The notes under the pieces are model-generated. The model was not told where the DNA came from, did no database searches, and saw only the letters and a list, made by a program, of their open reading frames with translations. A stretch of 31,700 nucleotides of DNA from a virus. Positions 1 through 31,700 of the stretch are shown piece after piece. The translations under genes were made by a program, and so were the position numbers. The DNA is taken from positions 1 to 31,700 of IMG/VR virus record IMGVR_UViG_3300044729_001702. One strand, written 5' to 3'. Positions within the stretch are counted from its first letter, which is position 1, and every line of letters starts with the position of its first letter.

Positions 1-54
1 AAGCCGGTCGCACCGGCGACCACAAAGGAGGACGACGATGGAATCCCGTTCTGA
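1..54 (+). CDS. ERF annealing protein, C-terminal end only (partial)
   Basis: Last 17 codons and stop of the ERF-like gene that is complete at 30251-31060. Position 1 is in frame. The peptide ends in an acidic run followed by G-I-P-F, like the C-terminal tip of bacterial single-stranded DNA binding proteins. It is cut by the window start and is not a separate gene. The next gene starts inside it, at 38. Confidence 0.9.
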   Translation, partial: KPVAPATTKEDDDGIPF

Positions 55-295
55 TGACTCGCCGTCGATCTCGCCGGAGCAGTTCGCCGCTCGGTTCGGC
101 ATCAGCCGCGACACCGTCTATCGCTGGATCAAGCAGGGCCGGCTTGATCCGATCCCGATCGGGCCTCGCGTCTGGCGGTTCCGTCCGTCGCAGGTTGAGG
201 CGTTCATCAACGAGCCGAGGCGCGAGACGCAGTACGTCCACATTGACGAGAACCCAGGAACCGCTTGGGCAAACCGAAACGAGGTGAACCGATGA
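38..295 (+). CDS. Helix-turn-helix DNA-binding protein (excisionase/MerR-like HTH_17 type)
   Basis: An 85-aa protein. Residues 10-57 fit the short DNA-binding domain of the excisionase/HTH_17 group: S-P-E-Q-F-A-A-R-F-G-I-S, then D-T-V-Y-R-W-I-K-Q-G-R-L as recognition helix, then a wing-like segment with P-I-G-P-R-V-W-R-F. The start at 38 has a strong Shine-Dalgarno (AAAGGAGG at 23-30), which lies inside the last codons of the ERF gene, so the two are translationally coupled. It overlaps the next gene by ATGA. In temperate phages such proteins are often called excisionases, but no integrase is visible here. A role as transcription regulator or replication accessory is as likely. A second, identical copy is at 31044-31301. 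Confidence 0.85.
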   Translation: MESRSDDSPSISPEQFAARFGISRDTVYRWIKQGRLDPIPIGPRVWRFRPSQVEAFINEPRRETQYVHIDENPGTAWANRNEVNR

Positions 296-801
296 GACTG
301 ATCGACATCAGCGCAGACATGCAGGCGCTCGACGACCTGCTCGCCGAGGTCGGCGGCGACGTTTCCGATCCCAAGGTCGCCCAGATCGTCGACGCTTGGT
401 TCAACGAGCTTGACCACAGCTTGACGGCCAAGATCGACAACTACGCGGCGCTCATCTCGACGATGCGAGCACGGGCAGACATCCGGAGAGCCGAGGCCGA
501 GCGGCTCGCGCGTCGCGCCCAGGTTGACGAGGCGTCGGCCGACTGGCTCGCGTCAAGGCTGCTCGCAGCTCTCGACTCGCGAGGTATGAAAAAGGTCGAG
601 ACCGATCGGTACGCGGTCTCGGTCGTCGGCAACGGTGGAAAGGCTCCGCTCCTCGTCGACGGCGACGTGCCGGCGGAGTTCCTGAAGACCGTGACGAAGG
701 TCGAGCCGGATCGGGAAAGAATCCGGCTTGCCATCGAGGCCGGTCAGGATGTACCGTTCGCCAGACTCGGCGAGCGCGGGAAGCGCCTCGCCATTCGCTG
801 A
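292..801 (+). CDS. Siphovirus Gp157-family protein
   Basis: A 169-aa protein matching the architecture of the Siphovirus Gp157 family. An N-terminal helical part opens with I-D-I-S-A-D-M-Q-A-L. A long coiled-coil core follows (about residues 40-95, with K-I-D-N-Y-A and A-E-R-L). Then comes a short beta region, a P-A-E-F-L segment and the terminal A-G-Q-D-V-P-F-A-R-L signature. The family was named from Streptococcus thermophilus phage genes and usually sits next to single-strand annealing or SSB genes, as here; its molecular role is not settled. I chose ATG 292 over the in-frame ATG at 265 because 292 overlaps the upstream stop as ATGA. The second copy at the right end carries Arg instead of Lys at residue 100. 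Confidence 0.85.
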   Translation: MRLIDISADMQALDDLLAEVGGDVSDPKVAQIVDAWFNELDHSLTAKIDNYAALISTMRARADIRRAEAERLARRAQVDEASADWLASRLLAALDSRGMKKVETDRYAVSVVGNGGKAPLLVDGDVPAEFLKTVTKVEPDRERIRLAIEAGQDVPFARLGERGKRLAIR

Positions 802-809
802 CCTCTCAC

Positions 810-853
810 CCGGCCCGGCTGCTCGCGACGCTCTTCCGCGACGGCCGGGCCGG
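810..853. other. Stable hairpin between Gp157-like gene and initiator gene
   Basis: A perfect 10-bp inverted repeat, CCGGCCCGGC at 810-819 and GCCGGGCCGG at 844-853. Nested inside is a second 5-bp pair, TCGCG 823-827 with CGCGA 837-841. No T-run follows, so it is not a canonical intrinsic terminator. It sits in the 85-bp gap before the initiator gene and could pause transcription or protect the upstream mRNA end. Confidence 0.6.
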
Positions 854-886
854 TCCTTCGGAACGGATGACCGCAGGAGATGACCG

Positions 887-1750
887 ATGGAACGATGGAT
901 TCCCGTAGACGTTGACCTCTTTCGGAAGCCGAAGTTTGTAGCACTATGCCGGACTATGCAAGTCGGCCGGTTTGAGGGAGCCGGCCGCGTGCTCGCGATC
1001 TGGTGCTGGGTTCAATCCTACGGGCCGCAGACGACGTTAGACGCGTCCGCGGTCGATGAGGCGACCGGGACACCTCCCGGCACTACAGACGCTCTAATCG
1101 CCTCTGGGTGGGCCTCGGCCAACAAGCGGTCCGGCACGATCCGATTCTCGTGGCCCGGCGAGACGCTGGCGGAGATCCGGGAGCGGCGGTCTGAAGCCGG
1201 CCGTCGAGCCGTCCGTGCTCGCTGGGATCGAGTCCGTGCCGAGCAGGCTGACGGATGCGATGCCGATACGGGCGTATTACGGGCGAACTACAAGACTGAG
1301 AGTAAGACTAAGACCAAGACAGAAAACCAAGGACTGGAGCCTATCGGCTCCAGTCTTGTCCCGGTCGATGCCGAAACGCCATCGACCGCGACCGACAGCG
1401 ACCGGAGACCGCCGCGAACCGTTGCCATCGGATGGCATCCGGAGGACGGGTTTGCTGGGATCACCGACGCCGATCGGCGTGCCTGGGCGGCGGCGTATCC
1501 GGCGGTCGACATCGACGCCGAGCTCGCGAAGTCTCACGCATGGCTCGCGGCTGAGGCTCCGTCCGGTCGATGGCGAAACGTACGGGCCGGCCTGCGGCGC
1601 TGGATGGCACGCAGCCAGGCGTACGCCGATCGTCGTTCTGCCGGGCCGCATTTGACGAAATCAAACGTGGGCGGGACACTCCCGCTCGGATGCTGGATCG
1701 ACGCCGAGGGCGTCGCACGAACCGCGAGCGGTGCTCCGCTCGACCGTTGA
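887..1750 (+). CDS. Replication-initiator-like protein
   Basis: A 287-aa protein. The N-terminal part (residues 1-110) resembles the winged-helix region of phage replisome organisers (W-I-P-V-D-V-D-L-F at the start, then helices). A charged linker rich in Lys, Thr and Glu covers about residues 125-150. The C-terminal part (about 180-250) has the pattern I-G-W-H-P-E-D-G-F, then A-W-A-A-A-Y-P, then W-L and a terminal R-R-W-M-A-R-S-Q. That pattern is common at the end of phage replication proteins of the O type. It probably binds the phage origin and recruits helicase. The start is set by GGAG at 876-879, eight bases before ATG, within a 14-bp start cassette reused at three other genes. A strong hairpin and AAGAC repeats lie inside the linker-coding region. 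Family placement is inferred from pattern only. Confidence 0.6.
   Translation: MERWIPVDVDLFRKPKFVALCRTMQVGRFEGAGRVLAIWCWVQSYGPQTTLDASAVDEATGTPPGTTDALIASGWASANKRSGTIRFSWPGETLAEIRERRSEAGRRAVRARWDRVRAEQADGCDADTGVLRANYKTESKTKTKTENQGLEPIGSSLVPVDAETPSTATDSDRRPPRTVAIGWHPEDGFAGITDADRRAWAAAYPAVDIDAELAKSHAWLAAEAPSGRWRNVRAGLRRWMARSQAYADRRSAGPHLTKSNVGGTLPLGCWIDAEGVARTASGAPLDR
1292..1358. other. Possible replication origin inside initiator gene
   Basis: Four AAGAC words begin at 1292, 1304, 1310 and 1316, followed by an A-rich stretch. A perfect inverted repeat follows: GACTGGAGCC 1332-1341, loop TATC, GGCTCCAGTC 1346-1355. With one bulged base it extends to CAAG 1328-1331 and CTTG 1355-1358. The region encodes the low-complexity linker of a replication-initiator-like protein, the same arrangement as the lambda origin inside gene O. 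The structure is directly visible; the origin function is inference. Confidence 0.4.
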
Positions 1751-1764
1751 CAGGAGATGACACG

Positions 1765-2082
1765 ATGAAACCGGATGACCGACGCAGAATCCTACGGGCC
1801 GAACTCGCCGCGCTTGGCGTGCCGGCGGACGACATCACGCACCGAATGCTCCATCGCAACGACTGGCGAGGCGAGCCGGATCTCGATTGCATGTTTGCGG
1901 TCGAAACGATCCTCGCGCTCCGCGACCAGGTCGCAGCGTGCCGAACGATCATCGAATCGACCGATCGCGAGAACGATCGACTCCGATCCGCAGCGGTGAA
2001 GACCGCCGCGGAGATCGAGGAGATCACGCGACAGATCGAGATCCTGCGGGACATGCTCCCGAAGGAGGTGATTGATGTCTGA
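1765..2082 (+). CDS. Unknown protein with C-terminal coiled coil
   Basis: A 105-aa protein I do not recognise. It is charged and helical throughout. Residues about 65-100 (D-R-E-N-D-R-L, then E-I-E-E-I-T-R-Q-I-E-I-L) read as a coiled coil. ATG 1765 is preceded by GGAG at 1753-1756 in a variant of the early-gene start cassette (GGAGATGACACGATG), which decides it over the longer open frame from 1570. It overlaps the next gene by 8 nt. Its position between the initiator-like gene and a possible helicase-loader-like gene suggests a replication accessory role, but nothing in the sequence shows this. Confidence 0.65.
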   Translation: MKPDDRRRILRAELAALGVPADDITHRMLHRNDWRGEPDLDCMFAVETILALRDQVAACRTIIESTDRENDRLRSAAVKTAAEIEEITRQIEILRDMLPKEVIDV

Positions 2083-2593
2083 GCCGCTTACGCCACAACG
2101 GAACCTCGAACGCGTGCTCGGACTTTGGCCGAGCGCAGGCCTGACGGCCGATTGGAAGAACCTGTTCCTCAGCCGCTTCCGAAACGTGAATCAGGAATGG
2201 CTTCGCGAGGCGATCGAGAACGTGAAGTTTGCCAAAGGCTCGCACGTTCCGGAGCTCAAATGGTTCCTCGACGAGTTCGAGGGAATCCGTCGGCACGCCG
2301 GCAGCGTTGCACGTGAGGAGCCTCAGACGCTAGAGCAACGAGCCGAGCGTCGCGAGCAGGAACGCGAACGCGAGCGCATCGAGGTCGAGGCGGAACGCAG
2401 GCAGATCCGGCGAACGATGGCCGGCCTGCACGCATCGACGCTCGACCGCATACGTGACACGATGCGGAACACGCGGTTCCTCGCGTCGCTCTGCGGTTCG
2501 CTGGAAGGCGAGGTCGAGGCGTGGCCCGACTTCGCTCTCGGCATGGCTCACGCCGTCGCGACTCGCGACGGCCTGCTCGGAGGTGACGCGTGA
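2075..2593 (+). CDS. Unknown replication-module protein (possible helicase-loader-like)
   Basis: A 172-aa protein. The N-terminal 75 residues form a small helical domain: L-G-L-W-P-S-A-G-L-T-A-D-W, F-R-N-V-N-Q-E-W-L-R-E-A-I, then H-V-P-E-L-K-W-F-L-D. An Arg/Glu-rich coiled coil follows (about 85-115), then a short helical C-terminus. ATG 2075 has an excellent ribosome site (AAGGAGGTG at 2062-2070). The layout recalls the N-terminal helical domain of phage helicase loaders and loader inhibitors, but no AAA+ motifs exist, so that reading is only a suggestion from context. It overlaps the next gene as GTGA. Confidence 0.6.
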   Translation: MSEPLTPQRNLERVLGLWPSAGLTADWKNLFLSRFRNVNQEWLREAIENVKFAKGSHVPELKWFLDEFEGIRRHAGSVAREEPQTLEQRAERREQERERERIEVEAERRQIRRTMAGLHASTLDRIRDTMRNTRFLASLCGSLEGEVEAWPDFALGMAHAVATRDGLLGGDA

Positions 2594-2898
2594 ACACAAA
2601 GCCAGGAAGCAAGCACGAGCGGACGTTCATTGAGGCCGTTCGGCTGGAGATCGCCGGCGGACGGACGCAGTTTGATCGCGAGACGGTTCAGCGCTTGATC
2701 GGTGCCTATCACGCCGAGGCCTACCGGTTCGACTGCCTTGCGCTCGACGTGGCCTACGACATCGAGCTCGACGATGAGCATCTCAAGACGATGTATCGCG
2801 AGTTCACGTCCACGCGTAACCGCGTGGCCGAGGTTGACGCCGTGGGCATCCGTGACCAGATCGACCGCGAGGACGCGAAGGAGCCGCCCGATGTCTGA
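2590..2898 (+). CDS. Unknown small acidic protein
   Basis: A 102-aa protein of unknown function, acidic and mainly helical, with no recognised motif. The GTG start overlaps the previous stop (GTGA), implying coupling. The last codons overlap the next gene by 8 nt. It sits in a run of short early genes between the initiator-like gene and the RusA-like resolvase. Such runs are often host-takeover or replication-accessory genes, but no specific role can be read here. Confidence 0.65.
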   Translation: MNTKPGSKHERTFIEAVRLEIAGGRTQFDRETVQRLIGAYHAEAYRFDCLALDVAYDIELDDEHLKTMYREFTSTRNRVAEVDAVGIRDQIDREDAKEPPDV

Positions 2899-3130
2899 CA
2901 TATGCGCACGCCTGCGAGCGATGGCCGGTCCGATCGTTCCGAACGTCTGCACCGAGGCCGCCGACGAGATCGAGCGGCTGATTGCCGAGCGCGACGAGGC
3001 GAGGCGGGAGGCGTGCAAGTTCGAGAGCAAGGTGGACTGGGATCACGGCAACACCGATCCGGCAAGGTTTGGCCCGATGGCACTGGCGGCGGAGCGCGGC
3101 TGGGACTGCTTCAAGGGAGACGGCAAATGA
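2891..3130 (+). CDS. Unknown 79-aa protein
   Basis: Not recognised. A helical N-terminus (C-A-R-L-R-A-M-A) leads to a charged coiled-coil stretch (A-D-E-I-E-R-L-I-A-E-R-D-E-A-R-R-E-A), then a compact C-terminus (F-G-P-M-A-L-A-A-E-R-G-W-D-C-F). I chose ATG 2891 because it overlaps the upstream stop closely. The open frame continues upstream to 2702, but there it is a shadow of the previous gene. It overlaps the next gene by ATGA. Confidence 0.6.
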   Translation: MSDICARLRAMAGPIVPNVCTEAADEIERLIAERDEARREACKFESKVDWDHGNTDPARFGPMALAAERGWDCFKGDGK

Positions 3131-3414
3131 ACGAAGCGCTCTTCGTCGGCGGATTGCTAGATGGCAAGATCCGGACGCTCAACGATTGCGATCGATCCGT
3201 CGGAAGGATCGAGGTCGTAGACGGCCATTTGAGACCGCATCGATACGCAGGCAAGTGGATTCTCCAATACCTACCGGAATCATCCGGTCCTGAACGCGCG
3301 CTCGTATTCATCGACGAGAGGATCAAGGGCGACAGGTTGGCCGACATGTTTGGCGAGATCAAGTCACGCATTCCATCTACGCATTGGAAGCCGATCGAGG
3401 AGTATGGCAAGTGA
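3127..3414 (+). CDS. Unknown 95-aa protein
   Basis: Not recognised. It looks like a small alpha/beta protein, starting M-N-E-A-L-F-V-G-G-L-L-D-G. Phage proteins with a similar opening (a glycine pair followed by D-G-K) occur as uncharacterised early genes. ATG 3127 overlaps the previous stop (ATGA), which sets the start inside a longer open frame from 2902. Base composition is slightly more AT-rich than the neighbours (for example 3181-3290), a mild sign of recent acquisition. Confidence 0.65.
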   Translation: MNEALFVGGLLDGKIRTLNDCDRSVGRIEVVDGHLRPHRYAGKWILQYLPESSGPERALVFIDERIKGDRLADMFGEIKSRIPSTHWKPIEEYGK

Positions 3415-3974
3415 ACGACGCAAACTCGCCACGTCGTGACGGATCTTCCGCCATGACTCAAGCCGACTACGCGGTCATCTTGCAACAGATCAAAGACGCC
3501 AAACTAGAAGCCTCGCAGAACATGACGTGCCAGTTCATGGCAAGTCTCACGCTCTACATGGAAAGCATGGTGCCTGGCAACCGGACCACGCGAGCCGCGA
3601 TGCATGATCTCTTGCATCGGTTCAAGATCGACGTCTCGGAAACCCTACCGGTACCCTCGGGTTCCGGAGGTGGGCCGTGCTGCCGAGCGACTTCGACGAG
3701 GACGAATGGTGGGAAGCCGTCCACGCCATCCTCGACGAGATCGCTTGCGGCCGGCGGATGGCAGCGAGGCGAGCCGATCGGCGTCCTCGCCATCCTCCTC
3801 CGCTCCGGCGCTGACCGGATCGAGACCGAGGCGCCGGCCATGAGGGCGCACGCCAGCACCATGCTCGTCGCCGCCGACGAACTCGAGCATCTCGCCGCCT
3901 GCGTTCAAGGTGCGTTCAAGTCCCTCGAGATATCCCAGGCACGGCTTGAGACGCTCGCGGAGCCGGATGAATGA
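3411..3974 (+). CDS. Unknown protein, frame integrity doubtful in the middle
   Basis: The open frame gives 187 aa from a GTG that overlaps the upstream stop (GTGA); ATG 3453 is an alternative start. The first about 80 residues and the last about 65 look like normal helical protein. The middle (about residues 83-117, nt 3657-3760) is rich in Pro, Ser, Thr, Arg and Gly, typical of translation in the wrong frame. Over that same stretch another frame has a good ribosome site and a plausible protein (3677-3814). The ORF may therefore be a chance fusion of two genes, or the sequence may contain a frameshift. Function unknown. It overlaps the next gene by ATGA. Confidence 0.45.
   Translation: MNDANSPRRDGSSAMTQADYAVILQQIKDAKLEASQNMTCQFMASLTLYMESMVPGNRTTRAAMHDLLHRFKIDVSETLPVPSGSGGGPCCRATSTRTNGGKPSTPSSTRSLAAGGWQRGEPIGVLAILLRSGADRIETEAPAMRAHASTMLVAADELEHLAACVQGAFKSLEISQARLETLAEPDE
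3677..3814 (+). CDS. Small overlapping ORF with strong ribosome site
   Basis: A 45-aa frame starting at GTG 3677, preceded by GGAGG at 3666-3670 with six bases between. The first 25 residues look authentic (L-P-S-D-F-D-E-D-E-W-W-E-A-V). The last 18 are Arg/Pro-rich and look out of frame. It lies within the suspicious middle of the 3411-3974 ORF. The simplest combined reading is a protein that starts here and returns to the other frame near 3750, by an indel or a real frameshift. Offered as an alternative reading, not a certain gene. Confidence 0.35.
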   Translation: MLPSDFDEDEWWEAVHAILDEIACGRRMAARRADRRPRHPPPLRR

Positions 3975-4471
3975 TCGTCACGCTCGAAAGCAGGTATGTC
4001 GATGCCGCCATCAAGAAGCCGGCTTGGCAACAGGCGAAGGCTATCGAACGTAACGAGCGGCGAGCGTGGAAGGTCGTTGACGATCCCGACGAGATCGGAG
4101 CCTGGGGCGAAGCTGCGCTCTGCCAGTTGCTCGGAGTCGATCCGATGGTCGAGATGTTCAAGGACGATCCGACCGAGCCGGATGTCTGCGGAGTCGAGGT
4201 CAGGACGACAACGCATCCGAACGGGCATCTCATCATCCGACAGACGAAGGCGACCGCCGACCACGTCCTCGCGGTCGTCTCGCCCGAGCGGAAGTTCGTG
4301 AGGCTCGTCGGCTGGATCACGCCCGAGGAGATCAACAGCGACGACCGATTCCCGTTCCGAACGGACCGAGGTCATCCCCCGGCTAGGTGGATTCCCGGAG
4401 CCGTTCTCGATCAGGACATCGGCGCTCTTTGCGTCCGCGTCTATCAGCGTTGGTTCGAGATGTCGATATGA
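3971..4471 (+). CDS. PD-(D/E)XK nuclease-like protein
   Basis: A 166-aa protein. A possible PD-(D/E)XK core is visible: E47 in G-A-W-G-E-A-A-L, P70-D71, then E76-V-R78 in the strand G-V-E-V-R. Arg replaces the usual Lys, a known variation in the superfamily. A following strand (H-L-I-I-R-Q) and W-I-T-P-E-E fit the core fold. The C-terminus (H-P-P-A-R-W-I-P-G-A-V-L) resembles uncharacterised phage proteins of this type. It would act on DNA, perhaps in recombination with the RusA-like resolvase downstream. The ATG overlaps the previous stop. Confident as a gene, moderate for the fold, no evidence for specificity. Confidence 0.55.
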   Translation: MIVTLESRYVDAAIKKPAWQQAKAIERNERRAWKVVDDPDEIGAWGEAALCQLLGVDPMVEMFKDDPTEPDVCGVEVRTTTHPNGHLIIRQTKATADHVLAVVSPERKFVRLVGWITPEEINSDDRFPFRTDRGHPPARWIPGAVLDQDIGALCVRVYQRWFEMSI

Positions 4472-4719
4472 GCTGCGAACGCGAGGAGTTCCCGTGCTGG
4501 ATCGCATGCGACAGCAAGGGACCGCTTGCGTATGACTGGGACGAGGTACGGCTTGTCGAGGTGGCCGACGATGGCAGCGCGTCGCTCTGGCTTGGCGACG
4601 GTTCCGAGTGGATGTTCCGAGCAATCGAGCCGGTCCTAGACGCGCCGCAGTTCTTTCGCAAACTCGCGAAGGTGCTACCGTTACTGGAAACGGAAAGCCG
4701 ACCGAAACCTCCATGCTGA
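4468..4719 (+). CDS. Unknown 83-aa protein
   Basis: Not recognised. Probably a small beta-rich fold: W-I-A-C-D, then V-R-L-V-E-V, then S-L-W-L-G-D-G, then a helical tail. It contains four cysteines without a metal-site spacing I recognise. ATG 4468 overlaps the previous stop (ATGA); the longer frame upstream is a shadow. It overlaps the next gene by 7 nt, so it is part of the coupled early operon. Confidence 0.6.
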   Translation: MSCEREEFPCWIACDSKGPLAYDWDEVRLVEVADDGSASLWLGDGSEWMFRAIEPVLDAPQFFRKLAKVLPLLETESRPKPPC

Positions 4720-5051
4720 GACAACCGGACGAGCCGAGCGACCGTCGAGCCGCAGCCGCGGCCCGGATGCTCGATCTCAAGCCGGAGACCGGCGGCGAAC
4801 TTGCGGTCGCCTTGCAGGTGCTCGACGCCATCGTCGCCAGGCACGGCGAGGTCCGCATCCTGCGAATCGGTACGGCGACTGTCTGCCACGCTGGAGCCGA
4901 GGCCGAGGTCGGCGGCGACGGACCGAACACCGTCGAGGCGATAGTCGCCTGCGCCTGCGACGTCGTCGTGAGCGAAGAGCGGAAGCATCAGCGACCGCCA
5001 GTCGAGCCGGACGCGGACGACTCCGAGGACGCGAGCCTGTTTGTATGGTGA
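4713..5051 (+). CDS. Unknown 112-aa protein
   Basis: Not recognised. It reads as an Ala-rich helical N-terminus, an alpha/beta middle (V-L-D-A-I-V-A-R-H-G-E-V-R-I-L-R-I-G), and an acidic C-terminus ending D-A-S-L-F-V-W. ATG 4713 is chosen because it lies 7 nt inside the previous gene, like its neighbours. It overlaps the RusA-like gene by 7 nt. Confidence 0.6.
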   Translation: MLRQPDEPSDRRAAAAARMLDLKPETGGELAVALQVLDAIVARHGEVRILRIGTATVCHAGAEAEVGGDGPNTVEAIVACACDVVVSEERKHQRPPVEPDADDSEDASLFVW

Positions 5052-5491
5052 CCGTATCGCTTCCGCTTCCGGACCGCTGCCTGTCTCCGAACGCGAGGAC
5101 TCATTGGGCGGTCCGCTCGAAAGCCGCAAAGCGCTGGCACGCCGTCGCGGTCGCACGTACAGCCGAGGCGCTGCGATACCTCAGCCAGCAGGCCGTGCCG
5201 GAGACGAGCCTACGGCCGAACGATCCGATCGGCGTCCGATGTCGCTGGTTCTTTCGAGACCGCCGACGCCGCGACGCCGACAACCTGCTCGCCTCGATGA
5301 AGCACGCGTTCGACGGCATCGCCGAGGCGCTCAAGGTCGATGATCGGACATTCGTTCACTGGCCGGCGGTCATCGGATACGATCGAGATCGACCGAGGGT
5401 AGAAGTCGATCTATGGCCGATCGGCTCCGAGGGTCAGGGAGCGACTACGTGCCAAGCGTTACCGTCGAGCGTGCCGATGCCTCCGTCCTGA
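5045..5491 (+). CDS. rusA: RusA-family Holliday junction resolvase
   Basis: A 148-aa protein of typical RusA length. The family opens with strand L-P-L-P and N-A-R-T-H-W (16-21). Its active-site block is R-D-A-D-N-L-L (76-82), with K86, D90-G-I and the D-D pair at 99-100. These correspond to the conserved Asp and Lys residues that bind Mg2+ in RusA. It cuts four-way DNA junctions that arise during recombination-dependent replication and before packaging. It pairs functionally with the ERF annealing protein in the same operon. ATG 5045 overlaps the upstream gene by 7 nt. The C-terminal about 20 residues overlap the next gene and are not conserved in appearance. Confidence 0.88.
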   Translation: MVTVSLPLPDRCLSPNARTHWAVRSKAAKRWHAVAVARTAEALRYLSQQAVPETSLRPNDPIGVRCRWFFRDRRRRDADNLLASMKHAFDGIAEALKVDDRTFVHWPAVIGYDRDRPRVEVDLWPIGSEGQGATTCQALPSSVPMPPS

Positions 5492-6327
5492 TCGTTCGCG
5501 CCAAGGTCGCACCAGGCGACGAGCTGCGGTTCCTGATGCGGTCTGACGCGCATCACGACAGCACCCACGCCGATCGCTCGATGGAGGAACGGCATCTACG
5601 CGAGGCCGTCGAGAGCGACGCGTATATCCTCGACTTCGGGGATCTGTTTGACGCCATGCAGGGAAAGTTCGATCCGCGACGCGGACCGGATCGCCGCGAC
5701 CTGCGACCTGAATACTGGGAAGGTCACTACCTCGATCGGCTCGTAGACGTTGCAGCCGAGCGCTACGCGCCGTTCGCGGACCGCTGGGTGATGATGTCGC
5801 CGGGAAACCACGAGACGAGCGTCGGCAAGCGGCACGAAATCGACCTGACCGATCGGCTCGTACGCTCGCTCAAGACCGCCGGTCGCGCTCCGCTCCTGCA
5901 TAGAGGCACGTATGCCGGCTGGATTCTCGTGCGTTTCCACAACGAGCGAGACTCGAAGAAGAGCGCGACGTTCCGCATTTACTATCACCATGGCTACGGC
6001 GGCGGAGGCCCGGTTACGCGTGGCGTGATCCAGACCGCGCGTATGGGGCTTTACCTGCCCGACGCGGACCTGATCGTCAGCGGTCACACTCACGACGCAT
6101 GGACGATGCCGATCGCTCGCGCGCGCGTGATGGACTCCGGTCGCGTTCGCGAGGACCGGCAGACGCACGTCCGCATCGCCGGATACAAGGGCGAGTTCCT
6201 CGACGGCGAAGGCTGGGCCATCGAGCGCGGTATGCCACCGAAGCCGCGAGGAGCTGCGTGGCTGACGATGGCGTATCGCCACGTAGACGGGCCGCGGATT
6301 GATACGCGGATCGACGAAGCGACGTGA
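5449..6327 (+). CDS. Calcineurin-like metallophosphoesterase
   Basis: A 292-aa protein with all the metal-binding motifs of the family: D33-x-H35 in S-D-A-H-H-D, G-D-L-F-D (64-68), G-N-H-E (119-122), H-H-G near residue 181 and G-H-T-H-D near residue 213. The substrate could be nucleic acid (Mre11/SbcD-like nuclease), nucleotide or protein phosphate; phage members are often annotated as DNA-repair exonucleases. I prefer GTG 5449 because AGGGAG (5436-5441) sits seven bases upstream. The in-frame ATG at 5413 lacks such a site and would overlap RusA by 79 nt. It is the last gene before the lysis/tail-fibre block. Confidence 0.85.
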   Translation: MPSVTVERADASVLIVRAKVAPGDELRFLMRSDAHHDSTHADRSMEERHLREAVESDAYILDFGDLFDAMQGKFDPRRGPDRRDLRPEYWEGHYLDRLVDVAAERYAPFADRWVMMSPGNHETSVGKRHEIDLTDRLVRSLKTAGRAPLLHRGTYAGWILVRFHNERDSKKSATFRIYYHHGYGGGGPVTRGVIQTARMGLYLPDADLIVSGHTHDAWTMPIARARVMDSGRVREDRQTHVRIAGYKGEFLDGEGWAIERGMPPKPRGAAWLTMAYRHVDGPRIDTRIDEAT

Positions 6328-6341
6328 GGTAAACTCCTGCC

Positions 6342-6686
6342 ATGCCGATCCGGTACTTCAAGTGCCATACGCGCCCATATCCGTCCGTCTTCACGCCGAC
6401 AACGGACTGGGAAGTTACGTCGTTAGGCTCAGGCCGGATGAGCGTAGACCTTGGCTACAGGCACGGGCCGCCTGGACAAGATCCGCCGACCGCGATCACA
6501 ACTCAAATCGAATGGGCGGCGCTTGGCGCAACTGCCGCTACGAGCGTTGCGACGCAGGCGAGCAGCATCTCGGATGCCGGATATCGGTTCGCCGATATCG
6601 CTGAGGTCGATACCGTCTTCCGCGTTCGTCGCGTGAACTCCGCTGGCGCTGGCGAATGGTCAGCGACAACCTTGCTCGAAGTCTGA
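6342..6686 (+). CDS. Small protein with fibronectin III-like C-terminus
   Basis: A 114-aa protein. Residues 50-112 read like an Fn3 or similar beta-sandwich half: T-T-Q-I-E-W-A, then A-D-I-A-E-V-D-T-V-F-R-V-R-R-V-N-S-A-G-A-G-E-W-S. That is the usual end of an Fn3 repeat, where the last strand carries a ligand-facing N-x-x-G. Such domains decorate phage tails and capsids and bind glycans weakly. A Shine-Dalgarno-like GAGGT lies 14-10 bases before ATG. Position at the start of the tail-fibre/lysis block fits a minor virion protein. Moderate confidence in the fold. Confidence 0.55.
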   Translation: MPIRYFKCHTRPYPSVFTPTTDWEVTSLGSGRMSVDLGYRHGPPGQDPPTAITTQIEWAALGATAATSVATQASSISDAGYRFADIAEVDTVFRVRRVNSAGAGEWSATTLLEV

Positions 6687-6689
6687 CCA

Positions 6690-6962
6690 ATGACCGACTG
6701 GATGCCGATCGTTATTCAAGTGGCAAGCGTCGCGCTTACGATCGGCGGCACGATCGCTGCCGTATCGACTCGCATGGCACGGCTTGAGGGACGCATTGAG
6801 AGCCTCGCGATCGAGATCCGCAAGGACCGCGAGCACGTCGAGCATCGCATCCGCCAGCTTGAGATCGGACTTGGCCAGGTGCAGAGCGAACTAAACCGAC
6901 TTGCTTACCATGTCGGTCAACGCAACGGCCGCGAACAGCGGCAGGAGAACGAACATGAATAA
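6690..6962 (+). CDS. Membrane-anchored coiled-coil protein (lysis-cassette candidate)
   Basis: A 90-aa protein. One predicted membrane helix lies at residues 5-27 (M-P-I-V-I-Q-V-A-S-V-A-L-T-I-G-G). A long coiled coil follows from about 30 to 75 (M-A-R-L-E-G-R-I, then E-H-R-I-R-Q-L-E-I), then a polar tail. A short N-terminal anchor plus a periplasmic coiled coil is the layout of inner-membrane spanins and of some holin-associated proteins. The next gene is holin-like and overlaps by 8 nt, which supports a lysis role. No sequence motif proves it. Confidence 0.5.
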   Translation: MTDWMPIVIQVASVALTIGGTIAAVSTRMARLEGRIESLAIEIRKDREHVEHRIRQLEIGLGQVQSELNRLAYHVGQRNGREQRQENEHE

Positions 6963-7164
6963 GAGCTGGCGCACGACTACTCTCGGCATCCTCGCGATCG
7001 TGACCGCCGCGGCCGGCTTCTTCAAGGCGACCATTGACGGCGACCCGACGACGGAGCCGGATATGGCTGCTCTCGTCGCTGCGATCTCGGCCGGCATCGG
7101 CCTTCTCTTTGCGAAGGACGCGAAGGTGACCGGCCTGCCGGTCAAGCCGGAGGCGACCGAGTGA
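6955..7164 (+). CDS. Putative two-TM holin-like protein
   Basis: A 69-aa protein. Two hydrophobic segments lie at residues 9-24 (L-G-I-L-A-I-V-T-A-A-A-G-F-F) and 36-51 (M-A-A-L-V-A-A-I-S-A-G-I-G-L-L-F), joined by a short acidic loop. The segment ends A-K-D-A-K-V-T-G, which I know from many small uncharacterised phage membrane proteins near lysis genes. ATG 6955 has CAGGAG at 6942-6947, so this start is better than the upstream one at 6901. Likely oligomerises in the inner membrane. No endolysin gene is adjacent, which weakens the assignment. Confidence 0.5.
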   Translation: MNKSWRTTTLGILAIVTAAAGFFKATIDGDPTTEPDMAALVAAISAGIGLLFAKDAKVTGLPVKPEATE

Positions 7165-7481
7165 CATGGCGGAACTCCTCGCGCTGCTCGTCCCGGTCGT
7201 CGTCGGAATCATCGTTCGCCTTCTCGATCGGCCTGCTCGCCCACCAGTTGTCGGCGGTGGCGCTGGGCATCGCGACGGCATTCGCCGTGCTCTCGATCGG
7301 CTGCGAGACGCCGCCGGCCGTGGTTCCATCGGGTGAGCCGATGCTTATCGTCGAGGGCTGCGGCAAGGTCCGGCTCACCGCTATGAAGCCGGACGGCACC
7401 TGGCTCGATCTCGGATGGCGTGACGCCGCAAGCCTGCACGGCTACACCGTGGTCGCGTACGACTGGCAACTCGACCCGTGA
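7161..7481 (+). CDS. Lipoprotein-like protein, N-terminus uncertain
   Basis: The frame gives 106 aa from GTG 7161 (GTGA overlap; GGAGG at 7149-7153). The first about 20 residues are Arg/Ser-rich and unlike a real N-terminus. From about residue 22 it becomes normal: a hydrophobic stretch (V-A-L-G-I-A-T-A-F-A-V-L) leads to S-I-G-C, a possible lipobox, then a Pro-rich segment and a small globular domain ending W-Q-L-D-P. A lipoprotein beside a membrane coiled-coil protein suggests an outer-membrane spanin-like role in a two-membrane host. Another frame (7166-7336) supplies a better N-terminus, so a frameshift or nested start is possible. Confidence 0.45.
   Translation: MTWRNSSRCSSRSSSESSFAFSIGLLAHQLSAVALGIATAFAVLSIGCETPPAVVPSGEPMLIVEGCGKVRLTAMKPDGTWLDLGWRDAASLHGYTVVAYDWQLDP
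7166..7336 (+). CDS. Overlapping small membrane ORF
   Basis: A 56-aa frame from ATG 7166, nested in the first half of the 7161-7481 ORF. Residues 2-20 form a clean membrane helix (E-L-L-A-L-L-V-P-V-V-V-G-I-I-V-R). After that the sequence is Gly/Arg/Pro-rich and looks out of frame. Either this is a genuine small membrane protein sharing DNA with a lipoprotein gene, as in overlapping spanin pairs, or the two frames are pieces of one gene split by an indel near 7225-7240. Confidence 0.35.
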   Translation: MAELLALLVPVVVGIIVRLLDRPARPPVVGGGAGHRDGIRRALDRLRDAAGRGSIG

Positions 7482-7705
7482 ACCCGACGCTTCGACGCAT
7501 CCCGGCGACGTTCGCGGAAGACGAGACGGTCCAGTCCGCGGACGGTCTCGCGATCATGACCGAAGGCGGTCGCGCGTTCCCGTTCTCGTTCACAGGACTC
7601 TCGTTCGACTTCGGCACCGTTACCTCGCCGTTCCTCAACGTCGGCATCGACGCCGGGTCGATCACGGCTCCGAGCCGGTTCCCGGTTGACTTCGGTACGA
7701 TCTAG
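7478..7705 (+). CDS. Small protein upstream of tail fibre
   Basis: A 75-aa protein starting at GTG 7478 that overlaps the previous stop (GTGA). It is beta-rich, with repeated F-G/F-S patterns (F-P-F-S-F-T-G-L-S-F-D-F-G and P-V-D-F-G-T-I). No family recognised. Its place directly before the tail fibre, ending two bases before that ATG, suggests a small tail-tip or fibre-associated protein. Confidence 0.55.
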   Translation: MNPTLRRIPATFAEDETVQSADGLAIMTEGGRAFPFSFTGLSFDFGTVTSPFLNVGIDAGSITAPSRFPVDFGTI

Positions 7706-7707
7706 TC

Positions 7708-9063
7708 ATGCCGCTCCAGTTCAGACGAGGAACCGACGCCCAGCGGACCGCGGTCACTCCGGCCGCAGGCGAACCGATCTGGGTGACCGATACCCAGGCG
7801 TTGTACGTCGGCGACGGCTCGACCGCCGGCGGAGTCGCGATCACCGGCGGAGGCGGCGGCGGCGGAGCGCCGACGAACCTCTCCTACCTCGTCCTGACGG
7901 CCTCGACGAGCCTCTCGGCCGAGCGCGTGCTTACCATCGGGACCGGTCTCGCCTCGACTGACGCCGGAGCCGGCGGAGCGTTGACGATCGCGATCGGGAC
8001 GCACGCCGCATCGTTCATCAACTCCGGGACCGTCGCGCTCGCTCGCGGCGGTCTCGCTGCCGACATCAGCACGACAGGCGGAGCCGGGCAGGTGTTGAAG
8101 CAGACGAGCGCCGGCGGAGCAGTCAGCGTGGCCGCTCTTGTCGCGGCCGACCTGCCGACTCACACACACTCGGCAAGCGACATTGCCAGCGGGACGCTTG
8201 CGCTTGCTCGCGGCGGTCTTGCCGCTGATATCTCCGGCTTCGGTCCTGGCTTCCTGCGGCAGACAGCGCTCGGAGCTGCGGTCAGCGTGAGCGGCCTTGT
8301 CGCGACAGACCTTCCGACGCATAACCACGTCGCCTCAAACATTACGAGCGGTACGCTTGCGCTCAGCGTCGGAGGCCTTGCGGCCGACATCTCGACGACC
8401 GGCGGCGCGGTTCACTTCCTCAAGCAGACCGCAGCCGGCGCGGCCGTCAGCGTCGCGGCAGTGGCGGCGACCGACATCGGAACGAGCGGAACGCCGTCGA
8501 CCTCGACGTTCCTTCGCGGTGACATGACCTGGGGCACGCCGGCCGGCGGAGGTGGCAGCGGAACCAAAACCTACGCGACGTTCACTCCGCTGAATAATCA
8601 GCCGCCTACCGGCACGTCAGGCTTTGCGACTCTCGACACGCGATCGGCAGGTGTCGCCGTGCTCGACTTTGATTCGACCGCTCTGGAGTCGGCCATCTTC
8701 GTCGGCTGCTTGCCTGAGGCAGCGGTGACCACGAACGGCCTCAAGGTACGGTTGGCCTGGACTGCGGATACCGTGACGAACACCGACGCGGTCGTATGGG
8801 CGATCCAGTGGCAGCGGATCGACACGTCTACCGACCTCGATACCGACGCGTTCTCGAACACCGTCACCGCTACGGCAGCGGCGAGCGGCACGGCCGGCGT
8901 CCCGGTCATTACCGAGATCACGATCACGGGAACGGCGAACCTCGACTCGCTGGTCGCAGGCGACTTCTACCGCATCAAGATCAGCCGCGACGGCACGAAC
9001 GCGAGCGACGCGCTCACCAACGACGCGTGCCTCGTCGGCGTCGAGATCCGGGACGCCACCTAA
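7708..9063 (+). CDS. Tail fibre / receptor-binding protein with internal repeats
   Basis: A 451-aa protein. Residues 2-42 match a common fibre opening (L-Q-F-R-R-G-T-D, then L-Y-V-G-D-G-S-T-A-G). A poly-Gly hinge follows (48-53). Three imperfect repeats of about 54 residues begin at 106, 161 and 214, each starting S-G-T-x-A-L and containing G-G-L-A-A-D-I-S and L-K/R-Q-T. Two carry P-T-H-x-H, an HxH motif used for metal binding in trimeric fibres. A Gly-rich linker at 279-285 leads to a C-terminal beta domain (about 287-451, with A-T-L-D-T-R and V-L-D-F-D) seen at the ends of several phage tail proteins. It probably binds the host surface. Confidence 0.8.
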   Translation: MPLQFRRGTDAQRTAVTPAAGEPIWVTDTQALYVGDGSTAGGVAITGGGGGGGAPTNLSYLVLTASTSLSAERVLTIGTGLASTDAGAGGALTIAIGTHAASFINSGTVALARGGLAADISTTGGAGQVLKQTSAGGAVSVAALVAADLPTHTHSASDIASGTLALARGGLAADISGFGPGFLRQTALGAAVSVSGLVATDLPTHNHVASNITSGTLALSVGGLAADISTTGGAVHFLKQTAAGAAVSVAAVAATDIGTSGTPSTSTFLRGDMTWGTPAGGGGSGTKTYATFTPLNNQPPTGTSGFATLDTRSAGVAVLDFDSTALESAIFVGCLPEAAVTTNGLKVRLAWTADTVTNTDAVVWAIQWQRIDTSTDLDTDAFSNTVTATAAASGTAGVPVITEITITGTANLDSLVAGDFYRIKISRDGTNASDALTNDACLVGVEIRDAT

Positions 9064-9704
9064 TGGCTTGGGACTTTGACGGCACGAACGACTACATGGA
9101 GGCTACGTCGGCGGTGCTGACGGCCGGTCCTCTTACGTTCTCGGCGTGGATCAATATCGACGCAACGGGCATTGCGCACCGCATTCTCTCGATCTCGTCC
9201 ACGACCGGAAATGACCGATGGAGCCTGTTTGTAGGCACGACGAACGTCATCTCATTTCAAGTCGGCGCTGCCGGCTCGTTCTTCGCGGCAAGCACGACGG
9301 CGACCGTCGGAACCGGGACTTGGTATCACGTCGCCGGCACGTACAGCACGGCGGCAAACCAGCCGATGCAGGTATATCTAGACGGAACGAAAGTAGGTCC
9401 GACGAACTCGAACCGTGTGCCGACTGCCGGCAACCTGAACCGAACGCTGCTCGGCTCGACGTACGTAACGTCGTCGCTTACGCAATATCTGAACGGACGC
9501 ATAGCCGAGGCGGCTATCTGGGATGTCGTGCTGAGCGATGCCGAGATATCGTCGCTCGCGAAGAACTTCCGCTCTGATCTCATACGGCCGGCTTCGCTCA
9601 AGTTCTACATGCCGCTGATCCGCGAGGTTCAGGATGTACGCGCCGGTCTGTCATTCACGAATAACGCGACCGCTGCGGCGGCGCACGTCAAGAGGAACGG
9701 CTGA
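9063..9704 (+). CDS. LamG/concanavalin-like lectin domain protein
   Basis: A 213-aa protein that is almost entirely one laminin-G/ConA-like jelly-roll. The marks are F-D-G-T-N-D-Y near the start, L-T-F-S-A-W-I-N-I-D (31-40), W-Y-H-V-A-G-T-Y (86-93), V-Y-L-D-G-T-K-V (103-110) and G-R-I-A-E-A-A-I-W-D (141-150), the classic end of the fold. It very likely binds glycans on the host envelope or environmental polysaccharide. It overlaps the fibre gene by 1 nt (TAATG), so the two are translated together. Confidence 0.85.
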   Translation: MAWDFDGTNDYMEATSAVLTAGPLTFSAWINIDATGIAHRILSISSTTGNDRWSLFVGTTNVISFQVGAAGSFFAASTTATVGTGTWYHVAGTYSTAANQPMQVYLDGTKVGPTNSNRVPTAGNLNRTLLGSTYVTSSLTQYLNGRIAEAAIWDVVLSDAEISSLAKNFRSDLIRPASLKFYMPLIREVQDVRAGLSFTNNATAAAAHVKRNG

Positions 9705-10174
9705 TGAGCGAGCACGCCCATATCGTCGCTGGAGAGGTTGCCGGCCTGGTGGATCTTGATCCTGCGATTCGTTCAGGCTGGATCGCCGCTGGGAACCCGA
9801 AGGCCGCGCTCTACCTCCCGGTGATTGACACTCCGAAGCCGACCCATGACGCCTCTCGCGAGGCGCTCGTCGTTGTCTGGTCGGTCTGGCCGAATGTTGA
9901 AGCCGTCCGCACGTGGAACGTCCGGCCGCTGACCGACGACGAGAAGCGCAAGACCTGGACGACGCTCGACTTCCTAGGCCGGTTTACGACTGTCGAGATG
10001 GCGCAGATCGAGACCGCTCGCGAGCACGACCAGATCGTGCAGTCGTTCTACCGTGCAGCGCTGGCAGCTCAAGAAGTCGTCTCGGACGATCCGCGTACGG
10101 TCGCCGGCGTCAACTACCTCTCGGCCATCGGCATCCTCACGCTTGCCCGTGTAGACGAGGTGCTCGGCCGTTAG
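9704..10174 (+). CDS. Tail-associated protein of unknown function
   Basis: A 156-aa protein, mainly helical. The middle motif W-N-V-R-P-L-T-D-D-E-K-R-K-T-W followed by L-D-F-L-G-R-F-T is familiar from small phage proteins encoded after tail fibres, sometimes called assembly chaperones. I cannot assign it further. It starts in a TGATG overlap with the lectin gene. Confidence 0.55.
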   Translation: MSEHAHIVAGEVAGLVDLDPAIRSGWIAAGNPKAALYLPVIDTPKPTHDASREALVVVWSVWPNVEAVRTWNVRPLTDDEKRKTWTTLDFLGRFTTVEMAQIETAREHDQIVQSFYRAALAAQEVVSDDPRTVAGVNYLSAIGILTLARVDEVLGR

Positions 10175-10184
10175 ACTGCCGGGC

Positions 10185-10715
10185 ATGGGAATGAAGTTGC
10201 ATATCGGAGGCTCGGAACGCCGGGCCGGATGGACTGTAGTCAATATCGCTTTGGGCGATCACGTCGATATCGTTGCCGACTGCCGCGCGATCCCGGTCGA
10301 GCCGAATACCTGCGACGAGGTATACGCCAGTCACGTTCTAGAGCACATTGAGAAGGCCGAAGTAGGAAAGACGCTACGGCACTGGCACGATCTGCTCGTG
10401 CCCGGAGGCCGGCTACGCGTCGCGGTTCCGGATCTGCAAACGCTTTGCAGGCTCTACGTTGATGACCGGATCTCAACCTACGGCACGTGGCAACTTGTGT
10501 CCTACATCTACGGCGGTCAGACGAACGCTCACGACTACCATCGGTGCGGATTCTCAGAGGACACGCTTCGATCGGCGCTTGAGGAGACCGGCTACGCCGC
10601 GATTCGGCAGGTAGCGGAGTTCGGAGAGTTCCGCGACTGCTCGTACGCGCATTTCCTGAACGGGTCTATCTCGCTCAATATGGAGGCGATCAAGCCGTGC
10701 GAACCGAACGCGTAA
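10185..10715 (+). CDS. SAM-dependent methyltransferase (class I)
   Basis: A 176-aa methyltransferase. The SAM-binding start is L-H-I-G-G (5-9). Then come V-N-I, D-I-V-A-D (28-32), C-D-E-V-Y-A-S-H-V-L-E-H-I (43-55), L-V-P-G-G-R-L-R-V-A-V-P-D (71-83), and a C-terminal helix/strand part with G-F-S-E-D-T-L. This pattern belongs to small methyltransferases often found beside glycosyltransferases in surface-polysaccharide clusters, so a sugar or small molecule is as likely a substrate as nucleic acid. Either ATG 10185 or ATG 10191 could be the start. Its C-terminal half is visibly related to the N-terminus of the protein at 18987-20090. Confidence 0.8.
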   Translation: MGMKLHIGGSERRAGWTVVNIALGDHVDIVADCRAIPVEPNTCDEVYASHVLEHIEKAEVGKTLRHWHDLLVPGGRLRVAVPDLQTLCRLYVDDRISTYGTWQLVSYIYGGQTNAHDYHRCGFSEDTLRSALEETGYAAIRQVAEFGEFRDCSYAHFLNGSISLNMEAIKPCEPNA

Positions 10716-11860
10716 CCGTCGCCTCGCTGCTCTTTGATCCCGCCAACGTCCGCAAGCACGGCGAGCGCAACCTAGACGCGATCAAGGCGAGCCTCGCGCG
10801 GTTCGGCCAGCAGAAGCCGATCGTGGTCGATGGCGATGGCATCGTCCGTGCCGGAAACGGAACGCTGATGGCGGCAAAGTCTCTCGGCTGGGACGAGATC
10901 GAGATCGTGCGTACGAACCTGCGAGGATCGGAGGCTACCGCCTACGCGATCGCCGACAACCGTACGGCGGAACTGGCCGAGTGGGACGAGGGAGCGCTCG
11001 CCGAGCAACTGGCCGCGCTTCAGATTGACGACGAGGCGCTCGCGGCCGCGACGGGATTCGACGCGAGCGAGATCGAGCGTATGGCGTTGCCGGTCGAGGT
11101 CGTCGAGGACGATGTGCCGGAAGTGCCGGTCGATCCGATCACGAAGCCGGGCGATCTGTGGCTGCTCGGCGAGCATCGGGTTCTGTGCGGAGACTCGATG
11201 GATCGGGACGCTATCGCGAGACTTTACGGAGGAGATTCCGTTGACTACATTCTGACCGATCCACCTTATTGCTCGGGTGGATTCCAAGAATCAAAAAGGA
11301 CGATCGGTTCGACGCAGGCCACGATCGGCACGGCGATCGCACGCGACAACTTGACCACAGAGGGACTGTCAAATCTGATCGAGGCAAGTATCGGAAGGCT
11401 TCCTTGCGATGGAGCGTGTTACGTGTTCTGCGACTGGCGACAAATCTTTGCCATCCGCAAGGCAATTGAACCGCTTGGCTATCAGTATCGGGCGCTCTTG
11501 ATATGGGACAAGGGAAATCCTGGAATGGGCGGACCGTGGCGACATGCATATGAGATGTGCTATTTCGGGACGAAACGCAAAGAGCCGCCCACCGGGAAGT
11601 CTGGCGACATAATCAGATGCAACCGTTCCGGCAATGAGCATCACACGACCGAGAAACCCGTGCAACTCATTTCGGCCATCATCGACAACACGATTGGAAC
11701 AAGCATTGCCGACCCGTTCCTAGGCTCCGGCACGACGCTCATCGCCGCCGAGCAACTCGGCCGCAAGTGCTACGGCATGGAGATCAGCCCGGCCTACTGC
11801 GACGTGATCGTGAAGCGGTGGGAGACGCTGACCGGTAAGAAGGCGACGCTCGCCAGGTGA
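10697..11860 (+). CDS. ParB-domain DNA methyltransferase (N6-adenine/N4-cytosine)
   Basis: A 387-aa two-domain protein. Residues 1-95 are a ParB/Srx-like domain (V-A-S-L-L-F-D-P-A-N-V-R, I-V-R-A-G-N-G, A-I-A-D-N-R-T-A-E-L). Residues 150-385 are an amino-methyltransferase with catalytic D-P-P-Y at 188-191, placed before the SAM motif D-P-F-L-G-S-G-T-T near 338; that is the beta order. Phage enzymes of this type methylate the genome, usually to evade restriction. The GTG start overlaps the previous gene by 19 nt. The part from about 11225 to 11720 is more AT-rich (161 GC in 300 bases at 11401-11700) than the rest of the gene, suggesting a recombined segment that includes the target-recognition region. 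Confidence 0.88.
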   Translation: MRTERVTVASLLFDPANVRKHGERNLDAIKASLARFGQQKPIVVDGDGIVRAGNGTLMAAKSLGWDEIEIVRTNLRGSEATAYAIADNRTAELAEWDEGALAEQLAALQIDDEALAAATGFDASEIERMALPVEVVEDDVPEVPVDPITKPGDLWLLGEHRVLCGDSMDRDAIARLYGGDSVDYILTDPPYCSGGFQESKRTIGSTQATIGTAIARDNLTTEGLSNLIEASIGRLPCDGACYVFCDWRQIFAIRKAIEPLGYQYRALLIWDKGNPGMGGPWRHAYEMCYFGTKRKEPPTGKSGDIIRCNRSGNEHHTTEKPVQLISAIIDNTIGTSIADPFLGSGTTLIAAEQLGRKCYGMEISPAYCDVIVKRWETLTGKKATLAR

Positions 11861-11922
11861 CGGTGCATCGGTCGCCGGTCGCAACCGACTACACTTGCTC
11901 ACGTCTGTAGCAGGATCGCACC

Positions 11923-12273
11923 ATGTCAGACACCGAACCGATGCAGGACGCGAGTGCGATCGAGGTCGCCGTTCGCCAGATCGACCGTGATCGCGGACAC
12001 GATCGCGAGACGATGCGGATGCTCCGGCAGGCGGTTCGGAACCGATGGCCGATCCCGCAGGCCATGCGTGAAGCAGCACCGAAGATCGCTGCTCGGATCG
12101 CGATCGAGGGCAATACGGATCGCGAGAAGTTGCGCGCTATCGAGGTTCTCGCCGCGATGGATCGTGACAATATCGCCGCGCTTTCCGCGCTCGATAAGGT
12201 CGAGCGGCTTGACGGCGGAGAGGCTACCGAGCGAATCGAACTGGCTCCGATCCGGATCGGCGTTCGCGATTGA
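11923..12273 (+). CDS. Probable terminase small subunit
   Basis: A 116-aa helical protein immediately upstream of, and coupled to, the large terminase gene (TTGA overlap). It has a helical N-terminal half suitable for DNA binding (M-R-M-L-R-Q-A-V-R-N-R-W-P-I-P) and an oligomerisation-like second half (D-R-E-K-L-R-A-I-E-V-L-A-A-M), followed by a tail. I assign small terminase mainly from position, size and helical character; small terminases diverge quickly. A 62-bp gap precedes it with no clear promoter. Confidence 0.6.
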   Translation: MSDTEPMQDASAIEVAVRQIDRDRGHDRETMRMLRQAVRNRWPIPQAMREAAPKIAARIAIEGNTDREKLRAIEVLAAMDRDNIAALSALDKVERLDGGEATERIELAPIRIGVRD

Positions 12274-13478
12274 CGATCGCAGCCATAGAACTTCCGCCGC
12301 TCTATCGGAAGCAGCACGATGCGATCTGCGATCCGGCTCGATTTGTCGTCATCGAGGCGAGCACGAAGAGCGGCAAGACTGCCGGCTGCCTGCTCTGGAT
12401 GCTTGAGTACGCGTGGAACCGGCCGAACTCGACGTGCTGGTGGGTCGCTCCAACGTTCGAGGTCACCAAGACGGTCGGCTTTGAGCGGCTCGCGGCGATG
12501 CTACGGGACGCAGATCCAGAGAAACGGATCTGGGAAGACAACACGTCGCGGCTAGTCATCAAGCTCGCCAACGGCTCGAAGGTCGCGTTTAAGTCAGCCG
12601 ACAACCCGGACAGTCTGTACGGCGAGGACGTTCACGCCGCGGTCATCGACGAGGCGACGCGCTGCCCCGAAGAATCGTGGCACGCGGTCCGATCGACGCT
12701 GTCGGCCACACGCGGACCGTGCCGGATCATCGGCAACCTCAAGGGCCGGAAGAACTGGGCATACAGGCTGGCAAGACTGGCCGAGGCCGGAACTGAACCG
12801 GACTGCGCGTATCACAAGCTCACCGCTGCCGACGCAGTCGCCGGCGGCGTGCTTGCCTCTGACGAGGTCGAGGCGGCGAAGCGGCAACTTCCCGACCATG
12901 TCTTTCGCGAGCTCTATCTTGTCGAGGCGTCGGACGATGGAGGGAACCCGTTCGGCCTCGACGCGATTCGTGCGGCGATCCGACCGCTCAGCACGGCCGA
13001 GCCGGCGGCGTTCGGGATCGATCTGGCCAAAACGACCGACTGGACCGTGATCCTCGGCCTGGATTCAACCGGCACCGTCTGCTACCTCGACCGGTTCCGG
13101 CTCGACTGGCAGGCGACACGCGAGCGGATCGCATCGACCATCGGCAAGGTGCCGACGCTCATCGACTCGACCGGAGTCGGCGATCCGATCGTCGAGGATC
13201 TCCAGCGCGGCCGGCCCAGCGTCGAGGGCTTCAAGTTCACCGCAACGAGCCGCCAGCAACTGCTCGAAGGACTCGCCGCGGCAATCCAGCGGAGCGAGGT
13301 TCGGTTCCCTGAAGGCTTCATCCGCATCGAGCTTGAGTCCTTCGAGTGGGAATCGACGCGTACCGGCGTTCGATACACTGCACCGGCGAGTCTGCACGAC
13401 GATGGCGTTATGGCGCTCGCCTTGGCCGTACGTCGAGCGGCGAACCGGCCGGCTACGTTCCGCTTCCGAGTCATCTGA
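12270..13478 (+). CDS. terL: Terminase large subunit
   Basis: A 402-aa packaging motor. The ATPase part has a Walker A-like E-A-S-T-K-S-G-K-T (29-37), the V-A-P-T-F-E segment (59-64) and a Walker B with catalytic Glu, A-V-I-D-E-A (124-129). The nuclease part has F-G-I-D-L-A-K-T-T-D (about 247), I-D-S-T-G-V-G-D (about 290) and H-D-D-G-V-M-A-L-A near the end, supplying the RNase H-like acidic residues. It cleaves and pumps concatemeric DNA into the prohead through the portal. The start is TTG 12270, set by the TTGA overlap with the small subunit. It is somewhat short for the family. Confidence 0.92.
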   Translation: MTIAAIELPPLYRKQHDAICDPARFVVIEASTKSGKTAGCLLWMLEYAWNRPNSTCWWVAPTFEVTKTVGFERLAAMLRDADPEKRIWEDNTSRLVIKLANGSKVAFKSADNPDSLYGEDVHAAVIDEATRCPEESWHAVRSTLSATRGPCRIIGNLKGRKNWAYRLARLAEAGTEPDCAYHKLTAADAVAGGVLASDEVEAAKRQLPDHVFRELYLVEASDDGGNPFGLDAIRAAIRPLSTAEPAAFGIDLAKTTDWTVILGLDSTGTVCYLDRFRLDWQATRERIASTIGKVPTLIDSTGVGDPIVEDLQRGRPSVEGFKFTATSRQQLLEGLAAAIQRSEVRFPEGFIRIELESFEWESTRTGVRYTAPASLHDDGVMALALAVRRAANRPATFRFRVI

Positions 13479-16258
13479 TGCTCGATCGAATCCGATCCCT
13501 GTTCCGACGCAAGCAGGCAGACCAGCAGCAGGTCAACCGATACCTCCGTGCGTCGCTCGGGATCATCTCCGGCGGTTCGGGCATTGACCATCGGCCGGTA
13601 TATACGGCGACCGCAGCGGTCCGAAAGTACCGCTCGTGGGTTTACGCAGCGGCCCAGATAAACGCCTTTGGCGTCTCGGCCGTCCCGCTGCGGCTTTACG
13701 TCAAGGGAGGCACGGGCCGCAAGTTGTACCGGACGGCAAAGCCGGCAAGAGGACGCAAGGCGTACCTCTTAGGTGATGCAGAGCGTACGCCGTCGCGATC
13801 CGTGCTCGCAAAGATGCACGACTTCGGAGCCGACTTCGAGGAGGTCACCGAGGCGCATCCGGTTCTCGACCTGCTCCGCAAGGTCAACCCGGCGATGAAC
13901 GGGTTCGACCTGGCGGCGACTCGTACGCTCTGGCAGGAGTTGACCGGGAACGCATATCTGCACGTGATCCCGAACACCCTTGGCGTTCCGGCTGAACTCT
14001 GGCCGATGCCGCCGCAATGGGTCGAGATCATTCCCGATCCGCAGAAGTTCATCGCCGGCTACCTGTACGGCCGCGAGACTCAGAACAAGGTCACGCTCGC
14101 GACCGATGAAGTGCTGCACTTCAAGCGACCGAACCCGGCCGACCTGTTCTACGGTCTCGGCAAGGTTGAAGCCGCCTGGGGCGCTGTCGATCTGAACGAC
14201 GCATTCCACGAGATGGACCTTGCCTTTGCGGCGAACCACGCTCGGCCCGACTACCTCGCGACGATCAAGAACGAGGACGCGAGCGAGGACGCTATCGCTG
14301 AGTTCGAGCGTGCCGTCAACGAGCGACTTCGAGGTCCGGGCAAGGCCGGCAAGTTCATCGCTCTAACCGGGCAGGTAGACCTAAAGCCGATGGCGTTCCC
14401 TCCGAAGGATCTCGGCGGTCGCGACGAGATCGTCGAGGAGATCGCAGCGATCTTCGGCGTGCCTGTCTCAATGCTCAAGGCGAACGATCCGAACCTCGCA
14501 AGCGCATCTACAGGATTTGCGCAATGGCGTGAATCGACCATCCTCCCGCTGCTTCGGCTCGACGAAGAGACGCTCAACCAGAAGCTCCTTCCGATGTTCG
14601 GCTTACAGGACGAGGCCGTCCTTGCATACGATGATCCGGTTCCCTCGAACCGGGCGCTCGACTTGCAGGAGCATCAAGGCCTCATCTCGTCCGGCGTGCT
14701 GACCATCAACGAGGTTCGCGAGCTCCGCGGCTTCGATCCTCTCGACATTCCCGACGCCGACGTTCCGATCGTTGGCGGGATGCCGCTCGGCAGCGGTCTC
14801 GATCTCGGCGGCGACCAGACGGTCGCGCCGGCGCAGGCCGCTCCCGAGACGGTTCCGCAAGCGACATCGCAGCCGGTTCCGGAGGCTACCGTCGCAGCGG
14901 AAGCGCCGCAGGAGACCGTAAAGGCGATTACGGCAGACGCTCCGGCCCGATACGCCGAGATCGACTTCACGCCGACCGAGGAGATGGCCGACGCGGCCAA
15001 TCGCGGCCTTCGGCTCCGAGGCGAGTTCAATCGCGGCGGAACCGAGATCGGCGTCGCTCGTGCGACGCAACTCAAGAACCGCGAGGTACTGTCGCCGGAC
15101 ACCGTCCGACGCATGGCGTCCTACTTTGCTCGGCACGCCGTAGACAAGCGGCCTGGCTGGGATGATCCGGCGAACCCTTCCGCCGGCTTCATCGCGTGGC
15201 TGCTCTGGGGCGGCGACGCCGGCCGAGACTGGTCGGAGCGGATCGTCGAGCGGATGAACCGTGCCGACGATGCCGAAGACGGCACGAAGCAAGCCGACGA
15301 CTGCGTCTCGGAGAAGATCCGAACCCTGATGAACGAGGGCTATCCGCAAGACCAGGCGATCGCGATCGCGATCGACTACTGCGAGAGCAAGGCCAAGGGA
15401 TGCGGATGCACGCACGGAAAGATCGTCAAGCAGTCTGAAGACTGGGACGACGAAGGGTTCCACGTCAAGGCGACGCGGTACACGCCGCAAGAACTGAGAC
15501 TCATCAAGCAACTTGAACGCCGGCTGCTCAACGTAGGACGTGAGCGAATCGCGGCGATGGTCAAGTTTCTTCTCGCAACGGATCTAGAAGGGCAGGACTT
15601 GATTGACCGCGCCATCAATCAGCTCGGCCCGGCAAAGTTCGCAGCCGACTTGCGAGATGCGGCACGGCCAGCGCTTCTCGATGTTGTCGAGGCTGGCGGC
15701 GCAAAGGGCGTCAAGATCGTAGAGGCCGAACTGCGAAAGGCCGGAAGGACTCCCGATCCTGTCTCGTTTGACTTCGTGAACGAGGACGTGCAGAAGTGGG
15801 TCAATCGCTCGACGACGAAGCTCGCTGACGGCGTCGGCGGAACTACGGTTACGCGTTGTCGCGATCTGCTCGGCAAGGGACTTGAGGAAGGCAAGACCAT
15901 CGATCAACTTGCAGACGACATTGCCGAGCGCGGCTTTGACGCCAAGCGAGCGCGAGTCATTGCGAGGACCGAGTCGGCACGTGCCTACGTTCAGGGACAG
16001 GTCGAGGCCTGGCGTCAGTCCGATGTCGTCGCCGGCAAGAAATGGCTCGTCGCTCCTGGTGCCTGCGAGTTCTGCACGGCCATCGGTCGCGAGAGTCAGA
16101 CGAAAGGCATCGACGACGCGTTCTATACAGTCGGCGACAGCGTGAGCGGAACGGAAGGCGGGACGTACGTCGTTGACTTCGAGAACGTCGTCGGTCCTCC
16201 GCTTCATCCGAACTGCACGTGCGACCTCATCACCGTTCTCAAGGACCGCCCAGAATGA
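13478..16258 (+). CDS. Portal protein fused to a MuF-type head-morphogenesis domain
   Basis: A 926-aa multidomain protein. Residues about 1-420 are an HK97-like portal (R-K-Y-R-S-W-V-Y-A-A-A, L-T-G-N-A-Y, F-K-R-P-N-P, I-F-G-V-P-V-S-M-L). A Pro/Ala/Glu-rich linker covers 445-490. Residues about 494-595 are a conserved phage domain (A-D-A-A-N-R-G-L). Next is a cysteine-flanked helix of the type E-G-Y-P-Q-D-Q-A-I-A-I-A (607-640). Residues about 650-926 are a MuF/SPP1 gp7-like domain with C-E-F-C-T-A-I-G and the terminal H-P-N-C-T-C-D. MuF proteins usually enter the prohead as separate minor proteins. ATG 13478 sits in a TGATG overlap with terminase and replaces the longer shadow start at 13346. 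Confidence 0.88.
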   Translation: MLDRIRSLFRRKQADQQQVNRYLRASLGIISGGSGIDHRPVYTATAAVRKYRSWVYAAAQINAFGVSAVPLRLYVKGGTGRKLYRTAKPARGRKAYLLGDAERTPSRSVLAKMHDFGADFEEVTEAHPVLDLLRKVNPAMNGFDLAATRTLWQELTGNAYLHVIPNTLGVPAELWPMPPQWVEIIPDPQKFIAGYLYGRETQNKVTLATDEVLHFKRPNPADLFYGLGKVEAAWGAVDLNDAFHEMDLAFAANHARPDYLATIKNEDASEDAIAEFERAVNERLRGPGKAGKFIALTGQVDLKPMAFPPKDLGGRDEIVEEIAAIFGVPVSMLKANDPNLASASTGFAQWRESTILPLLRLDEETLNQKLLPMFGLQDEAVLAYDDPVPSNRALDLQEHQGLISSGVLTINEVRELRGFDPLDIPDADVPIVGGMPLGSGLDLGGDQTVAPAQAAPETVPQATSQPVPEATVAAEAPQETVKAITADAPARYAEIDFTPTEEMADAANRGLRLRGEFNRGGTEIGVARATQLKNREVLSPDTVRRMASYFARHAVDKRPGWDDPANPSAGFIAWLLWGGDAGRDWSERIVERMNRADDAEDGTKQADDCVSEKIRTLMNEGYPQDQAIAIAIDYCESKAKGCGCTHGKIVKQSEDWDDEGFHVKATRYTPQELRLIKQLERRLLNVGRERIAAMVKFLLATDLEGQDLIDRAINQLGPAKFAADLRDAARPALLDVVEAGGAKGVKIVEAELRKAGRTPDPVSFDFVNEDVQKWVNRSTTKLADGVGGTTVTRCRDLLGKGLEEGKTIDQLADDIAERGFDAKRARVIARTESARAYVQGQVEAWRQSDVVAGKKWLVAPGACEFCTAIGRESQTKGIDDAFYTVGDSVSGTEGGTYVVDFENVVGPPLHPNCTCDLITVLKDRPE

Positions 16259-16920
16259 ACCGCAAAGACTTCAAGGCCGAAGGCGAGATCGTCGGCGGCA
16301 TGTTCAAGGCGACCATCTCGACGGACAGCGTCGATCGTGATGGCGAGGTAATGGTTCCGGCAGGGATGAACGCGAAGGACTACGATCGGAATCCGGTCCT
16401 TCTCTGGAATCACGACACGTCGCAGCCGATCGGACGAGCCGTATCTCTGAAGCGAGCCGATCGCGAGATCGTCGCCGACTTTGAGTTTGCCAAGAAACCT
16501 GACGACTACGGCGGCGACTGGTTCCCTGACTACGTTCGTGGTCTCGTGCAGGCCAAGGTGCTGCGCGGAGTCTCGATCGGCTTCGTGCCGATGGAAGGCG
16601 GCGAGCGCATGGCGACGAAGGGAGACGTGGACAAGTACGGTCCTGACGTGCGACGCGTCTACTCAAAGTGGAAGTTGCTCGAGGTCTCGGTCGTGAGCGT
16701 GCCGGCGAATCAAGACGCGCTAATCACGGCAGTGCAGAAAGGCTACGTGACGCGTACCGCGGCCGAGCGCTTCGGTCGCGTTGACGTTCCGGCAACGATC
16801 GACCGACCGCCTGTCAGGAAGTTCTCGATAGCGGTAAGCGTGCCGGCGATCGGACGCGAGATCGCCACGAGGATCGCTCGCGAGGAAATCGCGAAGGCAC
16901 GCGGTCGCATCGTGATATGA
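16255..16920 (+). CDS. HK97-family prohead protease
   Basis: A 221-aa serine protease of the herpesvirus/HK97 type. His53 lies in N-P-V-L-L-W-N-H-D and Ser107 in L-R-G-V-S-I-G-F; L-L-E-V-S-V-V-S-V-P-A-N follows, the normal third conserved strand. It cleaves the scaffold-like N-terminal delta domain of the capsid protein, and often itself, during head maturation. It lies between portal and major capsid protein, the canonical order. ATG 16255 overlaps the portal stop as ATGA. Confidence 0.93.
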   Translation: MNRKDFKAEGEIVGGMFKATISTDSVDRDGEVMVPAGMNAKDYDRNPVLLWNHDTSQPIGRAVSLKRADREIVADFEFAKKPDDYGGDWFPDYVRGLVQAKVLRGVSIGFVPMEGGERMATKGDVDKYGPDVRRVYSKWKLLEVSVVSVPANQDALITAVQKGYVTRTAAERFGRVDVPATIDRPPVRKFSIAVSVPAIGREIATRIAREEIAKARGRIVI

Positions 16921-16932
16921 TCGCGTAGCCTT

Positions 16933-17000
16933 GCCCGGACGAGTGGCTGAATGCCGGATCGGTGCGGCGGCGCTGAGTCGTCATATTCGCACCTACCGGG
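16933..17000 (+). promoter_or_regulatory. Structured leader before the major capsid gene
   Basis: The 87-bp gap before the capsid gene holds nested inverted repeats. The outer stem is CCCGG 16934-16938 with CCGGG 16996-17000; the inner stem is GGTGCG 16961-16966 with CGCACC 16988-16993. There is no good Shine-Dalgarno before ATG 17008, though this should be the most highly expressed gene. The structure could stabilise the mRNA, present the start codon, or mark an RNA processing site. No promoter consensus is obvious. Confidence 0.45.
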
Positions 17001-17007
17001 ATTCACA

Positions 17008-18384
17008 ATGAAGACCAAGTCTGTTTCCGAGGTCCAAGTCGATCTCCAGAAGATCGCGGACCAGAAGGGCGCTGCCGGCTTTGAGCAGGCAAAGGCGCTC
17101 TACCTTGAAGGCGTGCTCGTCACCGACGCGGAGGGAAATCCGCTCGCGCCCGAGCAGATCGCCTACGAGGTCAAGCTTATGCCTGCCGCTGCCGAAGTCG
17201 CCATCGAGGAGGACGCTGCCAAGCCGTCCGACGAGATGCCGATGGAGGACGCCGAAAAGGCCGTTCGCCACACCGTCCAGAAGACCATCGCCGCAGAGGT
17301 AAAGGCCGCTGCCGCACCGAGGATCACCATGCCCGACCAGATCAAGATCGACGGCCGCGCCCGTCACCTCAAGTCGGCCGAAGAAGCGTACCGCTTCGGC
17401 CGTTTCATCATGGCCGCTCGCGGTCATCGCAAGAGCCTCGATTGGTGCAATGCCAACGGCATCGTCACCAAGGGCCACACCGAGAGCGTGAACAGCGCCG
17501 GCGGCTTCCTCGTCCCTGACGAGTTCGAGTCGTCGCTAATCTCGCTCCGCGAGCGCTACGGCGTCTTCCGCCGCAACGCGAAGAACGTTCCGATGACCAG
17601 CGACACTAAGAGGATGCCGCGTCGCAAGACCACGCTCACCGCCTATGCGGTCGGCGAGGCCGCTGCCGGCACCGAGTCGCAGCAGGTGTTCGATCAAGTG
17701 AACCTTGTCGCTCAGAAGTTCATGGTTCTTACGACCGCGAGCAACGAGCTGAACGAGGACGCCATCGTGAACCTCGGCGACGACATCGCGAACGAGATCG
17801 CGTACGCGTTCGCGCTCAAGGAGGACGAGTGCGGATTCAACGGCGACGGCACCTCGACCTACGGCGGCATCGTCGGCGTCATTCCCGAGATCGAGGGCAT
17901 CTCATCGGCGATCGGAATCAGTGATGCGAACGTTGCGAACTACGCCGCGCTCGCCATGTCTGACCTGATGAACTTTGTCGCGAAGCTGCCGGCCTACGCT
18001 GACTCGCCGAACTGCAAGTTCTACTGCTCGAAGGCGTTCTATCACGCCTGCCTTGAGCGTCTCGTCTACGCCTCTGGCGGCGTGACCGCTCGCGAGGTTC
18101 GCGACGGGAACGCGGTTCCGACGCTCTTCGGGTATCAAGTCGAGTTCGTGCAGGTCATGCGGAAGACCTACACAACCGACACCATTCAGTGTCTCTTCGG
18201 CGATCTGTCAATGGCCGCCTACTTTGGCGACCGCCGGCAGACCTCGATCGCGTTCTCCGACTCGGCGCTCAATGCGTTCGAGCAGGACGAGATCGCCGTT
18301 CGCGGCACCGAGCGCTTCGACATCAAGTGCGCCAACCTCGGCGACGCCACGGACGCCGGTCCGATCGTCGCTCTCAAGCTCTGA
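17008..18384 (+). CDS. Major capsid protein, HK97 fold
   Basis: A 458-aa protein. Residues 1 to about 155 are helical and charged (a delta/scaffolding domain, with the acidic stretch D-E-M-P-M-E-D-A), expected to be removed by the protease next door. The HK97 fold follows: S-A-G-G-F-L-V-P-D-E-F near 165 as N-arm, then the E-loop region with R-R-K-T-T-L-T-A-Y, L-N-E-D-A-I-V-N-L-G spine-helix region, G-F-N-G-D-G-T-S-T-Y-G-G-I and the C-terminal V-R-G-T-E-R-F-D. These are standard capsid landmarks. ATG 17008 is chosen over 16951, which runs through the structured leader. Confidence 0.93.
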   Translation: MKTKSVSEVQVDLQKIADQKGAAGFEQAKALYLEGVLVTDAEGNPLAPEQIAYEVKLMPAAAEVAIEEDAAKPSDEMPMEDAEKAVRHTVQKTIAAEVKAAAAPRITMPDQIKIDGRARHLKSAEEAYRFGRFIMAARGHRKSLDWCNANGIVTKGHTESVNSAGGFLVPDEFESSLISLRERYGVFRRNAKNVPMTSDTKRMPRRKTTLTAYAVGEAAAGTESQQVFDQVNLVAQKFMVLTTASNELNEDAIVNLGDDIANEIAYAFALKEDECGFNGDGTSTYGGIVGVIPEIEGISSAIGISDANVANYAALAMSDLMNFVAKLPAYADSPNCKFYCSKAFYHACLERLVYASGGVTAREVRDGNAVPTLFGYQVEFVQVMRKTYTTDTIQCLFGDLSMAAYFGDRRQTSIAFSDSALNAFEQDEIAVRGTERFDIKCANLGDATDAGPIVALKL

Positions 18385-18404
18385 TCCATCAGCCTTCTTC
18401 CCTC

Positions 18405-18433
18405 GGCGGAGTCCGGCTTAGGCCGGCTCCGCC
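18405..18433. terminator. Hairpin after the major capsid gene (attenuator-like)
   Basis: Stem GGCGGAG 18405-18411 with CTCCGCC 18427-18433 continues as CCGGC 18413-18417 with GCCGG 18422-18426; one T is bulged and the loop is TTAG. That is a 12-bp stem 20 bp after the capsid stop. Only two T follow, so termination would be weak. Likely a partial terminator or 3'-end stabiliser limiting downstream expression relative to capsid. Confidence 0.6.
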
Positions 18434-18452
18434 TTGAAAGGACTTTCCACCC

Positions 18453-18905
18453 ATGTCCGTTCCCTCTCAGAACATCAAGGCTCGCGTCGCTCTCGTCCCG
18501 CAGACGGTCGGCACGGCCACCGCCAACGTCTACGGCAACACGCTCGACGTGCGCGGCTTCGACTCGGCGACCTTCATCATCGGAGCGCGCTCGGCGACCG
18601 TCTCGTCGGTTCCCTCGCTCGTCACCATCGAGCACGCTGACGACACGAACACCGCGTCGTTCGCTGCCATCACTTCGATCTCTTCGGGTCTCCCGACTCA
18701 GATCAACACTACGGCCCTGACGAACCAGGACGCGTTTGCCGTCGTGAACGTGGACCTTCGCGGCAAGAAGCGCTACCTGCGCCTCGGTCTGCGTGCGTCC
18801 TCGAACACTCCGACGATGGATGCGCTTTGTGTCCTTGACAATGCCGGGCAGGCGCCGATCTCGGCGACCGCTGCCGGAACGCTCTACTTCAACGCGGTCG
18901 GCTGA
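18453..18905 (+). CDS. Probable capsid decoration/head protein
   Basis: A 150-aa protein directly after the capsid gene and bracketed by two strong hairpins, which suggests its own high expression. It is beta-rich with many Thr/Ser/Ala (V-D-V-R-G-F-D-S-A-T-F type strands, I-E-H-A-D-D-T-N, Y-L-R-L-G-L-R-A near residue 110). Size, position and composition fit a head decoration or stabilisation protein; sequence alone does not prove it. AAAGGA at 18437-18442 serves ATG 18453. Confidence 0.55.
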   Translation: MSVPSQNIKARVALVPQTVGTATANVYGNTLDVRGFDSATFIIGARSATVSSVPSLVTIEHADDTNTASFAAITSISSGLPTQINTTALTNQDAFAVVNVDLRGKKRYLRLGLRASSNTPTMDALCVLDNAGQAPISATAAGTLYFNAVG

Positions 18906-18931
18906 TACCATCCGCACCGCAACGGTTTGGC

Positions 18932-18973
18932 CGGCATGGCCGAGCGTCACGTTGGCGCTCGGCCATGCCGTTT
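18932..18973. terminator. Strong hairpin after decoration gene
   Basis: A perfect 15-bp inverted repeat, 18932-18946 with 18956-18970 (core GGCATGGCCGAGCG / CGCTCGGCCATGCC), a nine-base loop, then TTTAC. This is the longest perfect hairpin I found. The following T-run is only three bases, so it may act as an imperfect terminator separating abundant capsid transcripts from the glycosyltransferase and connector genes. Confidence 0.65.
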
Positions 18974-18986
18974 ACAGGGAAGCAGA

Positions 18987-20090
18987 ATGATCCGAGTCAC
19001 CAAGGACGGACAGGTATCGGAGCATCCGATCGAGCAGGCTGCGAACCTGCCCTACGAGGATGAAACGTGCGACGTGATCGAGGTCCGCGAGTCGCTGGAG
19101 CGATTCGTCGGAGAGGCCGCGACGCAGGCCGTAGCGCGATGGACTGCGAAGCTCCGCGAGGGAGCGGAGCTGCGAGTCAGCGTTCCGGACTTCGATCGAG
19201 CCGTGGATGCCTACAAGAGCGGCACGAGCCACGAGATCGAGCCGATCGTCTGCGGGAAGATCGGAGAGCACGGCTCGCTGTGGAATCGGACGAAGCTCAT
19301 CGAGACGCTTCGGAAAGCCGGTCTTCAGGACTGCCATGTGTGGTCGGAAGGCGAAGGGCAATGGACCATTGGAGTAGCGGCCCGGAAGTTGCCTGCGATC
19401 AACACGCTTCCGAACGTAGAAGCGCTGGTCTCGATGCCCAGGCTTGCGTGGACAGAGAACATGTTCTGCGCGATCGGCGCTTTGATCCCGCTCAAGATCA
19501 ATATCACCAAGCACACCGGGGCATTCTGGGGCCAGTGCCTTTCGCGCCTCTTCGCCGAAGCACTGAAGAAGCCGTCTTGCGAATGGGTACTTACCCTCGA
19601 CTATGACACGATCTTCCAGAAGGAGGACGTGATCGCGCTTTACCGTCTTGCGACGGAACGGAACCTCGACGCGGTCGCGGCGATGCAAATCGGCCGCGAG
19701 CGACAGACGGTCCTTATCACTTGCGAGGACGCCGAAGGCAATCCGCGTACGTCGCTCACGGCCGAGGAGGTAAACGCGCCGGCGCTCGAAGTCGCAACGG
19801 CGCACTTCGGCCTCACCTTGATTCGGGCCGATGCGCTTCGGAACCTGCCGCGTCCGTGGTTTCACGGGCAGCCGGCGCCGGATGGCACTTGGGGCGATGG
19901 ACGCATTGACGACGACATCCAGTTCTGGCGGCAGTGGAAGCGGTCTGGCTTCAAGGTCTGGCAGGCGAATCGAGTCCGCATCGGTCACATGCAGGTAATG
20001 ATCTCGTGGCCTGACGACAGATTCGCCGCAAGGCACCAGTACCATAACGAGTACGTCACCAGCGGGAAGCCGGCATACGCGAGAACCTAA
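18987..20090 (+). CDS. Methyltransferase-like / GT-A glycosyltransferase fusion
   Basis: A 367-aa protein. Residues about 15-132 resemble the C-terminal two thirds of the methyltransferase at 10185 (L-P-Y-E-D-E-T-C-D-V-I-E-V-R-E-S-L-E-R-F, then L-R-V-S-V-P-D-F-D). They lack the glycine-rich SAM loop, so this part is probably inactive. Residues about 145-360 look like a family-2-like GT-A glycosyltransferase: W-V-L-T-L-D-Y-D-T (D205-x-D207) for metal and nucleotide-sugar binding, H-F-G-L-T-L-I, and G-D-G-R-I-D-D-D-I near residue 310. Lying between decoration and connector genes, it may glycosylate a virion protein; DNA or host surface glycan are alternatives. ATG 18987 follows the hairpin, replacing 18927. 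Confidence 0.7.
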   Translation: MIRVTKDGQVSEHPIEQAANLPYEDETCDVIEVRESLERFVGEAATQAVARWTAKLREGAELRVSVPDFDRAVDAYKSGTSHEIEPIVCGKIGEHGSLWNRTKLIETLRKAGLQDCHVWSEGEGQWTIGVAARKLPAINTLPNVEALVSMPRLAWTENMFCAIGALIPLKINITKHTGAFWGQCLSRLFAEALKKPSCEWVLTLDYDTIFQKEDVIALYRLATERNLDAVAAMQIGRERQTVLITCEDAEGNPRTSLTAEEVNAPALEVATAHFGLTLIRADALRNLPRPWFHGQPAPDGTWGDGRIDDDIQFWRQWKRSGFKVWQANRVRIGHMQVMISWPDDRFAARHQYHNEYVTSGKPAYART

Positions 20091-20945
20091 ATGGCCGTCG
20101 ATCCGAACTCACTGACCACGCTCGCGAATCTCCAGTCGTACCTTGGCATCGCAGCCGCGATTGACGAGACGATTTTGGAGCAATCGATCGACCGGGCATC
20201 GGCGCTCATCGAGTCGATCCTAGGCCGGCCGATCAAGTCACGCAACCTGTACGAATGGCACGATAGCTTTGGAACGGATCGGATCGGCGTAAAGGTGCGC
20301 CCAATCAATCACGTAAAGTACGTCGCGTTCGGCTCGCAGAATGCGCTTAGCGTATCGGCATCGGCCGGATCGACAGACATCATCGCGACGGTCGAGGTAG
20401 CGCCGAGCCACATCAAGCTCTTCCGCGTAACGGCGACCGGATCTGAATCCTCGCAGCAGGTGCAGTTCGCGAACCACGAGACAACCGCCGAACTCGCGAC
20501 GCACATCAACACGGTCACAGGATTTGAGGCGTCGGCCATCGAAGACTTCTCCTCGTACCAGTTGCATCCGCGAGCCGGCGTGAACGTGCTCACGACAACG
20601 GCTTATCTTTCCGCAGCCTGGGACACGACCGCCGACCTCCGCGTCGATCACGAGGCCGGCATCATCTCGATGGTCTCGGACGCGTTCCCAAGCGATCACT
20701 GGGCGACAGAGTTCCCAGCGGAGTACCGATCGGTTCTCGTGGCCTACAACGGCGGCGTCGATGTCGTGCCGTTCGACATCGAGCAGGCGTGCTTGGAGAC
20801 CGCTGCGACGATGTACCGAGATCGCAAGAAGGATCTCGGCGTTACCAGCGAGAGTCTCGGCGACTACTCGTACAGCCTTGCAGCTCGCGGCGTTCTCGTG
20901 CAGCAAATCCGATCAATGCTCGGCGCGAGGGTTCGCATCCGATGA
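20091..20945 (+). CDS. Head-tail connector / adaptor protein (HK97 gp6-like)
   Basis: A 284-aa protein. The start L-T-T-L-A-N-L-Q-S-Y-L-G-I, I-D-R-A-S-A-L-I-E-S-I-L-G-R-P-I matches the helical opening of phage gp6/gp15 adaptors. The end (I-E-Q-A-C-L-E-T-A-A-T-M-Y-R-D-R, then S-L-G-D-Y-S-Y) matches their C-terminal helices. Residues about 75-200 are an inserted beta-rich domain, making the protein longer than the roughly 100-aa family minimum. It forms the ring under the portal. Confidence 0.78.
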   Translation: MAVDPNSLTTLANLQSYLGIAAAIDETILEQSIDRASALIESILGRPIKSRNLYEWHDSFGTDRIGVKVRPINHVKYVAFGSQNALSVSASAGSTDIIATVEVAPSHIKLFRVTATGSESSQQVQFANHETTAELATHINTVTGFEASAIEDFSSYQLHPRAGVNVLTTTAYLSAAWDTTADLRVDHEAGIISMVSDAFPSDHWATEFPAEYRSVLVAYNGGVDVVPFDIEQACLETAATMYRDRKKDLGVTSESLGDYSYSLAARGVLVQQIRSMLGARVRIR

Positions 20946-21316
20946 GCATCGGATCGCTGATCTCAGCGTATGGTCGGACGATGACTAGGACGCGTCCGGT
21001 CTGGATTCGCGATGCGGCCGGCGGCGCGGCTCAATCCACTACGGCCGGCACGGCGACCGCAGCCATAACCGGCTACCTCCAGATCGGATCTGGCGGCGTT
21101 GCGCTCCGCTACGGTCGCGAGAACGTGCGCTTTGGCGCTACGCTCTACTGTGACGGATCGCAGGATCTAAAGGCGAATGACCTGCTCGCGGTCACGATCG
21201 TTAGCGAGGTTCGCACGTACCGCGTCGATTCGGTACGCGTGCCTGACGATCGCTCGACATCGGACGGCCTGTATCACCTGATCGCGACGCTTGAAGAGGA
21301 TCTGCCGCGTGCGTAG
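20942..21316 (+). CDS. Probable head-closure (stopper) protein
   Basis: A 124-aa beta-rich protein between the gp6-like adaptor and the gp10-like protein, where head-closure proteins are found. Strands read R-P-V-W-I-R-D-A, I-T-G-Y-L-Q-I-G, R-F-G-A-T-L-Y-C, L-A-V-T-I-V and Y-R-V-D-S-V-R-V, which fits a small barrel. ATG 20942 overlaps the adaptor stop (ATGA); the start at 20789 is a shadow. Assignment rests mostly on synteny. Confidence 0.55.
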   Translation: MSIGSLISAYGRTMTRTRPVWIRDAAGGAAQSTTAGTATAAITGYLQIGSGGVALRYGRENVRFGATLYCDGSQDLKANDLLAVTIVSEVRTYRVDSVRVPDDRSTSDGLYHLIATLEEDLPRA

Positions 21317-21764
21317 GTCTACGGTCTCGCATAACTTCGACGCAAAGGAGATCGTCGGAGCGGTCGTTCGTGGCGTAGATGTTGCAACGCATCGGCTCGT
21401 GCTACAGGTTCAGAACAAGATCAAGACGTCTATCTCCGGCGCTGGTACGGGCATCTTCTATCCCGGAAACCTGCGACGATCAAGCAGACCAGGACAACCG
21501 CCTGCAAAGCAGCGAGGCCATCTATCGCGATCGTGGCAGTCTGGTCAGCCGTCGCGATTGATTCAGGCTCCGCGCGTCGGATGGCGCGTCGGTTCCAACC
21601 TGTCATACGCCCGTTTTCTTGAGTTCGGAACAGGTCGAATCAGGGAACGACCATATGTTCGACCGGCGCTGAATGCCGTAGCTCCTGATGCAACACGGGT
21701 GATGAATGCGTATATCCGTGATGAACTGCGAAAGATGCGTGCCGGCGCGATGAGGAGACCGTGA
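21309..21764 (+). CDS. HK97 gp10-like tail completion/minor tail protein
   Basis: A 151-aa protein with the family's hallmark C-terminal part: Y-A-R-F-L-E-F-G-T-G-R, then R-P-Y-V-R-P-A-L. An N-terminal helix precedes it (L-V-L-Q-V-Q-N-K-I-K). It acts at the head-tail joint. I place the start at GTG 21309, overlapping the stopper gene by 8 nt. Base composition drops toward AT around 21480-21730 compared with neighbours. Confidence 0.75.
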   Translation: MRRSTVSHNFDAKEIVGAVVRGVDVATHRLVLQVQNKIKTSISGAGTGIFYPGNLRRSSRPGQPPAKQRGHLSRSWQSGQPSRLIQAPRVGWRVGSNLSYARFLEFGTGRIRERPYVRPALNAVAPDATRVMNAYIRDELRKMRAGAMRRP

Positions 21765-21765
21765 G

Positions 21766-22170
21766 ATGCAAGCGCTACTTACAACGATCGCGGCAGGTAT
21801 CACGAACTCGGCAGCGACTTCTTGGTTTCAAGGTCTCGGAGGCCGCGTCTACGTCAACGAGGCGCCGGCAGATACCCAGTTACCGCTTTGCGTATATGGC
21901 ATTGCGAACGCCGACATCGAGCAGACGTTCGGGACTGATCGAGAAGCGTACGTCATCGAGTTCACGCAGTACCATCCGCACACATCCGGCGTGAATGTCG
22001 CTCTTGGATCAGCCGAGAAACTGCATACGCTGCTTGACGGTATAGCGCTGACAGCGAGCGGATATGATCGAGTCGTGATCCGGGCCGAGTCTCGGGGCGT
22101 TCCCGCGATGGAGGACGACGCGATCTCGACTACCTCGCGGTTCCGATTGACCGCGATCAAGGGTTCCTGA
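21766..22170 (+). CDS. Tail terminator-like protein
   Basis: A 134-aa protein in the canonical slot between gp10-like and tail-tube genes. It has an N-terminal helix (L-L-T-T-I-A-A-G-I), a strand region (L-P-L-C-V-Y-G-I), Y-V-I-E-F-T-Q-Y, the helix A-E-K-L-H-T-L-L-D and C-terminal strands. This is the alpha/beta pattern of tail terminator proteins. GAGGAG at 21752-21757 precedes ATG 21766. Confidence 0.68.
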   Translation: MQALLTTIAAGITNSAATSWFQGLGGRVYVNEAPADTQLPLCVYGIANADIEQTFGTDREAYVIEFTQYHPHTSGVNVALGSAEKLHTLLDGIALTASGYDRVVIRAESRGVPAMEDDAISTTSRFRLTAIKGS

Positions 22171-22171
22171 C

Positions 22172-22600
22172 ATGAGCTACCTCGTAGGCAATGATGGCGG
22201 CGTCGTTCTTGGCGATCACTTTGCGCAGTTCAACGCGTGGAACGGCACGTTCTCGCGGCAGGTCTCGGACATCACCGGATTCTCTGATGCCGGTCGCCGG
22301 CGTCGTCTGGGCGTCTGGGACGCGAACGGATCGGCCGGCGGATTCCTGCGTGCCGATGCAACCTCGACAGGTCCGGGCGTGAATACGACCGACTGGCAGA
22401 CCGGAGGATCGACCATCTACCTTCACGCCAAGGGCAGCGGAACCGTCGCGACGAACGCGACCGGCGTCTGCACGATGATCCTGACGGCGGTCATCAGCGA
22501 GGTCGCCATGAGCGTGGCCAAGACCGGAGACGCGGCCGTCTCGTTCAACTGGGCGCTTGCCGGCGGCGCGATCCCGATCGAGCTCTGGGACGAATCGTGA
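22172..22600 (+). CDS. Major tail (tube) protein
   Basis: A 142-aa beta-rich protein after the terminator-like gene and before the chaperones, the usual place for the tube subunit. The sequence contains F-N-A-W-N-G-T-F-S-R, S-T-I-Y-L-H-A-K-G and a hydrophobic C-terminal hairpin ending S-F-N-W-A-L-A-G-G, which fits the small tube fold. It is at the short end of the family, consistent with the short tape measure. Assignment is by synteny plus fold pattern. Confidence 0.62.
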   Translation: MSYLVGNDGGVVLGDHFAQFNAWNGTFSRQVSDITGFSDAGRRRRLGVWDANGSAGGFLRADATSTGPGVNTTDWQTGGSTIYLHAKGSGTVATNATGVCTMILTAVISEVAMSVAKTGDAAVSFNWALAGGAIPIELWDES

Positions 22601-22851
22601 GGCTCTGGCCTACCACGGTCCTGACACCAGACGACTGGATCGCCGAGGTCACGTTCACCGACGGCAGAACCTATCGCATGGGCGCTTCTCCGCACCTGTC
22701 CGAAGAGGCAGTCATCGCGCAGGTGCGGCAACTGTTTGCCATGCGGAACAAGACGCGTCAGGTCATCGACATCAGGCTGAGGCGTCGCGTGCAGGCGTTT
22801 CAGTCTGTTCAGGAGATGCACGTAGAAAACAGGATGCGACTCGTTTCATGA
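22597..22851 (+). CDS. Unknown small tail-module protein
   Basis: An 84-aa protein starting at GTG 22597 over the tube stop (GTGA). It is basic, with W-I-A-E-V-T-F-T-D-G-R-T-Y-R-M then a helix and an Arg-rich stretch (I-R-L-R-R-R-V). I do not recognise a family. It sits between the tube protein and the tail chaperone, so a tail-assembly role is likely by location. It overlaps the next gene by ATGA. Confidence 0.6.
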   Translation: MRLWPTTVLTPDDWIAEVTFTDGRTYRMGASPHLSEEAVIAQVRQLFAMRNKTRQVIDIRLRRRVQAFQSVQEMHVENRMRLVS

Positions 22852-23240
22852 AGACCATCGAGGTGAAGAAGGGCGTCCGCATTCCGCTCATAACGGTTCG
22901 CGACATGATGCAGGTATGCGAGCAGGCGTTCGAGGAGGAACGAGCGACGCTGGTCGCGGACCTTGACGCTTCTGGCGTAGATCCTCAGACGAGGCTTGAG
23001 CGGCTGCGAGAGCATTCGCAGCGGCGCGGGACTGTGAGCCTGCTCCTCCTTGCGACGTTTCGCATCGCGACTGCCGGACAGATCGTCCGAATCGCGCTTG
23101 AGCGAGCCGGCCTAGAGCCTGACTCCGCCATCGCCGAGATGACGCCGGAAGAGATGGTCGAGGCGGCCCAGATGCTTTGCGGATACCGGAAGGCGGAACC
23201 GGATACGGTCCCTCTGGAGCCGGGCCAGCGGACGACCTAA
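22848..23240 (+). CDS. Tail assembly chaperone, G-like
   Basis: A 130-aa helical protein directly before the tape measure, the normal chaperone position. Helices include V-R-D-M-M-Q-V-C-E-Q-A-F, L-L-L-L-A-T-F-R-I-A and M-T-P-E-E-M-V-E-A-A. Its 3' end is overlapped by a second frame (23123-23431) lacking an ATG start. That is the arrangement of lambda-like G/G-T chaperones made by -1 frameshifting. ATG 22848 overlaps the previous stop. Confidence 0.65.
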   Translation: MKTIEVKKGVRIPLITVRDMMQVCEQAFEEERATLVADLDASGVDPQTRLERLREHSQRRGTVSLLLLATFRIATAGQIVRIALERAGLEPDSAIAEMTPEEMVEAAQMLCGYRKAEPDTVPLEPGQRTT

Positions 23241-23431
23241 CGGTTCCGAACTGGCTCGGCACGGCGGCATTTATCGCGAAGAACGCGCCCGGCTTCGGCG
23301 ATCCCCTGTCGATGCCGATCGACGTATTCGCCTCAGTGGCGGAAGCGGTCTCCGATATGATCGTTCGAGAGAACGGCGGCGACAGCGGACGTTCCGCAGT
23401 CGATCGCGAGATGAGGAGGCTTCTTGGCTGA
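23177..23431 (+). CDS. Tail assembly chaperone T-like extension
   Basis: A frame of up to 84 codons from TTG 23177 (open from 23123), -1 relative to the G-like gene, ending 8 nt into the tape measure. Natural-looking sequence begins after the G stop (L-T-V-P-N-W-L-G-T-A-A-F). It has no ATG or GTG with a ribosome site, so expression is probably by frameshifting from the G-like gene. I saw no canonical slippery heptamer in the overlap. Independent TTG initiation remains possible. Confidence 0.5.
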   Translation: MRIPEGGTGYGPSGAGPADDLTVPNWLGTAAFIAKNAPGFGDPLSMPIDVFASVAEAVSDMIVRENGGDSGRSAVDREMRRLLG

Positions 23432-24311
23432 TCCCTCACTAAACCTATCGGTCGTTGCCGACATCAGCGCTCTTCAAAGCGGGATGCAGCAGGCGACGCA
23501 GATAGTCAACTCGTCGAGCGCCCAGATGGCAAACGCCGTCGAGCGCAACATCGGACAGCGATTCGATGCGGCGATGTCAAACGCTGGCCGATCCGCGAAG
23601 CGCCTCAATATCGCGATGGACTCGACGCGAGCGGTAACGCTTGCCGCTACCGGCGACATCGAGGGCGCCGTGAACGCTTTGCCTGGCGTCTTTGGTGCCG
23701 TCGCCGGCGCGGCGTTCACGCTGGGAGGCGTGCTACACGAGGCGTTTACCGGCGCGAAGGCTGCTGCGGCCGAGTTAGAGGCGCAAGTGCGAAGAATCGA
23801 GACTTCGTCAGCGGTCAAAGCCCAGACGCGAGAATACGAGAGGCTTCTCGCCATTGAGAAGGAACTTGATCCGATTCGCAAACTCGAACTCGAGCGACAG
23901 AATGCGATCGCGAAGGCGCGTCGCGAGATGCTGGAGATGACAAAGGAGATCGGAGGAGCCGAGGCCGCGACGATGCAGGCGGCTCGCGAGCGGCTCATCA
24001 ACGCGCAGTACGACAACAAGATTCGCGAGGCGAATGAGCGACTCGCAAAGCAGACGGCAGAAGCCGACGAGCGATCGACAAAGGCAAAGGAAGAGATTGC
24101 AAAGATAGAGCCGCCGAAGCAGACGCCGATGCAGGCGCTCGTCTCGTCCGTGACTACAAGCCTCGGAGGCGCATTCAACTTCGCGCAGAATCCGGTGTTA
24201 CAGTCGATTCAGGACTACGCCATCAAGCAGGCCGGATACCAAGCAAACCTCGTGCTTACGGCGCGTGAGATACTGCAACTTCTGCGGAACCAAGGGACGG
24301 TGATTACGTGA
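23424..24311 (+). CDS. Short tape measure protein
   Basis: A 295-aa protein in tape-measure position. It has an N-terminal D-I-S-A-L-Q-S-G-M-Q-Q-A, typical of tape measures. A hydrophobic patch follows (G-V-F-G-A-V-A-G-A-A-F-T-L-G-G-V, about 86-105), then a long coiled coil of Ala/Glu/Lys/Arg (about 112-225), then a short C-terminal domain. With about 0.15 nm of tail per residue the tail would be near 45 nm. TTG 23424 is supported by AGGAGG at 23414-23419. Tape measures are commonly 700 to 1,500 aa, so this is unusually small. Confidence 0.75.
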   Translation: MADPSLNLSVVADISALQSGMQQATQIVNSSSAQMANAVERNIGQRFDAAMSNAGRSAKRLNIAMDSTRAVTLAATGDIEGAVNALPGVFGAVAGAAFTLGGVLHEAFTGAKAAAAELEAQVRRIETSSAVKAQTREYERLLAIEKELDPIRKLELERQNAIAKARREMLEMTKEIGGAEAATMQAARERLINAQYDNKIREANERLAKQTAEADERSTKAKEEIAKIEPPKQTPMQALVSSVTTSLGGAFNFAQNPVLQSIQDYAIKQAGYQANLVLTAREILQLLRNQGTVIT

Positions 24312-25192
24312 GCGTCTACGTCGTCGAGCAGCTCGGAAGTCGCAACGTCTCACGGACGCAAGGCAAACTCAAGGCTACGCGTACGTTTCACGTCTGGGAC
24401 GACGCGACTCCGCTCACGACGCCGAACTCGATCTCGCAACTCTTCGGCTCGAACGGCCTGCCGTACTTCGGCGAGCCGTTTCCCGGAACGACCAGTCTCG
24501 GAGCGACTGACTGGAGCATCGCTCGCGTAGAAGGCCAGAGCGATCTATGGTCTGTGACCTGGGAATATCAGGAGGTCAGCGGAGGCGGAACGATCTCGCC
24601 GCCGCCTCCGGCTCCGGACGAAGTCACCGACGCCGCAGTGAATGGCTACATCGAGGTCAACGCGTCGCTCTCGGCGTCGCATATCGACGTTTTTAGGGCG
24701 ATCGACCGAGCGACCATAATCGCGCAGTGCTCGACGAACGGCCGGCACGCTCTTGGCATCCCGGATCAGTTCGACATCGGCGGCACGCGTGTAGATTCCG
24801 GAGGCCACCCGGTCTCCTTCATCCTGCGACAGTTCGAGGTCAACATCACGCTCGTTCGCGAGGGACGGTTCCGGCCGCGGAACCTGCTCTCGTTCGTATG
24901 GAAGCGGAACCGTACCGCGTTCCTCGACTGCGAGCCGGGAAGCGTGATCTACGCTGGCTGCTCCGTGAATCGCATCGGCGAGCGAAAGTTCCAGTACAAC
25001 CATAAGTTTGTGTACGACCAGTTCTTCCACATGCGACAGGTTCCGTCTCGCGACATGAACGGCGAGGTCTTCCTTGCACCGCTTCCGAACGTGCCTGGCT
25101 CATCGTGCGCCGAGTCCGTTCGATTCGTGCAGCCGTTCCCAGACCTGACCGAACTCCGCAACATCGACTCGCTCTTTGCGAAGGTGACCTGA
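24308..25192 (+). CDS. Tail-tip protein of unknown family
   Basis: A 294-aa protein immediately after the tape measure, starting at GTG in a GTGA overlap. The first 90 residues are beta-rich (V-Y-V-V-E-Q-L-G, R-T-F-H-V-W-D). A run of prolines at 97-101 marks a hinge, and a larger second domain follows (Y-I-E-V-N-A-S-L, then F-L-D-C-E-P-G-S-V-I-Y-A). The position is that of distal tail or baseplate hub proteins, but I do not see their motifs, so only a tail role is claimed. Confidence 0.6.
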   Translation: MSVYVVEQLGSRNVSRTQGKLKATRTFHVWDDATPLTTPNSISQLFGSNGLPYFGEPFPGTTSLGATDWSIARVEGQSDLWSVTWEYQEVSGGGTISPPPPAPDEVTDAAVNGYIEVNASLSASHIDVFRAIDRATIIAQCSTNGRHALGIPDQFDIGGTRVDSGGHPVSFILRQFEVNITLVREGRFRPRNLLSFVWKRNRTAFLDCEPGSVIYAGCSVNRIGERKFQYNHKFVYDQFFHMRQVPSRDMNGEVFLAPLPNVPGSSCAESVRFVQPFPDLTELRNIDSLFAKVT

Positions 25193-25193
25193 C

Positions 25194-25592
25194 ATGGCTA
25201 ACGAGATCAGCATCACGAACCGTCTCCAGATCGCAAAGGGATCGTTCCAGTTCTTCTTTGCGCCGAACACGCTCCAGGCCGATCTCGCGAGCGAGGCATC
25301 AGCCGGAGGGAACCAGATCATCGGCTCCGGGGCCGAGGCTCTCGACCTCAACGGAGACGTATCGGCGAACGGCGTCGCATACTTTCAGAACCTTTCGACC
25401 GCGATCCCGATCGAGCTCGGCATCAGCGGCTACACCTCGACGACGGCAGGCACTAGCATGATCTCGCTCTTCCGTCTCAACGCCGGCGAGTCGTGCATCG
25501 CGCGAGCCGCGACGACGAGCATCTTCGCAAAGGCAATCACGAGCGGCACCAATACGCAGGCATTCGTCTCGTTCCAGATCTTCAGCCCATGA
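25194..25592 (+). CDS. Small beta-rich tail protein
   Basis: A 132-aa protein. It is rich in Ser, Thr, Ala and Gly, with strand-like segments (G-S-F-Q-F-F-F-A, V-A-Y-F-Q-N-L, F-V-S-F-Q-I-F). The composition resembles small virion beta-sandwich proteins. It lies between two tail-tip genes and overlaps the next one as ATGA. Family not recognised. Confidence 0.55.
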   Translation: MANEISITNRLQIAKGSFQFFFAPNTLQADLASEASAGGNQIIGSGAEALDLNGDVSANGVAYFQNLSTAIPIELGISGYTSTTAGTSMISLFRLNAGESCIARAATTSIFAKAITSGTNTQAFVSFQIFSP

Positions 25593-26422
25593 GCGTACGG
25601 TTCACGAGCGGAGGCGTCGGACGGTTTGGGTTCGACGAGGCGAACGCGACGCTCGACGCCGCGGACGCGATGGTAGGCCGGTTCGGCGATGCCGGAAAGC
25701 CGCAGCGCGTCGAGATGCCGAAGCCGATCGTGGCACGGCTGACGCAGGATCTCGGCGACCAGACGTTCGAGCTTGGTCCAGAAGGAATCAAGTATCGAGT
25801 CTGGAACTGGGCGCAAGTCCAGATAGGTCAAGGTACGACCAAAAAGAAAATCGAGATTTCTCCTCAAGGTAAAACGTCGTTGAAGTTTGGCGATGCTCCG
25901 CTCGGCCAGGCCGTGCAACTTGGCGGAACGTCCAAGGTCGGAGACACCATCGTCTTGTTCAAGATGATGTCTACAGACGGAAGGCCGTGGTTCGTATTTA
26001 GCGGAAGCGTCGCCGCACAGAACCTCATGCTTGAGATCGTCTCCAGCGAACTCAACGAGCAGATGTCGAGCGGGAACAAACGGGTATACACGTATCAAGT
26101 CGAGCCGCGAAAGATCCGGTACGACGGCGGAGTCGTCATCGAGCCGTGGACGGAGATGAAGAAGGGATACGCGCTCAACACGTATGAGATCAGCGGCGCG
26201 GTCGACGCCTGGGGTCACGGTCAGGAACTTGAGTTTGAGGATCTCGGAGAACTCGTGCCGGCTGCCATCGAGGGTTACGTAACCGCAACGCTCACCGACA
26301 TCGGGAGCGGTACCGATGACGCGACCTACATCTTTGAGGCGGCGAACCCGATGAAACCGGAATGCCAGGACGACGCGACGCCGACCGATGCGCCGTCCGG
26401 CATCCTCAAGCGAGGTCTCTGA
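25589..26422 (+). CDS. Tail-tip/baseplate protein, unknown family
   Basis: A 277-aa protein with a Gly-rich N-terminus (F-T-S-G-G-V-G-R-F-G-F) and a mixed alpha/beta body: Y-R-V-W-N-W-A-Q-V, G-R-P-W-F-V-F-S-G-S, V-Y-T-Y-Q-V-E-P. The C-terminal part is acidic and includes Y-V-T-A-T-L and D-D-A-T-Y-I-F-E-A-A-N. No enzymatic motif is visible. ATG 25589 overlaps the upstream stop. It belongs to the run of tail genes by position and coupling. Confidence 0.6.
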   Translation: MSVRFTSGGVGRFGFDEANATLDAADAMVGRFGDAGKPQRVEMPKPIVARLTQDLGDQTFELGPEGIKYRVWNWAQVQIGQGTTKKKIEISPQGKTSLKFGDAPLGQAVQLGGTSKVGDTIVLFKMMSTDGRPWFVFSGSVAAQNLMLEIVSSELNEQMSSGNKRVYTYQVEPRKIRYDGGVVIEPWTEMKKGYALNTYEISGAVDAWGHGQELEFEDLGELVPAAIEGYVTATLTDIGSGTDDATYIFEAANPMKPECQDDATPTDAPSGILKRGL

Positions 26423-26730
26423 TGCTGACACGGAAAGCACTGCGGACGGTGTTGAGCAGGATCATCGCCTGCGGAAGCGGCGAGACGATCGTGGTTCACG
26501 CGATGTATTTCGCAAACACGACCGCAGCCGCGCGGACGTTGCGTGTGCATCATCTGTCGCAGGCCGATTCCGCGACTACAGACAACGCCATCTTCTATGA
26601 GGTGCGACTGACCGCAAACTCGACGCTCGTCGATTCGACTCGGATCATGCTGAACGAAGGCGATCAACTCGTCGGCGTCTCGGATGCCGCTGGCGTGACC
26701 TGCACCATCTACGGCGTCAGGTCGGCATGA
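26422..26730 (+). CDS. Small virion-type beta protein
   Basis: A 102-aa protein. The pattern of alternating strands (T-I-V-V-H-A-M-Y-F-A-N, R-T-L-R-V-H-H, I-F-Y-E-V-R-L-T, L-V-G-V-S-D) recalls small beta-sandwich proteins common in phage tails and capsids. It starts in a TGATG overlap and ends in an ATGA overlap with the cysteine-rich gene. Exact role unknown. Confidence 0.6.
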   Translation: MLTRKALRTVLSRIIACGSGETIVVHAMYFANTTAAARTLRVHHLSQADSATTDNAIFYEVRLTANSTLVDSTRIMLNEGDQLVGVSDAAGVTCTIYGVRSA

Positions 26731-27545
26731 CCGGAATCGCCGCGGCCTTGATGTGCTGCTGCGCCGATCGCGGCGGCGACGAAGATCCGTGGCCGGAGAG
26801 TCCATGTCCGGGTTGCGCTCCGTACGTGGACATGACCTGGGATGGTTCTGTCGAGGTCGAGTCGCAGTGCTGTGACCAGGTGTTTGATCAATGCGTGCCT
26901 CCTCACAGGTGCCGACCGTGCGAGGCGCATTTCCAGTTCGGCGGCGATTTCTGCCGCGACTGTCCCGGCCACGGTTGCTTTCTTCAGAAGGTGAATCGCA
27001 AGTCGTTTCGCGTGTCCTCGATGCGCCTGTTCGCGCGACCCGGCATCGCATCGCGATGCCAGTGGATCGGTGCCGGCCAGCCGCAGTTCTTCGACATCAA
27101 CTGGTGCTGCACGTCCGCACTTCCAGACATCCCTCAATGCTCGCACGGCGACACGATCCCATACTTCGGACGAGGATCGGTCCAGTTCAAGGCGAACATC
27201 TCATGCCGCCTGTATCCGACCGAGGGATATGTCGGCGAGTTGTGGGTGCGGTTCGGGAACCAAAGATGCCTTCGGCTCGATCAGTGGAAACTCCTGTTGA
27301 CGTTCATCCCTCCGGCCGGCGGGAACATCTGCGCGGCGTGTCCTGATTTCCTGACGCACGGCAACTGGAAACCGATCAGGAACATCTCGCCTTTCACGCT
27401 GCGAAGCACGTGCAACATCTTCCCGAACTACGGTCCGGTTCCGGGACCGTTCAATCCGGGTTGCGGAAGTTCGGATCTCGATCCGGTTCCGTGGTCTGCC
27501 TTCGATCTCGGGAGCGTGGTCACGCTCAAGGCTCCGACGCCATGA
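26727..27545 (+). CDS. Cysteine-rich tail protein (23 Cys in 272 aa)
   Basis: A 272-aa protein with 23 cysteines by my count. Thirteen lie in the first about 87 residues (M-C-C-C, P-C-P-G-C, Q-C-C, R-C-R-P-C, F-C-R-D-C, G-C). The rest are spread through a beta-rich second half (N-W-C-C, N-I-C-A-A-C). Paired C-x2-C/C-x-C spacings suggest metal sites or a disulfide-stabilised extracellular fold. No signal peptide fits a phage structural gene. It is followed immediately by another cysteine-rich gene. I do not recognise the family. Confidence 0.65.
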   Translation: MTGIAAALMCCCADRGGDEDPWPESPCPGCAPYVDMTWDGSVEVESQCCDQVFDQCVPPHRCRPCEAHFQFGGDFCRDCPGHGCFLQKVNRKSFRVSSMRLFARPGIASRCQWIGAGQPQFFDINWCCTSALPDIPQCSHGDTIPYFGRGSVQFKANISCRLYPTEGYVGELWVRFGNQRCLRLDQWKLLLTFIPPAGGNICAACPDFLTHGNWKPIRNISPFTLRSTCNIFPNYGPVPGPFNPGCGSSDLDPVPWSAFDLGSVVTLKAPTP

Positions 27546-27799
27546 CGTGCAAGCATCTTGATGACCGGACTTGCAGGCTCGGCCTTTGCGGAGGCGTGCC
27601 GGCGCTGTCATGCTGCGAACGATGCGAGTCGTACGAGGGACCGAAGCGAGGCCTCGGCGACTTCGTGCAGATGGTGACTCGAGCGACCGGAATCGAGAAG
27701 GTCGTCCATGCGATCGCCGGCAAGGACTGCGGCTGCGGCAAGCGACGCACGGATCTGAACCGGATCATGCCGTTCGGATCGTCGGAACCGGAAAGGTAG
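27542..27799 (+). CDS. Small cysteine-rich, probably zinc-binding protein
   Basis: An 85-aa protein with eight cysteines. Five cluster in the first 28 residues besides C3 (C11, C16, C24-C25, C28). The C-terminal motif is D-C-G-C-G-K-R-R-T-D-L-N. The last motif, a C-x-C followed by a basic patch and L-N, occurs in small phage proteins encoded among tail genes. Zinc binding is likely. ATG 27542 overlaps the previous gene by ATGA, tying the two Cys-rich proteins together. Confidence 0.6.
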   Translation: MTCKHLDDRTCRLGLCGGVPALSCCERCESYEGPKRGLGDFVQMVTRATGIEKVVHAIAGKDCGCGKRRTDLNRIMPFGSSEPER

Positions 27800-27808
27800 G
27801 ATGGTGGC

Positions 27809-29224
27809 ATGGCGGTAACGCTCACAGGAACCGGAGGTCTATTCACGCGGCTCGGCAAGCTCTTCGGCTTGGCGAAGACGATCCGGCAGCACCAGCAGGC
27901 GATCGCGCCGACCGCGGCGACATCGACGAGCGGCGTCCGCACCATCTACTCGGTGTACGCCTCGACGACCGGGACGCTTCCGATGGCGACCGATCTGGTT
28001 CAGGCGGTGTCGAACGAGGAGATGGTCGCCGGAGCCAGCCTCTCGACGCTGCTCAACCTGAAGGCGGCAGCCGAGCGGACGCTTATCGAGATGGTTGATG
28101 CCGATACGAAACTGCCGGCCAAGACGGTTCCGGAGGCGATGCGAGAGCTAGCGTTCCAGATGAACCGCGACGGCGAGAAGGTCGCGGTGTCGTCGTTCAC
28201 TGTCGGATCGACCGCGTACAACGCGGCGAACACGGGAAACGCCGTAGTCGTCGTCTCGGACGAGGCTCCGAAGATCATCAAGAACAACGTCGTATTTTCC
28301 ACGAAGGTCGCAGGCCAGCCGTACCTTCGAGCCGAGACGCTGACGTTCTCATGCGCTGACGACACGAAGACCGCTGGAGTCGCGAGCGGCTCCGAGGTCT
28401 GGACAGTCACGGGCGATCGCTCATTCCCGAACCTCGATCGGCGATGGCGAGCCGGCAGCGGGACCGCGATGCGGATCAATGCGACCTGCGGCGATCAGGA
28501 TGCCGGCGGATCTCCTGGGCTGAACCTGCTAACGAACTCCGACTTCGAGGTCTTTGCGTCCGACGTTCCGGTCAACTGGGAACTCGTGACCGGAACGGCG
28601 ACGACGCACGTGGCAAGCAGCACAACGGCCCAGCGCGGATCGGCATCGTTGAAGTTCATCGGCGACGGCTCGACGCTGACGAAGATCCGACAGCGGACGA
28701 ACTACGGCAGCGGAACCTACGGCAAGCTCAAGGGCGACACGCTGTACCTGCTCTCGGCGTGGCTGCGGAGCGATGGAACCTCGGTCGGCGGAACGCTGCG
28801 GATCTCGTTCCGAGATCAGACCGACACGGTTCTCGGCACGATGACGGTATCGGTCAACTTCGCCAGCCTGACTACGTCGTTCGTCCGCTACGGCTTCGCG
28901 GTCATCTCGCCGGTGAATATTCCCGATGAGGCATATTTGGTGATCGAGTTGACCACGGCAGTCAGCGCGACCGGCTCTATCCTCATTGACGAGGTGACGG
29001 TCTGCGAGATGCAGCGACTCGCAGCCGGCGGTCCTGGTGTCGCGATCGTCGCCGGTTCGACGGACAGCCGACGCGGCGATCTCGCGACAGTCGCGATCTC
29101 GGCGAGCGTAGTCGGCGAGATGAACCTTGAACTCGATCGCATGTTCGGCCTGTACGAGACCGGGATCTTCCTCCCGAGCGGAACCGGTACGAACGTCACG
29201 GTCGCCGACTCATTGATCTCGTGA
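27809..29224 (+). CDS. Tail/baseplate protein with carbohydrate-binding-like domain
   Basis: A 471-aa protein closing the tail module. An N-terminal helical part (about 1-110; F-T-R-L-G-K-L-F-G-L-A-K) is followed by a middle beta region. A domain at about 238-400 opens L-L-T-N-S-D-F-E-V-F and contains W-E-L-V-T-G-T, G-S-A-S-L-K-F and Y-L-L-S-A-W-L-R-S-D. That is the pattern of CBM/galactose-binding-like jelly-rolls. The C-terminal part repeats short hydrophobic strands and ends near the terminator. Probably a host-surface-binding tail component. GGTAGGATGG precedes ATG 27809. Confidence 0.68.
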   Translation: MAVTLTGTGGLFTRLGKLFGLAKTIRQHQQAIAPTAATSTSGVRTIYSVYASTTGTLPMATDLVQAVSNEEMVAGASLSTLLNLKAAAERTLIEMVDADTKLPAKTVPEAMRELAFQMNRDGEKVAVSSFTVGSTAYNAANTGNAVVVVSDEAPKIIKNNVVFSTKVAGQPYLRAETLTFSCADDTKTAGVASGSEVWTVTGDRSFPNLDRRWRAGSGTAMRINATCGDQDAGGSPGLNLLTNSDFEVFASDVPVNWELVTGTATTHVASSTTAQRGSASLKFIGDGSTLTKIRQRTNYGSGTYGKLKGDTLYLLSAWLRSDGTSVGGTLRISFRDQTDTVLGTMTVSVNFASLTTSFVRYGFAVISPVNIPDEAYLVIELTTAVSATGSILIDEVTVCEMQRLAAGGPGVAIVAGSTDSRRGDLATVAISASVVGEMNLELDRMFGLYETGIFLPSGTGTNVTVADSLIS

Positions 29225-29328
29225 GACTGAGCCTGTAGGATTCCGCAGCCGACCGGCGCATACGCCGACCGACCAACTCCGGCCGGAGCCTCATCCCCTC
29301 CGGTGCCGCTTATGGCGGCAGTCATCTC

Positions 29329-29366
29329 CCGGCCTCGCGTTCCTCAGGACGCGGGGCCGGTTTATT
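29329..29366 (+). terminator. Rho-independent terminator ending the virion operon
   Basis: A 12-bp stem (29329-29340 with 29349-29360) with a single T-G wobble, an eight-base loop, and TTTATT at 29361-29366. It is the only hairpin-plus-T-run of classical form I found, placed about 105 bp after the last tail gene. Confidence 0.8.
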
Positions 29367-29404
29367 GACGCTGGGACGCGTTGCTAGCAGCCGGGAGCCT
29401 GTCC

Positions 29405-29419
29405 GGCCCGGCCCGGCCC
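29405..29419. repeat. GGCCC tandem repeat in control region
   Basis: Three perfect GGCCC units in a row, flanked by GTCC (29401-29404) and GGAC (29420-29423), which are inverted to each other. It sits between terminator and promoter, a place where packaging or replication signals would not interrupt transcription. Function unknown. Confidence 0.6.
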
Positions 29420-29496
29420 GGACGCGTCAGAAGCCGTGCCCGAGGCCTAGTTATCCGGACGTTTCCGGTACTGGCGGATTTAGTGCAGCACGCGAC

Positions 29497-29524
29497 TTGA
29501 CAAGGCCGAAGAAGGCCGTACCAT
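29497..29524 (+). promoter_or_regulatory. Sigma70-type promoter for the early operon
   Basis: TTGACA (perfect -35) at 29497-29502, a 16-base spacer and TACCAT (4 of 6 matches to the -10) at 29519-29524. The spacer contains AAGGCCG twice, three bases apart. Transcription would begin near 29531, just before two leader hairpins and the first early gene at 29584. Confidence 0.65.
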
Positions 29525-29530
29525 TCACCC

Positions 29531-29568
29531 GTCGGCCTGATGAGCCGACCGCCGCGGGGTTCGCGGCG
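29531..29568 (+). other. Paired hairpins in the early mRNA leader
   Basis: Hairpin one is GTCGGC 29531-29536 with GCCGAC 29544-29549 (seven-base loop). Hairpin two is CGCCGCG 29550-29556 with CGCGGCG 29562-29568 (loop GGGTT). They abut each other, immediately after the expected transcription start, and end five bases before the Shine-Dalgarno. Confidence 0.6.
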
Positions 29569-29583
29569 AACTGGAGATGACCG

Positions 29584-29811
29584 ATGAAGACCACCAAGAT
29601 TTACACCGTTCGCGACGCGATGCGAGATGCGATGCGCCTTGAGAGCGACACGCGATATCGCAGCACTTCGATTGAGTACCGGAAGCCGATTGACGCTCGG
29701 ATCGGAGTCCTTAATCGAAATGGGAAGCCGGTCTATTACGCGGTGATCGGCGGCATCTATCGCGAGTCGCTGGATATTGCCGCGATCGAGTCCGACCTCG
29801 CGAGCATCTAA
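29584..29811 (+). CDS. First early gene, unknown 75-aa protein
   Basis: A 75-aa protein, basic at the N-terminus with M-K-T-T-K-I-Y-T-V-R-D-A-M-R-D-A-M-R, then strands (A-R-I-G-V-L-N-R-N-G-K-P-V-Y-Y-A-V-I-G-G) and a short helix. Not recognised. Being first after the early promoter with a strong start cassette (GGAG 29573-29576), it is likely made soon after infection, the position of host-takeover or regulatory proteins. Confidence 0.65.
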   Translation: MKTTKIYTVRDAMRDAMRLESDTRYRSTSIEYRKPIDARIGVLNRNGKPVYYAVIGGIYRESLDIAAIESDLASI

Positions 29812-29823
29812 CCGCTCACCGGC

Positions 29824-29872
29824 TCGGCCGCGGAAACGCGACCGGGCCGATTCGCCTGCGAACGTCGCAGGC
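29824..29872 (+). other. Hairpins between first and second early genes
   Basis: A perfect hairpin GCCTGCG 29854-29860 with CGCAGGC 29866-29872 (loop AACGT) follows an imperfect one, TCGGCC 29824-29829 with GGCCGA 29845-29850. As before the first gene, two hairpins are followed by the same ribosome-site cassette. Confidence 0.6.
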
Positions 29873-29893
29873 TCGCAACGTAGGAGATGACCG

Positions 29894-30133
29894 ATGAAGA
29901 AGAACACCTGGCGACAGGACACGCTCGCTCGCGACCTTCGCGACGCGTGCAGCGACATGCGGCGATGGATGCAACTTGATCCGACCGACCTCGCGCAGAT
30001 GTCGAGCAGCGACCTGCTCGCGATGGCGGATGTCGCGATGCGTGTCTATGACGCGACGCACCTGATCATCGACGAGCGTCGCGCTAGCGAGCAGGCCGCT
30101 CGCATCGGAGGGACCGTCGATGTCAACGCCTGA
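29894..30133 (+). CDS. Unknown 79-aa early protein
   Basis: An all-helical, charged 79-aa protein (M-K-K-N-T-W-R-Q-D-T-L-A-R-D-L, S-S-D-L-L-A-M-A-D-V-A-M). No family recognised. Its start has GGAG 29883-29886 in the shared early cassette. It overlaps the following 44-aa membrane peptide by 14 nt. Confidence 0.65.
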   Translation: MKKNTWRQDTLARDLRDACSDMRRWMQLDPTDLAQMSSSDLLAMADVAMRVYDATHLIIDERRASEQAARIGGTVDVNA

Positions 30134-30254
30134 CCTGATCCTCTGCGGCCTCGCGGCCGCGATCCTCGTCCCGATGGCATTCCTCCCGTTCCTCGTCGCG
30201 GCCGGCGAGCGAGACGGGATCGTCAAGACCGGCCGCTCTGGAGATGACCGATGA
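30120..30254 (+). CDS. 44-aa single-pass membrane peptide
   Basis: ATG 30120 opens a 44-aa frame. Residues 5-28 form one strong membrane helix (L-I-L-C-G-L-A-A-A-I-L-V-P-M-A-F-L-P-F-L). A short charged tail follows (G-E-R-D-G-I-V-K-T-G-R). The stop overlaps the ERF gene start as ATGA, matching the coupling style of the real genes here. Early membrane peptides of this size in phages can block superinfection or alter host membrane proteins, but nothing here shows which. Confidence 0.6.
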   Translation: MSTPDLILCGLAAAILVPMAFLPFLVAAGERDGIVKTGRSGDDR

Positions 30255-31060
30255 AGCCTGATAAGAAAGAACCGCTTGCGGCGGCGTTCGCCGCGGCACT
30301 TGCCGAGATGCCGTCGCCGGCGCTCGACAAGGTGAACTCGGCGTTCGGCCGGTTCAAGTACGCGAGCCTCGGATCGTTCCTCGAAACCTGCCGACCGCAC
30401 CTCGCGAGGTTCGGCCTCGGACTCGCGTCGGATTTCGAGCCGATCGCGGACGGGAATCTGATGTGCTGGACTGTCATCCGCGACGCGACCGGCGAAACGC
30501 TGCGGCTCGCGCCGGTCCCGGTCAAGGTCGATCTCGCGAAGCCGCAGGCGACCGGGTCGGCGATGACATACGCCAGGCGCTACAGCCTGTCGGCGGCGCT
30601 CGGAGTCGTCGGCGACGAGGACGACGATGGCAACGCCACGAACGAGCCGAAGCAGGTTCGGCAGGTCTCGATGCTGCAGGCTCACGCGGCGACGGCGAAG
30701 CCGGTCGCGAAGCCGGTCGCGAAGCCGGTCGCGAAGCCGGTCGATACGGTCGAGCTTGATGATGGCTGGGAACGCGTCACGATCGCCTCGGTCGAGACGA
30801 AGGACGGCCAGTCGGCCAAAGGACCGTGGCGACTCTACAGCGTTCACACGAGCGGCGGCGAGCGGTTCTCGACGTTCTCCGCGACGCATGGCGGACGAGC
30901 GCTCGAACTGGTCGGCGTCGAGGCTGACGTGCTCGTGAGGGAAACCGACCGCGGCATCGAGTTGCTCGACATCCGCGGCGCGAAGTCGATTGCTAAGCCT
31001 GTCGCGAAGCCGGTCGCACCGGCGACCACAAAGGAGGACGACGATGGAATCCCGTTCTGA
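30251..31060 (+). CDS. erf: ERF-type single-strand annealing protein with OB/SSB-like C-terminus
   Basis: A 269-aa protein. Residues 1-128 are the ERF annealing domain: F-K-Y-A-S-L-G (35-41), H-L-A-R-F-G-L-G-L (50-58), A-T-G-S-A-M-T-Y-A-R-R-Y-S-L (100-113), G-D-E-D-D-D-G (121-127). A K-P-V-A linker of four units follows (150-164). Residues 173-243 look like a small OB-type beta domain (W-E-R-V-T-I-A-S-V-E, W-R-L-Y-S-V, F-S-T-F-S). Then come two more K-P-V-A units and an SSB-like acidic tip, E-D-D-D-G-I-P-F. It anneals complementary ssDNA in recombination-dependent replication. The tip would recruit host SSB partners. It starts by ATGA overlap with the membrane peptide. Confidence 0.85.
   Translation: MKPDKKEPLAAAFAAALAEMPSPALDKVNSAFGRFKYASLGSFLETCRPHLARFGLGLASDFEPIADGNLMCWTVIRDATGETLRLAPVPVKVDLAKPQATGSAMTYARRYSLSAALGVVGDEDDDGNATNEPKQVRQVSMLQAHAATAKPVAKPVAKPVAKPVDTVELDDGWERVTIASVETKDGQSAKGPWRLYSVHTSGGERFSTFSATHGGRALELVGVEADVLVRETDRGIELLDIRGAKSIAKPVAKPVAPATTKEDDDGIPF
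30695..30742 (+). repeat. 12-bp tandem repeat encoding K-P-V-A
   Basis: Four identical 12-bp units (GCGAAGCCGGTC) in the ERF gene. Related units recur at 30992-31003 (degenerate) and 31004-31015, flanking the OB-like domain. The repeat is in frame and codes a flexible linker. The window's left edge falls inside the last unit, which suggests it influenced where the contig was cut. Confidence 0.85.
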
Positions 31061-31301
31061 TGACTCGCCGTCGATCTCGCCGGAGCAGTTCGCCGCTCGG
31101 TTCGGCATCAGCCGCGACACCGTCTATCGCTGGATCAAGCAGGGCCGGCTTGATCCGATCCCGATCGGGCCTCGCGTCTGGCGGTTCCGTCCGTCGCAGG
31201 TTGAGGCGTTCATCAACGAGCCGAGGCGCGAGACGCAGTACGTCCACATTGACGAGAACCCAGGAACCGCTTGGGCAAACCGAAACGAGGTGAACCGATG
31301 A
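31044..31301 (+). CDS. Helix-turn-helix DNA-binding protein (repeat copy)
   Basis: Identical to the gene at 38-295 and part of the terminal redundancy. Here its true upstream context is visible: the ATG lies 17 bases before the end of the ERF gene. The Shine-Dalgarno AAAGGAGG (31029-31036) is made by the ERF codons for the acidic tip. Same function as the left copy; in the circular genome there is only one. Confidence 0.85.
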   Translation: MESRSDDSPSISPEQFAARFGISRDTVYRWIKQGRLDPIPIGPRVWRFRPSQVEAFINEPRRETQYVHIDENPGTAWANRNEVNR

Positions 31302-31700
31302 GACTGATCGACATCAGCGCAGACATGCAGGCGCTCGACGACCTGCTCGCCGAGGTCGGCGGCGACGTTTCCGATCCCAAGGTCGCCCAGATCGTCGACG
31401 CTTGGTTCAACGAGCTTGACCACAGCTTGACGGCCAAGATCGACAACTACGCGGCGCTCATCTCGACGATGCGAGCACGGGCAGACATCCGGAGAGCCGA
31501 GGCCGAGCGGCTCGCGCGTCGCGCCCAGGTTGACGAGGCGTCGGCCGACTGGCTCGCGTCAAGGCTGCTGGCGGCTCTGGACTCGCGAGGTATGAGAAAG
31601 GTCGAGACCGATCGGTACGCGGTCTCGGTCGTCGGCAACGGTGGAAAGGCTCCGCTCCTCGTTGACGGCGACGTGCCGGCGGAGTTCCTGAAGACCGTGA
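31298..31700 (+). CDS. Siphovirus Gp157-family protein (repeat copy, truncated by window end)
   Basis: The first 134 codons of the gene at 292-801, running off the window. Compared with the left copy it has four silent third-position changes and Lys100 to Arg. No stop or frameshift occurs. It is not a pseudogene; it is cut only by the contig end. Confidence 0.85.
   Translation, partial: MRLIDISADMQALDDLLAEVGGDVSDPKVAQIVDAWFNELDHSLTAKIDNYAALISTMRARADIRRAEAERLARRAQVDEASADWLASRLLAALDSRGMRKVETDRYAVSVVGNGGKAPLLVDGDVPAEFLKTV

Follow-up and report, generated by a model that had tools for sequence, protein, structure and literature searches.

In annealases of the ERF family, the ERF domain forms an oligomeric annealing core, and in single-stranded DNA-binding proteins (SSBs) the residues I-P-F of the tail bind partner proteins. 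T7 gp2.5 unites an OB fold, annealing activity and an acidic C-terminal tail in one protein; unlike the protein described here, it has no ERF domain and uses one fold for both jobs. The bacterial SSB family (PF00436) has the acidic I-P-F tip in common with our protein, although a match to its profile is absent at E ≤ 10. Almost 80% of the erf modules of Firmicutes phages have ssb beside erf (PMC8093625). On DNA coated with SSB, Sak80alpha can anneal only if its own C-terminal domain (CTD) and the seven C-terminal residues of the phage SSB are present (PMC11846896), and Sak4 of HK620 requires the six residues at the end of its SSB (PMC5928155). The Sak80alpha–SSB80alpha pair of staphylococcal phage 80alpha (PMC11846896) resembles our case in that a Rad52/Erf-type annealase works with an SSB tail; there, however, the tail with which the CTD cooperates belongs to a separate SSB, whereas the annealase reported here bears the tail itself. 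A further likeness is offered by the phage SSBs encoded beside erf (the Rogunavirus AKS96 gp31 type and canonical PF00436 SSBs), which bring together an SSB annotation, a low-complexity linker, an acidic IPF tip and an erf module, but the SSB is a separate gene, whereas the equivalent part in our locus is fused to the ERF domain, and sequence similarity is weak. In the one library of literature searched, we found no description of an ERF protein with an SSB-type tail.

Here we analysed a 31,700-nucleotide stretch of viral DNA (IMG/VR record IMGVR_UViG_3300044729_001702, hereafter the window), in which the ERF protein and its parts are laid out as follows.

30251–31060, plus strand: 269-residue ERF annealase with a fused, predicted OB domain and an SSB-type tip (translation, Pfam, PHROG)
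30281–30658, plus strand: ERF (single-strand annealing) domain, residues 11–136 (Pfam PF04404, AlphaFold2, Foldseek)
30659–30751, plus strand: flexible, poorly conserved linker with KPV(A) repeats, residues 137–167 (sequence; pLDDT about 40–55)
30767–30979, plus strand: predicted OB-fold domain, residues 173–243 (β-β-β-α-β-β, pLDDT 92–95; Foldseek OB matches)
30983–31030, plus strand: second linker with KPVA repeats, residues 245–260 (sequence; low pLDDT)
31031–31057, plus strand: SSB-type acidic tip KEDDDGIPF, residues 261–269 (sequence, conservation; disordered in the AlphaFold2 model)

The reading frame is open throughout and its translation ends in ...APATTKEDDDGIPF, the last residues being KEDDDGIPF, so that ERF domain, KPVA linker, OB domain, second linker and tip follow one another in a single chain. 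The ERF motifs that the initial annotation had placed at residues 35–127 are borne out by PF04404, which scores 69.4 bits (cut-off 25; E = 4.5e-19) against residues 11–136 and thereby places the protein in the ERF superfamily, and by a match of the reading frame to the PHROG Erf at 4e-30. The signature G-S-A-x-T-Y-x-x-R-Y ... D-E-D-D-D-G-N is common to our protein and the superfamily (PF04404; P22 Erf, Gp77), and the ERF domain of the AlphaFold2 model, with pLDDT mostly above 90, shares its fold with the solved Gp77 (PDB 9y6u), the best Foldseek match (E = 7.3e-6, TMt 0.74). Two further claims of the initial annotation stand in part. KPVA linkers do flank the β-rich domain, with repeats at about 151–164 and 248–257, but the repeats themselves are not conserved, as loci L003 and L004 have other Pro/Lys/Ala-rich linkers in their place; likewise, the tip likened to the DDDIPF-type end of bacterial SSB is an acidic IPF end, but one in which a glycine sits between DDD and IPF.

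To model the second domain, AlphaFold2 was run on 46 aligned sequences of the full protein, and the OB domain was also modelled alone. The β-rich region first noted at residues 173–243 was predicted as β-β-β-α-β-β at a pLDDT of about 94 (strands 173–188, 191–200 and 205–208, helix 211–219, strands 224–232 and 235–243). Modelled alone, it showed the same elements in the best of five models (pLDDT 92.4, pTM 0.79; the others down to 42). In the model, residues 173–243 thus have the OB topology, a barrel of five strands whose third and fourth are linked by a helix, and Foldseek likewise returned OB folds rather than an unrelated fold. For the full model, Gp77 came first, followed by the OB folds of PrgE, Ta0387, Teb1, SsbA and a mycobacterial SSB; the isolated domain matched Teb1, RPA70, SSoSSB, Streptomyces SsbB and LEF-3 (TMq 0.44–0.70), together with the OB-fold B subunits of toxins, which bind sugars. 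Since this list mixes ssDNA binders with toxin B subunits, it supports an OB fold and not a particular function; against the PDB, nothing fell below E = 0.001 for the domain. Among viral models, its best Foldseek match (TM 0.87) covers the whole domain and lies within a 274-residue uncharacterised phage protein, with named phage ssDNA-binding proteins ranking next. By hand count, the domain is slightly acidic.

At the level of sequence, the affinities of the OB domain are faint. A search of PDB sequences with the OB profile gave a best E of 0.33, with a telomere-binding protein on top, and the best match among 50,697 phages, weak at E = 2, is an SSB gene that immediately follows an erf without a tip. 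Among the reading frames of the collected loci, phmmer matched the domain to that erf-adjacent SSB, which itself ends in DEEDIPF, at E = 0.011, and hhalign matched it to the phage SSB profile at E = 1.7e-4 (44% identity over 34 columns, probability 49%), the latter obtained with the OB domain alone after a third SSB had been added to the profile. When the OB domain and tail were aligned together with the AKS96-type SSB, only the tail aligned. Taken together, these comparisons are suggestive of homology between the OB domain and phage SSB.

Four viral contigs carry the whole architecture at 61–97% identity, and all four keep the tip, which the initial annotation had proposed to seek in close homologues. 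Their tips read EDDDGIPF, DDDVEIPF, DDANDIPF and EDANDIPF; while the linkers diverge among the four, the acidic residues and I-P-F are retained. Between the window and L003, identity is 86% in the ERF part (105/122) and 46% in the OB part (36/78), which indicates that the two parts differ in evolutionary rate or were exchanged. A search of bacterial genomes for related loci yielded one full-length match, on a contig in a Coriobacteriia metagenome-assembled genome, which is probably the same virus as L002.

The two ends of the window, 1–694 and 31007–31700, overlap over 694 bp with 5 mismatches, all at 564–657. This suggests that the record is near-complete and derives from a genome of about 31.0 kb that is circular, circularly permuted or terminally redundant; strain variation or an assembly effect may account for the mismatches. 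Once the overlap is closed, a gene for a Sipho_Gp157/Gam-like protein comes next in the recombination module, which also holds a replication-initiation-like gene.

265–801, plus strand: Sipho_Gp157/Mu Gam-like end-protection protein (Pfam 3.1e-32, PHROG 3.6e-24)
887–1750, plus strand: replication-initiation-like protein of the same recombination module (PHROG 3.1e-9)

The window further encodes a RusA-type resolvase and a metallophosphatase that matches a DNA repair exonuclease family. Elsewhere in the window, a protein with an Mtd_N (major tropism determinant N-terminal) domain lies at 7708–9063, and as no reverse transcriptase (PF00078) was matched in the window, there is no sign of a diversity-generating retroelement. 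For the reading frame at 10697–11860, PHROG matches point both to a ParB-like partition/nuclease and to a DNA methyltransferase, an apparent ParB–methyltransferase fusion, and a 970-residue reading frame at 13346–16258 combines portal and head-morphogenesis matches.

Because the terminal overlap indicates a nearly complete genome, the absence of a separate SSB can be tested. No PF00436 match was found in the window at E ≤ 10, and among its reading frames of at least 40 residues, the only other one ending in [ILVM]PF runs antisense within the portal gene and is not a credible tip; the observation that no separate phage SSB is visible therefore holds. The scanned genes of the window contain no polymerase, helicase or SSB, which makes reliance on host replication proteins plausible. 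Among the records collected, those with a tip-bearing ERF contain a separate tip-ending reading frame (within the loci covered) or an SSB-family match in 0/26 cases, and those with a tipless ERF in 22/50, a count by PF00436 or tip that small tipless SSBs outside PF00436 escape. For records of at least 20 kb, Fisher's test gives p = 0.009; counted by clusters and by the tip alone, the figures are 0/9 versus 20/56 (p = 0.048), and p = 0.16 under the strictest flank rule, the exclusion amounting to few independent points because few lineages account for the tip-bearing records, many of which are fragments. The tip-ending reading frames near tipless ERFs encode small proteins, some of them canonical SSBs and others members of different small families.

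How widely ERF proteins carry such tips was assessed on the ERF reading frames of all collected loci (160 distinct sequences in 90 clusters at 70% identity). Most members have another C-terminus, and 77 of the 90 clusters are tipless, as expected from the initial annotation, which held that ERF proteins normally lack the tip; the remaining 13 end in an [I/L/V]PF tip, a proportion that is not a population rate because all scans were seeded with tip-bearing proteins. Among the non-ERF reading frames of the same loci, 35/2065 end in [ILVM]PF, most of them SSB-like proteins themselves, so that the tip frequency on ERFs is above chance, with the ERF sample being tip-seeded. The tip-bearing C-termini are of several kinds: the OB type of the window, the sole kind with a predicted structure; a second kind that is OB-like by eye (L005, L015, L018); a third, also OB-like (L012, L027, L141, L142); a zinc ribbon kind ending in DDDLPF or DDDIPF (L078 and the L190 group); and others (L189, L193, L209, L226). 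Members of the zinc ribbon kind (L078, L188, L190–L192 and relatives) have a zinc-ribbon-like motif CPxC ... CKDKSC before the tip and form a distinct architecture to which many viral contigs contribute members. Homology between the OB domain of the window and the second and third kinds was undetectable by hhalign (E = 0.15 and 0.13), and neither of the latter has relatives in the 50,697 phage records; judged from these alignments, the OB types are likely separate acquisitions, a common but diverged origin being possible. The proteins at L012:2531–3352 and L142:1432–2256 are 92% identical over linker, domain and tip and 45% identical over the ERF part, indicating that a linker–OB–tip cassette has moved, with a junction near the linker.

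We interpret the 269-residue protein as probably joining an erf–ssb recombination module in a single chain. Its ERF domain would form the oligomeric annealing core, to which the tethered OB domain would probably add ssDNA contact, and every subunit would have, in its flexible acidic IPF tip, a counterpart of the C-terminal tail of SSB. The likely role of this tip would be to bring SSB-partner proteins, most likely those of the host, to the annealing site; alternatively, its partner could be an exonuclease or the initiator of the phage. Where a phage encodes annealase and SSB separately, the former acts together with the tail of the latter; here the annealase would carry that tail itself, making a phage SSB unneeded. 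Given that erf and ssb are neighbours elsewhere, and that Sak80alpha and Sak4 depend on SSB tails, the protein fits a fusion of both partners. Against this reading, OB folds also mediate protein contacts, and the OB domain here is slightly acidic; furthermore, the tip occurs on other ERFs that lack an OB domain. The idea of a fused module of OB domain and tip thus stands as an architecture, but the tip is not tied to that domain.

This last point bears on the strongest alternative, in which the tip works as a portable SSB tail and anchors ERF to repair proteins of the host or the phage, with the OB domain serving as an interchangeable spacer or oligomerisation domain without meaningful ssDNA binding. 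The tips on zinc ribbon and other C-termini make the tip look the more general feature and speak for docking; the OB domain is, however, conserved across the group, and its structural matches include many ssDNA binders, albeit with toxin B subunits among them, so we regard this alternative as unlikely, though it deserves serious weight. An intramolecular role, as proposed for SSB and T7 gp2.5, in which the acidic tail folds back onto the DNA-binding surface and regulates ssDNA binding, with recruitment secondary, would be permitted by the long flexible linkers on both sides of the OB domain, and the tail of E. coli SSB binds its own DNA-binding site weakly, according to work cited in PMC5928155. 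This role is improbable here, as the conservation centres on I-P-F and not on acidity alone. The weakest alternative concerns the gene that overlaps the tip.

31044–31301, plus strand: next gene, HTH_17, with its ATG among the tip codons and a 17-nt overlap with the annealase reading frame

A second copy of this gene at 38–295 (HTH_17 match, E = 5.7e-13) is due to the overlapping window ends. Its SD-like GGAGG also falls within the tip codons, and the tip could thus in principle be a functionless by-product of this start, a very improbable reading that is largely refuted, since the codon changes in L001 (CCG>CCT) and L002 (CCG>CCC) are silent in IPF while turning Arg into Leu or Pro in the HTH frame, marking the annealase frame as the conserved one, and tips such as those of L078, L189 and L190 overlap no downstream start; on these grounds chance or the overlap was rejected as the origin of the tip.

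Returning to the erf–ssb fusion, the ERF annealase itself is of a known kind; its interest lies mainly in the tail, which recurs on C-termini of unlike ERFs and in no record accompanied a separate SSB. How phage annealases cooperate with host or phage SSBs is an open practical question, as it bears on the hosts in which a recombineering enzyme works. With an SSB tail fused to it by nature, such a protein lets one ask whether the tail acts in cis, and it could yield annealases that are independent of a matching host SSB. More broadly, and tentatively, ERF proteins may have gained SSB-type tails repeatedly and independently, sometimes through swaps of linker–OB–tip cassettes; a module would then have to provide the tail in one of two places, the annealase or a separate SSB, and the fused annealases would be self-contained, acting as annealer, SSB and recruitment platform.
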